A DNA stretch of 64,000 nucleotides from Acidaminococcus fermentans DSM 20731 (lineage in GTDB: Bacteria; Bacillota; Negativicutes; Acidaminococcales; Acidaminococcaceae), in assembly GCF_000025305.1 (NCBI RefSeq), contig NC_013740.1, positions 1,984,001-2,048,000 of the forward strand. The letters are read 5' to 3'. The first letter of the stretch is position 1, and every line of letters begins with the position of its first letter. This document shows positions 1 to 64,000 of this stretch, one piece after another. A model generated the notes under the pieces. The model made no database searches, had not been told where the DNA came from, and saw only the letters and a list, made by a program, of their open reading frames with translations. The translations under genes were made by a program, and so were the position numbers.

Positions 1-659
1 AGGGACAGGGCCTGCTCCTCCCCCAGGCTCAGCACGTTCAGCTGCCGGCCCCAGAGGCAGAGGATCCCCAGCACCCCAAAAAGCGGCGGCAGCAGCCATC
101 TGACCTGCTGCCAGGTGCCCACCCCCAGGTTCCCCAGGGTCCAGAAAAAATACTGGCGCATGACGGCGTCGGGAGCAAAGCTCAGCAGGCCGGAAGTCAG
201 AGCCCCGCAGAACAGGCTCACCGCCACCCCGGAGAGAAGCAGCTTCACCCGGTCATGGCCCCGGCTGCCCAGAATGCCCACCAGCAGGGAGGCCAGGGCC
301 GCTCCGGCAAAAGCCCCCAGGGGCAGGAACCAGTAGACTTTCTGGGGCAGCCCGGTGAGCAGCAGCAGGACCGCCCCCAGGGAAGCGCCTCCGGTGACCC
401 CCAGGATCCCCGGGTCCGCCAGAGGATTCCCGAAGATGCCCTGGAGCGCCGTCCCGGAGGCCCCCAGGGCCGCGCCCGTTCCCAGCCCCAGCAAAAGCCG
501 GGGCAGCCGGAGATTCCACAGCACATTCACTTCCAGAGGGGTCCAGCCTCCCTGGAACAGCCCCAGGGGAGACACGGGCACCTGGCCGCTGAACAGGGCC
601 AGGAGGCAGACCGGCACCAGCAGCAGGGCCAGCCGGATGCCCCATTTTTTTGCTTTCAT
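1..659 (-). CDS. FecCD-family iron/siderophore ABC transporter permease, 5' part
   Basis: The frame runs off the left edge, so only about 219 N-terminal residues are visible. It starts with a positively charged stretch and a hydrophobic helix, then alternating hydrophobic segments as in BtuC/FhuB-type permeases. The NPLADPGILGVTGGASLGA stretch is the family hallmark near the third helix. By family knowledge it would form the membrane channel of an importer for ferric siderophore, haem or cobalamin; the substrate cannot be told here. The ATG is preceded by an AGAAGGA ribosome site. A terminator-like hairpin lies only about 25 bases upstream of the start. Confidence 0.85.
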   Translation of the reverse strand, partial: MKAKKWGIRLALLLVPVCLLALFSGQVPVSPLGLFQGGWTPLEVNVLWNLRLPRLLLGLGTGAALGASGTALQGIFGNPLADPGILGVTGGASLGAVLLLLTGLPQKVYWFLPLGAFAGAALASLLVGILGSRGHDRVKLLLSGVAVSLFCGALTSGLLSFAPDAVMRQYFFWTLGNLGVGTWQQVRWLLPPLFGVLGILCLWGRQLNVLSLGEEQALS

Positions 660-682
660 AACGGTTTTCCTTCTTTCCGGCA

Positions 683-713
683 AACAAAAAAGACGTTCCC
701 AACGGGAGCGTCC
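683..713 (-). terminator. Rho-independent terminator after the tRNA genes
   Basis: On the minus strand GACGCTCCC and GGGAACGTC pair around a GTT loop and are followed by TTTTTT. It sits after tRNA-Glu and just before the permease start, so it could end tRNA transcription or attenuate the permease. Confidence 0.75.
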
Positions 714-781
714 TGTGTTTTATATAATGCAGTTCCATCCTCACGAGTGCATGGCCCATAGGGGATTCCCACGTATTGACC

Positions 782-856
782 TGGTAGCGCCAACGAGAAT
801 CGAACTCGTGATTTCGCCTTGAGAGGGCGACGTCTTAGCCGCTTGACCATGGCGCC
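782..856 (-). tRNA. tRNA-Glu (anticodon CTC)
   Basis: A 75-base cloverleaf on the minus strand. The acceptor stem GGCGCCA pairs with TGGCGCT (one G-T pair), and discriminator A is followed by encoded CCA. The anticodon stem TCGCC/GGCGA holds the loop CTCTCAA, giving anticodon CTC, which reads GAG. The T loop is TTCGATT. It follows a tRNA-Gln by 12 bases and is probably co-transcribed with it. Confidence 0.95.
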
Positions 857-868
857 AAGATAAAAAAA

Positions 869-942
869 TGGCTCCGGGACTAGGGCTCGAACCCAGACTA
901 GAAGATCCAGAATCTCCTGTGCTACCATTACACCATCCCGGA
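869..942 (-). tRNA. tRNA-Gln (anticodon CTG), copy 2
   Basis: A 74-base cloverleaf: acceptor TCCGGGA/TCCCGGA, discriminator G with encoded CCA, anticodon stem GGAGA/TCTTC, loop TTCTGGA, hence anticodon CTG reading CAG. It is identical to the copy at 1054-1127. It has its own promoter between the two copies. Confidence 0.95.
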
Positions 943-959
943 AGAAAGCTTACTCGATT

Positions 960-987
960 ATTATAGCATACCCGAAAGAAATTGCAA
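960..987 (-). promoter_or_regulatory. Promoter of the second tRNA-Gln and tRNA-Glu
   Basis: Minus-strand -35 TTGCAA (982-987) and -10 TATAAT (960-965) are 16 bases apart, about 17 bases ahead of the tRNA 5' end. Confidence 0.8.
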
Positions 988-1004
988 GGATTTTTTTCAA
1001 TTTC

Positions 1005-1034
1005 CAAAAAGAAAACCACCGCTTCCGCAGTGGT
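1005..1034 (-). terminator. Terminator between the two tRNA-Gln genes
   Basis: On the minus strand ACCACTGC and GCGGTGGT pair around GGAA and are followed by TTTTCTTTTT, ending the transcript of the first tRNA-Gln. Confidence 0.75.
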
Positions 1035-1053
1035 CGGTTTCTGAATAAAAAAA

Positions 1054-1127
1054 TGGCTCCGGGACTAGGGCTCGAACCCAGACTAGAAGATCCAGAATCT
1101 CCTGTGCTACCATTACACCATCCCGGA
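1054..1127 (-). tRNA. tRNA-Gln (anticodon CTG), copy 1
   Basis: Identical over all 74 bases to the copy at 869-942, including the encoded CCA. The 3' flank (an A-rich stretch on the plus strand) is also shared for about nine bases, which points to a local duplication. Confidence 0.95.
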
Positions 1128-1162
1128 GTAATTCTCTTTGCTCTCTCAAAGAGTACTTTCTT

Positions 1163-1191
1163 AGTATACGACGGAGAGCAAAAAAATGCAA
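1163..1191 (-). promoter_or_regulatory. Promoter of the first tRNA-Gln
   Basis: Minus-strand -35 TTGCAT (1186-1191) and -10 TATACT (1163-1168) with 17-base spacing, upstream of tRNA-Gln copy 1. Confidence 0.75.
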
Positions 1192-1233
1192 GGGATTTTT
1201 TGCTGTTTTTCAATTTTTTATCTGAAAAACTTT

Positions 1234-1980
1234 TCAATCCAAAATCTTCTCCGGCCGGAAATCCAGGTAATCTCCGGATACCAGTCGGTACCGGATGCCG
1301 TTGTGGAGACCCAGGATGCTGTCCTGGAACTGGCCTTCTCCGTGGCAGTGGGCGTAAATCACCTGCTCCGCCCCGTACTCTTCGGCCATCCGGGTAAAGA
1401 CGCTGTCCTCTTCCAGGATGTTGGTGGGCGGATAGTGGAGGAATACCAGGAACTTCCGGTATCCGGCTTCCCGGGCTTTCCGGAAGGAATCCTCCAGACG
1501 GATGGCTTCCCGGCGGACCAGTTTTTGGGCGTGTTTCTCCGCCTCCTGGTCCCAGCTGAGCACCTCCCCCGTATACCGGTTGATCAGGAAGGGGCCTTCA
1601 AAGGTGAATCCCTTGGTCCCCACCAGGGCGTAATCCCGATAGACGGCAAAGTTGTTCTGGAGGAAGAACAGTTTCCCCCGGTATGCCGCATTCAGGGCTT
1701 CGGTTTTCTGGGCTTCCCAGAACATGTCATGATTCCCCCGGAGAAGGATCTTCCGGCCCGGCAGCCGGGCGATGAAATCCAGATCCTCCCGGCACTGGGA
1801 CATCTTCCGCCCCCAGGAATGGTCCCCCAGGAGCACCAGGGTATCCTCCGGTTTCACCAGTTCCTGGCAGTTCTTCCAGATTTTTTCTTCGTGGCGGACC
1901 CAGACGGGCCCCATGGCGTCCATGGACTTCTCCGGCCGCTGAAAAGCCAGATGAAGGTCCCCAAGGGCAAACAGTGCCAT
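1234..1980 (-). CDS. Metallophosphoesterase, calcineurin-like
   Basis: A 248-residue protein with the ordered metal-binding motifs of the calcineurin-like phosphoesterase fold: GDLHL near residue 7, GDHSW near 52, GNHD near 84, a histidine in FLHYPPT and YAHCHG near 212. These ligands normally hold two metal ions that hydrolyse phosphoesters; the substrate is unknown. The start is the ATG at 1980, eight bases after a strong AAGGAGG; an upstream in-frame GTG overlaps that site and is not used. It lies just downstream of a 74-residue DUF2397-like ORF. Confidence 0.88.
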   Translation of the reverse strand: MALFALGDLHLAFQRPEKSMDAMGPVWVRHEEKIWKNCQELVKPEDTLVLLGDHSWGRKMSQCREDLDFIARLPGRKILLRGNHDMFWEAQKTEALNAAYRGKLFFLQNNFAVYRDYALVGTKGFTFEGPFLINRYTGEVLSWDQEAEKHAQKLVRREAIRLEDSFRKAREAGYRKFLVFLHYPPTNILEEDSVFTRMAEEYGAEQVIYAHCHGEGQFQDSILGLHNGIRYRLVSGDYLDFRPEKILD

Positions 1981-2010
1981 CCGTCCCACCTCCTTTTCCC
2001 CTATTGTACC

Positions 2011-2235
2011 CTATTTTTCAGGCCTGTTCCAGAAGGCCGGGATGTTTTCCTGATACCCGGCAAAATAAGGATCCTCCGTGAGCAGGGCGAAGACATCCTC
2101 CTCATAGAGTTTGTATCGGAGCTTCTCATACTGCTCATAGAAGGCCCGCATGATGCACCGGTACCGGTCCGCGTTGTCTGCATTCAGGTAGCGCATCTCC
2201 GGGATCTTCCGAAGCAGGGATTCCGTGACAATCAT
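2011..2235 (-). CDS. 74-residue protein resembling the N-terminus of DUF2397 (TIGR02677)
   Basis: The segment YLNADNADRYRCIMRAFYEQ, followed by a tyrosine-rich LRYKLYEEDVF stretch, resembles from memory the first about 70 residues of DUF2397/TIGR02677 proteins. Those are usually several hundred residues long and are encoded in a four-gene cassette with an SMC-like and a TOPRIM-like protein. Here the frame stops after 74 residues and no cassette partners are nearby. It has a plausible AAAGGAAG ribosome site and ATG start, so it may be an expressed stand-alone domain or a decayed remnant. The family match is from recall, not a search. Confidence 0.55.
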   Translation of the reverse strand: MIVTESLLRKIPEMRYLNADNADRYRCIMRAFYEQYEKLRYKLYEEDVFALLTEDPYFAGYQENIPAFWNRPEK

Positions 2236-2254
2236 CCAATCTTCCTTTCTGCAG

Positions 2255-2286
2255 AAAAAAGGCTGTTGCAGATGCAGCAGCCTTTT
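2255..2286 (-). terminator. Terminator of the DUF362 gene
   Basis: GGCTGCTGC and GCAACAGCC pair on the minus strand, followed by TTTTTT, immediately after the stop of the gene at 2291-3418. Confidence 0.8.
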
Positions 2287-2290
2287 CCTT

Positions 2291-3418
2291 TTATTTCAGT
2301 GCAATCAGTTCATAGGCTCTGGTCCCCAGCCCGATCTTTTCCCCGTGTTCCAGGGTGGTGGCCCAGTCCACTCTGGGATTGCTGTCCAGGAAATGGTCGT
2401 GGTGGCAGTGCCAGTCTTTTTCCGCCAGATGATCCGCCAGCTGGCTGTTGGGCAGGGGCTGTGCCTTCTGGCAGGCATCCGCACAGGCCTGATCCAGGGC
2501 AATGGGATCAAAAGAAGCGAACATCCCGATGTTGGGCAGGATGGGCGCATCGTTTTCCCCATGGCAGTCACAGTTGGGGGAAATATCCATCACCATGTTG
2601 ATGTGGAAGCAGGGCCGTCCATGGACCACTGCCAGGGCGTATTCCGCCATTTTCCGGTCCAGCAGTTCATTGGCATCCCACTGGACGCTCTGGATGGCGT
2701 CGAATCCGCAGGCTCCGATGCAGCGGCCGCAGCCGGCACATTTTTCCTCATCGATGTGGGCTTTGTGGTTTTCTCCGTAACTGATGGCATCACTGCCGCA
2801 TTCTTTGGCACAGCGGCCGCAGCCCCGGCACAGTTCTTCATCCACTTTGGGCTTGCCGGAAGAATGCTGTTCCATTTTCCCGGCCCGGCTGCCGCACCCC
2901 ATACCGATATTCTTCACCGCTCCCCCGAACCCGGTGGCTTCGTGGCCTTTGAAATGGGCCAGGCTGATGAACACATCCGCATCCATGACGGCACGGCCGA
3001 TTTTGGCCGTCTTGATGTATTCCCCATTGGGTACCGGCACTTCCACTTCATCGGTGCCCCGGAGCCCGTCCCCGATGATCACCTGGCAGCCGGTGGTAAT
3101 TGTGTTGTAGCCATTGAGAGCCGCGCAGTCCAGGTGGTCCAGGGCGTTTTTCCGGCTCCCGGGATACAGGGTATTGCAGTCCGTCAGGAAGGGTTTGCCC
3201 CCCCATTCCTTCACCAGGTCCGCCACGGCCTTTACATACTGAGGCCGGATGGTGGCCAGGTTGCCCAGTTCCCCGAAATGCATCTTGATGGCGGTGAACT
3301 TTCCCTGGAAGTCGATGTCTCCCATATGGGCCGCCTTACAGAGCCGCTGGAGTTTGTCCAATGCACTGGTGCCCACCGGGCAGCGAAAATCCGTAAAATA
3401 CACTTTTGCCTTTTCCAT
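2291..3418 (-). CDS. DUF362 protein with two 4Fe-4S clusters
   Basis: 375 residues. An N-terminal DUF362 domain (to about residue 185) is followed by two ferredoxin motifs, with cysteines at 197, 200, 203, 207 and at 227, 230, 233, 237, each CxxCxxCxxxC. A C-terminal part completes the DUF362 domain. No signal peptide is seen, so it should be a cytoplasmic electron carrier or iron-sulphur enzyme; the reaction of this family is not established. It is followed by a terminator and so is probably transcribed alone or at the end of the rlmH unit, which begins 49 bases upstream. Confidence 0.85.
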   Translation of the reverse strand: MEKAKVYFTDFRCPVGTSALDKLQRLCKAAHMGDIDFQGKFTAIKMHFGELGNLATIRPQYVKAVADLVKEWGGKPFLTDCNTLYPGSRKNALDHLDCAALNGYNTITTGCQVIIGDGLRGTDEVEVPVPNGEYIKTAKIGRAVMDADVFISLAHFKGHEATGFGGAVKNIGMGCGSRAGKMEQHSSGKPKVDEELCRGCGRCAKECGSDAISYGENHKAHIDEEKCAGCGRCIGACGFDAIQSVQWDANELLDRKMAEYALAVVHGRPCFHINMVMDISPNCDCHGENDAPILPNIGMFASFDPIALDQACADACQKAQPLPNSQLADHLAEKDWHCHHDHFLDSNPRVDWATTLEHGEKIGLGTRAYELIALK

Positions 3419-3467
3419 GGTTTACTCCCCCTTGCGCAGTACAGATCGGCCGTTGCCAGTCGCCCGC

Positions 3468-3950
3468 TTAATGATGGTATTTCTCTTTCCTCATGATCTT
3501 GAAAGCCCGGTAGATCTGCTCCAGGAGCAGGACCCGGATCATCTGGTGGGTAAAGGTCAGGGGGGAGAAACTCCAGCGGAAATCCGCCCGTTTCCGCAGG
3601 GCATCCGTGTACCCGAACGGTCCCCCGATCACAAAGGTCAGATGGCTGATTCCCTCCACCATCCACTGTTCCATTTTTTCCGCCAGCTGGGGGGAAGAGA
3701 TTTCCTTCCCCTTCAGATCCAGCAGCACCACAAAGCTGTGTTCCGGGATCAGCTTCAGGATCCGGTCCGTTTCCCGGGCCAGCACCTGCGCCTTCACCGC
3801 CGGTGAGGGATTGTCCGGCATCTTTTCCTCGTTGATGCAGCGGATTTCCAGCTGGCAGTAGGCCCCCAGCCGTTTGGTGAATTCCTGTTCCGCCTCCCGG
3901 AGATAATTTTCCTTCAGTTTGCCCGCACAGGCCAGCGTGATCCTGATCAT
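3468..3950 (-). CDS. rlmH: 23S rRNA pseudouridine-1915 N3-methyltransferase RlmH
   Basis: 160 residues, the usual RlmH length. The C-terminal SPOUT knot is clear: VIGGPFGY followed by SFSPLTFTHQMIRVLLLEQI and the final basic tail ending KYHH. RlmH uses S-adenosylmethionine to methylate the pseudouridine at position 1915 in helix 69 of 23S rRNA. Its first four bases overlap the end of the htrA-like gene. The walJ-htrA-rlmH order is the tail of the well-known yyc/wal cluster of Firmicutes, here without the walRK two-component genes. Confidence 0.96.
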   Translation of the reverse strand: MIRITLACAGKLKENYLREAEQEFTKRLGAYCQLEIRCINEEKMPDNPSPAVKAQVLARETDRILKLIPEHSFVVLLDLKGKEISSPQLAEKMEQWMVEGISHLTFVIGGPFGYTDALRKRADFRWSFSPLTFTHQMIRVLLLEQIYRAFKIMRKEKYHH

Positions 3951-5077
3951 TGCCGGCTGCTCTGCTGGGGCATTTCCGTCAAGGTCACCGTCTTGTTGAC
4001 CTCTTCATCTCCCCGGAGGATGGTCACCGGCACCTGCTGGCCCACCTGGCATTTGCCCAGGGCATCCCGGAGGGCAGCTACAGAATCCACCTTAGTACCG
4101 TTGAACTTAACGATAATATCATTTGGACGAATGCCCCCACGGTATGCAGGACCGTCCTGAAACATTTTGACGACGAACAGCCCTCCTCTCAGGTCCAGAT
4201 CGAAGCCCAGCCGTTTGGCCAGGGTCTGATCCAACAGGCTGACCCCCAGATACGGACGGACCACCCGTCCTTTTTCCGCCAGTTCCTTCAAAATGGGTTT
4301 GGCCTCATTGATGGGAATGGCAAAACCGATACCTTCCACTCCGGAGGCTGCGATTTTGGCGCTGTTGATGCCGATCACCTGGCCATCCGCATTCACCAGG
4401 GCTCCCCCGGAATTCCCCGGGTTGATGGCCGCATCGGTCTGGATCAGCCGGAACCGCCGTTCTCCCATATCCAGAGAACGGTTCAGGGCACTGATCACCC
4501 CGGCGGTGACGCTGCCCCGGAATTCCATGCCCAGGGGGTTCCCGATGGCAATGGCCGGTTCTCCCACCATCAGGGAATCAGAATCGCCGAATTCTGCCAC
4601 CGGCAGATCCCCGTCCGCTTCGATTTTCACCACCGCCAGGTCCGTGTTGGGATCGGTGCCCAGCACTTTGCCGGTATAGGTCTTGCCGTCCGGCAGGCTC
4701 ACCACGATTTCCTGTGCCCCGGCCACCACATGGTTGTTGGTGGCAATGAGTCCGTCCTTGCTGTAAATCACCCCGGATCCGCTGCCCTGTTCCACCAGCT
4801 GGGTCCGGTTGAAGTAATCCCGGACCAGGGCCTTGTTGGTAATCCCCACAACAGCAGGGCCAACTTTCTTGGCGGCCTGGACAATGGGGGTGTTCCGGGC
4901 GGCACTCATGCCGGCTTCCGCCTTTTTGGTCTGCTGTTCCTGGGTCAGGGCCGGTTTGGTTTCCGTCTTTCCGGCAGTCTTGGTGCTGGCCAGGCCGCAG
5001 CCGGCAGTCAGAAAGCTGGCGCTGAGGGAAAGAGCCACCAGGGTGCTCAGGGTTTTCTTGGTAATGGTATGTTTCAT
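3947..5077 (-). CDS. htrA: HtrA/DegP-type serine protease with PDZ domain
   Basis: 376 residues. An N-terminal signal ends in the lipobox LTAGC with cysteine 27, so it may be a lipoprotein. The trypsin-like domain carries the triad His116 (NNHVV), Asp146 (NTDLAVV) and Ser223 (GNSGGAL). A PDZ domain occupies roughly residues 270-365. Such proteases degrade or refold damaged proteins outside the cytoplasmic membrane. It lies 14 bases after walJ and overlaps rlmH by four bases, indicating one transcript. Confidence 0.95.
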   Translation of the reverse strand: MKHTITKKTLSTLVALSLSASFLTAGCGLASTKTAGKTETKPALTQEQQTKKAEAGMSAARNTPIVQAAKKVGPAVVGITNKALVRDYFNRTQLVEQGSGSGVIYSKDGLIATNNHVVAGAQEIVVSLPDGKTYTGKVLGTDPNTDLAVVKIEADGDLPVAEFGDSDSLMVGEPAIAIGNPLGMEFRGSVTAGVISALNRSLDMGERRFRLIQTDAAINPGNSGGALVNADGQVIGINSAKIAASGVEGIGFAIPINEAKPILKELAEKGRVVRPYLGVSLLDQTLAKRLGFDLDLRGGLFVVKMFQDGPAYRGGIRPNDIIVKFNGTKVDSVAALRDALGKCQVGQQVPVTILRGDEEVNKTVTLTEMPQQSSRQ

Positions 5078-5091
5078 AATCTCACTCCTTG

Positions 5092-5877
5092 TCAGCGGAC
5101 ATTGCTGACCATTTCCTGCTGCCGGGCCACAAACAGCTGGATTTTCCGGGTACGGGGGCTGTCTTCCAGCACCGCCCGTACCGTCTTGTAGGCAACATCC
5201 GGTGTATTGTTCTTTTCACTGAGATGGGCCAGGATCACTTCCGTCGGAGGTTCCGCCAGGGAAGCCAGGAACTGGCCCGCCGTCCGGTTGGACAGGTGGC
5301 CTTCCCGGCCCAGGATCCGGTTCTGGAGGGCCACCGGATAAGGACCGTTCCGGAGCATGGTTTCATCATGGTTGGCCTCCAGGACCATGACGGAAGCCCC
5401 TTCCGCCGCCTGTTCCACCGTGCGGGTGATCACCCCGCAGTCCGTCAGATAGGTGCATTTCTCATCCCCGTTGAAAATGGCATACCCTACCGGATCCGCC
5501 GCATCGTGAGGGATCCGGAACGGTTCGATCCGCAGGTTCCCCATGGTACAGCTCCGGGGAATCACCCGCACCTGGGGCCGGGGCAGCTGGCGCCGGACAG
5601 GCAGCTGGGCCCAGGTCTTTTCACTGGCGAACACCGGTACCGAATCATAGTGCCGGGCGAACACATCCAGTCCGGCAATATGGTCCCGGTGCTCATGGGT
5701 CAGGAACACGCCGCTCAGGTCTTCCGGCTCCAATCCACAGCGTTTCAGTCCCTGGACGATCCGCCGGCAGGAAATCCCCGCATCGATCAGGATGGCCGTC
5801 TGTCCCGCCCGGATCAGGGTGGAATTGCCTTTGCTGCCGCTGGCCAGTACATCTACTTCAAAATTCGTCAGACTCAT
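5092..5877 (-). CDS. walJ: WalJ/YycJ-type MBL-fold metallohydrolase
   Basis: 261 residues with the metallo-beta-lactamase signature THEHRDHIAG near residue 60 and further metal ligands in TDCG and in the late histidine of LAHLSEKN. WalJ (YycJ) homologues are predicted nucleases or hydrolases linked to cell-wall and DNA maintenance. The gene heads the walJ-htrA-rlmH group. The ribosome site is weak (GGAACGGTG). Two TATAAT boxes lie upstream near 5930-5950. Confidence 0.9.
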   Translation of the reverse strand: MSLTNFEVDVLASGSKGNSTLIRAGQTAILIDAGISCRRIVQGLKRCGLEPEDLSGVFLTHEHRDHIAGLDVFARHYDSVPVFASEKTWAQLPVRRQLPRPQVRVIPRSCTMGNLRIEPFRIPHDAADPVGYAIFNGDEKCTYLTDCGVITRTVEQAAEGASVMVLEANHDETMLRNGPYPVALQNRILGREGHLSNRTAGQFLASLAEPPTEVILAHLSEKNNTPDVAYKTVRAVLEDSPRTRKIQLFVARQQEMVSNVR

Positions 5878-5967
5878 AGTAACACCGTTCCATACAAAAA
5901 TGTCGGGGCGATTGTCCTCACCCCGCTATTATACTTGTTATTATAGCAAAAACAGGGAAAGAAGTGT

Positions 5968-5997
5968 AAAAAAATACCGAACTCTCCGAGTCCGGCA
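5968..5997 (-). terminator. Terminator of the Fur-family gene
   Basis: TGCCGGACTC and GAGTTCGGTA pair on the minus strand around GGA, followed by seven T residues. Confidence 0.8.
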
Positions 5998-6010
5998 TTC
6001 TTTCCTGGCT

Positions 6011-6454
6011 TCAGTTTTTCTGGGTCTGACAGTCCCCGCATAGTCCGTAAAAATAGAACTGATGGCCCTGTACCGTAAAGCCCGTGTCCCTGGCCACCTT
6101 GTCTTCAATGGCCTTGGCGTCCAGATGGGGCACATCGCAGACCTTGCCGCATTTCATGCAGCGGATATGGGGATGTTCCATTACATTGGCATCGTAGCGG
6201 AAGCTGTCCTCCCCGGTGTTCAGCACCTGGATGATGTGCAGTTTGCTGAAAATCTCCACAGATTTGTACACCGTGGCAAAACTCATGGTGGGGTATTTTT
6301 CCTTCACCTTGTTGTAGATCATTTCCGCTGTAGGATGTTCCGTTGTATGGGCCAGCATGTCATAGACCGCCAGTCTCTGAGGCGTCACCTTGCATCCGTT
6401 GTCCCGGAGCAGTTTCGCCAGTTCAGCAGCAGTAAGCGTAATCAACACCTCCAT
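6011..6454 (-). CDS. Fur/PerR-family metalloregulator
   Basis: 147 residues. A winged-helix DNA-binding half (VTPQRLAVYDML; FATVYKSVEIF) is followed by a dimerisation half with HPHIRCMKCGKVCDV and a final CGDC, so the structural zinc site CxxC...CxxC is intact. Family members repress iron-uptake or peroxide-defence genes. A box overlapping its own -10 resembles both the PerR and the Fur consensus, so autoregulation is likely. Whether it senses iron, peroxide or zinc cannot be decided from the sequence alone. Confidence 0.92.
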   Translation of the reverse strand: MEVLITLTAAELAKLLRDNGCKVTPQRLAVYDMLAHTTEHPTAEMIYNKVKEKYPTMSFATVYKSVEIFSKLHIIQVLNTGEDSFRYDANVMEHPHIRCMKCGKVCDVPHLDAKAIEDKVARDTGFTVQGHQFYFYGLCGDCQTQKN

Positions 6455-6480
6455 TCTTCAAATTCTTAGTCTTACACTTT

Positions 6481-6530
6481 TGGATAATGATTACTATAAT
6501 TAATATAACTTTTCAAGGCCGGTTTGTCAA
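6481..6530 (-). promoter_or_regulatory. Fur/PerR-gene promoter with overlapping operator
   Basis: Minus-strand -35 TTGACA (6525-6530) and -10 TATATT (6502-6507) are spaced 17 bases. The plus-strand 15-mer CTATAATTAATATAA (about 6494-6508) matches the PerR box TTATAATnATTATAA at 12 of 14 fixed positions, and GATAATGAT at 6483-6491 is half of a Fur box. The operator covers the -10. Confidence 0.7.
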
Positions 6531-6732
6531 CTGTTTTTTGTGTTCAGAAATGCTGACCGGAAGGTCGCTTTTATCTTTTTAATACTTTTTATTAATTTTC
6601 TTTATGCCCCTGGATTGTGGCCTGTTTGATTGATTGAAAAGTAACATTCATTCCAAGTCAATAGAACTGGGTTTTTCATTTTGGGTATATAGTATAGTCC
6701 CCCTGGGTGGAAATCTGATGAATATCCTCCTG

Positions 6733-7458
6733 TCAGTCCTGGATGGTCACCGGCATCCCCACATAGGCCACCTTTTCCAGTTCCCGGAGATTGGCATTGT
6801 CCAGGCGCACACAGCCTTCCGAAGCATCCGTGCCGATGGAAGCCGGATCATGGGTACCGTGGATCCCGATGCCATCCCAGTTCCCCTGGCTCAGGTCTTC
6901 CGTATCCAGGCTCAGGAACCAGGGTCCGTAGGCCCCCTGGATTTCCCCGTTGCCGTCCCCAAAATCGTGGGTCCAGCCGGAGGCGTCATCGATTTCATCG
7001 ATCCGGAAGGTTCCCACGGGAGTCATGTTGTCCCCCCGGCGTTCCTTCTGGCCCAGGCCGCCTTTGCCGATGGCGCAGCCCCAGGTCCGGACCACCGTAT
7101 CCCCGTCCTTCAGATACAGTTTATGGTCACTTTTGTCCACCAGTACGGCATACTTTTTCCCCGGTACCAGAGGCTGTTCCGCTGCCGGCTGGGGGGCAAC
7201 CTGTTTGGGTTCTTTCTGTTTTTTCTGGAGGCTTTCCACCGGAGTCTCCTTCTTTTCCGGCAGAGCCGGCTGTTCTTTTTTCACCGTTTCCGTCTTTTTC
7301 ACCGGTACGGTGGGACCGGGAGCTCCCACGCCCTTGTAGCCCAGGGCAAAGCAGCCGGTGAGCAGTACCCCCAGGAACACCAGGGTGCACACCCCCAGCA
7401 TCAGTTTTTTTCCTTTATGTGCCCGGGACTTTTCCGTCCCGTTGTTCTTTCCGTCCAT
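6733..7458 (-). CDS. L,D-transpeptidase (YkuD domain), membrane anchored
   Basis: 241 residues from the ATG at 7458, which follows an AGAGGGA ribosome site; the longer upstream frame lacks one. A short basic N-terminus precedes a membrane helix ending LLTGC, then a Pro/Lys/Glu-rich linker, then the YkuD domain. The catalytic motif is IHGTHDP...ASEGCVRL, with the essential His and Cys. Such enzymes make 3-3 cross-links in peptidoglycan or attach proteins to it, outside the membrane. Confidence 0.92.
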   Translation of the reverse strand: MDGKNNGTEKSRAHKGKKLMLGVCTLVFLGVLLTGCFALGYKGVGAPGPTVPVKKTETVKKEQPALPEKKETPVESLQKKQKEPKQVAPQPAAEQPLVPGKKYAVLVDKSDHKLYLKDGDTVVRTWGCAIGKGGLGQKERRGDNMTPVGTFRIDEIDDASGWTHDFGDGNGEIQGAYGPWFLSLDTEDLSQGNWDGIGIHGTHDPASIGTDASEGCVRLDNANLRELEKVAYVGMPVTIQD

Positions 7459-7550
7459 AAAACATCCCTCTTTTCTCATGCAGACTCTATCATACCATCC
7501 ACCGGTTTTTCCCACAATCCCCGGTTTCAAAACTTTTTTGAAATTTTCTC

Positions 7551-7579
7551 TTGACAAGTGTATCGAAAAAGTTTACTAT
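7551..7579 (+). promoter_or_regulatory. Promoter of the cysE T-box transcript
   Basis: TTGACA at 7551-7556 and TACTAT at 7574-7579 with 17-base spacing. It lies just ahead of the T-box leader. Confidence 0.85.
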
Positions 7580-7584
7580 ACAAC

Positions 7585-7834
7585 CAACGCAACAAAGCGA
7601 AAGGCTATGACCAAAACAAGTACACTTCAAAAAGTGGCACAGAGAGCGCGAATCACCGGCTGAAAGTTTGCGCCGCAGCTTGAGAAGATGGAATGCCTTT
7701 GGGAGCTGAAGACCTGAACTGCAAGTAGGGCCTTCCGGGCAGCCGCCGTTACCGGTATGAGCGGCAGTCGAAGTGTGACTGCAATCAGAGTGGAACCGCG
7801 AGTGATCGCCTCTGTCAGGAGGCGGTCTTTTTTT
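7585..7834 (+). promoter_or_regulatory. T-box riboswitch, cysteine specific, ahead of cysE
   Basis: The 250-base leader carries the T-box core GAGTGGAACCGCGA at about 7788-7801, which would pair with uncharged tRNA. It is followed by a terminator, GATCGCCTC/GAGGCGGTC plus seven T residues (7804-7834). The likely specifier is TGC at 7720-7722 within GAACTGCAAG, a cysteine codon, which fits the cysE gene downstream. High uncharged tRNA-Cys would favour antitermination and cysE expression. Confidence 0.92.
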
Positions 7835-7858
7835 GTATCCAAAAGGGAGGAGAAAGCT

Positions 7859-8557
7859 ATGTTTGCATCCATGCGCAATGATATCCGGGTTATCAAACAA
7901 CGGGATCCGGCGGTGAAGAACACCCTGGAAGTTGTGCTCTGTTACTCGGGTCTCCACGCCATCTGGGCCTACCGGCTTTCCCATTTCTTCTATAAAAAGT
8001 CCTGGTTCGTTACCGCCCGTTTCATTTCCACCCTGGCCCGGCTGGCCACAGGCATCGAGATCCATCCCGGTGCCCAGATCGGAGAAGGGCTGTTCATCGA
8101 CCACGGGTCCGGCATCGTCATCGGAGAAACCACCATCATCGGCAACAATGTTTCCCTGTACCAGGGAGTGACCCTGGGCGGCACCGGCAAGGAAAAAGGC
8201 AAACGGCATCCCACCATCGGAGACTATGTGGTGGTGGCCTGCGGAGCCAAGGTGCTGGGTTCCTTCACCGTGGGAGAAGGGGCCAAGATCGGGGCCGGCA
8301 GCGTGGTGCTGAAAGAAGTGCCTCCCTATGCCACAGTAGTGGGCATTCCCGGCCATGTGGTGGCCCGGAAAGGTATCCGGGTGGCTCCCGCCCATTCCGA
8401 ACGGGATGTGGACCTGAACCACAACCGGCTGCCTGACCCCATCGAGGACCAGATTGCCGCCCTGGAAAAACAGGTGGCCCTGCTGAAACGGCAGGTCAGT
8501 GACCTGCGGGCCCAGCAGGAAGGCCCGGCCCTGAAGCAGGTGGTCAACTTCCGCTGA
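7859..8557 (+). CDS. cysE: Serine O-acetyltransferase
   Basis: 232 residues from the ATG at 7859 behind GGGAGGAG. An N-terminal helical part is followed by left-handed beta-helix hexapeptide repeats (EIHPGAQIGEG; HGSGIVIGE; IIGNNVSLYQGVTLGGTGK), with the catalytic-site HGSG and GGTGKEKGKRHP. A coiled C-terminal tail (about 185-225) is longer than the short feedback tail of many CysE proteins. It makes O-acetylserine from serine and acetyl-CoA, the first step of cysteine synthesis; cysK follows 205 bases downstream. Confidence 0.96.
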   Translation: MFASMRNDIRVIKQRDPAVKNTLEVVLCYSGLHAIWAYRLSHFFYKKSWFVTARFISTLARLATGIEIHPGAQIGEGLFIDHGSGIVIGETTIIGNNVSLYQGVTLGGTGKEKGKRHPTIGDYVVVACGAKVLGSFTVGEGAKIGAGSVVLKEVPPYATVVGIPGHVVARKGIRVAPAHSERDVDLNHNRLPDPIEDQIAALEKQVALLKRQVSDLRAQQEGPALKQVVNFR

Positions 8558-8574
8558 TCTTTCGGCAACTTCCG

Positions 8575-8600
8575 AAAAAAAGTGCTCCGGCGCTTTTTTT
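8575..8600 (+). terminator. Terminator after cysE
   Basis: AAAAAAAGTGC and GCGCTTTTTTT form a hairpin (one G-T pair) whose 3' arm is the T-run. It separates cysE from the cysK leader. Confidence 0.7.
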
Positions 8601-8647
8601 CGAGACGAATATCCTAGCGATTTACTTGGAAAAAGGAGGTCTTTTCC

Positions 8648-8692
8648 TTGCAGCAAAACTGGTGGAACAAGCCCCTGGGCCCACGATGTTGA
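8648..8692 (+). CDS. Possible 14-codon leader peptide ahead of cysK
   Basis: A TTG codon eight bases after AAAAAGGAGG opens a frame that reads MQQNWWNKPLGPRC and stops. The strong ribosome site with no long gene behind it suggests a translated leader. The last sense codon is TGT (Cys), two codons are TGG, and CCTGGGC/GCCCGGG around the stop can form a hairpin. It may sense cysteinyl-tRNA or translation state for cysK, but this is inference; no terminator-like T-run follows. Confidence 0.4.
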   Translation: MQQNWWNKPLGPRC

Positions 8693-8762
8693 AGCCCGGG
8701 AAAGCAGGCAGTTCATCATCCATCTGAAAATACATTTCCATGAAAATAAAGGAGAGATCATT

Positions 8763-9704
<942 letters not shown>

Positions 9705-9707
9705 GCA

Positions 9708-9738
9708 AAAGCGGGTGTGAAAATACACCCGCTTTTTT
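9708..9738 (+). terminator. Terminator of cysK
   Basis: AGCGGGTGT and ACACCCGCT pair around GAAAAT and are followed by TTTTTT. Confidence 0.9.
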
Positions 9739-9766
9739 AGTCACTAGTCTCTAGTCACTAGCCAAT
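9739..9766 (+). repeat. Degenerate heptamer tandem repeat
   Basis: AGTCACT, AGTCTCT, AGTCACT and AGCCAAT follow each other with a strict 7-base period in the gap between the cysK and phosphatase-gene terminators. The 13 bases GTCTCTAGTCACT recur inverted near 28939. Confidence 0.7.
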
Positions 9767-9770
9767 GGAA

Positions 9771-9800
9771 AGGACCCGCTTTGACAAGCGGGTCCTGATT
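9771..9800. terminator. Convergent hairpin between cysK and the phytase-like gene
   Basis: AGGACCCGCTT and AAGCGGGTCCT form an 11-bp stem around TGAC. ATTTTT follows on the plus strand and only a short T-run on the minus strand, where it would end the phosphatase transcript. Confidence 0.65.
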
Positions 9801-9801
9801 T

Positions 9802-10710
9802 TTATGGGTTTTGCTTCAAATATTCGGTCCATGTCCCTGTAATGGTTCCCTGCTGCAGCCCTTTTACATAGGTATAGAACTGCTTCAGGCGATAGACTTT
9901 GTTGTCATCGATGGTCTGGCGCCAGGCTTCCTTGTGAGTCATGTGGAGCACGTCCTGGCCCCCCAGGGCATGCTGCCGGGCACAGATGGTTTCCAGGCTG
10001 TCCTTCTGCCCGTTCAGCCAGATGTCCCGCATAATCATATACGCTGTGGTCCGGCCCTTGCCCGCCTGGCAGTGGAAATGCAGCCAGGCATCTTTTGGCA
10101 GCGTCTTCTGCCAGGCCAGGAACGCATCAACCTCTTCCGGTTCCGGCCAGATATGATCCGTACTGGCGAACCGGGCATAGCCCAGGCCGAAGGACGCTGC
10201 GGCCTGCCGTTCCGTCAGGGCCGCTGCCACATTTTCCTTTCCCTTGAAATGGGGCTGCTTGTTCTTGTCCAGCTTATAATAGGAAGTCTCCTTCCCCAGG
10301 GTCTTCGCCAAGCGGTTAGCTTCATCCTTCCGGATGGCGGCATCGGCTTTCCCCACATTGGCCCAGTTGTTGTCCCCATACCAGCTGACAGCCTGGCCAT
10401 TCACGAACCCGTGGGATTCCTGCCGCAGGTCTACCAGGATGATCTGTTGGGGTTTTACCCCCTGCTGCGCCAGTTCCTGGACCAGGGAGGACAGCCCCAG
10501 GATGGAAGGCTGGGCGCTGCCGCTCATGCAGTTTTCCACGTCTGCCCGGTAATTCCGGGGCAGTTGCAGTTTGTTCTTCGTATCCAGCCGCCATACGTAC
10601 CCTTTGGAAGGTTTCACGATAGCTGCAATGGAAGGGGCATCGGCCCAGGCCAGCCCCAGGGAGAGCTGGCTCATCAGCAGGATCCCCGTTGTGATTTTCC
10701 AAAACTTCAT
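9802..10710 (-). CDS. Secreted cysteine phosphatase, PTP-like phytase family
   Basis: 302 residues from the ATG at 10710 behind AGAGGT. Residues 1-24 are a signal peptide ending AWADA. The P-loop HCQAGKGRTT (213-222) with Cys214 and Arg220 and the upstream STDHIWPEPEEVD, whose Asp185 would be the general acid, match the protein-tyrosine-phosphatase-like inositol phosphatases known from Selenomonas. It may release phosphate from phytate or from phosphoproteins outside the cell; substrate choice is inference. An exported or periplasmic location is expected. Confidence 0.85.
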   Translation of the reverse strand: MKFWKITTGILLMSQLSLGLAWADAPSIAAIVKPSKGYVWRLDTKNKLQLPRNYRADVENCMSGSAQPSILGLSSLVQELAQQGVKPQQIILVDLRQESHGFVNGQAVSWYGDNNWANVGKADAAIRKDEANRLAKTLGKETSYYKLDKNKQPHFKGKENVAAALTERQAAASFGLGYARFASTDHIWPEPEEVDAFLAWQKTLPKDAWLHFHCQAGKGRTTAYMIMRDIWLNGQKDSLETICARQHALGGQDVLHMTHKEAWRQTIDDNKVYRLKQFYTYVKGLQQGTITGTWTEYLKQNP

Positions 10711-10722
10711 CTCATTACCTCT

Positions 10723-10745
10723 TTTTCTCTGCACTCTTCACTTTG
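10723..10745 (-). repeat. Heptamer-type repeat at the 5' end of the phosphatase gene
   Basis: On the minus strand GCAAAGT, GAAGAGT and GCAGAGA run in 7-base steps. The AAAGTGAAGAGTGC core recurs in direct form at about 11606-11619. Confidence 0.55.
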
Positions 10746-10785
10746 CTGGCTCCCCTGACGGGTAGCCCCTACGGAGGGGGAGTGT

Positions 10786-11553
10786 TTACTTCGTAATCCA
10801 CCCGAACTTCCGGCAGGCCTTGAGGATGCCTCCCTTGTCATTGTCATCGGTGATGTAGTCCGCCCGTTCCTTGATCACCGGCCGGGCGTTGCCCATGGCC
10901 ACCCCGAAGAAGGGTTTCCGGAACATGGTGATGTCGTTGAGCCCGTCCCCGAACACCACGGCATCTTTGGGATCCGCCCCCATCATGTCCATGAGTTTTT
11001 CGATGCCGGCCCCCTTGTCCACCGGTTCCACCAGCCATGTGTTGTCAATGAAGGGCAGATGGGGCAGCTGCCGCCGGTCCGCCGGTTCGGTGCCCGGCTG
11101 TTCCCGGACGTACATGATCTTGTACACATGGTCCAGACTGCCGATGTCCACCGGCTGGACTTTGGTGTTCATGTAGTTGCCCGGATCTTCCCGGGGAAAA
11201 TCGGCATAAGGGGTGTACCGGTCCAGGGTGTTGTCCAGCACCACGGACCAGGGCTGATTCCGTTCCGTCAGGTCCCGGAGCAGGGCCTTGGCCGGTGCCA
11301 GGGGCAGCCCTTCCATCTCCAGGATCTTCCCATCCACCGTAAGGCTGTTGCCTCCGTCGGCCACCATGGAATGGATGCCGTGTTTTTCCGCAAAGGCCGC
11401 TGCATCACACTGGAGCCGTCCGGTAGCCAGGGCCACAAAATGCCCCTGCCGCTGGAGCTCATCCACACAGTACTGGGTATCTTCCGGCACCTGGCCGGTA
11501 ATCCCCAGTCCCAGAGTTCGATCGATATCAAAGAAAAAATATTTTTTAGCCAT
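10786..11553 (-). CDS. HAD-superfamily Cof-type phosphatase
   Basis: 255 residues. Motif I is DIDRTLG (9-15) rather than the usual DxDGT, motif II lies in ALATGRL, and the C-terminal VFGDGLNDITMF holds the acidic motif IV. The cap between about 85 and 180 fits type C2B (Cof/YidA). These cytoplasmic enzymes dephosphorylate sugar phosphates or similar small molecules; the substrate is not predictable. The Gly to Arg change in motif I is unusual but keeps both aspartates. Confidence 0.88.
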   Translation of the reverse strand: MAKKYFFFDIDRTLGLGITGQVPEDTQYCVDELQRQGHFVALATGRLQCDAAAFAEKHGIHSMVADGGNSLTVDGKILEMEGLPLAPAKALLRDLTERNQPWSVVLDNTLDRYTPYADFPREDPGNYMNTKVQPVDIGSLDHVYKIMYVREQPGTEPADRRQLPHLPFIDNTWLVEPVDKGAGIEKLMDMMGADPKDAVVFGDGLNDITMFRKPFFGVAMGNARPVIKERADYITDDNDKGGILKACRKFGWITK

Positions 11554-11743
11554 GGATTCCTTCCTTTGTCAGTGATAATTACGCAATGATTTCCTATTAT
11601 AACACAAAGTGAAGAGTGCGGGGGAAAGGCCAAATATAAGTCGGCAGCTCCGTTGTATTTTTCCCCTCGAAACGGTACAATATCCTTTGCCGGACAGACT
11701 GATCAGTCCGGCTCCATTTTTCACCAAGGAAAGGATTTTTGCC

Positions 11744-12148
11744 ATGCTTCGCAGAATCATGAAATGGCTGACCGGCTTCCCAGAGGGAGAACAGCCGGCT
11801 GCCCCCTCTTCTTCCCGGGGAAAACCCCGGTTCTCCCCCCAGCGTCTCCTGTCCCTGATCCTGATCGGAGTCCTGGCTGCCGGACTCTTTTTCTGGAAAA
11901 CCCAGTCTGACAAACGGGCAGAGGAAAAAGCGGCCCAGGAAAGGACCCGGATCATGGAACAGCAGAAAACCGGACCCAGGAGGGTGGCTCCCCGGAAACC
12001 GGCTCCCCAGGCCGGCCAGAACTCTCCTGCCGTGAACAAACAGCCCGCCGCTCCCCTGCCCCCGCCATCCCAGCCCCAGGTCCCCGTGCCCACCGGACCC
12101 AAAGTAAAGGCCCAGACTCCGCCCATGATCCAGCCGAAGGCAAGATAG
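11744..12148 (+). CDS. Membrane-anchored proline-rich protein of unknown function
   Basis: 134 residues from the ATG at 11744, preceded by AAGGAAAGGA. After a basic N-terminus comes one transmembrane segment (LLSLILIGVLAAGLFF, about 36-51), then a charged Glu/Arg/Lys stretch likely to be helical and a Pro/Ala/Gln-rich tail to the end. I recognise no domain. The layout suggests a single-pass protein with a long flexible tail outside the membrane. It stands alone between divergent and co-directional neighbours. Confidence 0.65.
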   Translation: MLRRIMKWLTGFPEGEQPAAPSSSRGKPRFSPQRLLSLILIGVLAAGLFFWKTQSDKRAEEKAAQERTRIMEQQKTGPRRVAPRKPAPQAGQNSPAVNKQPAAPLPPPSQPQVPVPTGPKVKAQTPPMIQPKAR

Positions 12149-12173
12149 GTTCTGTTGCCTGTGCAACAGAACC
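12148..12173 (+). terminator. Perfect inverted repeat at the stop codon, possible terminator
   Basis: GGTTCTGTTGC and GCAACAGAACC form a perfect 11-bp stem with a CTGT loop starting in the stop codon of the preceding gene. There is no T-run, so termination would need another factor. Confidence 0.5.
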
Positions 12174-12331
12174 GGTCGTGGGCTGTGAGTCACGGGGCGC
12201 GGGCCTGTTGCTGCGGCCGTGACAACCCATTTTTACACTTCCCAACCGATTTCACCTTTTTTAACCAGAAACGGAGCAAAAATGGCGCTGGTCCAAGCTC
12301 ACGACTTGCGACCCGCGGCTCGTGACTCCTA
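12174..12331. repeat. Paired degenerate heptamer repeats in inverted orientation
   Basis: At 12174-12215 the DNA reads GGTCGTG, GGCTGTG, AGTCACG, GGGCGCG, GGCCTGT, and at 12297-12331 GCTCACG, ACTTGCG, ACCCGCG, GCTCGTG, ACTCCTA, both in 7-base steps. The two blocks are imperfect inverted copies (about 16 of 19 bases match) and could fold into one large stem. Otherwise this 260-base gap holds only the promoter region of the transporter gene. Confidence 0.65.
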
Positions 12332-12409
12332 CAATTTTCTTGCAACTTTCCCCAGTCTATAATACAATAGAAATCACTGAATTGTCACATTTTGAAATGA
12401 GGTGTTTTT

Positions 12410-13885
12410 TTGTCTGAGAAAGGTGTTTCTACGGAATCCTTCAGTTCCCGGCTGGGCTTCATCCTGGTCAGCGCCGGCTGCGCCATCGGCATCGGGAATG
12501 TGTGGAAGTTCCCCTACCTGTGCGGCCAGTTCGGCGGAGCCGCCTTCATCCTGATCTACCTAGTGTTCCTGCTCATCATGGGCATCCCGGTGATGGTCTG
12601 TGAATTCGCCATCGGCCGGGGCAGCCGCTGCAGCGCCGCCAAAAGCTTCGAGGCCCTGGAGCCTTCCGGCACCTGCTGGCACCGGTTCAAGGCCATCAGC
12701 ATCGCAGGCTGTTACATGCTGATGATGTACTACACCACCGTCACCGGCTGGATGCTGTATTACTGCTGGCTCCATATCAAGGGAACTTTTGTGGGGGCCA
12801 CTCCCCAGTTCATCACCGCCACCTTCGGAGCCATGCTCCAAGATCCGGCCAACCTGCTGTTCTGGATGGTGCTCACCTGCGTGCTGGGCTTCGGGGTCTG
12901 CTACCTGGGGATCCAGAACGGGGTGGAACGGATCACCAAATGGATGATGAGTGCTCTCCTGCTGCTGATGATGGTCCTGGCTGCCCATTCTCTGTTCCTG
13001 GAAGGTGCGGAAAAAGGCATCCAGTTCTATCTGGTGCCCAATTTTGCCGCCCTGGAAAAGCTGGGCTGGGGAAATGTGATCTACGCCGCCATGAGCCAGG
13101 CTTTCTTCACCCTGTCCATCGGCATCGGAGCCATGCTGATTTTTGGGGCCTACCTGCCCCATGGCCGGAGCCTGTTCGGAGAAGCGTCCACCATCACCGC
13201 CCTGGACACTTTTGTGGCCCTGATGGCCGGATTCATCATCATCCCCGCCTGCTTCGCCTTTGGCATCCAGCCGGATGCCGGCCCTTCCCTGATTTTCCTG
13301 ACCATCCCCAACCTGTTCGTCCAGATGCCGGGGGGCCGGTTCTGGGGTATGCTGTTCTTCATCTTCCTGTCCTTTGCAGCCCTGTCCACGGTCATCGCCG
13401 TATTTGAAAACATCATTGCCTTTGGTATGAACCTGTACGGCTGGAGCCGGAAAAAGAGCGTGGCCGTCAACGGGCTGGCCATTGTGCTCCTGAGTATCCC
13501 CTGCGTCCTGGGCTTCAATCTGTGGAGCGGCTTCCAGCCCCTGGGCCCCGGTTCTTCCGTCCTGGACCTGGAAGACTTCATCGTCTCCAACAATCTGCTG
13601 CCTCTGGGAAGCCTGGCCTTTGTACTGTTCTGCACCAAAAAGAACGGCTGGGGCTGGAAGAACTTCCTGGCGGAAGCCAACGACGGGGAAGGCCGGAACC
13701 TGCCGGCCTCCCTCCGGAACTATCTGCTGTATGTGCTGCCCCTGCTGATCATCACCATCTACCTGAAAGGGTACTACGACATGTTCAGCAAACAGGGACC
13801 GGCAGTACTGGCCAAGTGGCTGGTCCTGGCCTTCCTGTTTTTGGGTTTCATCTTCTACACCGCCAGCAGGAAAAAAACACAGTAA
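12410..13885 (+). CDS. Sodium-dependent transporter, NSS/SNF family, copy 1
   Basis: 491 residues with about 12 membrane helices. The N-terminal LVSAGCAIGIGNVWKFPYLC is the conserved sodium- and substrate-binding helix 1 of neurotransmitter:sodium symporters. FFTLSIGIGAM and SFAALSTVIAVFEN mark helices 6 and 8. It should import an amino acid or amine with sodium across the cytoplasmic membrane. Translation starts at TTG 12410 behind GAGGTG. The next gene is a close paralogue. A terminator lies between them, so each may be regulated alone. Confidence 0.93.
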   Translation: MSEKGVSTESFSSRLGFILVSAGCAIGIGNVWKFPYLCGQFGGAAFILIYLVFLLIMGIPVMVCEFAIGRGSRCSAAKSFEALEPSGTCWHRFKAISIAGCYMLMMYYTTVTGWMLYYCWLHIKGTFVGATPQFITATFGAMLQDPANLLFWMVLTCVLGFGVCYLGIQNGVERITKWMMSALLLLMMVLAAHSLFLEGAEKGIQFYLVPNFAALEKLGWGNVIYAAMSQAFFTLSIGIGAMLIFGAYLPHGRSLFGEASTITALDTFVALMAGFIIIPACFAFGIQPDAGPSLIFLTIPNLFVQMPGGRFWGMLFFIFLSFAALSTVIAVFENIIAFGMNLYGWSRKKSVAVNGLAIVLLSIPCVLGFNLWSGFQPLGPGSSVLDLEDFIVSNNLLPLGSLAFVLFCTKKNGWGWKNFLAEANDGEGRNLPASLRNYLLYVLPLLIITIYLKGYYDMFSKQGPAVLAKWLVLAFLFLGFIFYTASRKKTQ

Positions 13886-13890
13886 AAAAC

Positions 13891-13943
13891 AGCTGTGGAC
13901 ACGGTCGGTTCTTGCAGCCGGCTACCCGTCCACAGCTTTTTTT
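13891..13943 (+). terminator. Terminator between the two NSS transporter genes
   Basis: AGCTGTGGAC and GTCCACAGCT pair, with a smaller internal stem, and are followed by seven T residues. Confidence 0.9.
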
Positions 13944-14014
13944 GCATCCTTTGGGCTTTTAGTGTAAAATTGTAACATATTAATCATTCGTAGCATAGAA
14001 GTGAGGTAGAACTT

Positions 14015-15496
14015 ATGTCAGAACAGCAAAGCACCCGTGATTCCTTCCAATCCCGTCTGGGTTTCATCCTGGTCAGCGCCGGCTGTGCCATCGGCATCGG
14101 CAATGTGTGGAAGTTCCCCTACCTGTGCGGCCAGTACGGCGGAGCCGCCTTCATTCTCCTGTATCTCCTGTTCCTGCTGATCCTGGGGATACCCGTGCTC
14201 CTGTGCGAATTCGCCCTGGGCCGGAGCAGCCGCCAGAGCGTGGCCCGGTGCTTCGACCGGCTGGCTCCCGCCGGCAGCCGCTGGCCCCGGCTGAAGTACA
14301 TCGGCATCGCCGGGGTCACCCTGCTGATGCTGTACTACACCACCGTCACCGGCTGGATGCTGAATTACTGCTGGCTCCATCTGAAAGGGACCTTTGCAGG
14401 CCAGTCCCCCGCCTTCATCCAGAGCACCTTCCAGGCCATGCTGGCCCAGCCTCTTTCCATGGGCTTCTGGACCTTCCTGTCCTGCTTTCTGGGCTTTGTG
14501 GTCTGCTACATGGGGCTGGAAAAAGGCATCGAGCGGATCACCAAAGTGATGATGAGCGCCCTGCTGCTGTTGATGATCATCCTGGCAGTCCATTCCCTGT
14601 TCCTCCCCGGAGCAGAAAAAGGCATTGAATTTTACCTGGTGCCCAATTTCGCAGCCCTGGAAAAACTGGGCTGGGGAAACGTGATCTACGCCGCCATGAG
14701 CCAGGCCTTCTTCACCCTCAGCGCCGGCAATGGCGCCATGATGATCTTTGCTTCCTATATGGACAAAAAACGGAGCCTGCCGGGAGAAGCCCTGACCATC
14801 ACCGCCCTGGACACCTTTGTGGCTCTCATGAGCGGCTTCATCATCATCCCCGCCTGTTTCGCCTACGGAATCCAGCCGGATGCCGGACCCTCCCTGATCT
14901 TCCTGACCATTCCCAACCTGTTCACCCTGATGCCGGGAGGACGGATCTGGGGCAGCCTGTTCTTCGTGTTCCTGTCCTTTGCCGCCCTGTCCACGGTCAT
15001 TGCCGTGATGGAAAGCATCATCGCCTGCTTTCGGGAGCTGCTGGGCTGGGACCGGCCCAAAGCCGCCTGGTTCGTGTTCGCCCTCATCGCCCTGGGCAGT
15101 ATCCCCTGCGTGCTGGGCTTCAACCTGTGGAGCGGTTTCCAGCCTCTGGGACCGGGCACCGGCGTCCTTGACCTGGAAGACTTCATCGTTTCCAACAACC
15201 TGCTGCCCCTGGGCGGCCTGACCTTCGTCCTGTTCTGCACCCGGAAGAACGGCTGGGGCTGGAACAATTTCCTGGATGAAGTGAACCAGGGAGCCGGCCG
15301 GAACCTGGCGGACTGGTGGAAACAGTATTATACCTGGGGCCTGCCCCTGGTGATCCTGGGGATCTACCTGAAAGGCTACGACGATCTGTTCGCCAAACAG
15401 GGTCCCGCCGTCCTGGCCCAGTGGATGCTCATCGCCCTGGCATTCCTGGGGTGGATCGGGTACTGTGTAAAGGGATGTGGAACGAAAAAAGAATAA
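14015..15496 (+). CDS. Sodium-dependent transporter, NSS/SNF family, copy 2
   Basis: 493 residues, clearly paralogous to the gene at 12410-13885 along its whole length: both share LVSAGCAIGIGNVWKFPYLC, YYTTVTGWML, EKLGWGNVIYAAMSQAFFTL and LDLEDFIVSNNLLPLG. Differences cluster in helix 6 (SAGNGAMMIFASY against SIGIGAMLIFGAY), near the substrate site of the family, so the two may differ in substrate. The ATG is preceded by GTGAGG. The likely role is sodium-driven amino-acid uptake, which suits an amino-acid-fermenting, sodium-pumping organism. Confidence 0.93.
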   Translation: MSEQQSTRDSFQSRLGFILVSAGCAIGIGNVWKFPYLCGQYGGAAFILLYLLFLLILGIPVLLCEFALGRSSRQSVARCFDRLAPAGSRWPRLKYIGIAGVTLLMLYYTTVTGWMLNYCWLHLKGTFAGQSPAFIQSTFQAMLAQPLSMGFWTFLSCFLGFVVCYMGLEKGIERITKVMMSALLLLMIILAVHSLFLPGAEKGIEFYLVPNFAALEKLGWGNVIYAAMSQAFFTLSAGNGAMMIFASYMDKKRSLPGEALTITALDTFVALMSGFIIIPACFAYGIQPDAGPSLIFLTIPNLFTLMPGGRIWGSLFFVFLSFAALSTVIAVMESIIACFRELLGWDRPKAAWFVFALIALGSIPCVLGFNLWSGFQPLGPGTGVLDLEDFIVSNNLLPLGGLTFVLFCTRKNGWGWNNFLDEVNQGAGRNLADWWKQYYTWGLPLVILGIYLKGYDDLFAKQGPAVLAQWMLIALAFLGWIGYCVKGCGTKKE

Positions 15497-15525
15497 GAAA
15501 AAAAGGGGGGAGTCACCCCCCCCCG

Positions 15526-15546
15526 GTCAACGGTCAGCTGACAAAA
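15526..15546 (+). repeat. Short GTCAACG/GTCAGCT heptamer repeat
   Basis: GTCAACG, GTCAGCT, GACAAAA in 7-base steps. The 15 bases GTCAACGGTCAGCTG recur exactly at 18711-18725. Confidence 0.6.
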
Positions 15547-15547
15547 A

Positions 15548-15598
15548 GGGAGATGTGAAAAAATGATTTCTCATTTTTTCACATCTCCCTTCTTTTTT
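15548..15598. terminator. Bidirectional terminator between NSS copy 2 and the EFR1 gene
   Basis: A perfect 19-bp stem (15548-15566 with 15571-15589) and TTTC loop. A T-run follows on the plus strand and an A-run precedes, so it serves both converging genes. Confidence 0.92.
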
Positions 15599-16349
15599 AC
15601 CGCTCCAGCTCCTTCGCTGTTACGCCCGGATGCCTGTACTGGTCCTCTTTCAGGACCACTCTGCCCCGGACGGTGATGGCCTGGTGGGGACAGCCGTGGA
15701 GACAGGCCAGACAGTGGAGGCAATGGTCCCCCATGACGGCGTACTTTTCTCCCAGATGGATGTTTTCCACCGGACACAACCGCACGCATTCTCCGCATTT
15801 TTTGCACCGGTCCGGATCCACCTGGATGCGCATGTACCAGTCTCCGATGGCGTGGCCGATGGGATTGTCGAACAGGCTGGCCATGAGGGACCCGGTTTCC
15901 AGGCTGTGATTTTCTTTCCGGTTCCGGATGGCTTCGACCGCTTCCTTCACTACTTCCGGTTCCTTGTTCAGCTTGTGCAGATCGTAGCCGATGTGGGACC
16001 TGCCGCAGATGGTGCTGTTGGCGATGAGCGGCACGGCCCGGCTCCAGGAAAGCCTGCAGCCCTGCGCCTGCAACAGGTTCTGCAGGGTCCGGAACGTGCG
16101 ACCCCAGGAACTGCCGCAGGTGGCCAGGGCATAGATATAGGATCCTTCCGGAAAATCATGGCTGCGGACAAATTCCGCTACATTGGCAGGCACATCTCCA
16201 TAATACACGGGAAACACCAGACCGATGGCCGGCCCTTCCAGCACCGTTCCGGACGTCCGGGTAATGGAAATGATTTTGTCATCCAGGGCTTCGCCCAGCT
16301 CCCGGGCCAGTGCCAGAGAATTGCCGGTGGTGGAAAAATAGTAAATCAT
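15597..16349 (-). CDS. EFR1-family flavodoxin-ferredoxin fusion
   Basis: 250 residues from the ATG at 16349 behind AGGAGA. The N-terminal MIYYFSTTGNSLALA is a flavodoxin-type FMN phosphate loop. The C-terminal part holds two ferredoxin motifs, CKKCGECVRLC and CLHCLACLHGC, each followed by proline. EFR1 proteins are small electron carriers with no assigned partner. A hairpin separates it from the upstream thioesterase gene, so it may be only partly co-transcribed. Confidence 0.9.
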   Translation of the reverse strand: MIYYFSTTGNSLALARELGEALDDKIISITRTSGTVLEGPAIGLVFPVYYGDVPANVAEFVRSHDFPEGSYIYALATCGSSWGRTFRTLQNLLQAQGCRLSWSRAVPLIANSTICGRSHIGYDLHKLNKEPEVVKEAVEAIRNRKENHSLETGSLMASLFDNPIGHAIGDWYMRIQVDPDRCKKCGECVRLCPVENIHLGEKYAVMGDHCLHCLACLHGCPHQAITVRGRVVLKEDQYRHPGVTAKELER

Positions 16350-16372
16350 GATTTTTTTCTTCTCCTGATACA

Positions 16373-16410
16373 GAAAATCCAGGGTCTCACAGAGACCTCT
16401 GGATTTTTTT
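16373..16410 (-). terminator. Hairpin at the end of the thioesterase gene
   Basis: AATCCAGAGGTCTC and GAGACCCTGGATT pair on the minus strand, overlapping the stop codon of the thioesterase; TTTTCT follows. The plus strand also has a long T-run. Confidence 0.65.
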
Positions 16411-16773
16411 GGGTTTTCGGTTTTCGTCCAACGATACATACACAAACAGGGCATCCGCTGCCCGGATGGGTTCCTGCTCTTCCTGTTCCGGTTCCATCCA
16501 GGCCACCACTTCCACGTCCATGGAGGTATTTCCCACCCGGACCACCCGGCCTTCCAGCTGCAGCACGGAACCATAGGGAATGGGGACATAAAAGTTCATA
16601 CCCTTGACGGCCGCTGTGGTCACCCGGGTCCAGGCAAACCGGTGGGCGGTGATGCCGCTGAGTTCATCCATCCAGCCCATCAGGGTACCGCCGAACAGAT
16701 GGCCAGCGGAATTGGCCATGGACAGCATCACCGACCGGGTCATGATCACCGGCTGGTTGTGCTCCTGTTTCAT
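16387..16773 (-). CDS. Acyl-CoA thioesterase, hotdog fold
   Basis: 128 residues. The segment NSAGHLFGGTLMGWMDELSG is the helix-1 signature of YciA/BACH-type thioesterases, with Asp in MDE as the usual active-site acid, followed by the hotdog strands (VTTAAVKGMNFYVPI; GSVLQLEGRVV). It would hydrolyse acyl-CoA to free acid and CoA in the cytoplasm. The start ATG overlaps the stop of the SGNH hydrolase gene (16770-16773), so the two are translationally coupled. Confidence 0.9.
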   Translation of the reverse strand: MKQEHNQPVIMTRSVMLSMANSAGHLFGGTLMGWMDELSGITAHRFAWTRVTTAAVKGMNFYVPIPYGSVLQLEGRVVRVGNTSMDVEVVAWMEPEQEEQEPIRAADALFVYVSLDENRKPKKIQRSL

Positions 16774-17363
16774 GCCTGCTCCTGGAGGGCTCGGGTCAGT
16801 ACGGCTTCAAAAGCCTCCGCCACCGCCTGGTACCCTTCCTTGTTGGGATGGAGTCCGTCCTGGAACATGCTCCGGCCGGTTTTTTCTTCCGCTTCACGGA
16901 GGACTTTTTCATAGTCCAGCACCGGCAGGTTCCGGCGGTCCGCCTCTTCCTGGAGCCACTGGCGGTATTCCCGGAGTGCGGCATTGTGCTTTTCGAATTC
17001 GCTGGGCAGCTGCCAGCCTTTTTCTGTGCTTTCGATCCGGGTCAAAGGAGGGATTCCCAGGATCACAATGGGCAGCTTGGCGTCCCGGGCCTTGTCCAGG
17101 GTGCCGGAAATGTTTTCCTGAATGGAGCTCATGGGTTCGTCCAGCAGGATATCGTTCATGCCGCAGCACAGGAACACCCCGTCCGCCTTTTCATCCACCA
17201 CATCCATTTTGAACATGCCCCACATCACCAGGGTCAATTTGCCCCCGGCAGCATTGTTCACCACATCGAAACCCATCTTTTTGGAAGCGATGTCATACCA
17301 GGTGTTGGCCAGAGTTTCGTTGGTGCAGCTTACCAGGCTGTCACCGATAAAAGCCATTTTCAT
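16770..17363 (-). CDS. SGNH/GDSL-family hydrolase
   Basis: 197 residues with the four blocks of the family: GDSL (block I, Ser catalytic) at 7-10, the NAAGGK glycine (block II), CGMND (block III) near 67 and DGLHPN (block V, Asp and His) near 169. It is an esterase or lipase-like hydrolase; no signal peptide is seen, so it should act in the cytoplasm. It overlaps the thioesterase by four bases and follows an M20 hydrolase by 13 bases, suggesting an operon of three hydrolases. Confidence 0.88.
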   Translation of the reverse strand: MKMAFIGDSLVSCTNETLANTWYDIASKKMGFDVVNNAAGGKLTLVMWGMFKMDVVDEKADGVFLCCGMNDILLDEPMSSIQENISGTLDKARDAKLPIVILGIPPLTRIESTEKGWQLPSEFEKHNAALREYRQWLQEEADRRNLPVLDYEKVLREAEEKTGRSMFQDGLHPNKEGYQAVAEAFEAVLTRALQEQA

Positions 17364-17376
17364 AACTCATTCTCCT

Positions 17377-18585
17377 TCAGTCTTTTTTGTTGAAATCCAC
17401 ACCCTGGTTCAGGGCCGCCAGGGCGTTGATCACCACCTGGCTCATGAGCTTGGAGCCCACCACCAGGGCCTGTTCGTTGGGACAGAGTTTGGCATTGTGG
17501 AGGCCATGGACCGGTTCCCCTTCCGTACCGCAGCCCAGCCACAGGAAGCAGCCGGGGATGTCCTGCATGTAGAAGCCGAAATCTTCCGCCGTCAGGTCCG
17601 GCACCACATGGGATACCAGGCCTTTTTCGCCCAGCACCTGCCGGGCCGTATCCGCCACCAGTTTCGCCGGCACCGGCCAGTTGTCCAGCACCGGATAGCC
17701 ATAGTAATAATTGAATTCGCAGTCCACTCCGGCAGAAGCCTTCAGTCCGTCCAGGATACCCTGGATGAATTCCGGGATCCGTTTCCGGTTGGTTTCGTCC
17801 AGGGTCCGGATGGTCCCTTCCAGGGTCACTTCGTCAGGCACCACATTGTACCGGGAGCCCCCGTGGATGGTGCCGATGTTGATGGTGGCTGTAGCCAGCG
17901 GACTGACCCGGCGGCTGACGATGTGGCTCACCTGTTGGAGGAAATCCGCCGCAGCCATAATGGCATCGATGCCTTCCTGGGGATGGCCGGCATGAGAGGT
18001 GCGGCCTTTGATTACCACTTTGATCCGGTCGGACCCGGCCATCATGGCCCCTTCCTTCACCCCGATCTGGCCGCAGACAAAGTTGGGCCATACATGGAGA
18101 CCGAATACCGCCTTCACATCCTTCAGGAACCCGTCCTTCATCATGTACCGGGCGCCGCCGGTGGGAGCCAGTTCTTCCGAAGGCTGGAACAGAATCCGGA
18201 CACTGCCCTGGATCTCGTCTTTCCGGCGGAGGAGCCGCAGAATGGTCTCCAGCAGGGTGGTCATGTGGATGTCATGGCCGCAGGCGTGCATGACGCCGGG
18301 ATTCTGGGACGCATAGGGCAGCCCGGTGTCTTCCCTGACGGAAAGGGCATCCATATCCGCCCGGAGCGCCACCATGGGGCCGGTTTTGCCGCCCTGGATG
18401 GTGGCCGCCACCCCGTAATGGCCCTGTCCCCGTACCGGATCCAGGCCCAGTTCCTTCAAAATGCCGAAAATCTTTTCCGAAGTGTTCTTTTCCTCCGTGC
18501 TGACTTCCGGGTGTTCATGGAACCACCGGCGCCATTCCACACATTTTGCTTCCAGAGCATCTTCCGTCATATGCAGTACGTCCAT
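17377..18585 (-). CDS. M20-family amidohydrolase/aminoacylase
   Basis: 402 residues from the ATG at 18585 behind GGGAGGGGA. Metal-site motifs are VMHACGHDIHMT near 95 and PSEELAPTGG near 130, followed by HAGHPQEG in the dimerisation domain. The pattern fits the hippurate hydrolase/N-acyl-amino-acid deacylase group of peptidase family M20. It probably releases amino acids from N-acyl conjugates in the cytoplasm. It heads the SGNH and thioesterase genes. Confidence 0.9.
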   Translation of the reverse strand: MDVLHMTEDALEAKCVEWRRWFHEHPEVSTEEKNTSEKIFGILKELGLDPVRGQGHYGVAATIQGGKTGPMVALRADMDALSVREDTGLPYASQNPGVMHACGHDIHMTTLLETILRLLRRKDEIQGSVRILFQPSEELAPTGGARYMMKDGFLKDVKAVFGLHVWPNFVCGQIGVKEGAMMAGSDRIKVVIKGRTSHAGHPQEGIDAIMAAADFLQQVSHIVSRRVSPLATATINIGTIHGGSRYNVVPDEVTLEGTIRTLDETNRKRIPEFIQGILDGLKASAGVDCEFNYYYGYPVLDNWPVPAKLVADTARQVLGEKGLVSHVVPDLTAEDFGFYMQDIPGCFLWLGCGTEGEPVHGLHNAKLCPNEQALVVGSKLMSQVVINALAALNQGVDFNKKD

Positions 18586-18710
18586 TGAAATCCCCTCCCA
18601 ATCCAATGCGTTCCAAATCACGATCATCAGAAAATCTTTTCAATCAACGGCTTTATTCTACCATTTTTGGGGGAATTTGAAAATGGGGCTGTGGCAGACG
18701 CAGCAGCTCC

Positions 18711-18731
18711 GTCAACGGTCAGCTGTCAACG
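18711..18731 (+). repeat. GTCAACG heptamer repeat
   Basis: GTCAACG, GTCAGCT, GTCAACG in exact 7-base steps. It shares 15 bases with the repeat at 15526. Confidence 0.65.
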
Positions 18732-18777
18732 GAGACCATCTGCCGGGAACAGATGATTCTGAATGGAAACGCAGCTG

Positions 18778-18829
18778 ACGCTGCAACCCCACCACACATG
18801 CTGCCCATGGCCTGTGGTGGGGTAGCAGC
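18778..18829. other. Long intergenic hairpin of unknown role
   Basis: CCCCACCACA (18787-18796) pairs perfectly with TGTGGTGGGG (18813-18822), extended by GCTGC/GCAGC beyond a small internal loop. There is no T-run on either strand. It could be a small structured RNA or a palindromic repeat. Confidence 0.5.
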
Positions 18830-18907
18830 CTTCAGACTCCGGATTTGAGCCGCCATACGGTTCTACAGCTAGAGGGTGCTGCACAAAATGTACAGCACCC
18901 TCTCTTT

Positions 18908-19441
18908 TCACGCATATTCTTCTCCGTCCCACAGGACGATGGTGCCGGTCTCCAAAGACTTGGGCACGTTGATGATCCGCTGGTTTTCGCTGCCCTTGAA
19001 GCGCAGGTTCAGGTTCTTTTTGCTTTCCACAAATTCCCCGTCCACCAGCACATCCAGATACCCCAGCATCTCCCGGGTAATGGCCGGATCGCCCAGCTTT
19101 CCGGCCAGCATGTCGTGGTCGAAAAGATAGCCGCTGTAGCACCAGATGGTCTTTTTCGGATACCGCTCCCGGATGTGCCGCAGCACCCCCACCAGCACTT
19201 CCTGGTTGGCCGGTTCGAAAGGTTCGCCCCCCAGGAGAGAGAACCCCCGGATGTACTCCGGTTCCAGGTCTTCCAGGATTTCCTGCAGCTGGGCCTGGGT
19301 AAAGGGCTTGCCGAAGGCGAAATCCCAGGTTTCCTGGTTGAAACAGCCTTTGCAGTGGTGGGTACAGCCGCTGACGTACAGGGAAACCCGTACCCCGGGG
19401 CCGTTGGCCACGTCACATTTTTTGATGGTTGCGTAATTCAA
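18908..19441 (-). CDS. nrdG: Anaerobic ribonucleotide reductase activating protein
   Basis: 177 residues. The radical-SAM cluster motif CTHHCKGC (CxxxCxxC) follows GPGVRVSLYVSG, and LLGGEPF is the SAM-binding GGE. NrdG uses S-adenosylmethionine and a reduced 4Fe-4S cluster to generate the glycyl radical on NrdD. It lies 12 bases after nrdD and is surely co-transcribed. Confidence 0.95.
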   Translation of the reverse strand: MNYATIKKCDVANGPGVRVSLYVSGCTHHCKGCFNQETWDFAFGKPFTQAQLQEILEDLEPEYIRGFSLLGGEPFEPANQEVLVGVLRHIRERYPKKTIWCYSGYLFDHDMLAGKLGDPAITREMLGYLDVLVDGEFVESKKNLNLRFKGSENQRIINVPKSLETGTIVLWDGEEYA

Positions 19442-19453
19442 CGAAAAGCCCCC

Positions 19454-21580
19454 TTACAGATGCAGCACTCTGGATTTGATTTCTTTGGTTTTCCCCACGT
19501 TCCAGAAGTTTTCTCCCAGATACCCGCAGGTCCGCCGGGTCACGTTCATCTTGGACTGATCCTTGTTGTGGCACTGGGGGCATTCCCATTCCAGATTGTC
19601 ATTGATCTGGATTTCTCCGTCAAAGCCGCACACCTGGCAGTAGTCGGACTTGGTGTTGAATTCCGCGTACTGGATGTTGTCGTAGATGAACCGGACCACG
19701 TCTTCGATGGCGGTAGGGTTCTTCTTCATGTTGGGGATTTCCACGTAGGAAATGCATCCGCCGGAGGAAATGGGCTGGAACTGGGATTCGAACTTGAACT
19801 TGCTGAAGGCATCGATGGGTTCCCGTACATCCACATGGTAAGAGTTGGTGTAATATCCCTTGTCGGTGATATCCTTGATGGTTCCGAACCGTTCCTTGTC
19901 AATCCGGGCAAACCGGTAGCAGAGGGATTCCGCCGGAGTCCCGTACAGGGCAAAGCCCAGGCCAGTCTTGGCTTTCCAGTCATCGCAGGCCTTGCGCAGC
20001 CGTTTCATCACCCGCATGGCGAATTCTTCCCCTTCGGGGGTGGTGTGGCTGCAGCCCTTCATGGCCTTGGTGCATTCGTACAGGCCGATGTATCCCAGGC
20101 TCAGGGTGGAATAGCCGCCTTCCAGCAGCTTGTCGATGGTTTCCCCTTTCTTCAGGCGGGCAATGGCGCCGTTCTGCCAGTGGATGGGGCTCACATCGCT
20201 GCGGATGCCCTTCAGGGCATTGTGCCGGACCATCAGGGCTTCATAGCACAGATCCAGCCGTTCATCCAGCAGCTTCCAGAATTTTGCTTCGTCCCCTTTG
20301 GCAATGATCCCGATCTGAGGCAGGTTCAGGGACACAACCCCCTGGTTGAACCGGCCTTCAAACTTGTAATTGCCTTTTTCGTCCTTCCAGGGAGACAGGA
20401 AGGAACGGCAGCCCATGGGAGAGAATACATTGCCCTGGTAGATCTCCCGCATTTTCTTGGCGGAGATGTAGTCCGGATACATCCGTTTGATGGAGCACTG
20501 GACCGCCAGTTTGGTCAGATAGTCGTACTTGCCGCCCTTCAGGCAGTTGAATTCATCCAACACATAGACCAGTTTGGGGAAGGCCGGGGTCACGTAGACA
20601 CCCACTTCGTTCTTGATGCCTTCCAGCCGCTGCCGGAGGATTTCCGCAATGATCTGGGCATTTTCCTCAATGTATTCATCATGGGGATCCAGGTGCAGGA
20701 ACAGGGTCACGAAAGGAGACTGTCCGTTGGTGGTCATCAGGGTATTGATCTGGTACTGGATGGTCTGGACCCCGCTGGCCAGTTCATCCTTCATCCGGCT
20801 GTCCAGGATGGCTTCCATTTCATCTTCCGGCAGCTGACCATGAGTGGTTTCGATCAGGCGCTTGCGGAATTTTTCCCGGCTCCGGCGCAGGTATTTGCCC
20901 AGGTGGGATACATCCACGGACTGGCCGCCATACTGGGCAGAAGCCACGGAAGCGATGATCTGGGTCATGACGGTACAAGCCACCTGGAAGCTCTTGGGGC
21001 TTTCGATCAGCTTGCCGTGCATCACCGTGCCGTTGTCCAGCATATCCCCCAGGTTCACCAGGCAGCAGTTGAACATGGGCTGAATGAAGTAATCCGCATC
21101 GTGGAAATGGATGACACCCTGATCATGGGCCCGGGAAATCTTTTCCGGCAGCACCACCCGGCGGGTCAGGTCACGGGACACTTCCCCGGCAATCAGGTCA
21201 CGCTGGGTGGACACCATGACGGCGTTCTTGTTGGAGTTTTCCTCCATGACATCCTTGTTCTTGTTGCTGATCAGGCTCAGGATGGATTCATCGGTGGTGT
21301 TGGCCTTCCGGACCAGGGCCCGGTTGTAGCGGTAGATGATGTAGGCCTTGGCCAGTTCATAATGCCCCCGGATCATGATCTGTTTTTCCACCATGTCCTG
21401 GATGTCTTCCACCAGCAGTCTCTTTTTGTTCTTGTGTTCCACAAAGGAAGCAATCTCTTCGATGTCTTCCTGTCTCAGCCGTTCCTTTCCTTCCACTGCC
21501 TTGTTGGCTTTGGATATGGCAGTGACGATTTTATTCCGGTCAAAAGAAACCGTGGATCCGTCCCGTTTGATAACCTTCAT
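19454..21580 (-). CDS. nrdD: Anaerobic (class III) ribonucleoside-triphosphate reductase
   Basis: 708 residues. An N-terminal ATP-cone (about 1-90) gives allosteric control, and the large barrel carries the catalytic cysteines. The C-terminus has the zinc site CQVCG...CPQCH and the glycyl radical segment RRTCGYLG with Gly686. The enzyme reduces NTPs to dNTPs without oxygen, fitting a strict anaerobe. Upstream boxes suggest NrdR control. nrdG follows. Confidence 0.96.
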   Translation of the reverse strand: MKVIKRDGSTVSFDRNKIVTAISKANKAVEGKERLRQEDIEEIASFVEHKNKKRLLVEDIQDMVEKQIMIRGHYELAKAYIIYRYNRALVRKANTTDESILSLISNKNKDVMEENSNKNAVMVSTQRDLIAGEVSRDLTRRVVLPEKISRAHDQGVIHFHDADYFIQPMFNCCLVNLGDMLDNGTVMHGKLIESPKSFQVACTVMTQIIASVASAQYGGQSVDVSHLGKYLRRSREKFRKRLIETTHGQLPEDEMEAILDSRMKDELASGVQTIQYQINTLMTTNGQSPFVTLFLHLDPHDEYIEENAQIIAEILRQRLEGIKNEVGVYVTPAFPKLVYVLDEFNCLKGGKYDYLTKLAVQCSIKRMYPDYISAKKMREIYQGNVFSPMGCRSFLSPWKDEKGNYKFEGRFNQGVVSLNLPQIGIIAKGDEAKFWKLLDERLDLCYEALMVRHNALKGIRSDVSPIHWQNGAIARLKKGETIDKLLEGGYSTLSLGYIGLYECTKAMKGCSHTTPEGEEFAMRVMKRLRKACDDWKAKTGLGFALYGTPAESLCYRFARIDKERFGTIKDITDKGYYTNSYHVDVREPIDAFSKFKFESQFQPISSGGCISYVEIPNMKKNPTAIEDVVRFIYDNIQYAEFNTKSDYCQVCGFDGEIQINDNLEWECPQCHNKDQSKMNVTRRTCGYLGENFWNVGKTKEIKSRVLHL

Positions 21581-21704
21581 GCCCGCTCCCCCTTGTATAT
21601 CTTTCTAATAATTTTACGTTTTTAATAATTACTTTCCTTATTGTACATCAAAAACAGCTGCAGTACAAATGGTCTTAGCCTTTCCGCACTCACCGCTGGT
21701 AGTA

Positions 21705-21733
21705 ATCATACACCATATTTTGTTTTTCGGCAA
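21705..21733 (-). promoter_or_regulatory. Promoter of nrdDG
   Basis: Minus-strand -35 TTGCCG (21728-21733) and -10 TATGAT (21705-21710) spaced 17 bases. NrdR-like boxes overlap both elements. The leader would be about 120 bases. Confidence 0.55.
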
Positions 21734-21788
21734 CCTATATCTTGTGGCGTTTTTCTATTTATCCCGTAAGAGAACACAATAGATAGTA
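21710..21788. promoter_or_regulatory. Three NrdR-box-like sites upstream of nrdD
   Basis: ACACCATATTTTGTT (21710-21724), AACCTATATCTTGTG (21732-21746) and ACACAATAGATAGTA (21774-21788) each resemble the NrdR consensus acaCwAtATaTwGtg. Their starts are 22 and 42 bases apart, close to two and four helical turns. The first two lie across the nrdD promoter, a layout expected for repression. Confidence 0.7.
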
Positions 21789-21868
21789 TGTTTCATAGAG
21801 AAACACGCCTGTTACGGTTTTTCCCCGGAAAATGTTTTTTCTCTTCCGGGACAGTTTCTGCCCCACAG

Positions 21869-21906
21869 AAAAACAGAGGGCGGAATGGGCTTCTCCGTCC
21901 TCTGTT
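21869..21906 (-). terminator. Terminator of the M20 hydrolase gene
   Basis: AACAGAGG and CCTCTGTT pair on the minus strand with further internal pairing, followed by a T-run. The rest of 21581-21949 holds the nrdD control region only. Confidence 0.75.
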
Positions 21907-21949
21907 ACAGATTTTTGGGTTTACAGTCAGTGGAGGTAACACTCCCCTG

Positions 21950-23140
21950 TCACTTTTCTTCCGCAGCCAGACGTTCCTGGAATTCCTGCCGGATGGCAGC
22001 CAGTTCTTCCGGATTTTCAACCAGCTCCAGCACCGTATCCGCCAGGATCTTGGCCCCGAAGACCACCGCCCGGTGAGCCGCCTCACTTTTGCCGGCGGCG
22101 ATGAATTCCGGGGAATGGGAACTGGTCCCGTCAGGGACAAAGGCCACCCGGATGCAGGAGCCGGGCACCCGGTGCATCACATTGGCAAAATCCGTGGAAC
22201 CGGTGCGCTGCCGGGGAGGCTGACAGTTGGGGGCCTGGAGCCTGCGGGCATGCTTCATCAGCAGATCATTGAGCCGGAGATTGGGGATCTTGTTGTCCAG
22301 CACCTTGTCCAGCCGGATTTCCGCTTCCGTTTCCGTCATCATGGCTGCCCCCTGGAAGATCTTTTCCAGCCGGACCATCAGTTCCTTCACCGCTTTCACC
22401 GTATTGGCCCGGACCATCACCTGGGCCCGGGTCAGGCTGGGCACCACATTGGCCGCCGTGCCCCCGGCATCGGTGATGTTGTAATGGAGCCGCACATCAT
22501 CGGTCACATGTTCCCGGAGACATTCCATCCCGTGGAAGGCCAGGCACATGGCATCCAGACTGCTCCGGCCGGCTTCCGGTTTCAGGGCCGCATGGGCCGC
22601 TTTTCCGTGATAGGTCAGCTGCCAGGCTGCATTGGCCAGGCATTTGATGTCCGTCTGGGTGGCCGGTCCCCCATGCATCATCAGGGCCACATCCAGCTCC
22701 TCAAAGGTGCAGCCGTTCCGGATCATGATGTATTTGCCGCTGATGTTCTCTTCCCCGGGAGTCCCGTACACCGTCAGGGTGAAGGGACGGTCTCCCGCCG
22801 CCTGCTGGACGGCTAGAGCAGCTCCCAGGATGGCCGGTCCCTGCATCTGGTGGCCGCAGCCATGGCCCATCCCCGGCAGGGCATCGTATTCGCACAGAAG
22901 CCCCAGGTTGGGTCCTCCTTCCCCGTTTTTCCACACGGCCCTGAAAGCGGTTTCCAGTCCTCCCACACCCCGGGTAACGGCAAACCCATGGGCTTCCAGC
23001 CAGTCCGTCAAAAGACCGCTGGCAAAGACTTCATGAGGTCCGATTTCCGGGTGGTCAAAAATCCGGTCCGCCATTTCCGTCAGTTCTTTTGCATATCCGT
23101 CCACACAGCTGTTGGCACGGGCAATCATTTCTTCCAGCAT
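21950..23140 (-). CDS. M20-family amidohydrolase, AbgB-like
   Basis: 396 residues from the ATG at 23140, six bases after AAGGAG; an upstream GTG lacks a site. Motifs are HGCGHQMQG near 95, GTPGEENISGK near 128 and the dimerisation-domain YHGKAAHAA. The wording of these motifs fits the aminobenzoyl-glutamate hydrolase (AbgB)/amidohydrolase branch. It follows a YfcC carrier by 81 bases, so the pair probably imports and cleaves an N-acyl or peptidyl amino acid. Confidence 0.88.
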   Translation of the reverse strand: MLEEMIARANSCVDGYAKELTEMADRIFDHPEIGPHEVFASGLLTDWLEAHGFAVTRGVGGLETAFRAVWKNGEGGPNLGLLCEYDALPGMGHGCGHQMQGPAILGAALAVQQAAGDRPFTLTVYGTPGEENISGKYIMIRNGCTFEELDVALMMHGGPATQTDIKCLANAAWQLTYHGKAAHAALKPEAGRSSLDAMCLAFHGMECLREHVTDDVRLHYNITDAGGTAANVVPSLTRAQVMVRANTVKAVKELMVRLEKIFQGAAMMTETEAEIRLDKVLDNKIPNLRLNDLLMKHARRLQAPNCQPPRQRTGSTDFANVMHRVPGSCIRVAFVPDGTSSHSPEFIAAGKSEAAHRAVVFGAKILADTVLELVENPEELAAIRQEFQERLAAEEK

Positions 23141-23159
23141 TTCATTCTCCTTCTGCACT

Positions 23160-23215
23160 ATCCTTCACCGGTCTTTACGCTTCGCTCTATATTCTGCACT
23201 CTTCCCTCTGCACTC
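23160..23215 (-). repeat. Eight-unit degenerate heptamer repeat
   Basis: On the minus strand eight consecutive 7-base units read GAGTGCA, GAGGGAA, GAGTGCA, GAATATA, GAGCGAA, GCGTAAA, GACCGGT, GAAGGAT. Each begins with G and seven of eight end in A or T. The repeat fills most of the gap between the carrier and hydrolase genes and would be transcribed between them. Confidence 0.7.
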
Positions 23216-23221
23216 ATCCCA

Positions 23222-24649
23222 TCACACGGGTCCCAAATGGATCAGCTGGGCCACAGAAGCTAGGACGCATCCCATCAGCAGCCAAATCAGGAACAGTTTC
23301 CACATGAACCGCATCCACCGGTCATAGGGAATGTTGGTCACCCCCAGTGTCCCCATAAGGGCTGTGGACGTGGGCAGTATATAATTGCAGAAGCCATCAC
23401 CAAAATTAAAGGCCAGTACGGCTGTCTGCCGGGTCACGCCCAAAACATCGGACAGAGGGATCATAATGGGCATCACAGCCACCGCCTGGCCGCTGCCGCT
23501 GGTCAGGAACACATTGATCAGCGTATTGGCCAACACCATACCGGGTGCGATGATTCCCGCCGGCAGTCCGTCCAGCAGGACAGCCATAGCATGGACGATG
23601 GTATAGGTGATTTTCCCGTCGTTCATGATGGTGCTGATGGCCGTGGCCATACCGATGATGTAGGCGGCTCCCAGCATCTGTTTGCTGCCGGCAATGATAT
23701 CCTTGCACATTTCATTGGGACTGGCACCGCTCAATAAGTCAGCCACCACCGCATACACCAGAAAACCGGCAGACATTTCTGCCATGCCCCAGCGCAAAGC
23801 AATGGCTCCGTAGATGATCACTCCAAAGGTCAGGACCAGCAGGGCCAGAGGAATCGCTTTCTGACGGGTCATTTTCCCCGTTTCTTCCAGATCCATTCCT
23901 CCAGTGGTAGCCCGGGTCTCCTGATCCAGGTCATACATGGGACTCTGTTTGGGATCAGCCTTGATTTTCCGTGCATACCGAATCAGGTAGATATTGGTGA
24001 TCACATAATATATTGCGAAACAGATGGCCCGATACCACAGTCCGGAATACAGGGGCAGATCTGCTATAGTCTGGGCTACCACCGTGGTATACATATTCAG
24101 GGTACCGGTGGCAAAGCCGATGGCCCCGCCCAACAGCAGGATGGATGCCCCGGTGATGGAATCCAGTCCCATGGCCATGGCCAGCATCACCATCACCGGT
24201 CCGAAGGGTATGAACGTATTGGCACCCTGGGTGGTGCAGATCAAGCCGAAGATCAGGGTCAACGCCGGCAGGAAGATCTCAAGCCGATCCGAGAATTTTC
24301 TGGCTCCCATGGCCAGGATGGCCTGCAGGGAACCGGATTTTGTCACGATGTGGAAGGCAGCCCCTGCCATCAGGATCACCATCATCAGATCGATCCGCTT
24401 GTTCATAGCCTTCATGATATACAAAGGAATCTTCAGGGGATTGATGCCGCTTTGGGCCACATAATGGAAGGTTGCCGGATCCAGGACTTTTTTGTCCCCT
24501 GGTCCCTTGACAAAGTCGTACATCCCCGCCGGAATGATCCAGGTCAGAAGGACCGCCACCACGATCAACGCAAAGATGATGATGAAGGTATGAGGGAAAC
24601 TGACTTTCTTTACCGCTTTCAATTTGGCTGTTGCCTCCATTTCATTCAC
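23222..24649 (-). CDS. YfcC-family carrier (AbgT/DcuC-like)
   Basis: 475 residues with about 11 to 12 hydrophobic helices. ICTTQGANTFIPFGPVMV and VFLTSGSGQAVAVMPIMIPL are the paired re-entrant loop regions typical of YfcC/C4-dicarboxylate carriers. It is probably a secondary transporter for a carboxylate, peptide or acylated amino acid. An AAAAAAGGAG site precedes the ATG. It is divergent from a LysR gene whose likely operator lies just upstream of the -35. Confidence 0.9.
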   Translation of the reverse strand: MNEMEATAKLKAVKKVSFPHTFIIIFALIVVAVLLTWIIPAGMYDFVKGPGDKKVLDPATFHYVAQSGINPLKIPLYIMKAMNKRIDLMMVILMAGAAFHIVTKSGSLQAILAMGARKFSDRLEIFLPALTLIFGLICTTQGANTFIPFGPVMVMLAMAMGLDSITGASILLLGGAIGFATGTLNMYTTVVAQTIADLPLYSGLWYRAICFAIYYVITNIYLIRYARKIKADPKQSPMYDLDQETRATTGGMDLEETGKMTRQKAIPLALLVLTFGVIIYGAIALRWGMAEMSAGFLVYAVVADLLSGASPNEMCKDIIAGSKQMLGAAYIIGMATAISTIMNDGKITYTIVHAMAVLLDGLPAGIIAPGMVLANTLINVFLTSGSGQAVAVMPIMIPLSDVLGVTRQTAVLAFNFGDGFCNYILPTSTALMGTLGVTNIPYDRWMRFMWKLFLIWLLMGCVLASVAQLIHLGPV

Positions 24650-24681
24650 TCCTTTTTTATACCCGCACGATTGATGGTTTT

Positions 24682-24710
24682 ATTGTAGGATAGATCATCC
24701 ATCCTTTCAA
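24682..24710 (-). promoter_or_regulatory. Promoter of the YfcC-M20 unit
   Basis: Minus-strand -35 TTGAAA (24705-24710) and -10 TACAAT (24682-24687) with 17-base spacing. Confidence 0.75.
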
Positions 24711-24726
24711 ATTGCTCTTTTTCATC

Positions 24727-24753
24727 AAAATGATAAAGTTTATTTATCATTTT
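24727..24753. promoter_or_regulatory. Perfect palindrome, likely LysR-regulator operator
   Basis: AAAATGATAAA and TTTATCATTTT are perfect 11-base inverted repeats around GTTTA. The site sits just upstream of the -35 of the carrier gene and between divergent genes, where LysR-type activators bind. A TATAAT for the LysR gene lies at 24778-24783. Confidence 0.7.
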
Positions 24754-24822
24754 ACCCGGCAGGCTCCGCATCCATGGTATAATAAATCAATCAACTCCAG
24801 GAGTCTAAGGAGGCAAGCCATT

Positions 24823-25746
24823 ATGCCCTTTAATCTGAAACAATGCCACTACCTGGTCACGCTGGCCGACTGTAACAGCTTCCATCAGGCCGCCAGGACT
24901 CTGTTCATCACCCAGCCCACTCTGAGCATCGCCATGAAAAAGCTGGAGCAGGAAATGGGCCAGCCCCTGTTCCAGAAGCAGGGCCGCAAAGCCCAGCTGA
25001 CGCCAGCCGGGCGGCTGGCTCTATCCTACGCCCGGAAGATGCTGCAGTTGGACAGAGAACTGGCCAGAGAGCTGAAAGCCCTGCGGCAGAATTCCCAGAG
25101 AGACCTGCATATCGGCACCTATTTGCTGTTTTCCACCCTGCTGATGCCTCCTCTCCTGGCCGCCATCCATAAATCCCATCTGCCAGTAGACCTGAAGCTG
25201 CACCATCGCCACGGTTTTGAACTGAAGGATGCGCTGCGCCGGGGTGAGTTCGACCTGATTCTGTGCATCCAGGACAAGCCAGATCCGGAATTTTCCTGTG
25301 TACGCCTGAAACAGGAGACCCTGCTGGCCATCCTGCTGCCCGATAATCCCTGCTGCCAGCAGGCCCGTCCCCTGGAAGGCCTGTCCTGGCCCTATTTGAC
25401 TCCTGCGGCACTCTCTGGAGAGACCCTGTTTCTGCAAAGTCCCATCCAGCAAATTCGCCACCAGGAGGATCGACTGCTGGAACAGGGTCTGAAACCCGCA
25501 GCCTGCAAAGAGATTGCCAGCATCGAAACAGCCCTTGGACTGGCCGCAGAAGGCCTGGGGATTTCCTTTACCATGAGCTGTTACGTGAAGGCCCTGCATC
25601 CAGCCCATCCGGTCCGCTATTTTGCCACCGGAAACCTGCAGGAAGCCCCCTGGCTGACTCTGTATTACCGAAAGGAACTGGAAGGAGATCCTGTATTGGA
25701 GACCCTGATCCATCTGTTGCGTGAAATCGTCCAAACCATCTTATAA
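24823..25746 (+). CDS. LysR-family transcriptional regulator
   Basis: 307 residues from the ATG at 24823 behind TAAGGAGG. The N-terminal helix-turn-helix is standard (FHQAARTLFITQPTLSIAMKKLEQEMG), followed by a periplasmic-binding-like effector domain from about residue 90. It probably senses a substrate of its neighbours and controls the divergent YfcC-M20 genes and the CoA-transferase gene 12 bases downstream. The effector is unknown. Confidence 0.92.
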   Translation: MPFNLKQCHYLVTLADCNSFHQAARTLFITQPTLSIAMKKLEQEMGQPLFQKQGRKAQLTPAGRLALSYARKMLQLDRELARELKALRQNSQRDLHIGTYLLFSTLLMPPLLAAIHKSHLPVDLKLHHRHGFELKDALRRGEFDLILCIQDKPDPEFSCVRLKQETLLAILLPDNPCCQQARPLEGLSWPYLTPAALSGETLFLQSPIQQIRHQEDRLLEQGLKPAACKEIASIETALGLAAEGLGISFTMSCYVKALHPAHPVRYFATGNLQEAPWLTLYYRKELEGDPVLETLIHLLREIVQTIL

Positions 25747-25758
25747 GGAGGCATTCTT

Positions 25759-27093
25759 TTGTCGCTACTGTCCGCCTATAACCAAAAAAAGAAGACCGTC
25801 CCGGAGTTGCTTTCCCTGCTCCAGGACGGTGATTATATCCTGTCCGCCCAGGCACTGGCTGAACCGGTGATCCTGCTGGAACAGTTCCCCCTGCTCCACC
25901 AATGGGGGCGGAAAAACCTGGTGTTCAATTCCTGTATGCCTGCCCGGGATCTGGCCTGGTACCATGATCCGGCCATGCGGGAAACCCTGGAGCATGTCTG
26001 CTGGTTCTTCAGTCCCCCGGCCCGGAAAGCCCATCAGAAAGGGCTGTGCAGTTTCCTTCCCGGGTACTCCACCAACCTGGTACGAAAGACTTTCCAGCAG
26101 CTCCGCTCCCAGGGCCGCCGCCCGGTACTGCTGGCTACGGCTTCCCCCATGGATGCGGAGGGAAATTTTTCTCTTTCCATCAGCGCCCTGTTCGAAAGAG
26201 AAATCATCGATAACGGGGCCCTGGTCCTGCTGGAAGTCAGTTCCCGGTATCCCCGGACCCATGGAGATACCACCCTGTCCCTGTCCGCCGTGACGGCTTT
26301 TGTGGAAACGGACCGGCCGGTACCGGAAATGCCGAAAACCACCCTGCGGCCCGTGGACCAGGCCATCGGCACCCGGATCGCCGAACTGATCCCGGATGGT
26401 TCCACCCTCCAGCTGGGGGTGGGGCACATTCCCGATGCGGTAGCCATCCGGCTGAAAGATCGCAGGCACCTGGGCATCCATTCCGGCATGTTCAGTGAGA
26501 GCCTGATGGAACTGATCCGCTGTGGAGCCGTGGACAATTCCCGGAAAGGCTTTCATCCGGGAGAGACAGTCACAGCCTTTGCTGCCGGCAGTCAGGAACT
26601 GTACCGGTTCCTTCACGAAAACAGGGATATCCTGATCAAAGGCGGATATTATACCAACGCTCCGGCTGTCATTGCCCAAAACCGGAACATGGTCTCCCTG
26701 AACACCGCCCTGGAAATCGATCTGACCGGCCAGTGTGCCGCTGAATCCATGGGGTTTACCCAGTGGAGTGCTACGGGAGCCCAGACAGAAACCGTGGAAG
26801 GGGCCCAGCTGTCTCCCGGCGGCAAATCCATCCTGGCCCTGCCCTCCTGCTATACGGCCCGGAGCCGGACCGGAGAAAAGGTCCTTCGCTCCAAGATCGT
26901 ACTTTCCTTCCGGCCGGGCACCATCGTCTCCACCTCCCGGAACGATGTGGATTACGTTGTTACAGAATATGGCACAGCCTGGCTCCGAGGTCTTTCCGTG
27001 GACAAGCGGGCCAAAGCTCTCATTGCCATCGCCCACCCGTCCTTTCGGGACCAGCTGACCGCCGACGCCAAAAAATATGGACTGATTTTTTAA
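25759..27093 (+). CDS. Acetyl-CoA hydrolase/CoA-transferase family protein with altered active site
   Basis: 444 residues, starting at TTG 25759 behind AAGGAGG. The two-domain fold of the 4-hydroxybutyrate CoA-transferase group is clear (LQLGVGHIPDAVA; SRNDVDYVVTEYG). In that group the catalytic glutamate sits in a segment like GIHTEM, but here the segment is GIHSGMFSES with Gly243 in its place. The residue would normally form the CoA thioester, so activity may be lost or different. It is co-transcribed with a LysR gene and ends in a terminator. Confidence 0.85.
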   Translation: MSLLSAYNQKKKTVPELLSLLQDGDYILSAQALAEPVILLEQFPLLHQWGRKNLVFNSCMPARDLAWYHDPAMRETLEHVCWFFSPPARKAHQKGLCSFLPGYSTNLVRKTFQQLRSQGRRPVLLATASPMDAEGNFSLSISALFEREIIDNGALVLLEVSSRYPRTHGDTTLSLSAVTAFVETDRPVPEMPKTTLRPVDQAIGTRIAELIPDGSTLQLGVGHIPDAVAIRLKDRRHLGIHSGMFSESLMELIRCGAVDNSRKGFHPGETVTAFAAGSQELYRFLHENRDILIKGGYYTNAPAVIAQNRNMVSLNTALEIDLTGQCAAESMGFTQWSATGAQTETVEGAQLSPGGKSILALPSCYTARSRTGEKVLRSKIVLSFRPGTIVSTSRNDVDYVVTEYGTAWLRGLSVDKRAKALIAIAHPSFRDQLTADAKKYGLIF

Positions 27094-27100
27094 TACACAT

Positions 27101-27153
27101 AAAAAGGGGCTGTGAAGAAATGAGGATTCATTTCTTCACAGCTCCTTTTTTGT
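27101..27153 (+). terminator. Terminator of the CoA-transferase gene, also left IS end
   Basis: GGGGCTGTGAAGAAATGA pairs with TCATTTCTTCACAGCTCC and is followed by TTTTTT. The left arm is also the left inverted repeat of the insertion sequence. Confidence 0.75.
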
Positions 27154-28911
27154 TGTCTCTTTTTACTCCTGGCAGTAAAAAGCAAGAGAAAAAGGGTATA
27201 CTTCCCCCTTTCCCCCTTTCCCCCAAAACTCAGCTTTTTAAAATTAAGCTGCCATATCCATATGTGCCTGCTGCTTCCTATGGTATTTGTACAGGTTGAA
27301 GCCAATAGAAACCAGAAAAACTTCCATTTTCACTGAATCCATGCCTCTTCGGACAATCCGGTCATATTCCCGATCGTTCTTCATCACTCCGAAAGTACCT
27401 TCTGCCTGGATAGCACGGTTCCTTCTCAGCAGAAATCCGCGGGTATCTGTCAATCGTCCGATGACGTCAGCATGGACCTTTGTAAGTTCACGATTCAGGC
27501 TGATCCGTCTGTTATGAGGTGTTTTCTTGCAACGTTCTGCATAAGGACAGCCATTGCAGTCCTCACATTCATAGATTTCTTCCTGACGGCCATATTGGTT
27601 GCCTTGAATGTTTTTCCTGTAGACGAATTTGAACTTCTTTCCATTGGGACAGAGCAACGCTCCATCAACCGTCGTCTTGAAATTAACCGCACGGAATGGG
27701 TCCTCGTGATACTTCTTGTCCGTCGTTTCTTTGAAGAACATGGGGAATTTCATACAGGCTTCCATCCCATGTTCGCTGCAGTACAGATAGTTATTGAATG
27801 AACCATACCCTGCGTCAGCTACTGGATATTTCGGATAGATCCCATGGTGCTCATAAAACTTTTCCAGAAGGGGAACGAAGCAGTCCATATCTGATCTGTA
27901 CTGGTTTACGTCAAGGACCGCTATGTATTCATCAGCTATGCCAACTTGGACGTTATATGCCGGCAGCAGCTGGTCGTTTCCCATGTAGTCTCTCTTAATC
28001 CGCATAAACGTAGCTGAATGATCCGTTTTAGAATAGCTATTACGATTCTCTCCACAGATACTCAATTTCTTTCCATATTCCTTAAGTTTCTGCAGATACA
28101 CTTTTAGTTTTTCGTAATTCCGCTGTTCCGGACTCTTATGGTGTCCTTTGCCATGGGCAAATCTTTCCTCGTCCAGTTCCCAGATTTCGTGAAGTTTGCT
28201 CAGGATGAGCTCCAGATATTCAGGAGCATATTCTGAATTGTTTTCGGCTTTCAGTCCACCACAGCTCAGCATCTCGTTGATTTCTTCCAGGAGTGCTGAG
28301 ATTTTGGCAAACAGCCGGAATCTCGATTTCTCCGTACCTTTTTTCCAGACCCAGGAGTATTTGTTGGCATTGGCTTCGAATTTGGAGCCATCGATATAGA
28401 GGTGGTCCAGGTCCACATGCTCTTTGGTGATGATTTCTTGGGTAATTTCATAAAAGAGCGATTCAGCTTGATTCATCAGGACAGTATTGATGAAATATCC
28501 GAAAGTCCGATAGGACGGGTGTTTACCGTCCATAAGGTATTTATAGCGGATATTGACTTTGCAATTGTCTTCCAGCTTTCTGAGAGAGATGCATCCTTCA
28601 TCCATAAACCCGAACAGAACCGTTTTCAACATATTGATGGGATTATATCTGATTCTTCCCAACTCATGAGCAGGAAGTTTGCTCAGATATTTGCGTAAAT
28701 CGATTTCCTCCATAAATCTGTCAAATGTGAAAACCGGATCTGTGATATCCAGGCACTCAGAAAAAAATGCTGGTAAAATTCCCTGTTTGGGAGTACCATA
28801 ATACACAGTTAGGTTTTTCATAGCAGTTAAATTCTAACACGAAAAAGGACTTTCGATTCACAAGAATCGAAAGTCCCTTTCGTTTTCATGGAGCTATTAT
28901 TTCACAGCCCC
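27106..28911 (-). mobile_element. IS1182-type insertion sequence
   Basis: About 1.8 kb with one transposase gene on the minus strand. The outer ends carry inverted repeats: GGGGCTGTGAA at 27106 and TTCACAGCCCC ending at 28911, matching 14 of the first 17 bases. No clear target duplication is seen. A strong hairpin (GGACTTTCGATTC with GAATCGAAAGTCC, 28847-28877) lies upstream of the transposase and may shield it from outside transcription. Base composition is more AT-rich than in neighbouring genes, consistent with transfer. Confidence 0.8.
27244..28821 (-). CDS. IS1182-family transposase
   Basis: 525 residues, apparently intact. A DDE catalytic core is visible as YIDGSKFEANA (first Asp, near 144), VADAGYGS (second Asp, near 337) and IQAEGTFGVMK (Glu, near 485). 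A CxxCxxC-like cluster (CEDCNGCPYAERC) near 435 is a common insertion domain of the family. It cuts and moves its own element. The full length suggests recent arrival or ongoing activity. Confidence 0.92.
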   Translation of the reverse strand: MKNLTVYYGTPKQGILPAFFSECLDITDPVFTFDRFMEEIDLRKYLSKLPAHELGRIRYNPINMLKTVLFGFMDEGCISLRKLEDNCKVNIRYKYLMDGKHPSYRTFGYFINTVLMNQAESLFYEITQEIITKEHVDLDHLYIDGSKFEANANKYSWVWKKGTEKSRFRLFAKISALLEEINEMLSCGGLKAENNSEYAPEYLELILSKLHEIWELDEERFAHGKGHHKSPEQRNYEKLKVYLQKLKEYGKKLSICGENRNSYSKTDHSATFMRIKRDYMGNDQLLPAYNVQVGIADEYIAVLDVNQYRSDMDCFVPLLEKFYEHHGIYPKYPVADAGYGSFNNYLYCSEHGMEACMKFPMFFKETTDKKYHEDPFRAVNFKTTVDGALLCPNGKKFKFVYRKNIQGNQYGRQEEIYECEDCNGCPYAERCKKTPHNRRISLNRELTKVHADVIGRLTDTRGFLLRRNRAIQAEGTFGVMKNDREYDRIVRRGMDSVKMEVFLVSIGFNLYKYHRKQQAHMDMAA

Positions 28912-28923
28912 TTTCCATTCGCT

Positions 28924-28951
28924 GAAGACTCGAGACCAGTGACTAGAGACT
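28924..28951 (-). repeat. Heptamer repeat beside the IS right end
   Basis: Plus-strand units GAAGACT, CGAGACC, AGTGACT, AGAGACT in 7-base steps. The reverse complement shares GTCTCTAGTCACT with the repeat at 9739. Confidence 0.65.
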
Positions 28952-28952
28952 C

Positions 28953-28990
28953 AAAAAAAAGAAGGAGCTGCGCTTGCACAGCTCCTTCTT
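28953..28990 (-). terminator. Terminator of the hydroxyglutarate operon
   Basis: AAGGAGCTGTGC and GCGCAGCTCCTT pair on the minus strand and are followed by TTCTTTTTTTT, ending the gct-gcd-hgd operon. Confidence 0.9.
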
Positions 28991-28999
28991 CGTATCGGC

Positions 29000-30139
29000 T
29001 TACAGGCTTTCTGCGAAAGCTTCCAGAGCGGTCTGGGCCTGACCAAAGTCCCGGGTCATCTGGTCCACACCAATCTTCACATGAGGAATGTGGTGGGCAT
29101 CCAGAGCCTTCTTCAGATCAGGATATTCCATTTCTTCCGGATCGCAGAACTGCATCATGAACACGATCAGTCCTTCTGCGCCGCTTTCTTTTACCAGATT
29201 GCAAACGTGTTCAGAACGGGTATTCTTGGCAAATTCAGGATCGTACAGCAGAACATCGTTCTTCTGTTTGGAGAACTGTACAGCCAGAGCCTGCAGGCCG
29301 TTGTCCAGATCTTCCGGAGCATCCACGGCAAAGCTGCGGCTTTCATAAGCGCAGTCATCAGCAGCAATGGCCAGTTTGTTGTCATCCATGGCTTTCAGGA
29401 TGCCGGGCATGTTGTAGATGATGCCGGAAACAACCACTTTGTGGCCGTCGAACTTGCCGGCAGGAGCAGCTGCCAGTTCCTTGTTCAGTTCTTCCAGCTT
29501 TTCGGTGTATTCATCCTTCAGCATGAAGTAAGCGGCACGCAGTACGGTGGCCCGTACGGAAGCCGGGATCAGATCAGGATGTTCGTTGGCCAGTTTGCAG
29601 AATTCGCGGCGGGCAGCACGGCTCTTGTTGTACACTTTGATGGCATCCAGGATGGCATCATTGGTGATTTCATGGCCGCAGATTTCTTCCAGATGGCCTT
29701 TCACTTCGCTGTAGGCATCATAGGTGAACTGCTTGCCGGCGGCATTCTGACGGACCTGGGGATGAGCCAGGAAAATAACCGGCATCTTGTCTTTCATGGC
29801 CACTTTGAAGTTCTGGCTCATGGGACGCAGGGTATCACACAGTACCGGAGTGATGATCCCGTCCAACCCATCCAGGGTCCCGTCCAGCAGCATTTCCAGA
29901 GACTGCTGGGCAATGGTGCAGTAGAAGGAAGCACAGTATTCCTTGGAACGGACTTCCTGTTTGCCATTGCAGCCCCATACACCCATGGGAACCATGCCTG
30001 CAGCATAGACCAGTTCTTCCGGAACATAGTACGGCAGGCAGCCGATGGCTTTTTTGCCCTGGGCTTTATATTTGGCCAGCATGGTCTTCGGGCTGGCAGA
30101 TACTTTTTGGAACTCTTCAATAAGTGCACTGATAGCCAT
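29000..30139 (-). CDS. hgdB: (R)-2-hydroxyglutaryl-CoA dehydratase, beta subunit
   Basis: 379 residues, the length known for A. fermentans HgdB. It belongs to the HgdB/FldC fold with cluster-binding cysteines, for example in VLCDTLRP. With HgdA it forms component D, an iron-sulphur enzyme that removes water from 2-hydroxyglutaryl-CoA through a ketyl radical to give glutaconyl-CoA, after one-electron activation by HgdC. It is the last gene of the operon, two bases after hgdA. Confidence 0.97.
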   Translation of the reverse strand: MAISALIEEFQKVSASPKTMLAKYKAQGKKAIGCLPYYVPEELVYAAGMVPMGVWGCNGKQEVRSKEYCASFYCTIAQQSLEMLLDGTLDGLDGIITPVLCDTLRPMSQNFKVAMKDKMPVIFLAHPQVRQNAAGKQFTYDAYSEVKGHLEEICGHEITNDAILDAIKVYNKSRAARREFCKLANEHPDLIPASVRATVLRAAYFMLKDEYTEKLEELNKELAAAPAGKFDGHKVVVSGIIYNMPGILKAMDDNKLAIAADDCAYESRSFAVDAPEDLDNGLQALAVQFSKQKNDVLLYDPEFAKNTRSEHVCNLVKESGAEGLIVFMMQFCDPEEMEYPDLKKALDAHHIPHVKIGVDQMTRDFGQAQTALEAFAESL

Positions 30140-30141
30140 TG

Positions 30142-31575
30142 TTATTTCCCCTTCTTTTCATCATTTGCTTCCATGGCTTCGACCAAGCCCTGAACACGGG
30201 TCTCATACTGAGCCGCGTTGAAGTTTCTCGGGTCAGCCTGGTCACCGTCGAATCCAGCAGTGGGGATACCCATGTCTTTGGTGAAACGACGCTGCATTTC
30301 AGGCATGTAGCCGCTCCAGGGTTTGCAGGACCGGTTGTAGTGAACCAGTACGCCGTCAACCTTGTTGTCGCGGATCAGGCCTTCACGCCAGGCAACACCC
30401 TGTTCGATGCTGACGGAGTTCGGGGCTTTGCAGTAGGCTTTGACCAATTCGTCCAGGTTGTTGTACACGAACCCGAAAGCAGGAGCATATACAACGCCGG
30501 TGATGTTCAGGCCGTTGGCTTTCAGCGGTTTGAACAGGTTCGGCAGTTTCGGCCAGCAGGGGATCCCTTCGAACATGATACGATGCTGTTCTTTGAAGGG
30601 AGCGGTGGTGGTGCCTTCCTTCACATGCTGTTCCAGTTCCTTGGCCAGCAGTTCGAAAGCTTCAGCAGCTTCCACACGGCCACGGGCGGTAACCACGTCA
30701 GCCATATGGTTGAACAGGTCGAACCCGTTGAACGGAGCCGGTTTGTACTGCAGGTAGTCGCAAACCTTCAGCCATGCTTTGGCAGTACGGTTGGCGTTCT
30801 GGCAGCACTGTTCGAATTTGTCTTCATCGAACTTCTTGCCGGTGATTTCTTCCATTTGACGGATGGCCGTATCCAGCTGGGACCGGATGTATTTCACGTT
30901 GGCTTCGTTGACATGGTCGAATTCGTTGTAAGGAACGTCGATCATGATCAAAGGAATGTTGTGCCGACGGGCAATGTCTTCATACCATTTGGTCATGCAG
31001 TTGCAGATGTTGTTGCAGCACAGCACGAAGTCCGGCATGGGCATGGTCATCTGACGATATTTGTGCAGGGCATTCTGGCGGCGGGTCTTTTCTTCCCCTT
31101 CCGGCAGAGCAGCGATTTCATAGATGTTGTCGGTGGTGGCAAAGGGTTTCAGGGTCTTGGGATCGATTACGGGTTTGCCATCTGCGTCGAATACCTTTTT
31201 GCCATTGGCATCTTTCATCTGTTTGCCGCTGTGGGGGTTGATGACATAGTTGCCATCTTTGTCCATTTTGTTGGCACCCCGGAACCCGGCAGCATAAGCC
31301 AGGGAAATACGGGCATAGCCGCAGATATCGTTGTCATAACCGATATCTTCTGCAGCCTGGCACATCACTTCGCCGTCACGGTTGGCAGCGATACCAGCAG
31401 CCTGGTTTTCCGGATACCCAACATGCAGACCGAAAGATTCAGCCAGTTCGCAGGGGAACTTGGAAGAGGACCAGCCTACTTTTTCTCCTCTTTCTTTGGC
31501 TTCCCGCAGTTCTCTGTAAACCTTTTCAACTACATCTCTCAATGCCTGAACGCCAGGGCTTACTGTCTTTGGCAT
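30142..31575 (-). CDS. hgdA: (R)-2-hydroxyglutaryl-CoA dehydratase, alpha subunit
   Basis: 477 residues, as in A. fermentans. The segment LCCNNICNCMTKWYEDIAR provides cysteines for a 4Fe-4S cluster, and the C-terminal half repeats the HgdB-like fold. It pairs with HgdB as component D and carries the substrate radical chemistry of glutamate fermentation. It lies 32 bases after hgdC. Confidence 0.97.
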   Translation of the reverse strand: MPKTVSPGVQALRDVVEKVYRELREAKERGEKVGWSSSKFPCELAESFGLHVGYPENQAAGIAANRDGEVMCQAAEDIGYDNDICGYARISLAYAAGFRGANKMDKDGNYVINPHSGKQMKDANGKKVFDADGKPVIDPKTLKPFATTDNIYEIAALPEGEEKTRRQNALHKYRQMTMPMPDFVLCCNNICNCMTKWYEDIARRHNIPLIMIDVPYNEFDHVNEANVKYIRSQLDTAIRQMEEITGKKFDEDKFEQCCQNANRTAKAWLKVCDYLQYKPAPFNGFDLFNHMADVVTARGRVEAAEAFELLAKELEQHVKEGTTTAPFKEQHRIMFEGIPCWPKLPNLFKPLKANGLNITGVVYAPAFGFVYNNLDELVKAYCKAPNSVSIEQGVAWREGLIRDNKVDGVLVHYNRSCKPWSGYMPEMQRRFTKDMGIPTAGFDGDQADPRNFNAAQYETRVQGLVEAMEANDEKKGK

Positions 31576-31607
31576 AATGATCCTTCCTTCTTTACATGAT
31601 ATACAGC

Positions 31608-32390
31608 TTATTTGGCTGCTTTTTTATACGCATACAGAGCGGCACCCAGGGCACCGTTGTACTGAGCCAGGGGAGACGTCTTGATTTCCACGCCAAGGCC
31701 TTCTTCCAGGGCTCCTCTCACGCCATAGTTCTGGGCTACACCGCCGGTCATGACCACGTCTTTCACAATCCCCACCCGATTGGCAAGACCAATGACCCGG
31801 CTGGCTACAGAACGATGGATCCCGGCAATGATGTCGATCTTGTCGGTTCCTTTGGACAGCTGGCTGATGACTTCACTTTCTGCAAACACAGTACAGGTGG
31901 AGCTGATAGCCACCCGTTTGGTGGATTTGGCTCCCAGCTCAGCCAGGTCGGAAACCTTCACTTCCAGGATATTGGCCATAACATCCAGGAAACGGCCAGT
32001 CCCGGCAGCGCATTTATCATTCATCTGGAAATTGGTCATGGTCCCGTTTTCCACATGGATGACCTTCACATCCTGCCCGCCGATATCGATGACGGTATGG
32101 ACGTTGGGCCAGATAAAGCTGGCGCCCATGGCATGGCAGCTCAGTTCGCTCATCTGCTTGTCGGCAATGCCTTCCAGCGAATTGCGTCCGTAGCCGGTAG
32201 CCAGGGTAAAGGCCATGTCTTCTTTTTTCATGTGGGCATTTTCCAGGACTTCCGAAATAGACCGTGCGGGACCGGAAGTTCCGGTCCCCACGGCTACCAG
32301 GGATTTCGCCACGATTTCTTTTCCATCTTTCAGGATAATGCACTTGGATGCAGTAGATCCAACATCGATTCCCAAGGTATAGATACTCAT
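31608..32390 (-). CDS. hgdC: 2-Hydroxyglutaryl-CoA dehydratase activator (component A)
   Basis: 260 residues of the ASKHA ATPase fold: LGIDVGSTASK near residue 7 binds phosphate and VIDIGGQD near 100 is the second phosphate loop. Cys127 (DKCAAGTG) and Cys166 (SSTCTVF) are the known ligands of the single 4Fe-4S cluster at the dimer interface. ATP hydrolysis drives transfer of one low-potential electron to HgdAB. Length and residue numbers agree with the A. fermentans enzyme. Confidence 0.97.
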   Translation of the reverse strand: MSIYTLGIDVGSTASKCIILKDGKEIVAKSLVAVGTGTSGPARSISEVLENAHMKKEDMAFTLATGYGRNSLEGIADKQMSELSCHAMGASFIWPNVHTVIDIGGQDVKVIHVENGTMTNFQMNDKCAAGTGRFLDVMANILEVKVSDLAELGAKSTKRVAISSTCTVFAESEVISQLSKGTDKIDIIAGIHRSVASRVIGLANRVGIVKDVVMTGGVAQNYGVRGALEEGLGVEIKTSPLAQYNGALGAALYAYKKAAK

Positions 32391-32412
32391 TAAAACATTT
32401 CCTCCGTAAGGA

Positions 32413-34176
32413 TTATTTCTTTACGAAAGTCTCAAACTCTCTGATGGCACGAGGCAGAATCATCTGATGGAACGGGCAGATGCTTTCCGGATTCTGATAA
32501 GCAGCTTCCGTGAAGGCTTCCACATACCCGCGGATCTTGTTCATGTCCACGATTTCATCCACCAGACCCAGTTCAGCACAGACTTTCGGACGAGATTTGG
32601 TGTAGAAAGCCTGGATCAGGTTGTTCATCTTGTCGATGGTCGGCTGCAGATCCTTGCCGGCTTTCCGGTCTTTGGCCAGTCTCCGGGAGTACATGGCGGT
32701 GGCAGCGGTTTCACCGTTCATAACGGCGATTTCCGTAGCAGCGGTACCGATGGAGAAGGCGTTGGTGTCATTGCCCTGAGGCCCGCCCAGTACGTAGTGG
32801 GCAGCAGCCGTGCCTTTTCTCAGGGTAATTTCGAATTGAGGGATGTGGGAAGTCTGGATGGAGTAGATCAGGGACTGGCCCAGACCCAGCAGTTCAGCCT
32901 TTTCCGCATCGTTGCCCACATCGATCCCGGTGGTATCCTGGATCCAGACGATGGGCAGACGGTCTCTGGCGCACAGGGTGACGAATTCATTCATTTTCAC
33001 CAGACCCTGGCGGTACAGTTTGCCGCCGATCCCTACGGAGCCTGCAGCCTTGTATTCAGGGTAGTTCATCAGGAGACCCTGGACGTTGGCCACAACGCCC
33101 ACCAGCAGGCCGTTGACTTTGGCCAGACCGGTGACCATTTCAGGGCCGTAGCCTTTTTTGTATTCATGGAGTTCGCTGTTGTCGAACAGGCGGGCAATTA
33201 CATTGTAGATGTCATAAGCCCGTTTGTCGTTCAGAGGAACCATGCTGTACAGGTCGTCAGCCGGGAATGCCGGTGCTTTCGGATCGTCCACCCGGAAGAA
33301 TTCAGGATCGTATTTCGGCAGCATGCCTACATACTTCTTGATCCCTTCCAGAACGCCTTCTTCGGAAGCATAGACTTCACGCATGAAACCGGTTTCGGTG
33401 TAGTGGATGTCGACAGCTCCCGGAGGTTCGGTCTTGCCGGTACGGTCCACCATGTCGGCGATTTCGTTGGCATATTCCAGGTCCACATGACCTTTGGGGT
33501 TCATGCCGCCCATAATGCCGGCGCCGCCCACAGCCATGTTGGCTTTTTCATGGGCAATGATCACCGTGGGGCTGATGGAATGATAGCCGCCGCCGGCAGG
33601 GTTGGTGCCGTAGATGCCAACGATGACGGGAATGCCCAGCTGGTTCAGTTCAGCGTTCCGGAAGAAAGGCGTACCGCCGCCACGACGGTTGGGGTATACC
33701 TTTTCCTGTTCGTCGAACTTAACGCCGGAGCAGTTCAGCACATACACCAGAGGCACGTGCAGGGTCTTGGCGGTATCGGAAGCCCGCAGCAGGCATTCAG
33801 CCTGGCCTGGCACCCAGGCACCGGCCAGCTTCTTGTTGTCGGAAGCCACGACCACGCACCATTTGCCGTTTACACGGCCCAGGCCCTTGACGATGGCCAC
33901 GGAGCCGTTCTTGTTGCCCTGAGGGTTGAACAGGGTGTTCAGGGGTCTCCAGGAGCCCGGTTCCACCAGTTTTTCAATTCTCTGGAGAGCGGTCAGTTCC
34001 CCTCTCTTGTTTACATCAGCATCTGCCTTGCCGGCTTCCTGAGCCTCTTTGATCAGCTGATGGATCTCTTCTTCGATCTTTTTCAGCTGTTCTTCATTGG
34101 CGGCATCCGCCTTTTTCAGGGGTTTGCCCACCTGAGGCATATTTTGGAAATATCTAGGCATAGAGTAGAAACCCAT
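32413..34176 (-). CDS. gcdA: Glutaconyl-CoA decarboxylase, alpha subunit (carboxyltransferase)
   Basis: 587 residues. Two crotonase-like halves of a biotin-dependent carboxyltransferase are present, with glycine-rich CoA/biotin loops such as PAGGGYHSIS, GGAGIMGGMN and VLGGPQGNDTNAFS. It moves the carboxyl group of glutaconyl-CoA to biotin on GcdC; GcdB then releases CO2 and exports sodium. The partner subunits are encoded 15 kb away in this window (gcdD, gcdC, gcdB). GGGAGGA precedes the ATG. Confidence 0.97.
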   Translation of the reverse strand: MGFYSMPRYFQNMPQVGKPLKKADAANEEQLKKIEEEIHQLIKEAQEAGKADADVNKRGELTALQRIEKLVEPGSWRPLNTLFNPQGNKNGSVAIVKGLGRVNGKWCVVVASDNKKLAGAWVPGQAECLLRASDTAKTLHVPLVYVLNCSGVKFDEQEKVYPNRRGGGTPFFRNAELNQLGIPVIVGIYGTNPAGGGYHSISPTVIIAHEKANMAVGGAGIMGGMNPKGHVDLEYANEIADMVDRTGKTEPPGAVDIHYTETGFMREVYASEEGVLEGIKKYVGMLPKYDPEFFRVDDPKAPAFPADDLYSMVPLNDKRAYDIYNVIARLFDNSELHEYKKGYGPEMVTGLAKVNGLLVGVVANVQGLLMNYPEYKAAGSVGIGGKLYRQGLVKMNEFVTLCARDRLPIVWIQDTTGIDVGNDAEKAELLGLGQSLIYSIQTSHIPQFEITLRKGTAAAHYVLGGPQGNDTNAFSIGTAATEIAVMNGETAATAMYSRRLAKDRKAGKDLQPTIDKMNNLIQAFYTKSRPKVCAELGLVDEIVDMNKIRGYVEAFTEAAYQNPESICPFHQMILPRAIREFETFVKK

Positions 34177-34199
34177 TTAAATTCTTCCTCCCGAATGTC

Positions 34200-35000
34200 T
34201 TATTTTGCTTCCGTGGGGACCTGGATAAAGGCCTGCCCCGGATCGATTTCTTCACGGATCAGTTTGATGACGGCCGGATCCGGAGCTTCCAGTTCCACAG
34301 CCTTGGATACATCCAGGTCGAACCCGGTGTTTTCCAGTACATCTTCCGGAGAAGAAGTGGGATAGTAGGCAGCCAGGTACATCCGTTTGGTCTTTTCGTC
34401 GAATTTCAGGATCCCTTTATCGGTTACTACCAGCTGAGGTCCCACATCGCCGGGCAGACCCAGTCTTTCCCGTCCGCCAGGGCCGTCGATCCAGCCCGGG
34501 CTGGTCACGTAGTCGATTTTGTTCATGAATCTGCGTTTTTCATGCTGCATCATGATGATGGTGTTGGAGTAGGTGGCAATGCCGTTGGCACCGCCGGACC
34601 CGGTGAAACGGGTTTTCGGATGATGGTAATCACCGATGGAAGTGGAGTTCACGTTGCCGTACGGATCGATCTGGGCCCCGCCGATGAAGGCGATCAGACG
34701 GTTGGCCTTGTGCAGGTATTCGTTGATTTCGAAGCCCACGAACCGGACGTTCGGCCAGATGCAGCCGCAGTGAGCCATGAACCGCAGGTCACCTACGGAA
34801 CGGGGAACTTCCACCGGGGAGCAGTCCATCAGACCGCTTTCCACGATGATGTGGCAGTCAGGAGCATAGACTCTCTTGGCCACGCTGGCGCCGATCAGAG
34901 GCAGACCGGTACCAACCGTTACAACCTGACCATTTTTGATCTGCTTGGCAATGGTCACAGCCTGCATTTCTTTATTGGTATAATTCGTGTAATCAGCCAT
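34200..35000 (-). CDS. gctB: Glutaconate CoA-transferase, subunit B
   Basis: 266 residues of the class I CoA-transferase beta type. Glu54 in IIVESGLMDCSP is the known catalytic residue that carries CoA as a thioester. Together with GctA it moves CoA from acetyl-CoA or glutaconyl-CoA onto (R)-2-hydroxyglutarate. It lies two bases after gctA. Confidence 0.97.
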   Translation of the reverse strand: MADYTNYTNKEMQAVTIAKQIKNGQVVTVGTGLPLIGASVAKRVYAPDCHIIVESGLMDCSPVEVPRSVGDLRFMAHCGCIWPNVRFVGFEINEYLHKANRLIAFIGGAQIDPYGNVNSTSIGDYHHPKTRFTGSGGANGIATYSNTIIMMQHEKRRFMNKIDYVTSPGWIDGPGGRERLGLPGDVGPQLVVTDKGILKFDEKTKRMYLAAYYPTSSPEDVLENTGFDLDVSKAVELEAPDPAVIKLIREEIDPGQAFIQVPTEAK

Positions 35001-35002
35001 TG

Positions 35003-35965
35003 TTATTTGTCCTCCTTCGTCATGTCGATGTGGTAGCCCAGACCAGGAACAACCTTCAGGTTGATCAGACGAGTGGCACCCAGTTTGTTCAGGTATTCGT
35101 CATGATCCTTCAGGTCGAACACCCATTCCTTGCAGAAGGCATCGAAGTCTTCCTGGGTCTTGGAGACCTTGTCATAGACTTTCAGGAACGGATTGTCGTA
35201 GTCGTACAGGCCATAGCACTGAGAAGGATGTGCACCGTAAGGAGCCAGGACAACAGCATCTACGCACATGCCGGGGATATCGTTCTTGGTGGGATCTCTT
35301 CTGATTTCTTCATCAGAAATGATTTCTTCGCAGGTAACGATGGTGTATTTGGCTGCTTCAGCAATATCCACATCCTGGAATTTGCCGCCCCAGATGCGAA
35401 CGGTGCCATCGGGAGAAGCCTGCTGGGCATGGATGATGGCCACATCAACCTGCGGAACAGGAACAGCCACGACTTTTTCACCCGGTTTGAAGGGGTTGTC
35501 GATGTATTTGAATTTGTCATCAGGAACTTTGTCCAGGGTTTTACGGACTTCCTTGCTGATGCCCCATTCATCGGTCAGGCCGGAGCCCTGCATCAGGGTT
35601 ACAGGCAGGAAGGGCAGGCCCAGAGCGGCGGCATGCCACATCATGTAGATAACATCCTGGGAATAGTCTTCCATGGTCAGTTTGCCGGCTTCGAACCATT
35701 TTCTGAACCGTCTGGAAACGTTGGTCACACCGGAGTTGGCGGTGTAGCAGTTGATGTAGGCTTTCACACGGCCGTTGCCGATCAGCATATCCCAGTCGCC
35801 GCCGGCAGCGCCGCCCAGACCGGTCAGATCCGTGATACCCTGTCTCAGGATTTCGAACACAGCCGCATAGGGTTTACGGTCCGTCGTAAAACCACCCAGA
35901 GCAATGTGATCACCACTGTGCACATACTTGGCGATTGCGTCTTTTAACGTCATTACTTTACTCAA
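35003..35965 (-). CDS. gctA: Glutaconate CoA-transferase, subunit A
   Basis: 320 residues from a TTG start at 35965, eight bases after AGGAGG; the protein then begins MSKVMTLKDAI as in the A. fermentans enzyme. GGFTTDRKPYAA is the oxyanion and CoA-binding loop of class I alpha subunits, and GLGGAAGGDWDML follows. With GctB it activates 2-hydroxyglutarate as the CoA ester, entering the hydroxyglutarate route. It is the first gene of the operon. Confidence 0.97.
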   Translation of the reverse strand: MSKVMTLKDAIAKYVHSGDHIALGGFTTDRKPYAAVFEILRQGITDLTGLGGAAGGDWDMLIGNGRVKAYINCYTANSGVTNVSRRFRKWFEAGKLTMEDYSQDVIYMMWHAAALGLPFLPVTLMQGSGLTDEWGISKEVRKTLDKVPDDKFKYIDNPFKPGEKVVAVPVPQVDVAIIHAQQASPDGTVRIWGGKFQDVDIAEAAKYTIVTCEEIISDEEIRRDPTKNDIPGMCVDAVVLAPYGAHPSQCYGLYDYDNPFLKVYDKVSKTQEDFDAFCKEWVFDLKDHDEYLNKLGATRLINLKVVPGLGYHIDMTKEDK

Positions 35966-36231
35966 AGCAAAAACCTCCTTAAGATCCATACTAGTTTGTG
36001 AAACCGCCGGAATCCTCCTCTAAGAAATAACCATCCCCCTTTTGAATATTTTTTACATTCGCATCCCGGCTGAACCTACTGTATTCAGTGTACGGATTGA
36101 TTATAACACAAATAAATTTTTTTTTAAATCTTTCCCAGGACTATTTGTTGATTTTTTTACAAATATATAAAAATTCTAATAACTTGTGAGAAAAATTCTC
36201 TTTTTTTAGCATTTTTATTTTAAAAATTACA
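35966..36231 (-). promoter_or_regulatory. Promoter and leader of the hydroxyglutarate operon
   Basis: An AT-rich gap. On the minus strand TGTGTTATAAT gives a strong extended -10 (hexamer 36100-36105) without a good -35, suggesting an activator. The leader would be about 128 bases and includes CTGAATACAGTAGGTTCAG, able to form a small hairpin. GAGAAAAATTCTC (36188-36200) is a palindrome further upstream. Confidence 0.65.
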
Positions 36232-36270
36232 TAAAAAAGAAGGTGTTCCCTTTCCAACACCTTCTTTTTC
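36232..36270 (-). terminator. Terminator of the long housekeeping gene run
   Basis: AAGAAGGTGTT and AACACCTTCTT form an 11-bp stem followed on the minus strand by a T-run, just after the stop of the CCA-adding enzyme gene. Confidence 0.9.
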
Positions 36271-36288
36271 TTCCATTGAGAACTGTCA

Positions 36289-37734
36289 TTACAGTTTTTT
36301 CTGCCGTTCCAGCCATTTTCGGGCCGCCAGGGCCAGCTGCTCCGGGTCGTTTTCCAGCATCCGGTCCTGGACCCGCCGGAGCAGCACCGGCATCAGCTCC
36401 TTCAGCTGGGCCGGCGCCGCTCCCAGGGTCAGGGCATCCTTCCCGGAAAAATCCAGATCCGAGGTATGGACGGGCATGAGATAGGCCATCTTCACCAGCC
36501 GCTTCCCATACATCTGGGCATGGATCACGTCGTTCTGGGCGGCATTGGTGGCAGCCACGTCAGCCACACACACGGCGGTCAGCTGCTTGAAGGCTTCCGC
36601 CATTTCCTTGTTCAACCGGAAATGGCCGCTGCGGGCTTCTTTCCGGAGCCAGTGCCAGGTCTTGCTGTCTTCCTGGGCACTGATGAAGCCGAAATGCATA
36701 TGGTTCTTCACCAGCCAGGCCACCCGGTCCACCACTTCCCGGGGCAGCTGGAGCCGTTCCAGGATCTGCCGGGCCAGGGCGGCTCCCACCGCTTCGTGGC
36801 CGTGATCACAGGGCTGGCCCTCCCGGTTGATGCCCCGGACGCCTTCCAGGCCCTTGGCCACGTCGTGGAGCAGGATCCCCCAGCCCACTTCCAGGCTCCG
36901 GTCCCCTTTGTCCAGAGCCACCGCCGTGTGTTTCCACACATCATAGGGGTGGAACTGGGGGTTCTGGCCCAGACCCACCAGATGGGTCAGTTCCGGCAGG
37001 ATGGGTACGGTTTCGTACTGTCCCTTCCGCCGGACCCGGCAGCTTTCCGCCGCCAGACCGCTTTTCACCATCAGGTCCATACCTTCCCCGGCATAGGTCC
37101 CCATGAGCAGCTTGTTCAGTTCCGTACGGACCCGTTCCAGGGACAGGCCCGGGACCTTCTGGAGATTCCGGCCGATGGCGGGCAGGATGGCCGGATCCGG
37201 GGCAAACCCCAGCTGCCCCACGAACCGACAGGCCCGGAACATCCGCAGGGCATCTTCCGAAAACCGCCGGTCCGGATCCCCCACCGTGCGCAGCACCCGG
37301 CCCCGGAGATCATCCAGCCCATGGAAACAGTCGGTGATGTGGCCTTCCTGATCCACGGCCAGGGCATTGATGGTGAAATCCCGCCGGCTCAGATCTTCTT
37401 CCAGGGTTTTGCAGTACCAGACTTCCGAAGGCCGGTGGGCATCCCCGCTGCCGTAGGTCTCATTCCGGTAGGCGGCCACTTCCACTCCGTGGCGTTCCAC
37501 CCGGAGGATCACCACTCCGAAATTCTGTCCCAGTTCACTGACCACCGGGATCCCGGCGTCTTCCGCCGTGCGGATGATCTCTTCCGGCCGGGCATTGGTC
37601 ACCACATCATAGTCGTCGGGGGTCCGGCCCAGGAGCATGTCCCGGACGGCACCCCCCACCACATGGGCCTGGAAGCCCCGGGCCTGGAGCACATCCATGA
37701 CGGTTTTCACATAAGCAGGAATCGTCAGTTTCAT
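36289..37734 (-). CDS. CCA tRNA nucleotidyltransferase / poly(A) polymerase family
   Basis: 481 residues. The nucleotidyltransferase core has VVGGAVRDMLLGRTPDDYDVVT (G-motif and the two catalytic Asp residues) and EDLSRRDFTINALA. A later HD domain is seen in ILLHDVAKG...HGHEAVG. The class II enzyme completes or repairs the 3' CCA of tRNA; the HD domain may remove phosphates. Although the tRNAs in this window already encode CCA, repair would still be needed. Its start overlaps the RNase gene stop by four bases. Confidence 0.92.
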   Translation of the reverse strand: MKLTIPAYVKTVMDVLQARGFQAHVVGGAVRDMLLGRTPDDYDVVTNARPEEIIRTAEDAGIPVVSELGQNFGVVILRVERHGVEVAAYRNETYGSGDAHRPSEVWYCKTLEEDLSRRDFTINALAVDQEGHITDCFHGLDDLRGRVLRTVGDPDRRFSEDALRMFRACRFVGQLGFAPDPAILPAIGRNLQKVPGLSLERVRTELNKLLMGTYAGEGMDLMVKSGLAAESCRVRRKGQYETVPILPELTHLVGLGQNPQFHPYDVWKHTAVALDKGDRSLEVGWGILLHDVAKGLEGVRGINREGQPCDHGHEAVGAALARQILERLQLPREVVDRVAWLVKNHMHFGFISAQEDSKTWHWLRKEARSGHFRLNKEMAEAFKQLTAVCVADVAATNAAQNDVIHAQMYGKRLVKMAYLMPVHTSDLDFSGKDALTLGAAPAQLKELMPVLLRRVQDRMLENDPEQLALAARKWLERQKKL

Positions 37735-39161
37735 TGCCGTTCACCCTCTCTTCCTGTCCCTTCCGGGTCTGCGGTGAGCAGGGTGAACACCCCCACTTCC
37801 AGGGAAGGGTCGCTGGCCAGTTTCAGGCTGCAGTGGAATTCCTGTTCCATGTCCCGGAGTCCCTGCTGCCGCAGCCAGCTGTAGACCAGGGGATGGACGG
37901 TGAGCAGCAGGGCATGGCTCATCTTCCCCTGGAGAAAAGTACTCCGGAGCCGCCGGCGGATCTCCACATAGACGGTTTCCGGGGATTCCACCCGGCCGCT
38001 GCCTCCGCACAGGGGACAGGTGGTGTACAGGATGCCGGCCAGGTTCTTTCGGGCCTTCATCCGGGTCATTTCCACCAGGTTCAGTTGGGTCAGGTCGATG
38101 ACCTTGGGTTTCATCTTGTCGGAAGCGAATTCCTTTTTCAGGATCTGGAGGATCTCCTCCTGTTCCTCTTCCCGGTCCATGTCGATGAAATCCGCCACGA
38201 TGATGCCACCGATATCCCGGAGCCGCAGCTGCCGGGCGATTTCCCGGGCGGCTTCCCGGTTGGTGGCCATGCTGGTGGCGTCCCGGTCCGCCCCGGTGGA
38301 AAACTTCCCGCTGTTCACGTCGATGACGGTCATGGCTTCCGTGCAGTCGATGACCAGATAGCCGCCCCCCGGCAGCCAGACCACCCGGTCGGACAGGCTT
38401 TCGATGTCCTCATCCAGCCGGTAGAAAGTGAACAGGTCTTCCTTTCCCCGGTACAGCTTCACCTGGATCCCGGGCAGCCCCATGTCCCGGAGCATTTCCT
38501 GGAGCCGCCGGCAGGTCTTTTCCTCATCCACGATGATCCGCTCCACCCGGTCCGTCACATAATCCCGGACCAGCCGGATGGCCAGGTCCAGTTCCCGGTA
38601 CAGCAGCTGGGGTCCCCGGCCAACCTTGCTCCGGCGGACCAGCACATCCCAGTTCCGGAGCAGCTGTTCCAGATCCGCCCGGATCTCATCTTCCTCCGCA
38701 TGGGCGGCTGCCGTCCGCAGCACCAGACCCATGTGGTCCGGCAGCAGTTCCCGGGCCCAGTCCCGGAGTTCCTTCCGCTTGGTTTTGCAGCTGATCTTCC
38801 GGGACAGGCTCACCCGGCTGCCGTAGGGTTCCAGCACCACATACCGGCCGGGCAGGGTAATGTCCCGGGTCACCGCCGGACCCTTGCTGCCCCGGGCATC
38901 CTTCACCACCTGGACCAGGAGCATCTGGCCTTCGGACAGGGTTTCCCCTTTCTTCAGGGTCAGGAATCCATTCTTGCCGGTGTTCAGATCTACAAAGGCC
39001 GCCTGGATCCCGGGCACCACATTGCACACCCGGGCCCTGTACACATTGCCCACCAGATTGTCGGCACTGTTCCGCTCCACGGCATAGTCCCGGAGCTGAT
39101 CATCCTCCACGGTTCCCATCCGGGTTTCTTCCGGACGGACACTGACAAAGATCGTATTCAT
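37731..39161 (-). CDS. rng: Ribonuclease G/E family endoribonuclease
   Basis: 476 residues. An S1 RNA-binding region (NLVGNVYRARVCNVVPGIQAAFVD) is followed by the RNase H-like catalytic domain with the magnesium-binding VIDVNSGKF and IVADFIDMD, and the zinc link CPLCGGSGR. It has no long C-terminal scaffold, so it is closer to RNase G. It processes rRNA and decays mRNA. The gene sits directly after two radical-SAM-linked genes. Confidence 0.93.
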   Translation of the reverse strand: MNTIFVSVRPEETRMGTVEDDQLRDYAVERNSADNLVGNVYRARVCNVVPGIQAAFVDLNTGKNGFLTLKKGETLSEGQMLLVQVVKDARGSKGPAVTRDITLPGRYVVLEPYGSRVSLSRKISCKTKRKELRDWARELLPDHMGLVLRTAAAHAEEDEIRADLEQLLRNWDVLVRRSKVGRGPQLLYRELDLAIRLVRDYVTDRVERIIVDEEKTCRRLQEMLRDMGLPGIQVKLYRGKEDLFTFYRLDEDIESLSDRVVWLPGGGYLVIDCTEAMTVIDVNSGKFSTGADRDATSMATNREAAREIARQLRLRDIGGIIVADFIDMDREEEQEEILQILKKEFASDKMKPKVIDLTQLNLVEMTRMKARKNLAGILYTTCPLCGGSGRVESPETVYVEIRRRLRSTFLQGKMSHALLLTVHPLVYSWLRQQGLRDMEQEFHCSLKLASDPSLEVGVFTLLTADPEGTGREGERQ

Positions 39162-39171
39162 GGGCAGCCTC

Positions 39172-39864
39172 TCAGCCTTCCCCGATCAGCGGGACTTTCC
39201 GGCCGGCTTCATCCCGGCTGTACAGGTCCACCCGGCGGATGTCCGCCTGGACGGCGGCCAGGGGCACCTGGAAATCCCCGGCCAGCACCTGGAGGAATTC
39301 CGAAGCCTTCATGCTGCCGGTGGGCGTGATCCGGACGTCAAAGGACAGATCCAGCATCCCGTCCTGCCACCGGGACTCCACTTGGGGAATGTAGAATTTC
39401 ACGTCGATGGTCTTGGGTTTCCCTTTGCCCTTTTTGTAGGGTTTGGTATAAGGCACTTCTGCCGCTGCGGCAAAAGCCGCCAGTCCGGCAGAGGGATCGG
39501 AAGCGCAGGGAACCTTTACTTCATAGGAAGCCCCCTGGGCCCGGGCCATGAGTTTGGGTGCCTTGTCATCGGTAAGATCGGCCCGGACAATATGGATGCC
39601 CATGGGCAGGGATTGGGAAACCGCTTCCACCAGCTGGTCCAGAGGCCGTTCCTCCGCCAGGCGGATCTCCGCAAACTCGCAGGAGCTGGTGACCCCCACA
39701 CTGAGGGCAGAAGCCAGGGAAAATTTCATATGGGGATTGAAGCCTTCTGAATAGGCCACCGGGATCCCGGACCGGCGGAGGGCTTTCTCGATGCTCCGCT
39801 GGTATTCCAGATGGGAGATGAACCGGATTCCCGGTTCTTTGGTGATCTGCAGCCGCAGTTTCAT
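39172..39864 (-). CDS. DUF2344/TIGR03936 radical-SAM-associated protein
   Basis: 230 residues. The N-terminal RFISHLEYQRSIEKALRRSG and the SEGFNPHMKFSLASALSVG segment identify the TIGR03936 family. Members are nearly always encoded beside, or fused to, a TIGR03960 radical-SAM protein, as here (four-base overlap). The joint function is not established; a role in RNA modification has been suggested by its RNase G neighbour. Confidence 0.9.
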   Translation of the reverse strand: MKLRLQITKEPGIRFISHLEYQRSIEKALRRSGIPVAYSEGFNPHMKFSLASALSVGVTSSCEFAEIRLAEERPLDQLVEAVSQSLPMGIHIVRADLTDDKAPKLMARAQGASYEVKVPCASDPSAGLAAFAAAAEVPYTKPYKKGKGKPKTIDVKFYIPQVESRWQDGMLDLSFDVRITPTGSMKASEFLQVLAGDFQVPLAAVQADIRRVDLYSRDEAGRKVPLIGEG

Positions 39865-41723
39865 GCTTCTCCCTCCTTCCAGTCAATGATATGGATGCCC
39901 AGTTTCTGGCAGACCCCGCAGCCGGTACAGGTATCCCGGCGACAGTCGTGGGTCAGGGCCGCTTCCCGGGCTTTTTCGTACTCGCTCCACAGGAACTGCC
40001 GGCTCACCCCGCAGCTGGTGTGTTCCCAGGGGAAGATCTCCTCTTTGCCCCGGGGCCGGCTGTTGTAGAAGTCCGTCGTCAATCCCGCATCGGCAATGGC
40101 CTGGGCCCACCGGTCATAATCGAAGAATTCCGTCCAGCTGTCGAATTTGGCGCCCCGCTGCCAGGCCAGATAGATGGCTTTCCCCAGCCGCCGGTCGCCC
40201 CGGGCCAGGACCCCTTCCATCAGGCTGGTCCGGGAATCATGGTACTGGAAATGGATGTTCTTCAGATTGGCAAAGGCATTTTTCAGCAGCATGTGCTTCC
40301 GGTCGAATTCCGCCTTGGTGTTCTGTCCCACCCACTGGAAGGGGGTATAGGGCTTGGGCACGAAATTGGATACGCTGACGGTGACTTTGGCCCCCATATG
40401 GCCGGTGATCTCCTTGTATTTCCACTGGACCTTCTGGGCCAGTTTGGCAATGGCCAGTACGTCTTCATCGGTTTCCGTGGGCAGGCCGATCATAAAGTAC
40501 AGCTTCACCTGGGACCAGCCGTTTTCAAAGGCAGCTCCCACGGCGTTCATCAGGTTCTCTTCCGTGACCCCCTTGTTGATCACATCCCGCATCCGCTGGC
40601 TGCCGGCTTCCGGGGCAAAGGTCAGTCCGCTTTTCCGCACCGCCTGGACTTCCTGGGCCAGCTTCACGGAGAAGCTGTCGATCCGCAGGGAGGGCAGGGA
40701 TACGCTGACCCGGTCCTTCTTGAAGGTTCCCAGCAGTTCCCGGATCAGCGGTTCCAGATGGGAATAATCCGCCGTGCTCAGGGAGAACAGGGAGATTTCA
40801 TTGTATCCGGTGGCAGGCACCAGCTTCCTGGCCAGTTCCATCACCGTTTCCGGTTTCCGTTCCCGGACCGGCCGGTAGATGATCCCGGCGTTGCAGAACC
40901 GGCAGCCCCGGCTGCAGCCCCGGAACAGTTCCAGCATGATCCGGTCGTGGACCGTGTCGCTGTAGGGCACAATGGGATGGGTGGGGAAATCCAGGGCGTC
41001 CAGATCCTGCTCCGCCCGTTTGTACACCACTTCCGGTGCCGTGGGCTCCAGAGGTTTCTTCCCGGTGATGGTACCGTCCGGCCCGTAGGTGATTTCATAG
41101 AAGGAAGGGACGTAGACTCCCTGGATCCGGGACACCCGGCGCAGGAATCCCAGCCGTCCTCCCGGTTTCCCTTCCCGTTTCCAGTCCCGGTACAGGAGGG
41201 TCACTTCCTGGATGATCCGTTCCCCGTCCCCCAGCATGCAGAAATCCAGGAAATCCGCCAGGGGTTCGCTGTTGAACACGCAGCATCCCCCGGCACAGAC
41301 AAAAGGATCGTCCAGGGTCCGGTCTTTGGCCAGAATGGGGACGCCGCCCAGGTCCAGCATGTTCAGGATGTTGGAATAGGACATTTCATAGAGCAGGGTA
41401 AAGCCCAGCAGGTCGAAATCCTTCAGGGGCCGGGTGTTTTCCAGGCTGGAGAGCACCAGTCCCCGTTCCCGCATTTTGGCTTCCATGTCCACCCAGGGGG
41501 CGAAGGCCCGTTCCGCCGCCACCCCGGTGAGCTTGTTGAGGATTTCATAAAGGATTTTGAAGCCCAGGTAGCTCATGCCGATTTCATAGGTATCAGGGAA
41601 GGCCAGACAGAAGGATACTTCCGTTTCCTCTTCGGGTTTGACGATGCTGCCGAATTCCATGCCGGTATAACGGGCGGGCTTTTCCACAGCACTGAGTATA
41701 TCGATGGGTAAATCTTTTCGCAT
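39861..41723 (-). CDS. TIGR03960-family radical-SAM protein
   Basis: 620 residues. A B12-binding-like N-terminal domain (about 20-220) precedes the radical-SAM core with CSRGCRFC near residue 270, which binds the 4Fe-4S cluster. A C-terminal segment CRRDTCTGCGVC could hold a further cluster. The substrate is unknown. It overlaps the TIGR03936 gene by four bases, so the two products are coupled. Homologues usually sit next to rng, rodA or ribosomal genes, as here. Confidence 0.93.
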   Translation of the reverse strand: MRKDLPIDILSAVEKPARYTGMEFGSIVKPEEETEVSFCLAFPDTYEIGMSYLGFKILYEILNKLTGVAAERAFAPWVDMEAKMRERGLVLSSLENTRPLKDFDLLGFTLLYEMSYSNILNMLDLGGVPILAKDRTLDDPFVCAGGCCVFNSEPLADFLDFCMLGDGERIIQEVTLLYRDWKREGKPGGRLGFLRRVSRIQGVYVPSFYEITYGPDGTITGKKPLEPTAPEVVYKRAEQDLDALDFPTHPIVPYSDTVHDRIMLELFRGCSRGCRFCNAGIIYRPVRERKPETVMELARKLVPATGYNEISLFSLSTADYSHLEPLIRELLGTFKKDRVSVSLPSLRIDSFSVKLAQEVQAVRKSGLTFAPEAGSQRMRDVINKGVTEENLMNAVGAAFENGWSQVKLYFMIGLPTETDEDVLAIAKLAQKVQWKYKEITGHMGAKVTVSVSNFVPKPYTPFQWVGQNTKAEFDRKHMLLKNAFANLKNIHFQYHDSRTSLMEGVLARGDRRLGKAIYLAWQRGAKFDSWTEFFDYDRWAQAIADAGLTTDFYNSRPRGKEEIFPWEHTSCGVSRQFLWSEYEKAREAALTHDCRRDTCTGCGVCQKLGIHIIDWKEGEA

Positions 41724-41732
41724 AATTTCTCC

Positions 41733-42854
41733 TTAATGAAAGCGCAGAGTCTGATGGTGGGCATTGATGTTCAGCAGCAGGGCCACCATGAGCATGTTGG
41801 TGGTCAGGGAACTGACCCCGTAGCTCATGAAAGGCAGGGGCACCCCGGTCACCGGCATGATGCCGCTGGTCATCCCCACGTTCACCAGGATGTGGAACAG
41901 GAACATGGAGACCACCCCTACCGCCAGCAGGGTCCCGAAATCATCGGAAGCGTGGAGGGCGATGGAAAGGCCCCGGTAAATCACCACTCCGTACAGGAGC
42001 AGGATGATGGTGGTGCCGATGAAGCCGAATTCTTCCCCGGCCACCGCAAAGATGAAGTCCGTGTGGTTTTCCGGCAGGAAGTTCAGCTGGCTCTGGGTGC
42101 CGGCGAACAGTCCCTTGCCGGCAAAAAGCCCGGACCCGATGGCGATCATGGACTGGATCACATGGTAGCCGCTGCCATAGGGTTCCAGTCCGGGATTCAG
42201 GAATACCCGGATCCGGTTCCGCTGGTATTCGTGGAGCAGCTGCCACACCAGGGGCGCCGAGGCCAGGCCCAGGCCTCCCATGATCAGGAAATAGCGGATC
42301 CGGAACCCGCAGACGATCATGGTTCCCAGCAGGATGGCCAGGAACACCAGGGAAGTCCCCAGGTCCGGCTGCTTCATGACGAACAGGAAAGGCAGCAGCA
42401 CATAGCCGAACACCGGCAGCCAGCTGCGGAAATCCGTCAGCAGGGGCAGCCGGTCGTCCACAAAAGAGGACAGGCTGATGATCATGATGGCCTTGGCAAA
42501 TTCACTGGGCTGGATGCTGATGGGGCCCAGCTGGAGCCAGCGCTGGGCTCCCAGGGCGCTTTTCCCCACCAGCATCACCGCCAGCAGCATCAGGATGTTG
42601 AAGATGTACAGAGGCCGGGCCAGGCTCTTCAGGACCCGGTAGTCGAACCGCATCAGGAAGGTCCCCAGCACCAGATTGATGGCCGCAAAGCTCAGCTGGC
42701 GCAGGACGAAGCTGTAGCGCCGGGGACCGGGCACATTGGCATGGGTGGCACTGGCAATGAGCACCACGCCGATGGCGATCAGCAGCAGGACGCTGATCAG
42801 CAGGGGTTTGTCGATATTCCGAAAATATTTTTTCAACGAAAAATGCCAGCGCAT
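41733..42854 (-). CDS. rodA: RodA peptidoglycan glycosyltransferase (SEDS family)
   Basis: 373 residues with about ten membrane helices. GKSALGAQRWLQLGPISIQPSEFAK and the later GRVP-like loop ending VPLPFMSYGVSSL are SEDS hallmarks. RodA polymerises glycan strands for lateral wall growth together with PBP2, encoded ten bases upstream. It belongs to the mreBCD-PBP2-rodA shape operon. Acidaminococcus cells are cocci, which makes the intact operon notable. Confidence 0.95.
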   Translation of the reverse strand: MRWHFSLKKYFRNIDKPLLISVLLLIAIGVVLIASATHANVPGPRRYSFVLRQLSFAAINLVLGTFLMRFDYRVLKSLARPLYIFNILMLLAVMLVGKSALGAQRWLQLGPISIQPSEFAKAIMIISLSSFVDDRLPLLTDFRSWLPVFGYVLLPFLFVMKQPDLGTSLVFLAILLGTMIVCGFRIRYFLIMGGLGLASAPLVWQLLHEYQRNRIRVFLNPGLEPYGSGYHVIQSMIAIGSGLFAGKGLFAGTQSQLNFLPENHTDFIFAVAGEEFGFIGTTIILLLYGVVIYRGLSIALHASDDFGTLLAVGVVSMFLFHILVNVGMTSGIMPVTGVPLPFMSYGVSSLTTNMLMVALLLNINAHHQTLRFH

Positions 42855-42863
42855 AGTCTCTCC

Positions 42864-44660
42864 TTATTTCTTGCTGCCCTGTTTGCCCTGCCGGCGCACC
42901 CGGGGATCGGTGAATACGTATTCCAGGATGCTCTTGACAATGGGTGCGGCGGAAATGGTGCCGTAGCTGCCCTGTTCCACAATGCACACCACCACCAGCT
43001 GGGGCTTCTTGGCCGGGGCATAGGCAATGAACCAGCCGTGTTCCAGGCCATGGGGGTTTTCTGCCGTACCGGTCTTGCCGGCCACCGGCACCGGCAGGTT
43101 CTTCAGGAAGGCTGCGGTGCCCCCTTCTTCCGTTACCGCTTCCAGCCCTTCCTGGATCAGTTTCAGGGTGGCTTCCGAAATGGGCAGCTTCCCTTCTTCT
43201 TCCGGTTCAAAGGTCTTGGCCACACTGCCATCATCATTGAGGATCTTGCTGACCAGATGGGGCTTGTACCGTTTCCCGTCGGTGGCTACGGCGCTGAGCA
43301 TCTCCGCCACCTGGATGGGGGTGGCCAGGGTGAAACCCTGACCGATGGCCGTATTGAAGGTATCCCCCAGATACCATTCATCATCGAAGACTTTCTTTTT
43401 GTATTCCGGGGTAGCAATGAGCCCCTGGGCCTCTCCATGGAGGTCGATGCCGGTGGTCTGGCCGAAGCCGAATTCCCGGGCATACTTGTCCAGCAGGTCG
43501 ATGCCCACCCGGTTCCCCATTTCGTAGAAGTACACGTTGTCGGATGCCGCCAGGGCCCGTTTGAAGTTGATGTACCCCAGGGCTTCCCCGCCGGCATTCC
43601 GCATGTCGATGAGCCAGTGGCGGCCGGAGTCGTAGATCAGTTCATTGGGGGTCACTTTTTTCTCTTCCAGGGCGGCGGACCCGGTGACGATCTTGAAGGT
43701 GGAGCCGGGAGGATACTCCCCGGCAATGACCTTGTCCGTCATGGGATGGAAAGGATCCGTATTCAGATACTTCCAGTTCTTTTCGCTGATGCCGTTTACG
43801 AACCAGTTGGGATCGAAACCGGGACGGGACACCAGGGCCTTCACTTCCCCGTTGTTGGGATCCAGGGCCACCAGGGCGCAGCCCCGGGCCCCGATGGCCT
43901 TCAGCTGCCGTTCCACCGCCTCTTCCGCAATCCGCTGGAGCTTGGCGTCGATGGTGAGCACCAGTCCCTGGCCCGGTTTGGGATCCACTTTGTCCATGAT
44001 CTGGACCACCCGGCCTGCCACGTCCACTTCTTCCCGATAACTGCCGTCTTCTCCCCGGAGATAGGAATCATAGTAATTTTCCAGACCGAACTTGCCGATG
44101 ATGTCCCCGGCCTTCAGTTCGCTGTAGGCTCCCTGGGAGATTTCATAATCGCTGATTTCCCCCACATAGCCCAGGGCATGGACAGCCAGTCCCTTGTTGG
44201 GATAGTTCCGTACCGGCTGGACTTCCAGCATCACCCCGGGCAGATACCGGAGGTTTTCCTCCACTTTGTCCACCACTTCCGGAGAGGCGTTCCGCACCAG
44301 CCGGATGGGTTCCGAACTGCCGCCGGAAAGCCGGATGGTCTCCTTGATGTCTTCCAGAGGGATATGGAGCAGCTGGCTCAGCCGTTCCAGGGTCTCCTCC
44401 CGGTAGCCGTCCGTCCGGCGCACCAGGGACACCATGACCCCCGGCTTGTTGTTGGCCAGTTCTTCCCCGTTGCAGTCATAGATGATGCCCCGGGGGGCCA
44501 GGATCCGGGTATAGCGGGTCCGGTTCCCTTCCGCCTGACGGCGGTAGGTGGATCCTTTGATGATTTGCAGATAGAACATCCGTCCGATCAGCACCAGGAT
44601 CACCAGGATCCCGGTGACCATCATGAATTCCAGACGGTAAGCATATTTTTTGTTCAGCAC
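42864..44660 (-). CDS. mrdA: Penicillin-binding protein 2, class B transpeptidase
   Basis: 598 residues. One N-terminal membrane helix, a PBP dimerisation (pedestal) domain from about 50 to 230, and a transpeptidase domain with Ser320 in STFK, the SDN motif and KTGTAENP. It cross-links new peptidoglycan outside the membrane and activates RodA. It lies between mreD and rodA, ten bases from each. Confidence 0.95.
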   Translation of the reverse strand: MLNKKYAYRLEFMMVTGILVILVLIGRMFYLQIIKGSTYRRQAEGNRTRYTRILAPRGIIYDCNGEELANNKPGVMVSLVRRTDGYREETLERLSQLLHIPLEDIKETIRLSGGSSEPIRLVRNASPEVVDKVEENLRYLPGVMLEVQPVRNYPNKGLAVHALGYVGEISDYEISQGAYSELKAGDIIGKFGLENYYDSYLRGEDGSYREEVDVAGRVVQIMDKVDPKPGQGLVLTIDAKLQRIAEEAVERQLKAIGARGCALVALDPNNGEVKALVSRPGFDPNWFVNGISEKNWKYLNTDPFHPMTDKVIAGEYPPGSTFKIVTGSAALEEKKVTPNELIYDSGRHWLIDMRNAGGEALGYINFKRALAASDNVYFYEMGNRVGIDLLDKYAREFGFGQTTGIDLHGEAQGLIATPEYKKKVFDDEWYLGDTFNTAIGQGFTLATPIQVAEMLSAVATDGKRYKPHLVSKILNDDGSVAKTFEPEEEGKLPISEATLKLIQEGLEAVTEEGGTAAFLKNLPVPVAGKTGTAENPHGLEHGWFIAYAPAKKPQLVVVCIVEQGSYGTISAAPIVKSILEYVFTDPRVRRQGKQGSKK

Positions 44661-44669
44661 GGCAGACTC

Positions 44670-45182
44670 CTACAGATGATAGTAATAATCCAGACGGCTG
44701 CGGACCCGTTTCTTCAGTCTGTGATACAGGAACCACATTACCGGAGCCAGGACCAGATTCCAGCCCATGGTCTTCAGGGTCTGAAGGGTCAGGGGCCAGA
44801 GCGGCAGCCAGCGTCCCAGCATGATGCACAGGAACAGGCCCCGGGCCACCTGGAGCAGCAGGGTCACCAGAGTGGTGAGGATCAGATAGGTGGGCAGCCG
44901 GTCCACGAACATGTTCACCCGGTTCTTCCCCACCAGGTATCCGATGACGGTCCGGCTCACCATGTGCCAGCCAAAATAGCTGAAAGTGACAACGTCCAAT
45001 AAAGCACCAATACCCAGTCCATACACTGCGCCGTTCCGCTTCCCCTGATCCATGGCATAGAGCAGGAGAAACAACAGCAGCAAGTCCGGGGACTGGGTGG
45101 TATTGAAAAAGAGGAACCAGTGGTTCTCCAGAGTGAACAGGAAAAGGGTGAACAACAGCCAGGCAAAGCCAACAAGCACCAT
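44670..45182 (-). CDS. mreD: Rod shape-determining protein MreD
   Basis: 170 residues, almost wholly hydrophobic with about five helices, the usual size and composition of MreD. It links MreC to the RodA/PBP2 machinery in the membrane. Its start overlaps the mreC stop by one base. Confidence 0.9.
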   Translation of the reverse strand: MVLVGFAWLLFTLFLFTLENHWFLFFNTTQSPDLLLLFLLLYAMDQGKRNGAVYGLGIGALLDVVTFSYFGWHMVSRTVIGYLVGKNRVNMFVDRLPTYLILTTLVTLLLQVARGLFLCIMLGRWLPLWPLTLQTLKTMGWNLVLAPVMWFLYHRLKKRVRSRLDYYYHL

Positions 45183-46072
45183 TATTTCCCTCCTTTGCCA
45201 GACTGGGCATCCGGATCTTTCCCTTCCTTGCGCAGGAAATCCGCAAAGCCCTGGAAGTTCGTGATGACTCTGGCTTCTTCCAGATGGCTGTAATCCACGG
45301 AAGGAGCGATGGTGGCCATTTTGGTCAGCCCGCCGGTATCCATCTGCACATCTTCCACGGTGCCGATCACCAGCCCTTCCGGGTGGTATCCGCTGTAGCC
45401 ACTGGTAACGATGGTATCACCGGGGAGGATGTCCGCATTCCGGCTCAGGTTGCGCATTTCCAGCAGCAGATCCGGTCCGGCCACCCCGTTGACGATGCCG
45501 GAAGCCCGGGAATCCCCCCGGAGGTTCAGCCCTCCGATCCGGCTCCGGGGACTGGAGATCAGCAGCACCTTGGCCATGTGGGGATAGACTCCGTCCACAA
45601 TGCCGATGAGCCCGGAGGCATTGACCACGGGCATGTTCACCTGCAGTCCGTCATCCTTCCCCCGGTCGATGAGGATCACATCCTTGAAATCCCCCAGGTC
45701 CCGGCTGATCACCTTGGCGGACACCATCTTCCACTGGGGATGGAGGCTGCTGAACTTCAACAGCTTGCTGAGCCGCTGGTTCTCTGCCTTCATGCCGATC
45801 AGTTCCACATTGGTCTGGCGCAGCTCTTCATTTTCCTTTTTCAGAGCCGCGTTTTCCTTTTCCAGGGAAGCCTTGGAGGCAAAATAGTTTCCGGAACCTT
45901 TGACACCTCCGCCGATCCCCCCCACCACAAAGCTGATGGGCCGGGTCAGGGTGGTGAGCACCGTGTTCACGGCCGGAAACCGATGGAAGCCATCCCACAG
46001 GAGACCTGCCACCAGCAGGACGGACGCTCCCAGCACGCCCAGTCTGATTTTCTGTTCCTTCCTCATTTGCAC
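45182..46072 (-). CDS. mreC: Rod shape-determining protein MreC
   Basis: 296 residues: an N-terminal membrane helix (about 10-27), a coiled coil rich in Glu and Lys (about 65-105), then the beta-rich MreC domain (VISRDLGDFKDVILIDRG; GLIGIVDGVYP). MreC forms filaments outside the membrane that regulate PBP2. It lies 12 bases after mreB. Confidence 0.94.
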   Translation of the reverse strand: MQMRKEQKIRLGVLGASVLLVAGLLWDGFHRFPAVNTVLTTLTRPISFVVGGIGGGVKGSGNYFASKASLEKENAALKKENEELRQTNVELIGMKAENQRLSKLLKFSSLHPQWKMVSAKVISRDLGDFKDVILIDRGKDDGLQVNMPVVNASGLIGIVDGVYPHMAKVLLISSPRSRIGGLNLRGDSRASGIVNGVAGPDLLLEMRNLSRNADILPGDTIVTSGYSGYHPEGLVIGTVEDVQMDTGGLTKMATIAPSVDYSHLEEARVITNFQGFADFLRKEGKDPDAQSGKGGK

Positions 46073-46084
46073 CGCTTCTCCCCA

Positions 46085-47116
46085 TTATACATTCCGGCGG
46101 GGCCGGGGCCCCTTCCGGAACAGATTCATATTGCCGGCTGCAATGCCGGTTCCCTTGACCCCGCAGGTCAGGGCGTTTTCCGCCACCCAGACCCGGAGGC
46201 CGGTTTCCCGTTCCAGGAGCCAGTCAAAATTCCGCAGCAGGGCTCCGCCCCCGGTAAGCACGATGCCCCGTTCCGCCACATCCCGGGCCAAAAGGTCCGG
46301 CAGTTGTTCCAGCAGGTTCCGGACACAGTCCACCATCCGGTGGACCGGCTCCCACAGGGCTTCCTGGAGCTGATTCTGGTCGATGGTCACGCTCCGGGGC
46401 AGACCGGTGATCAGATCCCGGCCCCGGAGATCCATATAGGCCGGCGGCACCGTATCCCGGACCGTGCCGATTTCGATCTTGACCTGCTCCGCCTGGAGGG
46501 ATCCAATAAGAAGATTATACTTTTTCCGGCTGTACTGGACAAGAGCCTCATCCAGGCTCCGTCCTCCCTGGCGGAGCAGCCGGCTGACGGCGATCTTCCC
46601 CTGGGTCAGCACCGCGGCTTCCGTGGCCCCGGCCCCCATATCTACCACCAGGCAGCTTTTGGTTTCCCGTACCGGGATCCCGGCCCCCAGGGCCGCTGCC
46701 AGCGGGGCTTCCAGCAGATAAGCTTCCCCGGCACCGGCTTCCATGGCTGCATCCAGCACTGCGCGCCGTTCCACGCTGTTGACTCCGCAGGGTACGCTGA
46801 GCACCAGCCGGGGTCGGAAGAGAGGCCGTTTCCCCAAGGCCTGCCGGAGAAATCCCTTCAGCATCCGGCGGGTCAGGTCAAAGTCGGCAATGACCCCGTT
46901 CTGGAGAGGCCGGACCACCTGGATCCCTTCCGGGGTCCGGCCCAGCATCTGCCGGGCTTCCCGGCCCAGGGCCAAAATCTTCCCCTGGCGCAGGTCCACT
47001 GCCGCCGCCGTAGGTTCATCCAGGACGATGCCCTCGTCCCGGAGACAGATCCGTGTATGGTCCGTACCCAGATCCACCCCCAGATCGGTGGAAAAAGACC
47101 CCCAAAGATCCAGCAT
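46085..47116 (-). CDS. mreB: Rod shape-determining protein MreB/Mrl
   Basis: 343 residues of the actin fold. Phosphate loops are DLGVDLGTDHTRI near 10 and VVDMGAGATEAAV near 164, and the adenosine motif is IVLTGGGALLRNF near 296. MreB forms membrane-associated filaments that guide wall synthesis. The sequence is more divergent than typical MreB (for example LGTDHT instead of LGTANT), perhaps reflecting the coccoid shape. Confidence 0.93.
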   Translation of the reverse strand: MLDLWGSFSTDLGVDLGTDHTRICLRDEGIVLDEPTAAAVDLRQGKILALGREARQMLGRTPEGIQVVRPLQNGVIADFDLTRRMLKGFLRQALGKRPLFRPRLVLSVPCGVNSVERRAVLDAAMEAGAGEAYLLEAPLAAALGAGIPVRETKSCLVVDMGAGATEAAVLTQGKIAVSRLLRQGGRSLDEALVQYSRKKYNLLIGSLQAEQVKIEIGTVRDTVPPAYMDLRGRDLITGLPRSVTIDQNQLQEALWEPVHRMVDCVRNLLEQLPDLLARDVAERGIVLTGGGALLRNFDWLLERETGLRVWVAENALTCGVKGTGIAAGNMNLFRKGPRPRRNV

Positions 47117-47131
47117 CCGACTTCCTCCTTT

Positions 47132-47818
47132 TTATAGCAGACCGTGTTCCTTGAAACTGTAATAGACTCCGTCCCCGATGATCAGGTGATCCACCAGAGG
47201 GATCCCCATGACCTTCCCCGTATCCCACAGGGTCCGGGTCAGTTCCCGGTCCTCCCGGCTGGGAGTGGGATCCCCGGAGGGGTGGTTGTGCACCGCCAGG
47301 ATGGCAGCCGCATGATGGAGCAGTGCCGGGGCAAAGGCCTCCCGGGGATGGACCACCGAAGCATTCAGAGACCCTTCAGATACAGGTTCGATGCCGATGA
47401 CTTTGCCTTTGCTGTTCAGCAGCACCACCAGAAAATGTTCGTGGTTCTCATACCGGAGCCGGGGCATCACCAGCATGGCTCCGTCTTCCGGACAGTGGAT
47501 GGTCCGGAACGGCCGGGTTCCTGCCCCCGCCAGCCGCCGTCCCAGTTCCAGGGCCGCCAGGATCACCGTGGCCTTGGCCGGGCCGATGCCGGAGATCCGG
47601 GTCAGTTCCCGTACGTCCTGGGTCCGGGCCAGCCGGGCATCCTTCAACAGGTCCCCGGTCAGCTCCCGGGCAATGTCCAGGGCCGAATGGTCCTTCCGCC
47701 CGGTGCCGATCAGGATGGCCAGCAGCTCCGTAATGGTCAGCGCCTCAGGCCCCTTGGCCAGCAGCCGTTCCCGGGGCCGTTCCTCCGGAAGCATCTCCCG
47801 GATCAGATAGTGTGTCAT
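47132..47818 (-). CDS. radC: RadC-family JAB-domain protein
   Basis: 228 residues. A helix-hairpin-helix-like N-terminal part (ELTRISGIGPAKATVILAALELGRR) precedes the JAMM zinc motif HNHPSGDPTPSREDRELT. The precise role is unknown despite the name. The start at 47818 lies inside maf, so the two genes overlap by 74 bases in different frames; an alternative ATG at 47794 would still overlap. Confidence 0.92.
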   Translation of the reverse strand: MTHYLIREMLPEERPRERLLAKGPEALTITELLAILIGTGRKDHSALDIARELTGDLLKDARLARTQDVRELTRISGIGPAKATVILAALELGRRLAGAGTRPFRTIHCPEDGAMLVMPRLRYENHEHFLVVLLNSKGKVIGIEPVSEGSLNASVVHPREAFAPALLHHAAAILAVHNHPSGDPTPSREDRELTRTLWDTGKVMGIPLVDHLIIGDGVYYSFKEHGLL

Positions 47819-48386
47819 AGCTTGTCACGTCCAGTTCTGCGAATAATTTCTTCAAAGGTGCCAGGGGCAGCCCCACCACATTGCTGTAGGACCCCCGGAT
47901 GGCCGGGATGAACAGGGCGGCTTTGCCCTGGATGCCGTAGGCGCCGGCTTTGTCCATGGGTTCCCCGGTGGCGATGTACCAGGCAATATCCTTTTCCGTC
48001 AAAGAGGCGAATTCCACCTCTGTGATTTCCACATGGGTGCGCACCTGCCCCTTGTAGAACAGGGCCACTCCCGTCAGTACCTGGTGCCGCCGGCCGCTGA
48101 GCTTCCGGAGCATGGCGGCTGCCTCTTCCCGGTCCCGGGGCTTGCCCAGGATTTCTCCTTCCAGGGCCACCACCGTATCCGCGGCCAGGATAGGCACCTT
48201 ATCCCCCAGCCATTCCCGGACCTCCCGGCCCTTGTTCAGGGCATTGGTCCGGACCAGCTGTTCCGGCGTCACGTCATTCTTTTCTTCTTCTCCCCGGCTC
48301 ACCGCCACCCGGGGCTCCAGACCGATCTGCCGGAGCAGTTCCAGGCGGCGGGGGGAACCGGAGGCCAGTATCAGTTCCATAGTCAT
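47745..48386 (-). CDS. maf: Maf-family nucleotide pyrophosphatase
   Basis: 213 residues. LASGSPRRLELL at the N-terminus binds the nucleotide phosphates, ILAADTVVALEGEILGKP and YNVVGLPL-like later motifs (SNVVGLPLAPL) are standard. Maf hydrolyses non-canonical or modified nucleoside triphosphates. The protein has about 30 residues beyond the usual end, because its frame runs over the beginning of radC. Confidence 0.94.
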   Translation of the reverse strand: MTMELILASGSPRRLELLRQIGLEPRVAVSRGEEEKNDVTPEQLVRTNALNKGREVREWLGDKVPILAADTVVALEGEILGKPRDREEAAAMLRKLSGRRHQVLTGVALFYKGQVRTHVEITEVEFASLTEKDIAWYIATGEPMDKAGAYGIQGKAALFIPAIRGSYSNVVGLPLAPLKKLFAELDVTSYDTLSDPGDASGGTAPGTAAGQGA

Positions 48387-48389
48387 CTC

Positions 48390-48653
48390 CTACAGTTTGT
48401 GGAACAGGACCCCTGCCAGGATCATGCCCAGGATGGCTGCCAGGTTGGGCGAAAATTCCACCCCGGCCGTCACTTTGGCCACATACAGGTCCATGGTGGA
48501 AGGGGGGATGGTCAGCACCTGGTACTTCCGCACCAGGATATCGGTGGCCCCGCCCAAAATCTGGGATGCCTGGAGGCTGTCCCCCAGGAGACCTCCGATA
48601 ACCGCCCCTGCCGCCAGGACCAGCAGCAGGGTCAGATGATTTTTCCCCAGCAT
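48390..48653 (-). CDS. DUF4321 small membrane protein
   Basis: 87 residues with two hydrophobic helices (LTLLLVLAAGAVIGGLLG and LAAILGMILAGVLFHKL), matching DUF4321 proteins that are typically encoded beside maf and radC in Firmicutes. Function unknown. It is three bases from maf. Confidence 0.8.
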   Translation of the reverse strand: MLGKNHLTLLLVLAAGAVIGGLLGDSLQASQILGGATDILVRKYQVLTIPPSTMDLYVAKVTAGVEFSPNLAAILGMILAGVLFHKL

Positions 48654-48656
48654 TCC

Positions 48657-49094
48657 TTAGACCTCCACTTTTTTCCCCTTGGCGTCGTAGATTTCCCCAT
48701 TGCTGAAGTATCCGGTGATGGTCCACTGTTCCACCTTGGTCCGGACGCTCTTCTTGAAGTTCCGGGCATAGACCAGCCCCAGGGCCAGCCACACCAGGGT
48801 GCTCAGAACCACCACCTGCCAGACGGGAGCAGAGAAGAAATGGGCCAGGGCCCGTCCGAAAGCGGCACCGGCCACAGCCGTCAGCACAGGGATCCCGTAC
48901 ACGATCATCTGGGCTTTCTTTTCATCCAGGGACTGTTTCCCCACAATCACCCGGGTCCCCCGTTTGGCTTCACAGGCGTTCCAGCAGTCCAGCATCTTGG
49001 GCCGCTGTTCCCCCGGTCTCTGTTCGATCTTCACCTTGGCCCGCTGTTTGCTCACCGCAATGACCTTGCCTACATACACATTGTTGTTGCTCAT
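48657..49094 (-). CDS. RseC/MucC-like membrane protein
   Basis: 145 residues. A small N-terminal beta region (GKVIAVSKQRAKVKIE) with two cysteines (CWNAC) is followed by two membrane helices (about 65-110) and a basic tail. This layout fits the SoxR-reducing RseC family, but the cysteine spacing is atypical, so the assignment is tentative. It lies between a DUF4321 gene and an unknown gene. Confidence 0.6.
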   Translation of the reverse strand: MSNNNVYVGKVIAVSKQRAKVKIEQRPGEQRPKMLDCWNACEAKRGTRVIVGKQSLDEKKAQMIVYGIPVLTAVAGAAFGRALAHFFSAPVWQVVVLSTLVWLALGLVYARNFKKSVRTKVEQWTITGYFSNGEIYDAKGKKVEV

Positions 49095-49109
49095 ACTATG
49101 ACTCCTTTG

Positions 49110-49607
49110 TTATTCTGGAAATTCCAGATACTGATTGGGGAACCGACGGGCCAGCCGCTCCATCAGTTCATCACTGGACTTGAACAGCAGACCGCAGAGT
49201 TTGCCGTTTTCCCGGTACACCAGGATCCGCTGGGGCTGGGGATCCACGGAAGAATACCGGTGGACGTATTTTTTGATGGCGGTCTTCCGGAAAAAGCTCC
49301 GTTTGTAATGGTTGGAAAAACTTTCCAGGTCCTTCAGGTAAACGGTCATCCGCCTTTCCAGCCCCAGGCCGTACATCACCACGATCAGTTTGTCCCCGGT
49401 GAGCTGGATGCTGTACTGGAACAGGCAGCGCCAGCACCATAGGATGATGAACAGCAGATTGTAGCCCCAGCCCATGATGCTCAGCTGCCCCAGGGCAAAG
49501 GTATGGTACCCTTCATAGGCACAGCTGACCCCGATCAGGGCCAGGGTCCCCCACTGGTACAGCCGCCGTTCCCGGCTGGTGGTTGAAAATTCCTTGTATG
49601 CTTCCAA
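49110..49607 (-). CDS. Two-helix membrane protein of unknown function
   Basis: 165 residues. After a short charged start come two membrane helices (about 20-65) and a soluble C-terminal domain (LTGDKLIVVMYGLGLERRMTVYL...), the pattern of YcxB-like or PH-like membrane proteins. I do not recognise a family with confidence. It is the first gene of the 13-kb run that ends at 36289. Confidence 0.6.
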   Translation of the reverse strand: MEAYKEFSTTSRERRLYQWGTLALIGVSCAYEGYHTFALGQLSIMGWGYNLLFIILWCWRCLFQYSIQLTGDKLIVVMYGLGLERRMTVYLKDLESFSNHYKRSFFRKTAIKKYVHRYSSVDPQPQRILVYRENGKLCGLLFKSSDELMERLARRFPNQYLEFPE

Positions 49608-49656
49608 AATGATCTCCTTTGTTCAGGTTCCGGCGATAAAAAAACATATCTCTTTT

Positions 49657-49662
49657 ATTATA
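49657..49662 (-). promoter_or_regulatory. Extended -10 of the long housekeeping run
   Basis: Minus-strand TGTTATAAT, with no convincing -35, 50 bases ahead of the first gene of the run. No other clear terminator interrupts the following 14 genes. Confidence 0.55.
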
Positions 49663-49696
49663 ACAAAAATTCCCCCAATAGAAAGGCGTTTTCTGC

Positions 49697-49730
49697 AAAA
49701 AAAAAAGAGCTGCTGCCGAAGCAACAGCTC
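49697..49730 (-). terminator. Terminator of the gcdDCB operon
   Basis: GAGCTGTTGC and GCAGCAGCTC pair around TTCG on the minus strand, followed by ten T residues. Confidence 0.92.
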
Positions 49731-49746
49731 AAAAAACTTCTGTTTT

Positions 49747-50874
49747 TTATTTGCCGCCCACCATGGCCAGCATGGTACCAGCTGCAACAGCCGTACCGAT
49801 AACCCCGGCCACATTGGGGCCCATGGCGTGCATCAGCAGGAAGTTGCCAGGGTCAGCCTGCTGTCCCACAACCTGGGACACACGGGCAGCCATAGGCACT
49901 GCGGATACACCGGCAGAACCAATCAGCGGGTTGGTCTTGCCGCCGTCCAGCTTGCTCATCAGCTTGCCGAACAGCACACCGCCGGCGGTGCCGCCGATAA
50001 AGGCAACCAGACCCAGGCAGATGATTTCGATGGTCTGCAAGGTCAGGAAGCTTTCGGCCTTCATGGTCAGGCCGGTACCGGTGGCCAGCATGATGGTCAC
50101 GCTGTTCATCAGGGCATTCTGTGCCGTGTCAGACAGACGGTCCATACAGCCGGATTCGGTGAACAGGTTCCCCAGCATCAGCATCCCGATCAAAGAGCAT
50201 ACGGAAGGCAGCAGCAGGGAAATGAAAATGGTGGTGACAATGGGGAACACCACTTTTTCAAAGTGGGTCACCGTACGCAGCTGGGCCATTTTGATCTTCC
50301 GTTCTTCCTTGGAGGTGAACAGTTTCATCACAGGCGGCTGGATCAGGGGCACCAGGGACATGTAGGAATAAGCGGCCACGGCGATGGCGCCCAGCAGATG
50401 GGGAGCCATCTTGGAAGCCAGGTAAATGGAAGTCGGGCCGTCAGCACCACCGATGATCCCGATGGCGGAAGCTTCCTTCACATTGAAGCCCAGGAGCATG
50501 GCCCCCAGCAGAGCCACGAACACGCCGATCTGGGCAGCAGCGCCCAGCAGCAGGGTCTTGGGGTTGGCAATCAGCGGACCAAAGTCGGTCATGGCCCCTA
50601 CGCCCATGAAAATCAGCGGAGGGAAGATTTCGTATTTGATCCCGCCCAGGATCAGCTGCATGACGCCGGGGTCGGTTTCGAACCCGGTCCGGGGTACGTT
50701 GGCCAGAATGCACCCGAAGGCGATCGGGCTCAGCAGCAGGGGTTCAAAGCCTTTGACGATGGCCAGGTACAGCAGGATGCACCCGACCAGCATCATTACG
50801 GCATTGCCCCAGGTAAAAGCCACAAACCCACTGTCCTGGATGACAGAGGTCAGGGCTACCACAAAAGCATCCAT
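49747..50874 (-). CDS. gcdB: Glutaconyl-CoA decarboxylase, beta subunit (sodium pump)
   Basis: 375 residues, the length of A. fermentans GcdB. It is a multi-helix protein of the OadB/MmdB/GcdB family; GGADGPTSIYLASK near residue 150 and NPLIGSAGVSAVPMAARV near 315 are the conserved regions that bind sodium and carboxybiotin. It decarboxylates carboxybiotin on GcdC and exports sodium. A-AAGGAGG lies 11 bases before the ATG. Confidence 0.96.
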   Translation of the reverse strand: MDAFVVALTSVIQDSGFVAFTWGNAVMMLVGCILLYLAIVKGFEPLLLSPIAFGCILANVPRTGFETDPGVMQLILGGIKYEIFPPLIFMGVGAMTDFGPLIANPKTLLLGAAAQIGVFVALLGAMLLGFNVKEASAIGIIGGADGPTSIYLASKMAPHLLGAIAVAAYSYMSLVPLIQPPVMKLFTSKEERKIKMAQLRTVTHFEKVVFPIVTTIFISLLLPSVCSLIGMLMLGNLFTESGCMDRLSDTAQNALMNSVTIMLATGTGLTMKAESFLTLQTIEIICLGLVAFIGGTAGGVLFGKLMSKLDGGKTNPLIGSAGVSAVPMAARVSQVVGQQADPGNFLLMHAMGPNVAGVIGTAVAAGTMLAMVGGK

Positions 50875-50909
50875 GTTCTAAAATCCTCCTTTATGTTCGG
50901 AGACGTTGA

Positions 50910-51347
50910 TTAGAGAATAACCATTACGTCGCCGGTGGCTACGGTATCGCCAGCGTTTACGCGGACTTCGGAAACCGTGCCGTCTTCAGGAGCCATGATT
51001 TCGTTCTGCATCTTCATAGCTTCCAGGATCAGCAGAACATCGCCGGCTTCCACTTTGTCGCCGGGTTTTACGTTAACGGACAGGATCTTGCCGGGCATGG
51101 GAGCGGATACGGTTACGGAGCCGGCAGGAGCAGCAGCGGCCGGTTTGGCAGCCGGAGCGGGAGCAGCAGCAGGAGCAGCGGCAGGAGCCGGAGCGGGAGC
51201 AGCAGCAGGAGCAGCAGCTACAGGAGCGGCAGCAGGAGCAGCGGCAGGAGCGGCAGGAGCAGCAGGAGCTGCAGTTACAGCGCCGCCGACTTCTTCAACT
51301 TCTACAGTGTAAACAGTACCGTTAACGTTAACATTGAATTTTCTCAT
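50910..51347 (-). CDS. gcdC: Glutaconyl-CoA decarboxylase, gamma subunit (biotin carrier)
   Basis: 145 residues. A short N-terminal strand region, a flexible Ala/Pro linker (about 25-75), then a biotinyl domain with EAMKMQN; Lys112 is the biotinylation site. It shuttles the carboxyl group from GcdA, or from the MmdA-like subunit, to GcdB. AGGAGG precedes the ATG. Confidence 0.97.
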   Translation of the reverse strand: MRKFNVNVNGTVYTVEVEEVGGAVTAAPAAPAAPAAAPAAAPVAAAPAAAPAPAPAAAPAAAPAPAAKPAAAAPAGSVTVSAPMPGKILSVNVKPGDKVEAGDVLLILEAMKMQNEIMAPEDGTVSEVRVNAGDTVATGDVMVIL

Positions 51348-51417
51348 GAGAATACCCTCCTAAACAGTTTTCAAGTTGTTTGATTTTGTGGATAATGAAC
51401 CGTCCCTCAACAGTTCA

Positions 51418-51741
51418 TCAGAAAGAATGATGGGGCAGATTCATCGGCTCCATTTTTCTTTTGTGTTCGGCGATGGCAGCACTCAGGGCAGCTGCAATCA
51501 TATCGTCTTCATCCTGGACCAGGGCCAGGACAGCTGCCATGGCAGCCACTTTTTCCTCTTCCTGCCGTTTGCTGGCAGCAGCGGAAGGCGCCGGCTTAGC
51601 AACTACAGGCTTTTTTTTTCCCTGAACTTTCTTGGTGGGATCGACAGCATGGATCAGCACCATCAGGATTCCCAGCACAATCAGCACACCGAATACGATG
51701 GTCATGTTGATCATCATAATCAGCCAAGGATTGTCGGTCAT
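51418..51741 (-). CDS. gcdD: Glutaconyl-CoA decarboxylase, delta subunit
   Basis: 107 residues. One N-terminal membrane helix (about 6-30) is followed by a charged Lys/Ala/Pro region and a C-terminal helix (EEEKVAAMAAVLALVQDEDD), the pattern of OadG/MmdD/GcdD anchors that assemble the pump. It lies between the mmdA-like gene and gcdC. Confidence 0.92.
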   Translation of the reverse strand: MTDNPWLIMMINMTIVFGVLIVLGILMVLIHAVDPTKKVQGKKKPVVAKPAPSAAASKRQEEEKVAAMAAVLALVQDEDDMIAAALSAAIAEHKRKMEPMNLPHHSF

Positions 51742-51787
51742 GAACGTTTCACCTCTCTTCCCTCATGATGAATGGTTTATATCAAAA

Positions 51788-53314
51788 TCACAGAGGAATG
51801 TTACCGTGTTTCTTTGTTGGCCGGTCTTCCTGCTTTGATTTTAACATACGCAGCGCCTTGATCAGGATGGGACGGGTGGTCTTGGGTTCGATGACCATTT
51901 CCACCATCCCGTGCTTGGCCGCATAATACGGCGTGGCGAAGTTGGTGATGTATTCCTGGGTCTTCTGTTCCACATCCGGGTCTTTCCGGAAGATGATCTT
52001 GGCAGCCCCCTGGGGTCCCATGACGGCGATTTCCGCCGTGGGCCAGGCAATGACGTGATCCGCACCCAGATCCTGGGCACACATGGCCAGATAAGCGCCC
52101 CCATAGGCCTTCCGGGTCACCAGGGTGATCTTGGGCACCGTGGCTTCGCAGTAGGCATAGAGCATCTTGGCCCCGTGACGGATGATGCCGCCGTATTCCT
52201 GGTCCGTCCCCGGCAGGAAACCGGGCACGTCCACGATATTGATCAGCGGGATCCGGAAAGCATCGCAGAAGCGGATGAACCGGGCCGCTTTGTCAGAAGC
52301 GTTGATATCCAGGCAGCCGGCCATGATCCGGGGCTGGTTGGCAATGATGCCCACGGTGGAGCCGTCCATCCGGGCCAGGCAAGTGATGATGTTCCGGGCG
52401 TACATCCGGTGGGGTTCCACATATTCCCCGTTGTCCACGATGCTGCGGATGACCTTGTACATGTCATAGGGCATCTGGGGACCATCAGGGATCACGGTGT
52501 TCAGGCTTTCATCCATCCGATAGGCGCTGTCGCCGGTATCATAGACCGGAGGATTTTCCCGGTTGTTGCTGGGCAGGAAGCTCAGCAGGTACCGGATCTG
52601 TTCCAGACAGTCCGCATCGTTTTCCGCCGGGAAGTCCGCCACCCCGCTGCGGGTGCAGTGGGTGAAGGTGCCCCCCAGGTCTTCCTGGCCCACTTCCTCG
52701 CCGGTCACGGTTTTCACCACTTCCGGTCCGGTAATGAACATCTTGGAATTTTTCTTCACCATGTAGATGAAATCCGTCAGGGCCGGGCTGTACACGGCGC
52801 CGCCGGCGCAGGGGCCCATGATGGCGGAAATCTGGGGAATCACCCCGGATGCCAGGGTGTTCTGCTTGAACATCTTGCCGAAACCGGCCAGGGCATCAGT
52901 GGCTTCCTGGATCCGGGCACCGCCGGAATCTTCCATCCCCACGATGGGGGCCCCGGTCTTCAGGGCCATGGCCTGGACTTTGGCGATCTTGTTGGCATGC
53001 ATTTCCCCCAGGGATCCCCCTTCCACGGTGAAATCCTGGGCGTAAACGAACACCGTCCGTCCGTTGACCGTACCGTAGCCCGTCACCACCCCGTCTCCGG
53101 CCAGATATTTCTTTTCCTGACCGAAGTTGGAGCAGCGATGTTCCACAAATTTATCCAGTTCTACAAAACTTCCCTCATCTAAGAACGAGTTTATCCGTTC
53201 CCGGGCAGTCATTTTACCGGCATCATGCTGTTTTCCGACTCTTTTTGCACCGCCGCCAGCTTCAATCTTCTCGTAGCGGGCAAACATATCTTCAATTTTT
53301 TCCTGTGTGGTCAA
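51788..53314 (-). CDS. mmdA: Biotin-dependent carboxyltransferase, MmdA-like
   Basis: 508 residues from a TTG start at 53314, nine bases after AGGAGG; this gives the usual MmdA length. The two carboxyltransferase halves show GAPIVGMEDSGGARIQEATD and PRIMAGCLDINASDKAARFIRFCD, as in methylmalonyl-CoA decarboxylase alpha and propionyl-CoA carboxylase beta. It is 46 bases upstream of gcdD, so it may share the GcdBCD membrane pump and supply carboxyl groups from methylmalonyl-CoA. The substrate is inferred from similarity. Confidence 0.9.
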   Translation of the reverse strand: MTTQEKIEDMFARYEKIEAGGGAKRVGKQHDAGKMTARERINSFLDEGSFVELDKFVEHRCSNFGQEKKYLAGDGVVTGYGTVNGRTVFVYAQDFTVEGGSLGEMHANKIAKVQAMALKTGAPIVGMEDSGGARIQEATDALAGFGKMFKQNTLASGVIPQISAIMGPCAGGAVYSPALTDFIYMVKKNSKMFITGPEVVKTVTGEEVGQEDLGGTFTHCTRSGVADFPAENDADCLEQIRYLLSFLPSNNRENPPVYDTGDSAYRMDESLNTVIPDGPQMPYDMYKVIRSIVDNGEYVEPHRMYARNIITCLARMDGSTVGIIANQPRIMAGCLDINASDKAARFIRFCDAFRIPLINIVDVPGFLPGTDQEYGGIIRHGAKMLYAYCEATVPKITLVTRKAYGGAYLAMCAQDLGADHVIAWPTAEIAVMGPQGAAKIIFRKDPDVEQKTQEYITNFATPYYAAKHGMVEMVIEPKTTRPILIKALRMLKSKQEDRPTKKHGNIPL

Positions 53315-53368
53315 AAATACGCACCTCCTTGAAGGATTCTTTTTCTGCAACGAAACTAAAACACGGTA

Positions 53369-53374
53369 ATTGTA
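53369..53374 (-). promoter_or_regulatory. Extended -10 of the mmdA-gcdDCB operon
   Basis: Minus-strand TGTTACAAT lies 55 bases before the TTG start. The -35 is weak. Confidence 0.5.
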
Positions 53375-53429
53375 ACATAAATATCACCCTGTTACCACCG
53401 GTTTTCCGAAAATTTCGTTGGAGAATCCC

Positions 53430-54953
53430 TTATTCCTTTTCCATGGTGCCGTTTTTCAGCATTCTTTCATGGAAGGAGAAGGCTTCGGACAGGATGTGGG
53501 GAGTCTGGCTGTTGTGGCAGGCAGCGCAGGCCCGATCGAAATAATCTTTCAGGATGGGCTGGTATCTGGGGCTGGCGATCTGGTCGATGATGATCGGAGC
53601 TCTTTCTTTGGGAGACAGGCCTCTCAGGTCAGCCACGCCCCGTTCGGAAACGATTACATCCACATCGTGTTCGCAGTTGTCGATATGGGAGCAGAAGGGA
53701 ACCACAGAGCTGATCTTCCCGTCTTTCCGTTCGGATTCCGCAAAGAAGATGGACAGATAGCCGTTCCGGGCAAAGTCCCCGCTGCCGCCGATGCCGTTCA
53801 TCAGGTTGGTGCCGTTGATGTGGGAGGAGTTCACGTTGCCGTACAGGTCCACTTCAATGGCCGTGTTCATGGCAATGACACCCAGGCGCCGGACCACTTC
53901 CGGGTTGTTGGAGATTTCCTGGGGCCGGAGGATCAGATGGGATTTGTATTTGTCCAGGTTGCTGTAGAATCTCTTCTGGACTTCCGCAGACATGGTCAGG
54001 GAGGCCCCGGAGGCCACCCGCAGTTTCCCTGCGTCGATCAGGTCGAACATGCCGTCTTGGATGACTTCCGTATATACGGTCAGGTCTTCGAAATCAGAAT
54101 GGACCAGACCGTTGATCACCGCGTTGGCCACGGACCCTACCCCGGACTGGAGGGGCAGCAGGTTCTTGGGCAGCCGGCCGGCTTTCACTTCATTTTTCAG
54201 GAATTCCACCAGGTTCCCGCCCATGGCCCGGGCATCATCGGTGATGGCCGCCAGTTTGCTGGGGGTATCCGGGATGTCGCAGGGAACGATGGCTGCCACC
54301 TTGTCCAGGTCGCAGGGGATGTAGGGAGTGCCGATCCGGTCTTCCGGCCGTTCGATGGGGATGATCTTCCGGTTGGGAGGATCCAGGGGCACATAGCAGT
54401 CATGCATCCCTTCCAGGCCCAGAGGCTGGGTCACGTTCACTTCCACGATGACTTTTTTGGCGCTCTGGACATAGCCGCAGCTGCCGCCCAGGCTGGTGGT
54501 GGGGATGATGCCGATCTTGCCCTTGCCCAGATCCTTGATGGAGCAGGCTTCGATGATGGCCACATCCACGTCCCGGTGATCCGGCAGGAAGCCGAACCGG
54601 GCCATCTGGTTGAAGGTGCTGATATGGGTGTCCAGATACCGGATCTGGCCGTTGTTGATGGCATTCCGGCAGTGCTTGTCCGTCTGATAGGGCATCCGGT
54701 TGCCCACAATTCCGGCTTCCACCATGGCTGTATCGATTTCAGGTCCAGGAAGCACGGTCCAGACATTGACCTTAAAGGGATGTTCTTTCCCTCTGGCTGC
54801 CAGAGCCAGGGGTACTGCCTTGGGATACCCGGAAGGGGTGAATCCGCTCATGCCCAGGTTCATACCGTCTTGAATCATTTCTGCCGCTTTTTCAGCTGTG
54901 GTGATCTTGCTGAGTGCTGCGGCGCAATGGACGCGATCCGTAATATCGATCAT
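53430..54953 (-). CDS. Succinyl-CoA/acetyl-CoA:carboxylate CoA-transferase (Cat1/ScpC type)
   Basis: 507 residues of the acetyl-CoA hydrolase/transferase family, long form. Glu296 in VYTEVIQDGMFDL is the catalytic glutamate and GSGGSGDF-like GIGGSGDFARN binds CoA. It probably exchanges CoA between acetate, succinate, propionate or butyrate during fermentation. Unlike the shorter homologue at 25759-27093, its active site is intact. It has its own promoter. Confidence 0.92.
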   Translation of the reverse strand: MIDITDRVHCAAALSKITTAEKAAEMIQDGMNLGMSGFTPSGYPKAVPLALAARGKEHPFKVNVWTVLPGPEIDTAMVEAGIVGNRMPYQTDKHCRNAINNGQIRYLDTHISTFNQMARFGFLPDHRDVDVAIIEACSIKDLGKGKIGIIPTTSLGGSCGYVQSAKKVIVEVNVTQPLGLEGMHDCYVPLDPPNRKIIPIERPEDRIGTPYIPCDLDKVAAIVPCDIPDTPSKLAAITDDARAMGGNLVEFLKNEVKAGRLPKNLLPLQSGVGSVANAVINGLVHSDFEDLTVYTEVIQDGMFDLIDAGKLRVASGASLTMSAEVQKRFYSNLDKYKSHLILRPQEISNNPEVVRRLGVIAMNTAIEVDLYGNVNSSHINGTNLMNGIGGSGDFARNGYLSIFFAESERKDGKISSVVPFCSHIDNCEHDVDVIVSERGVADLRGLSPKERAPIIIDQIASPRYQPILKDYFDRACAACHNSQTPHILSEAFSFHERMLKNGTMEKE

Positions 54954-54993
54954 TTGCTTTTCCTCCTGTTTGCCTGATAGGCTCTCTCGTCTG

Positions 54994-55062
54994 GATTCTA
55001 TCTGAATATTTAAAAATAGAATCTACGTCATAAATAATAACAATATTTCAGCCAACTTGCAA
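54994..55062 (-). promoter_or_regulatory. Promoter and palindrome ahead of the CoA-transferase
   Basis: Minus-strand -35 TTGCAA (55057-55062) and -10 TATTAT (55034-55039) with 17-base spacing. Downstream, GATTCTAT (54994-55001) and ATAGAATC (55016-55023) are a perfect inverted repeat in the leader, a candidate operator. Confidence 0.7.
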
Positions 55063-55129
55063 GAAAAAAGACCGGACAGCGCGAGAATTTTCAATGTACA
55101 GTTGCTATTTTTCTGTCATTTCTCAAGTC

Positions 55130-56431
55130 CTATCTGTCTTTTTCTCCTGTTTCCTGTTTCTTTTGCAGGAAGATACACCCCTCTTTCTTTCCGTAGCCCC
55201 GTACCACGTCTTCCGCAAAGGCATGGCAGGTGGGGGCCCCGCAGGCGCCGCAGTCCAGCTGGGGGAATTCCTTTTCCAGTTCCTTCAGCCGGGCCATCTT
55301 TTCCAGGGCTTCTCCGAAATCCCGGGCAAGGGGCGGGTGGGGCCGGGGTTCCAGGGGCTTGATGTAGCGCCAGGAATCCGGGAAATCCTCGATGATCCGG
55401 CGGCGCTGCATGGCACTTTTCCGGTCCCCATCCTCCCGGCTCCGGCGCCGTTCCACCCGTACCCGCAGGTTCTTGGCCGCCACGTACTTGTTCACCGCCA
55501 CACAGGGACCGCCGATGCAGCCGCCGGCACAGCTGTAGCAGCAGGCATAGCGCACATCGTTCAGTTTGGCCATGCTGATCTGTTCCAGCAGCTCATCCAC
55601 TTCCTCCGGCCCCTGGGCCGCCAGGGCATTGGTGACGCCGGTGGACTCCAGCTCTCCCTGCCAGCTGCCCCAGCTCAGGCTGTAGGAAGACCCCAGGGTG
55701 GCCTCCGGCACTTCATACCGGGTTTCCTGCACATGCTTGATGGCCTGGGTCAAAGGACCGTAGATGGAGGCGATGGTAAAGGACCCGGTCACCGCCGTAT
55801 GGGCCACATCCACGGACTGGTGGATATTGGTGCCCTTGGCGGGACAGGGGGAAATGAACCAGATGCCCACCTGTTCCGGGGCCAGCTGAAGCCGTTTCGT
55901 GGTTTCCCGCCGGGTGTAGATGGCCGCCGCTTCCGCCGGGGCCAGGATGGGCAGCACCTGCTTCACCAGTTCCGGGTACTTGGTCTGGATCAGCCGGAGC
56001 ACCGCCGGGCAGGCGGAGGAAATCAGCGGGAATGGCCCCTTGTAATGGGCGATGTACCGTTCCATCTCGTCACTGATGTAATCCCCGGCCAGGGCCACAT
56101 CGAACACCGTGTCGAATCCCAGTTCCCGGAGTCCCTCCCAGATCACGGAAGCAGCGATGTTCCCGTCGAACTGGGCATAAAAGGAAGGAGTGGCCAGGGC
56201 AATGTTCACTTTGTACTTCTTCAGTTCCGTCAGTGGATCCGCCCAGCCTTCCATGGCCCGGGTGGGACAGCAGCGGATGCATTCCCCGCAGTCGATGCAC
56301 CGGTCGGACAGGATCACCGCCTTCCCGTTCCGCACCCGGATGGCCTGGACCAGACAATCCTTCACGCAGATCAGGCAGCCGGTACAGTGCCGGGTATTGA
56401 CTCTGACAGAATTGAGATAGGCTTCACTCAC
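55130..56431 (-). CDS. Sensory-type [FeFe]-hydrogenase (HydS-like)
   Basis: 433 residues. Two N-terminal 4Fe-4S motifs (cysteines 16, 19, 22, 26 and 45, 48, 51, 54) precede the H-cluster domain: SSACP (Cys141), SPCPAK (Cys196) and CAGGCIGGPC (Cys301, Cys305). The usual proton-relay cysteine before Cys141 is Ala140, as in the sensory enzyme of Thermotoga. A C-terminal CGACGAPTC four-cysteine domain follows. It is probably a slow H2 or redox sensor rather than a bulk hydrogenase. It ends a four-gene unit. Confidence 0.88.
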   Translation of the reverse strand: MSEAYLNSVRVNTRHCTGCLICVKDCLVQAIRVRNGKAVILSDRCIDCGECIRCCPTRAMEGWADPLTELKKYKVNIALATPSFYAQFDGNIAASVIWEGLRELGFDTVFDVALAGDYISDEMERYIAHYKGPFPLISSACPAVLRLIQTKYPELVKQVLPILAPAEAAAIYTRRETTKRLQLAPEQVGIWFISPCPAKGTNIHQSVDVAHTAVTGSFTIASIYGPLTQAIKHVQETRYEVPEATLGSSYSLSWGSWQGELESTGVTNALAAQGPEEVDELLEQISMAKLNDVRYACCYSCAGGCIGGPCVAVNKYVAAKNLRVRVERRRSREDGDRKSAMQRRRIIEDFPDSWRYIKPLEPRPHPPLARDFGEALEKMARLKELEKEFPQLDCGACGAPTCHAFAEDVVRGYGKKEGCIFLQKKQETGEKDR

Positions 56432-56460
56432 CGGTTCTCACCTGCTTTTCCCTCTCTGTC

Positions 56461-56877
56461 TCAGTGGGCCAGCCGGAACACCAGGGTCACAGTGGTGCCC
56501 TTTCCCACCTGGGTATCGATTTTCATGTCATCGGACACTTTCTTCATGTTGGGCAGCCCCATGCCGGCGCCGAACCCCATGGCCCGGATCCTGGCAGAAG
56601 CGGTGGACCACCCTTCCTGCATGGCTTTTTCCACATCCGGGATGCCGGGTCCATGGTCCTCTATGGAAATGGTGACCTTCTCCGGATCCAGCCGGGCCCG
56701 GATGGTGCCCCCGCCCCCATGGATCAGGCAGTTCATTTCCCCTTCATAAGTACCGATGGCAATCCGCCGGATCAGTTCCGGGGCCAGGCCCAGCTGCTTC
56801 AGCAGCCCCTTCAGAGAGGTGGATGCCGCCCCGGCCCGTTCGAAGTCATCCGGAATGACCGTATAGACCTCTTCCAT
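56461..56877 (-). CDS. Anti-sigma-factor-like histidine kinase ATPase
   Basis: 138 residues forming one HATPase domain: N box near EGEMNCLIHG, G1 box DHGPGIPD and G2 box GFGAGMGLPNM. Such small ATPases phosphorylate anti-sigma antagonists or act as single-domain kinases. It lies six bases after the DRTGG gene and 29 before the hydrogenase gene, a common grouping in clostridia. Its partner is unknown. Confidence 0.88.
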   Translation of the reverse strand: MEEVYTVIPDDFERAGAASTSLKGLLKQLGLAPELIRRIAIGTYEGEMNCLIHGGGGTIRARLDPEKVTISIEDHGPGIPDVEKAMQEGWSTASARIRAMGFGAGMGLPNMKKVSDDMKIDTQVGKGTTVTLVFRLAH

Positions 56878-56883
56878 ACCGGC

Positions 56884-57246
56884 CTACTTCCGGTCCTTGT
56901 GGGAACAGCCCCGGATCCCCAGTCCATAAAGCCGGCCACAGGCTTCGAACATGGTATACCTTGTGTAGAGCACCGGGATTCCCTTGTCCCGGGCCGCCAG
57001 CAGCACTTCCTGTTCCGGATGCTTGTCCCGGACAAAGATCAGGGCTGCCGCGTCGCTCACATCGGCAGTACGCACCACCTGGATGTTCAGGAGCCCGGTA
57101 AGCAGGACGAAATCCTCCTTAGCATAGGCCAGCACATCACTCATCATGTCACTGCCGCAGGCCTGGTTCACGGTCCGTCCCAGGGATTCCTGTCCGGAAA
57201 CCACCTGGGCTTCCAGAACTTCCGCCACTTTTTTCAATGTTACCAT
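56884..57246 (-). CDS. DRTGG-domain protein
   Basis: 120 residues from the ATG at 57246 behind AAGGAGG. The fold begins TLKKVAEVLEAQVVSGQESLG and includes GSDMMSDVLAYA, typical of the DRTGG domain that accompanies sensory [FeFe]-hydrogenases. It may bind a small ligand; function unknown. Confidence 0.82.
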   Translation of the reverse strand: MVTLKKVAEVLEAQVVSGQESLGRTVNQACGSDMMSDVLAYAKEDFVLLTGLLNIQVVRTADVSDAAALIFVRDKHPEQEVLLAARDKGIPVLYTRYTMFEACGRLYGLGIRGCSHKDRK

Positions 57247-57266
57247 TCTGCATTCCTCCTTCATCT

Positions 57267-60200
57267 TCAAAACAACGCTTCCATCTGTTTCCGTTCCCAG
57301 GTATCCCGGTAAGGATCCAGCACCTGGAGGGCCCGGGTGGCATAGGCGCCCACCGTCCCCTCATAATGCCCGGCGATCCCGCTTTCCGGATAATCCTTCT
57401 TCAGGAGGGCGATGGCCATGTACACATAGCCCGCCTCCCGGGGATTGTTCATGTTCCCCAGCTTGTGGAGGGCATCATCCAGGAAACGGACGGCCTCCTT
57501 CTCCTTTCCTTCCCGCATGGACAGCAGGGCCAGATAGGATTCCACAATGGGATGGCGCCAATAGAACACATACCGGGGAAACAGCTCATAGGCCTGGAGA
57601 AAATACTTCCTGGCCCGGGCGAACTGACCCATATTGTAGCAGGTGACCCCCGCATTGCAGGAAAAGACCACCCAGGAGCTGTAGGCTTCCTGATTTTTTG
57701 CATACTCCAGGGCTTTGTCGTAATAGTCCAATGCCTCCTGGAATTTCCCTTCTCCCCGGCGGATCTCCCCCAGGTAATTGTAGGCTCCGGCAATGTTCAG
57801 GGCATACCGGCGCTGGACATTCTGGGTCACCATGAAGGTGGAAATGGATTCCCTCAGCAGCCGTTCCGCTTCCGGGAAATTCCCCTGCATGATCATGTTG
57901 AGACCCTTGAGCCGGAGCAGGATGCCCATTTCCTTGTGGTAATTGCACTCGTCCGCCAGGTTCAGGGCCACTTCCAGATAGTTCTTCATTTCTTCCGTGT
58001 TGCCGATCTGGATGTCGTAATAGATCATCTGCTTGTAGCCCATAAGCATGTAGTCCCGGTTGTGGACTTCCGCCGCCTGTTCGATCAGGCTCAGGATGTT
58101 CCGGACGCCCTTTTCGTATTCCCCCACCCGGATGTAGTGCCGGCCCATCAGATGGAGATAGTTCATCTCCAGGTCCCGGACTTCCGGGGTTTCCCCGCAG
58201 GTCCGCCGGATGGTGTGCATCATCTCGTCCACTTCCGCCAGGAACTGCCCCAGGTTGGATTCGATGTACCGGCTCCGGTCCTCATCCGGCACGATGTCCG
58301 CACTGCTGAGCACCGGGAACAGCTCGTTGCTGAAATTCAGGTAATACATGAGGATCTTCAGCTTGTACCGGCCCATGTTCACCAGTTCCCCGGCCTCCTG
58401 GTAGTGGTATTCCAGGTGATGGTACAGCCGGATGTCCTGAGGAGAATGGGTCAGCCGCTTTTCCCAGAGCCCGGCAATGTAGCTGTGGAGGATTTTCTGC
58501 TTTTCCTGGGAAATCTGCTGGTGGATGTATTCCTTCAGCTTCTGCTGGACGATTTCATAGATCACCTCCGGCTGCTGGGGCACCGGCCGGATGAAGTTGT
58601 TCTTCCGGAGCACCTCCAGGTTTTCCAGGGCCTGGAGACTGTTCATATGCATGTATTCCGAGATCATGGCCAGGGGCGCCCCGTCATAGAACAGGGAAAT
58701 GAAATCCAGGATCTTCTGCTGGTCGTCAGTCAGGGCGAAACAGTTGGATTTGAAGATGTTCCGCATGTTTTCCGTCAGATTGTCCAGACTGCCGGTGGTC
58801 TGGAGAGCCTTCAGGCATTCCCGGAGCAGGAACAGGTTCCCTTCCGATTCTTCCAGCAGCCGGTCCACCAGGTGCTCGTCCACGGTCACTGGCAGATCCA
58901 GATCCTGGGCAAAGAGCCGGATGGTTTCCCGGTCCAGAGGTGCCAGATCCAGCAGCCGGAGCTTGTGGTACATGGCCAGGGAAGTTTCGAACTTCTGGTA
59001 ATTTTTTTCCTGGAAAGGCTGGGCCGTCAGCAGGAACAGGAACCGGGAGGATTTCTGGTGGAGGATCAGGCTGCTGAGCAGGGACAGGCTCAGGGGGTCC
59101 ATCCACTGGATGTCCTCAAAGATGAACAGCAGCTTTCGTTTCTCTGACACGGTTTCCATGGCCGTGTACAGGGTGTGGAAAATGGCGTCGAACTTGAGCA
59201 GATCCTTGATCTCCGCCAGGCCCGCTTCCCGGTCCCCGCTCATGTCCATCTGGGGAAACAGTTCAAACAGCCGTCCGGGATCCATATTGGGCACAGAGAT
59301 CTTTTCCCGGCGGATCAGGTTCCCCAGCCCTTCCACGATCCCGGTCCAGGGCCGGAGCAGGATGTTCTGTTCCGGCTTGAAACAGTTGGTCTGGATCACC
59401 GCCACTTCCGGAGGCAGTTCCTCCACCAGGGCATCCTTCAGGATGGTCTTGCCGCTGCCCGCTTCCCCCCGGATCAGCAGGGTCTGGCTGCCGGACCCTG
59501 GAGGAACCCTTCCATATGCCGGTTCACCTGCTGAAGTTCCTTTTCCCGGCCGGTCAGGGTTTCCGGCTGCCGGAGGCGGATTCCCTGCTCCTGTTTCTCC
59601 AGCTTCTCCTGATGGAGGGTCCGTTTCATCAATTCTTCGATTTCCGGCGGTACATTGCTCTGGAGTTCTTCCCGAAACAGCTTCTTCATTTCTTCGTACA
59701 GGTCCACCGCCTGTTTCATGTTCCCCTGTTCGCAGTAGGTCCGGAGCAGCAGGGTATAGATGGATTCATCATAGGGATCATGGGCGATGAGCATCCGCCC
59801 GTACCGGGTTACCTTGGCCTGGTTCCGGACCGCCACCGCCTCCTTCAGTTTCTGGAGCAGGGCATCCATGTAAAGGGCTTCCAGCCGGTCCCGTTCCGTC
59901 AGATACCAGCTTTCGTATTCCGCCGCGTCCTTGATGAAGAATCCCTGGAGGAAGGCCCCCTGGTACAGATCCAGATTCCGTCCCGGATCCTCCTCAAAAG
60001 CCCGGGCATCCACCTCCGTCCGGATGGCCGGATTCACCTTGATGATGGCTTTCCGGGGAGAGATGAACACATCCGGCCCCAGGATCTTCTTGGTTTCGTA
60101 AATGGCATTCCGGAGATTCTTCCGGGCAATGGCATCGGGCTTGTCCGCCCACAGTACCCCGCTCAGTTCATCCCGCATCACTGTGCCTTTGACCAGCAGG

Positions 60201-60304
60201 TAGTACACCAGGGCATTGACTTTATTATAGGGAAAGAAGATTTCCTTTCCGTCCTTCTTGATAACCGGAGCGCCCAACAGCCGCGCTTGGATCAGACTCG
60301 TCAT
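57267..60304 (-). pseudogene. BTAD/AAA-type transcriptional regulator split by a frameshift
   Basis: Two frames join at about 59493-59500. The upstream part (59474-60304) has a winged-helix DNA-binding domain and a BTAD helical domain, and stops early after GFLQGPAARPC. The downstream frame continues with SGSQTLLIRGEAGSGKT, a Walker A loop, then a large ATPase domain and a TPR-like C-terminal half to 57267. Adding one base restores a single protein of about 1012 residues. The ATG at 60304 follows GAGGTG. It heads the hydrogenase unit and probably controls it. This is either a real mutation or a sequencing error. Confidence 0.8.
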
Positions 60305-60412
60305 GTCTCCACACCTCAACCTTGAAAATTTATGATTCGTTTATCAACTCCTGAAAGGACCCCTCAAATTGTCGCATAATTAATCAGCTCTATTATAGTA
60401 TAAATTTCCGGT

Positions 60413-60458
60413 AAAAAAAAGCCGGGGACTGCTGCTTCTGCCACAGTCCCCGTTTTTT
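60413..60458 (-). terminator. Terminator of hutI
   Basis: CGGGGACTG and CAGTCCCCG pair on the minus strand, followed by eight T residues. Confidence 0.92.
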
Positions 60459-60461
60459 CCC

Positions 60462-61703
60462 TTACCGGACCACAACTTTTCCTTTTTTGATGACTGTTTC
60501 CACAATATTGATTCCCGTATGGTAGGGCAGGAATTTGTAGGAAGGATACTGGAGGATCACCAGGTCCGCCTGTTTCCCCGGCTCCAGGGACCCGATCCGG
60601 TCCGCCCGGTCCAGAGCCGCCGCCCCGTTCAGGGTCAGGGCTGTGATGGCTTCTTCCGCGGTCATCTTCATATAGATCACCGCCAGGCCGATCATCAGCG
60701 GCACCGAGAAGGTGAACCCGCTGCCCGGGTTGAAGTCCGTGGCCAGAGCCACGGCACAGCCGGCGTCGATCATTTCCCGTGCCCGGGCGAATGGTTCCTT
60801 CAGACAGAACGCCGTGGTGGGCAGCAGGGTGGATACCACCCCATTGTCCGCCATGGCCCGAATTCCTTCGTCGGAGGCATGGAGCAGATGGTCCGCACTG
60901 GTGGCATGGAGTTCTCCCGCCAGTTCCGCACCGCCCAGGCTGACGATTTCGTCAGCGTGGATCTTCAGCTTGAAGCCCATCTTCCGGGCTTCCGTCAGCA
61001 GGTGACGGCTCTGTTCGATGGAGAATACCCCTTTTTCACAGAACACATCGCAGAATTCCGCCAGGTGTTTTTCCGCCACTTCCGGCATTACATCCTTCAG
61101 CAGGAATTCGATGAAGTCGTCTCCCCGGTCCTTGTATTCCGGCGGTACCGCATGGGCTCCCAGGAAAGTGGAAACCAGTTCGATGGGCTGCTTTTCATTC
61201 AGGTCCCGGACCACTTCCATCTGTTTGATTTCCGTGTCGTGGTCCTGGCCATAGCCGCTTTTGGCTTCTACAGTGGTGACCCCCATGGCCAGCATTTTCT
61301 TCAGGAAGTCCATGCTGTGGTCCACCAGCTCTTCCCGGCTGGCTTCCCGGGTGGCCTTCATGGTATTCAGGATGCCCCCGCCCCGTTCCATGATTTCCAT
61401 ATAGCTCATGCCGCCCATCCGCCAGAGGAATTCATCGGGCCGGTAGCCCCCGAATACCAGATGGGTGTGGGAATCCACAAAACCCGGCAGCACCGCCTTG
61501 CCGGAGGCATCGATCTGTTTGTCCGCCGGTACCAGTTTTTCCCAGTCCGGCTGGTTCCCGATGCTGCGGATCTTTCCGTTTTCAATCAGGATGGACTGGT
61601 TCTCATAGATTTTCAGCTGTTTCATTTCCCGGCCGTGCCGGGCGCTTTTCCCTTCCGGGGTTACGATCTGGGCCGCATTTTTGATCAGCAGTCTGTCAAC
61701 CAT
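60462..61703 (-). CDS. hutI: Imidazolonepropionase
   Basis: 413 residues of the amidohydrolase superfamily. VDSHTHLVFGGYRPDEF near 77 holds the metal-binding HxH and the HutI-specific GGYR; EAKSGYG near 145 and HADEI near 248 complete the site, and ATDFNPGS holds the late Asp. It hydrolyses 4-imidazolone-5-propionate to N-formiminoglutamate, third step of histidine breakdown. GGAGGAA precedes the ATG and hutU is just upstream. Confidence 0.96.
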   Translation of the reverse strand: MVDRLLIKNAAQIVTPEGKSARHGREMKQLKIYENQSILIENGKIRSIGNQPDWEKLVPADKQIDASGKAVLPGFVDSHTHLVFGGYRPDEFLWRMGGMSYMEIMERGGGILNTMKATREASREELVDHSMDFLKKMLAMGVTTVEAKSGYGQDHDTEIKQMEVVRDLNEKQPIELVSTFLGAHAVPPEYKDRGDDFIEFLLKDVMPEVAEKHLAEFCDVFCEKGVFSIEQSRHLLTEARKMGFKLKIHADEIVSLGGAELAGELHATSADHLLHASDEGIRAMADNGVVSTLLPTTAFCLKEPFARAREMIDAGCAVALATDFNPGSGFTFSVPLMIGLAVIYMKMTAEEAITALTLNGAAALDRADRIGSLEPGKQADLVILQYPSYKFLPYHTGINIVETVIKKGKVVVR

Positions 61704-61726
61704 ACTTTCTTCCTCCGTTTCTGCCA

Positions 61727-61761
61727 GAAAAGGGTTGCCGCACGTTTCCGTGCAGCAGCCC
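61727..61761 (-). terminator. Hairpin between hutU and hutI
   Basis: GGGCTGCTGCACG and CGTGCGGCAACCC pair around GAAA on the minus strand and are followed by TTTTCT. It may reduce read-through from hutU into hutI. Confidence 0.6.
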
Positions 61762-61787
61762 TTGGGTTTCCTATGATCCCTGTTCCG

Positions 61788-63839
61788 TCAGTCTTTGATC
61801 ACATGAGCCTTGGGATAAACCTTGGCCACTGCGTCTTTGATCTGTTTTTCGTCCGTCAGGTACGGCAGGGTGATCTGACCGACCCCGTAACGGGTCTTGT
61901 TGAATTCCAGAGCCGTTTCCATGGCATGTTCGTTCCGTGCCCAGGACCGGCGTGCCACACCGCTGATCACATCCCAGCTCAGGGAGCTGCGGATGATTTC
62001 ATCCACCCGGTGGCTGCCGTCCAGGACCAGCCCGAACCCGCCGTTGATGGCCTTGCCGATGCCCACGCCGCCGCCGTTGTGGAGAGCGCACAGGCTCATG
62101 CCTCTGGCTGCGTTCCCGGCGAAGCACTGGACTGCCATGTCAGCCATCACATTGGAGCCGTCCTTGATGTTGGAGGTTTCCCGGAACGGAGAGTCCGTAC
62201 CGGATACGTCATGATGGTCACGGCCCATCATGACCGGTCCGATTTCTCCCTTGCGGACCAGTTCATTGAATTTCAGGGCGATGTTCACACGGCCCACTTC
62301 ATCCTGGTACAGGATACGGGCCTGGGTGCCCACCACCAGTTTGTTCTTTTCCGCATCCCGGATCCAGTTGTAGTTGTCCCGATCCTGGTACCGGCGGTTC
62401 ACGTCGATGCAGCTCATGGCTGCCATATCGGTCTTGTGCAGGTCTTCCGGCTTGCCGGACAGGCATACCCAGCGGAAAGGTCCATAGCCGTAGTCGAACA
62501 GCTGGGGTCCCATGATGTCTTCCACGTAGGAAGGCCAGATGAACCCGTCTTTGTCGTCCACGCCGTTCTTGGAGATTTCCTTCACTCCGGAATCGAACAC
62601 GGCTTTCATGAAGGAGTTGCCGTAATCGAAGAAGTACACGCCCCGGGCGGTAATCTTCTTCAGAGCTTCGAAGTGGGCATGGAGGGTCTTGTCCACCAGT
62701 TCACGGAAATGGGCCGGATCTTCCGCCAGCATCCGGGTCCGTTCCTCAAAGGTCAGGCCCTGAGGGCAGTAGCCACCATTGTAGGCATTGTGGCAGGAAG
62801 TCTGGTCAGATACCAGATCCACATGGATGTTGTGATCCACGATGTATTCCAGCAGGTCCACGATATTGCCGTGGTATGCGAAGGATTTGCCCTTCTTTTC
62901 CGCCATGGATTTCTGGGCCATGGCGATGACTTCCGGCAGGGAATCAGATACGCCGGAGATCCATCCCTGATCCAGACGGGTCTTGATCCGGGAGTAGTCC
63001 ACTTCTGCCACGATGGCCGTGCAGTTGGCGATTTCCGCCGCTTTGCCCTGGGCACCGCTCATGCCGCCCAGACCGGAGGTGACGAACAGTTTGCCGCCCA
63101 GGTCCCCGTCTTCCGGAATCCCCAGTTTCATGCGGCCTGCGTTCAGGATGGTGTTGAAGGTCCCGTGGACGATGCCCTGGGGTCCAATGTACATCCAGCC
63201 GCCGGCGGTCATCTGACCATAGTTGGCCACGCCCATTTCTTCGGCGATTTCCCAGTCGTGGAGGTTGTCATATTCCCCGATCATCAGGCCGTTGGTGATG
63301 ATGACCCGGGGGGCTTCCGGTTTGGAATGGAACAGTCCCAGAGGATGGCCGGATTCCATGACCAGGGTCTGGTCCGGGGTGATTTCTTCCAGGTACCGTT
63401 TGATCAGCAGGTACTGCATCCAGTCATGGCACACGCTGCCGGTTTCCCCGTAGGTGACCAGTTCATAGGGGTACAGGGCCACTTCAAAATCCAGGTTGTT
63501 GTCGATCATTACCTGGAAGGCCTTGCCTTCAGTGCATTTGCCTTTGTATTCATCAATGGGTTTCCCGTAGATCCGGCCTTCCGGACGGAAACGGTAGCCG
63601 TAGATCCGGCCCCGGGTGGTCAGTTCTTCCAAAAATTCCGGGATCAGTTCTTCATGATATTCTTCTGGGATATAGCGCAGGGCGTTTTTCAGAGCAATTT
63701 CAGTCTGTGCCGGAGTCAGGCGGAAGCCACGGTCCGGAGCCCGGCGGATGCCTTCCTGGAAAGGTTTCGGTTTGGGCAGCCCGTTGGGGAATTCCAGTTT
63801 AATGGTCATGGCTTTTCCGATTTCTTCATTCTTCATCAT
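61788..63839 (-). CDS. hutU: Urocanate hydratase
   Basis: 683 residues from the ATG at 63839, about ten bases after AAAGGAG. Characteristic segments are MTAGGWMYIGPQGIVHGT, GLGGMSGAQGKAAEI (NAD-binding) and FAGNAARGMSLCALHNGGGVGIG. It adds water to urocanate to give imidazolonepropionate with tightly bound NAD as electrophile, in the cytoplasm. With hutI it feeds histidine carbon to glutamate and so to the hydroxyglutarate operon. No hutH or formiminoglutamate enzyme lies inside the window. Confidence 0.96.
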   Translation of the reverse strand: MMKNEEIGKAMTIKLEFPNGLPKPKPFQEGIRRAPDRGFRLTPAQTEIALKNALRYIPEEYHEELIPEFLEELTTRGRIYGYRFRPEGRIYGKPIDEYKGKCTEGKAFQVMIDNNLDFEVALYPYELVTYGETGSVCHDWMQYLLIKRYLEEITPDQTLVMESGHPLGLFHSKPEAPRVIITNGLMIGEYDNLHDWEIAEEMGVANYGQMTAGGWMYIGPQGIVHGTFNTILNAGRMKLGIPEDGDLGGKLFVTSGLGGMSGAQGKAAEIANCTAIVAEVDYSRIKTRLDQGWISGVSDSLPEVIAMAQKSMAEKKGKSFAYHGNIVDLLEYIVDHNIHVDLVSDQTSCHNAYNGGYCPQGLTFEERTRMLAEDPAHFRELVDKTLHAHFEALKKITARGVYFFDYGNSFMKAVFDSGVKEISKNGVDDKDGFIWPSYVEDIMGPQLFDYGYGPFRWVCLSGKPEDLHKTDMAAMSCIDVNRRYQDRDNYNWIRDAEKNKLVVGTQARILYQDEVGRVNIALKFNELVRKGEIGPVMMGRDHHDVSGTDSPFRETSNIKDGSNVMADMAVQCFAGNAARGMSLCALHNGGGVGIGKAINGGFGLVLDGSHRVDEIIRSSLSWDVISGVARRSWARNEHAMETALEFNKTRYGVGQITLPYLTDEKQIKDAVAKVYPKAHVIKD

Positions 63840-63903
63840 TGCAATACCACTCCTTTGCGTCATGCTTCGTGCAGGAATCTCATTTCCTCGACTTCATGGC
63901 TCC

Positions 63904-63990
63904 ATTGTAAGAGATATTCATCTGAAAAACGTCTAATGACAGCGTCCATAAAAAATAAATTTCAGTTTTTTCCCGGAAATCCTATGGACG
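63904..63990 (-). promoter_or_regulatory. Control region of hutU with inverted repeat
   Basis: A possible minus-strand -10 TACAAT lies at 63904-63909. CGTCCATA (63943-63950) and TATGGACG (63983-63990) are perfect inverted repeats 32 bases apart, placed where an activator or repressor could bind. Confidence 0.45.
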
Positions 63991-64000
63991 TTTTCACGGA

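Follow-up and report, generated by a model that had tools for sequence, protein, structure and literature searches.

A probable orphaned group D [FeFe]-hydrogenase sensor beside a BTAD-type regulator in the genus Acidaminococcus

Introduction

The gut bacterium Acidaminococcus fermentans encodes a [FeFe]-hydrogenase-like protein, here called HydS, whose gene lies beside those of a DRTGG-domain protein, an ATPase and a large regulator, raising the question of what this protein senses or catalyses and to which output it may be coupled. The initial annotation of the window, i.e., the 64,000-nucleotide stretch of A. fermentans DNA analysed here, took an alanine preceding the first H-cluster ligand as a mark of a slow, sensory hydrogenase and proposed that its signal passes through the ATPase to transcription. 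Group D hydrogenases have been proposed in the literature to act as sensors (PMC8163306, PMC13104023), and their genes are normally located directly upstream of those of the bifurcating HydABC, as noted for Thermoanaerobacter (PMC8163306, PMC3608648).

Group placement and fold of HydS

HydS is a protein of 433 amino acids with a GTG start, encoded on the minus strand at window positions 55130..56431 and described as a group D (M2e) [FeFe]-hydrogenase-like protein from its open reading frame, Pfam matches, alignment, phylogeny and structural model. Pfam places a 4Fe-4S dicluster domain at the N-terminus, Fe_hyd_lg_C at residues 77-309 (E=7.9e-25) and the FeS domain PF04060 at residues 390-421 (E=1.7e-11), with no match to a PAS domain. 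The N-terminus holds two [4Fe-4S] motifs (C16,19,22,26 and C45,48,51,55), and the C-terminal motif is exactly Cx2Cx4Cx16C (C394,397,402,419), the signature of M2e/group D (PMC6984386). The four H-cluster ligands (C141, C196, C301 and C305) and Ala140 before the first of them are found at exactly the positions first annotated, and in alignment with other hydrogenases they fall on the motifs L1, L2 and L3. The AlphaFold model of HydS (pLDDT 93, pTM 0.91) matches DdH, CbA5H and TmHydA with Z of 30-33 and CpI with Z of about 30 in VIA-align; these PDB structures cover the C-terminal FeS domain poorly, the model range ending near 367-404. A chance open reading frame was ruled out by the Pfam matches, the residue conservation and the confident model, and a scan of IMG/VR found no relatives of HydS there.

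In a maximum-likelihood tree of 74 proteins, HydS falls within the group D clade with 100/100 support, and a branch with 100/100 support separates the 39 group D rows from groups A, B and C, the group labels being taken from architecture, NCBIfam models and the Thermoanaerobacter wiegelii relative of TamHydS rather than from named references for every group. T. wiegelii HydS and proteins of the same architecture share the clade of HydS, and the Acidaminococcus sequences form a 100/100 clade of their own on a long stem (0.46). The tree rules out a catalytic group A enzyme as the identity of HydS, and the phylogenetic check suggested with the initial annotation thus came out in favour of group D. 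All architectural features of group D are present, namely the two N-terminal [4Fe-4S] motifs, the H-domain and the C-terminal motif with no PAS domain, and HydS keeps the H-cluster cysteines and lacks the group A proton-relay cysteine.

By alignment, the position of that relay cysteine (CpI C299; TamHydS A137; PMC11803613) is occupied by Ala140 (codon at 56012..56014, minus strand). Among the 108 other group D proteins compared, which are the closest relatives and not the whole of group D, 82 have Ala, 16 have Thr and 4 have Ser just ahead of the L1 cysteine. Alanine is therefore usual in group D and not special to A. fermentans HydS, so that Ala140 follows a group rule already described (PMC8163306, PMC11803613), and the sensory reading becomes the hypothesis published for the entire group. 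As a mark of sensory function, Ala140 agrees with membership of the putatively sensory group D but is its norm. An order-level relative (L052, G039) encodes a group D HydS in which His precedes the L1 cysteine, the conserved Lys of L2 is Met and the equivalent of TamHydS E252 is Ser, and this protein may be degenerate given these changes, although HydABC is kept there.

HydS resembles TamHydS of Thermoanaerobacter mathranii in its domain order, both N-terminal cluster motifs, the L1 Ala, the E252 equivalent, the C-terminal Cx2Cx4Cx16C motif and the flanking histidine-kinase-like ATPase, and it is 38% identical to the T. wiegelii protein (L131), the closest sequence used for TamHydS. The group C sensory hydrogenases (TmHydS, R. 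albus HydS and HfsB) are likewise putative sensors with a C-terminal [4Fe-4S] motif and no group A proton pathway, yet they form a separate clade and carry PAS or SpoIIE domains, both lacking in HydS, PAS being matched in the group C relatives.

Operon and partner proteins

On the minus strand, the genes for the BTAD regulator (60304-57267), the DRTGG protein (57246-56884), the ATPase (56877-56461) and HydS follow one another with gaps of 6-29 bp and apparently form one operon. The company initially described for HydS was borne out, and the regulator could be specified as a BTAD, AAA and TPR protein split by a frameshift. Pfam detects these three domains, and an N-terminal winged helix was read by eye. 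The BTAD part (59474..60304, minus strand) ends at the frameshift near 59490, downstream of which the AAA part, with the P-loop GEAGSGKT, and the TPR part follow (57267..59498, minus strand). The DRTGG-domain protein has 120 amino acids by its Pfam-matched frame; no literature link between such a protein and hydrogenase was found, the sole match holding each word once.

Upstream of the regulator gene, synteny places hutI (60462..61703, minus strand), and a G+C-rich stem followed by a T-run was read by eye between the two at about 60455-60412; in the promoter and terminator scan, terminator counts were below the shuffled expectation, and its calls were set aside. Downstream of HydS lie a CoA-transferase gene (53430..54953, minus strand) and mmd-type decarboxylase genes. 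The CoA-transferase gene is located between HydS and mmdA in five genomes of the genus and is absent from that place in four (G001, G002, G004 and G006).

The ATPase, a SpoIIAB-like HATPase_c_2 protein of 138 amino acids (PF13581, 50.8 bits), has intact N-box and G boxes by motif check and thus shares its fold family and ATP-binding motifs with the SpoIIAB/RsbW anti-sigma kinases, but it scores 59 bits against a cut-off of 135 bits for SpoIIAB itself. A search of the complete A. fermentans genome for STAS-domain proteins (PF01740) gave no match, the same search being positive in 10 of 14 controls, and the only SpoIIE-type phosphatase is one weak candidate. Since no STAS protein is found, classic anti-sigma partner switching is unlikely, and it is doubtful that the ATPase relays the signal as a SpoIIAB-like anti-sigma factor would, the route first proposed.

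Loss of the HydABC block across the genus

The genus was sampled as nine Acidaminococcus genomes, one per species. All nine carry BTAD-DRTGG-ATPase-HydS followed by the CoA-transferase gene and/or mmdA, and all nine lack the DRTGG2-PHP-HydC-HATPase-Fdx-HydB-HydA block between HydS and these downstream genes. The ancestral-type locus, seen in order- and class-level relatives and in most other family members, instead continues from DRTGG-ATPase-HydS into DRTGG2, PHP, NuoE/HydC, a second HATPase, a 2Fe-2S ferredoxin, NuoF/HydB, HydA and often Rex before reaching the CoA-transferase, which in A. fermentans bounds the lost block on the right. The same DRTGG-ATPase-HydS genes lie directly upstream of bifurcating HydABC loci in Negativicutes and Clostridia. 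Across 80 named bacterial loci, DRTGG occurs in 73, DRTGG2 in 73 and PHP in 70, and over half have HydB and HydA, with several contigs breaking off early.

Genome-wide checks, made as family searches, left no HydB in the nine Acidaminococcus genomes. The sole PF01512 protein in each is of the shorter kind of match (454-500 aa; a 455-aa open frame in A. fermentans) and is read from its size as a putative RnfC. In the family outside the genus, HydS and HydB were both present in 18 cases, both absent in eight and discordant in one each way (Fisher p=2.5e-5, in a count that ignores relatedness). As the two nearly always occur together there, the retention of HydS after the loss of HydABC is an exception, and one that spans the genus. 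A Phascolarctobacterium-like genome (G034) has HydS-DRTGG2 leading directly to the CoA-transferase and no PF01512 protein, and seems to have undergone the loss independently or in part, i.e., to be in an intermediate state; the arrangement at L092 is the same and may come from the same organism.

Synteny before and after the event shows, by comparison of gene order, that a HydABC-type partner was most probably lost at the base of Acidaminococcus, leaving HydS orphaned and the DRTGG2-to-HydA block gone. The initial annotation correctly reported that no NuoE/NuoF-type subunits are encoded near HydS, but their absence is not typical of such sensors and reflects the loss of the block in this genus.

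Residue losses in Acidaminococcus HydS

TamHydS positions were mapped through T. wiegelii HydS in a MAFFT alignment. The position of TamHydS E289 (PMC10407848), which is Cys297 in A. fermentans (codon at 55541..55543, minus strand), holds Cys in six genomes of the genus, Ser in two, Ala in one and Glu in none. Glu occupies it in 108/108 group D proteins compared outside Acidaminococcus and in 28/28 of the group A-C proteins scored, namely those with an L3 motif found, in agreement with a published remark that this glutamate is common to the groups (PMC10407848). This genus-specific loss of a family-wide glutamate was missed in the initial annotation, as was the regulator frameshift. Further losses set HydS apart from TamHydS: the D265 equivalent is Q273 in A. 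fermentans and Gln or Ser in the genus, with Asp kept in 0/9, the S249 equivalent is Trp or a charged residue, and Leu replaces Pro after the fourth N-terminal cysteine, C26, in 9/9. Moreover, the L291 equivalent is Tyr in 9/9, residue 310 is Cys (6/9) or Ser instead of Leu, and Cys298 is found throughout the genus.

Other positions are retained. The E252 equivalent, the proposed group D proton relay, is E260 and invariant in 9/9; its loss, suspected from a hand alignment, was rejected because MAFFT aligns the E of 'GE' without gaps. Of the TamHydS-type proton-transfer pathway, which is conserved in group D though not used here to define the group, HydS thus keeps E252 but neither E289 nor D265. 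K199 and all H-cluster cysteines are invariant in the genus, and all 16 cofactor cysteines are kept in the nine proteins.

In TamHydS, H2 oxidation falls to 3% or less in E289 variants, and E289A keeps 30% of H2 evolution (PMC10407848). If these effects hold here, the H2 turnover of HydS should be very slow, and with the equivalents of E289, D265 and S249 lost, H2 oxidation should slow further, so that HydS may report redox state more than it turns over H2. Going one step further, HydS could have lost its response to H2 and work as a redox or thiol sensor, keeping the H-cluster or its [4Fe-4S] part and responding to redox potential or oxidants. This reading builds on the change of Glu to Cys, Ser or Ala and on the extra cysteines near L3 (C297, C298 and C310), and the genus-wide Tyr and Leu replacements and the unequal effect of E289A on the two directions of catalysis would also fit it. 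The invariance of E260, K199 and the H-cluster cysteines speaks against it, as does Cys at 298 in 35 of the 108 relatives, and we regard it as rather unlikely.

Maintenance of the module and state of the regulator

Between A. fermentans and its relatives, dN/dS is 0.05-0.17 for the DRTGG gene, 0.10-0.36 for the ATPase and 0.06-0.27 for HydS, all rough ratios given the large dS in some pairs. The three genes evolve faster than those of neighbouring enzymes, still with ratios well under 1, and purifying selection on them is shown at the level of sequence comparison.

The regulator is one open frame of about 1011-1031 codons in seven of the nine genomes. In A. fermentans, a one-base deletion relative to its relatives (window 59474-59500) splits the BTAD part from the P-loop, and a different one-base change is found in G007 (L055). 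With its regulator frameshifted, A. fermentans may have a broken output, or the calls may be sequencing errors; Sanger and 454 reads were combined to finish this genome (PMC3035267). The regulator and DRTGG genes are about 1.8 kb apart in G008.

The frameshifts in 2/9 genomes, together with the lost partners, the lost conserved residues and the long stem branch, could suggest that HydS is a decaying relic of the former HydABC locus. Set against this are a full-length HydS in 9/9 genomes with its cofactor cysteines kept, the low dN/dS and an intact regulator in the other seven, which make decay an improbable explanation.

Other hydrogenase and maturase genes

The A. fermentans genome encodes HydE, HydF and HydG. 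It also has one HydA of group A, and two more PF02906 proteins whose nearest model is that of group B1. The group A HydA (G000:C1:2156600-2160158, L035) adjoins a gene in which a NuoF iron-sulfur domain is fused to a GltD-like flavoprotein, and its locus has a divergent Rrf2 regulator and neither HydB nor HydC. A 418-aa PF02906 protein (G000:C1:2110867-2111577, minus strand, L037) has a long branch, with group B as its nearest group and a score under the cut-off of the B1 model, and may be an unusual group B form. A HydE-type maturase gene (G000:C1:2048332-2049372, minus strand, L178; 302 bits, over the cut-off) is located upstream of hutU, about 330 bp beyond the right end of the window, and a second HydE-type gene at 1566642. 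The former was considered as part of a conserved cluster and dismissed, being absent from the flanks examined in other members of the genus.

With its H-cluster ligands kept, and H2 being a main product of A. fermentans (PMC3035267), HydS might be thought a slow catalytic hydrogenase serving metabolism in place of the lost HydABC. The genome nevertheless has the group A HydA and the two further PF02906 proteins, group D enzymes are of very low activity (PMC6984386), the neighbours of HydS are regulatory, and residues of both the group A and the group D proton paths are missing. A metabolic role is thus very improbable indeed.

Discussion

On balance, HydS is probably a group D sensory hydrogenase of the TamHydS type that was orphaned and rewired as an H2 or redox sensor with weakened H2 chemistry, a reading that we hold with some, though not strong, confidence. 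The protein would descend from a DRTGG-ATPase-HydS-DRTGG2-PHP-HydABC locus of the standard kind, and its orphaning would date to the base of Acidaminococcus. HydS presumably carries an H-cluster made by HydEFG, whose redox state, set by H2 or reduced ferredoxin, may change the shape of HydS. This change could be passed to the SpoIIAB-like ATPase and the DRTGG protein and from these to the BTAD regulator, and the latter might adjust transcription of genes for H2 and electron disposal or of nearby fermentation genes; the adjacent CoA-transferase and mmd genes and the group A hydrogenase elsewhere are candidate targets. In TamHydS, the C-terminal cluster was found not to be reduced by H2 (PMC13104023), which counts against this signal path. 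More tentatively, and nearer to a possibility than to an expectation, HydS may have been rewired into a HydABC-independent BTAD/AAA/TPR signalling operon in which, deprived of the glutamate of groups A-D, it senses redox state or the binding of H2 but does not turn H2 over normally.

What is unusual about HydS is thus not Ala140 but a genus-wide combination of HydABC loss, a BTAD regulator upstream and the loss of the conserved glutamate; TamHydS, by comparison, has HydABC downstream and no such regulator. As group D genes are so often linked to HydABC, sensing by their products is hard to separate from enzyme function. Acidaminococcus provides a natural experiment in this respect: in all nine genomes the sensor module stands alone, joined to a candidate transcription factor, and the HydS proteins of the genus carry natural replacements at a residue already mutated in TamHydS. 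The module makes the output side of the putative signal path directly testable.
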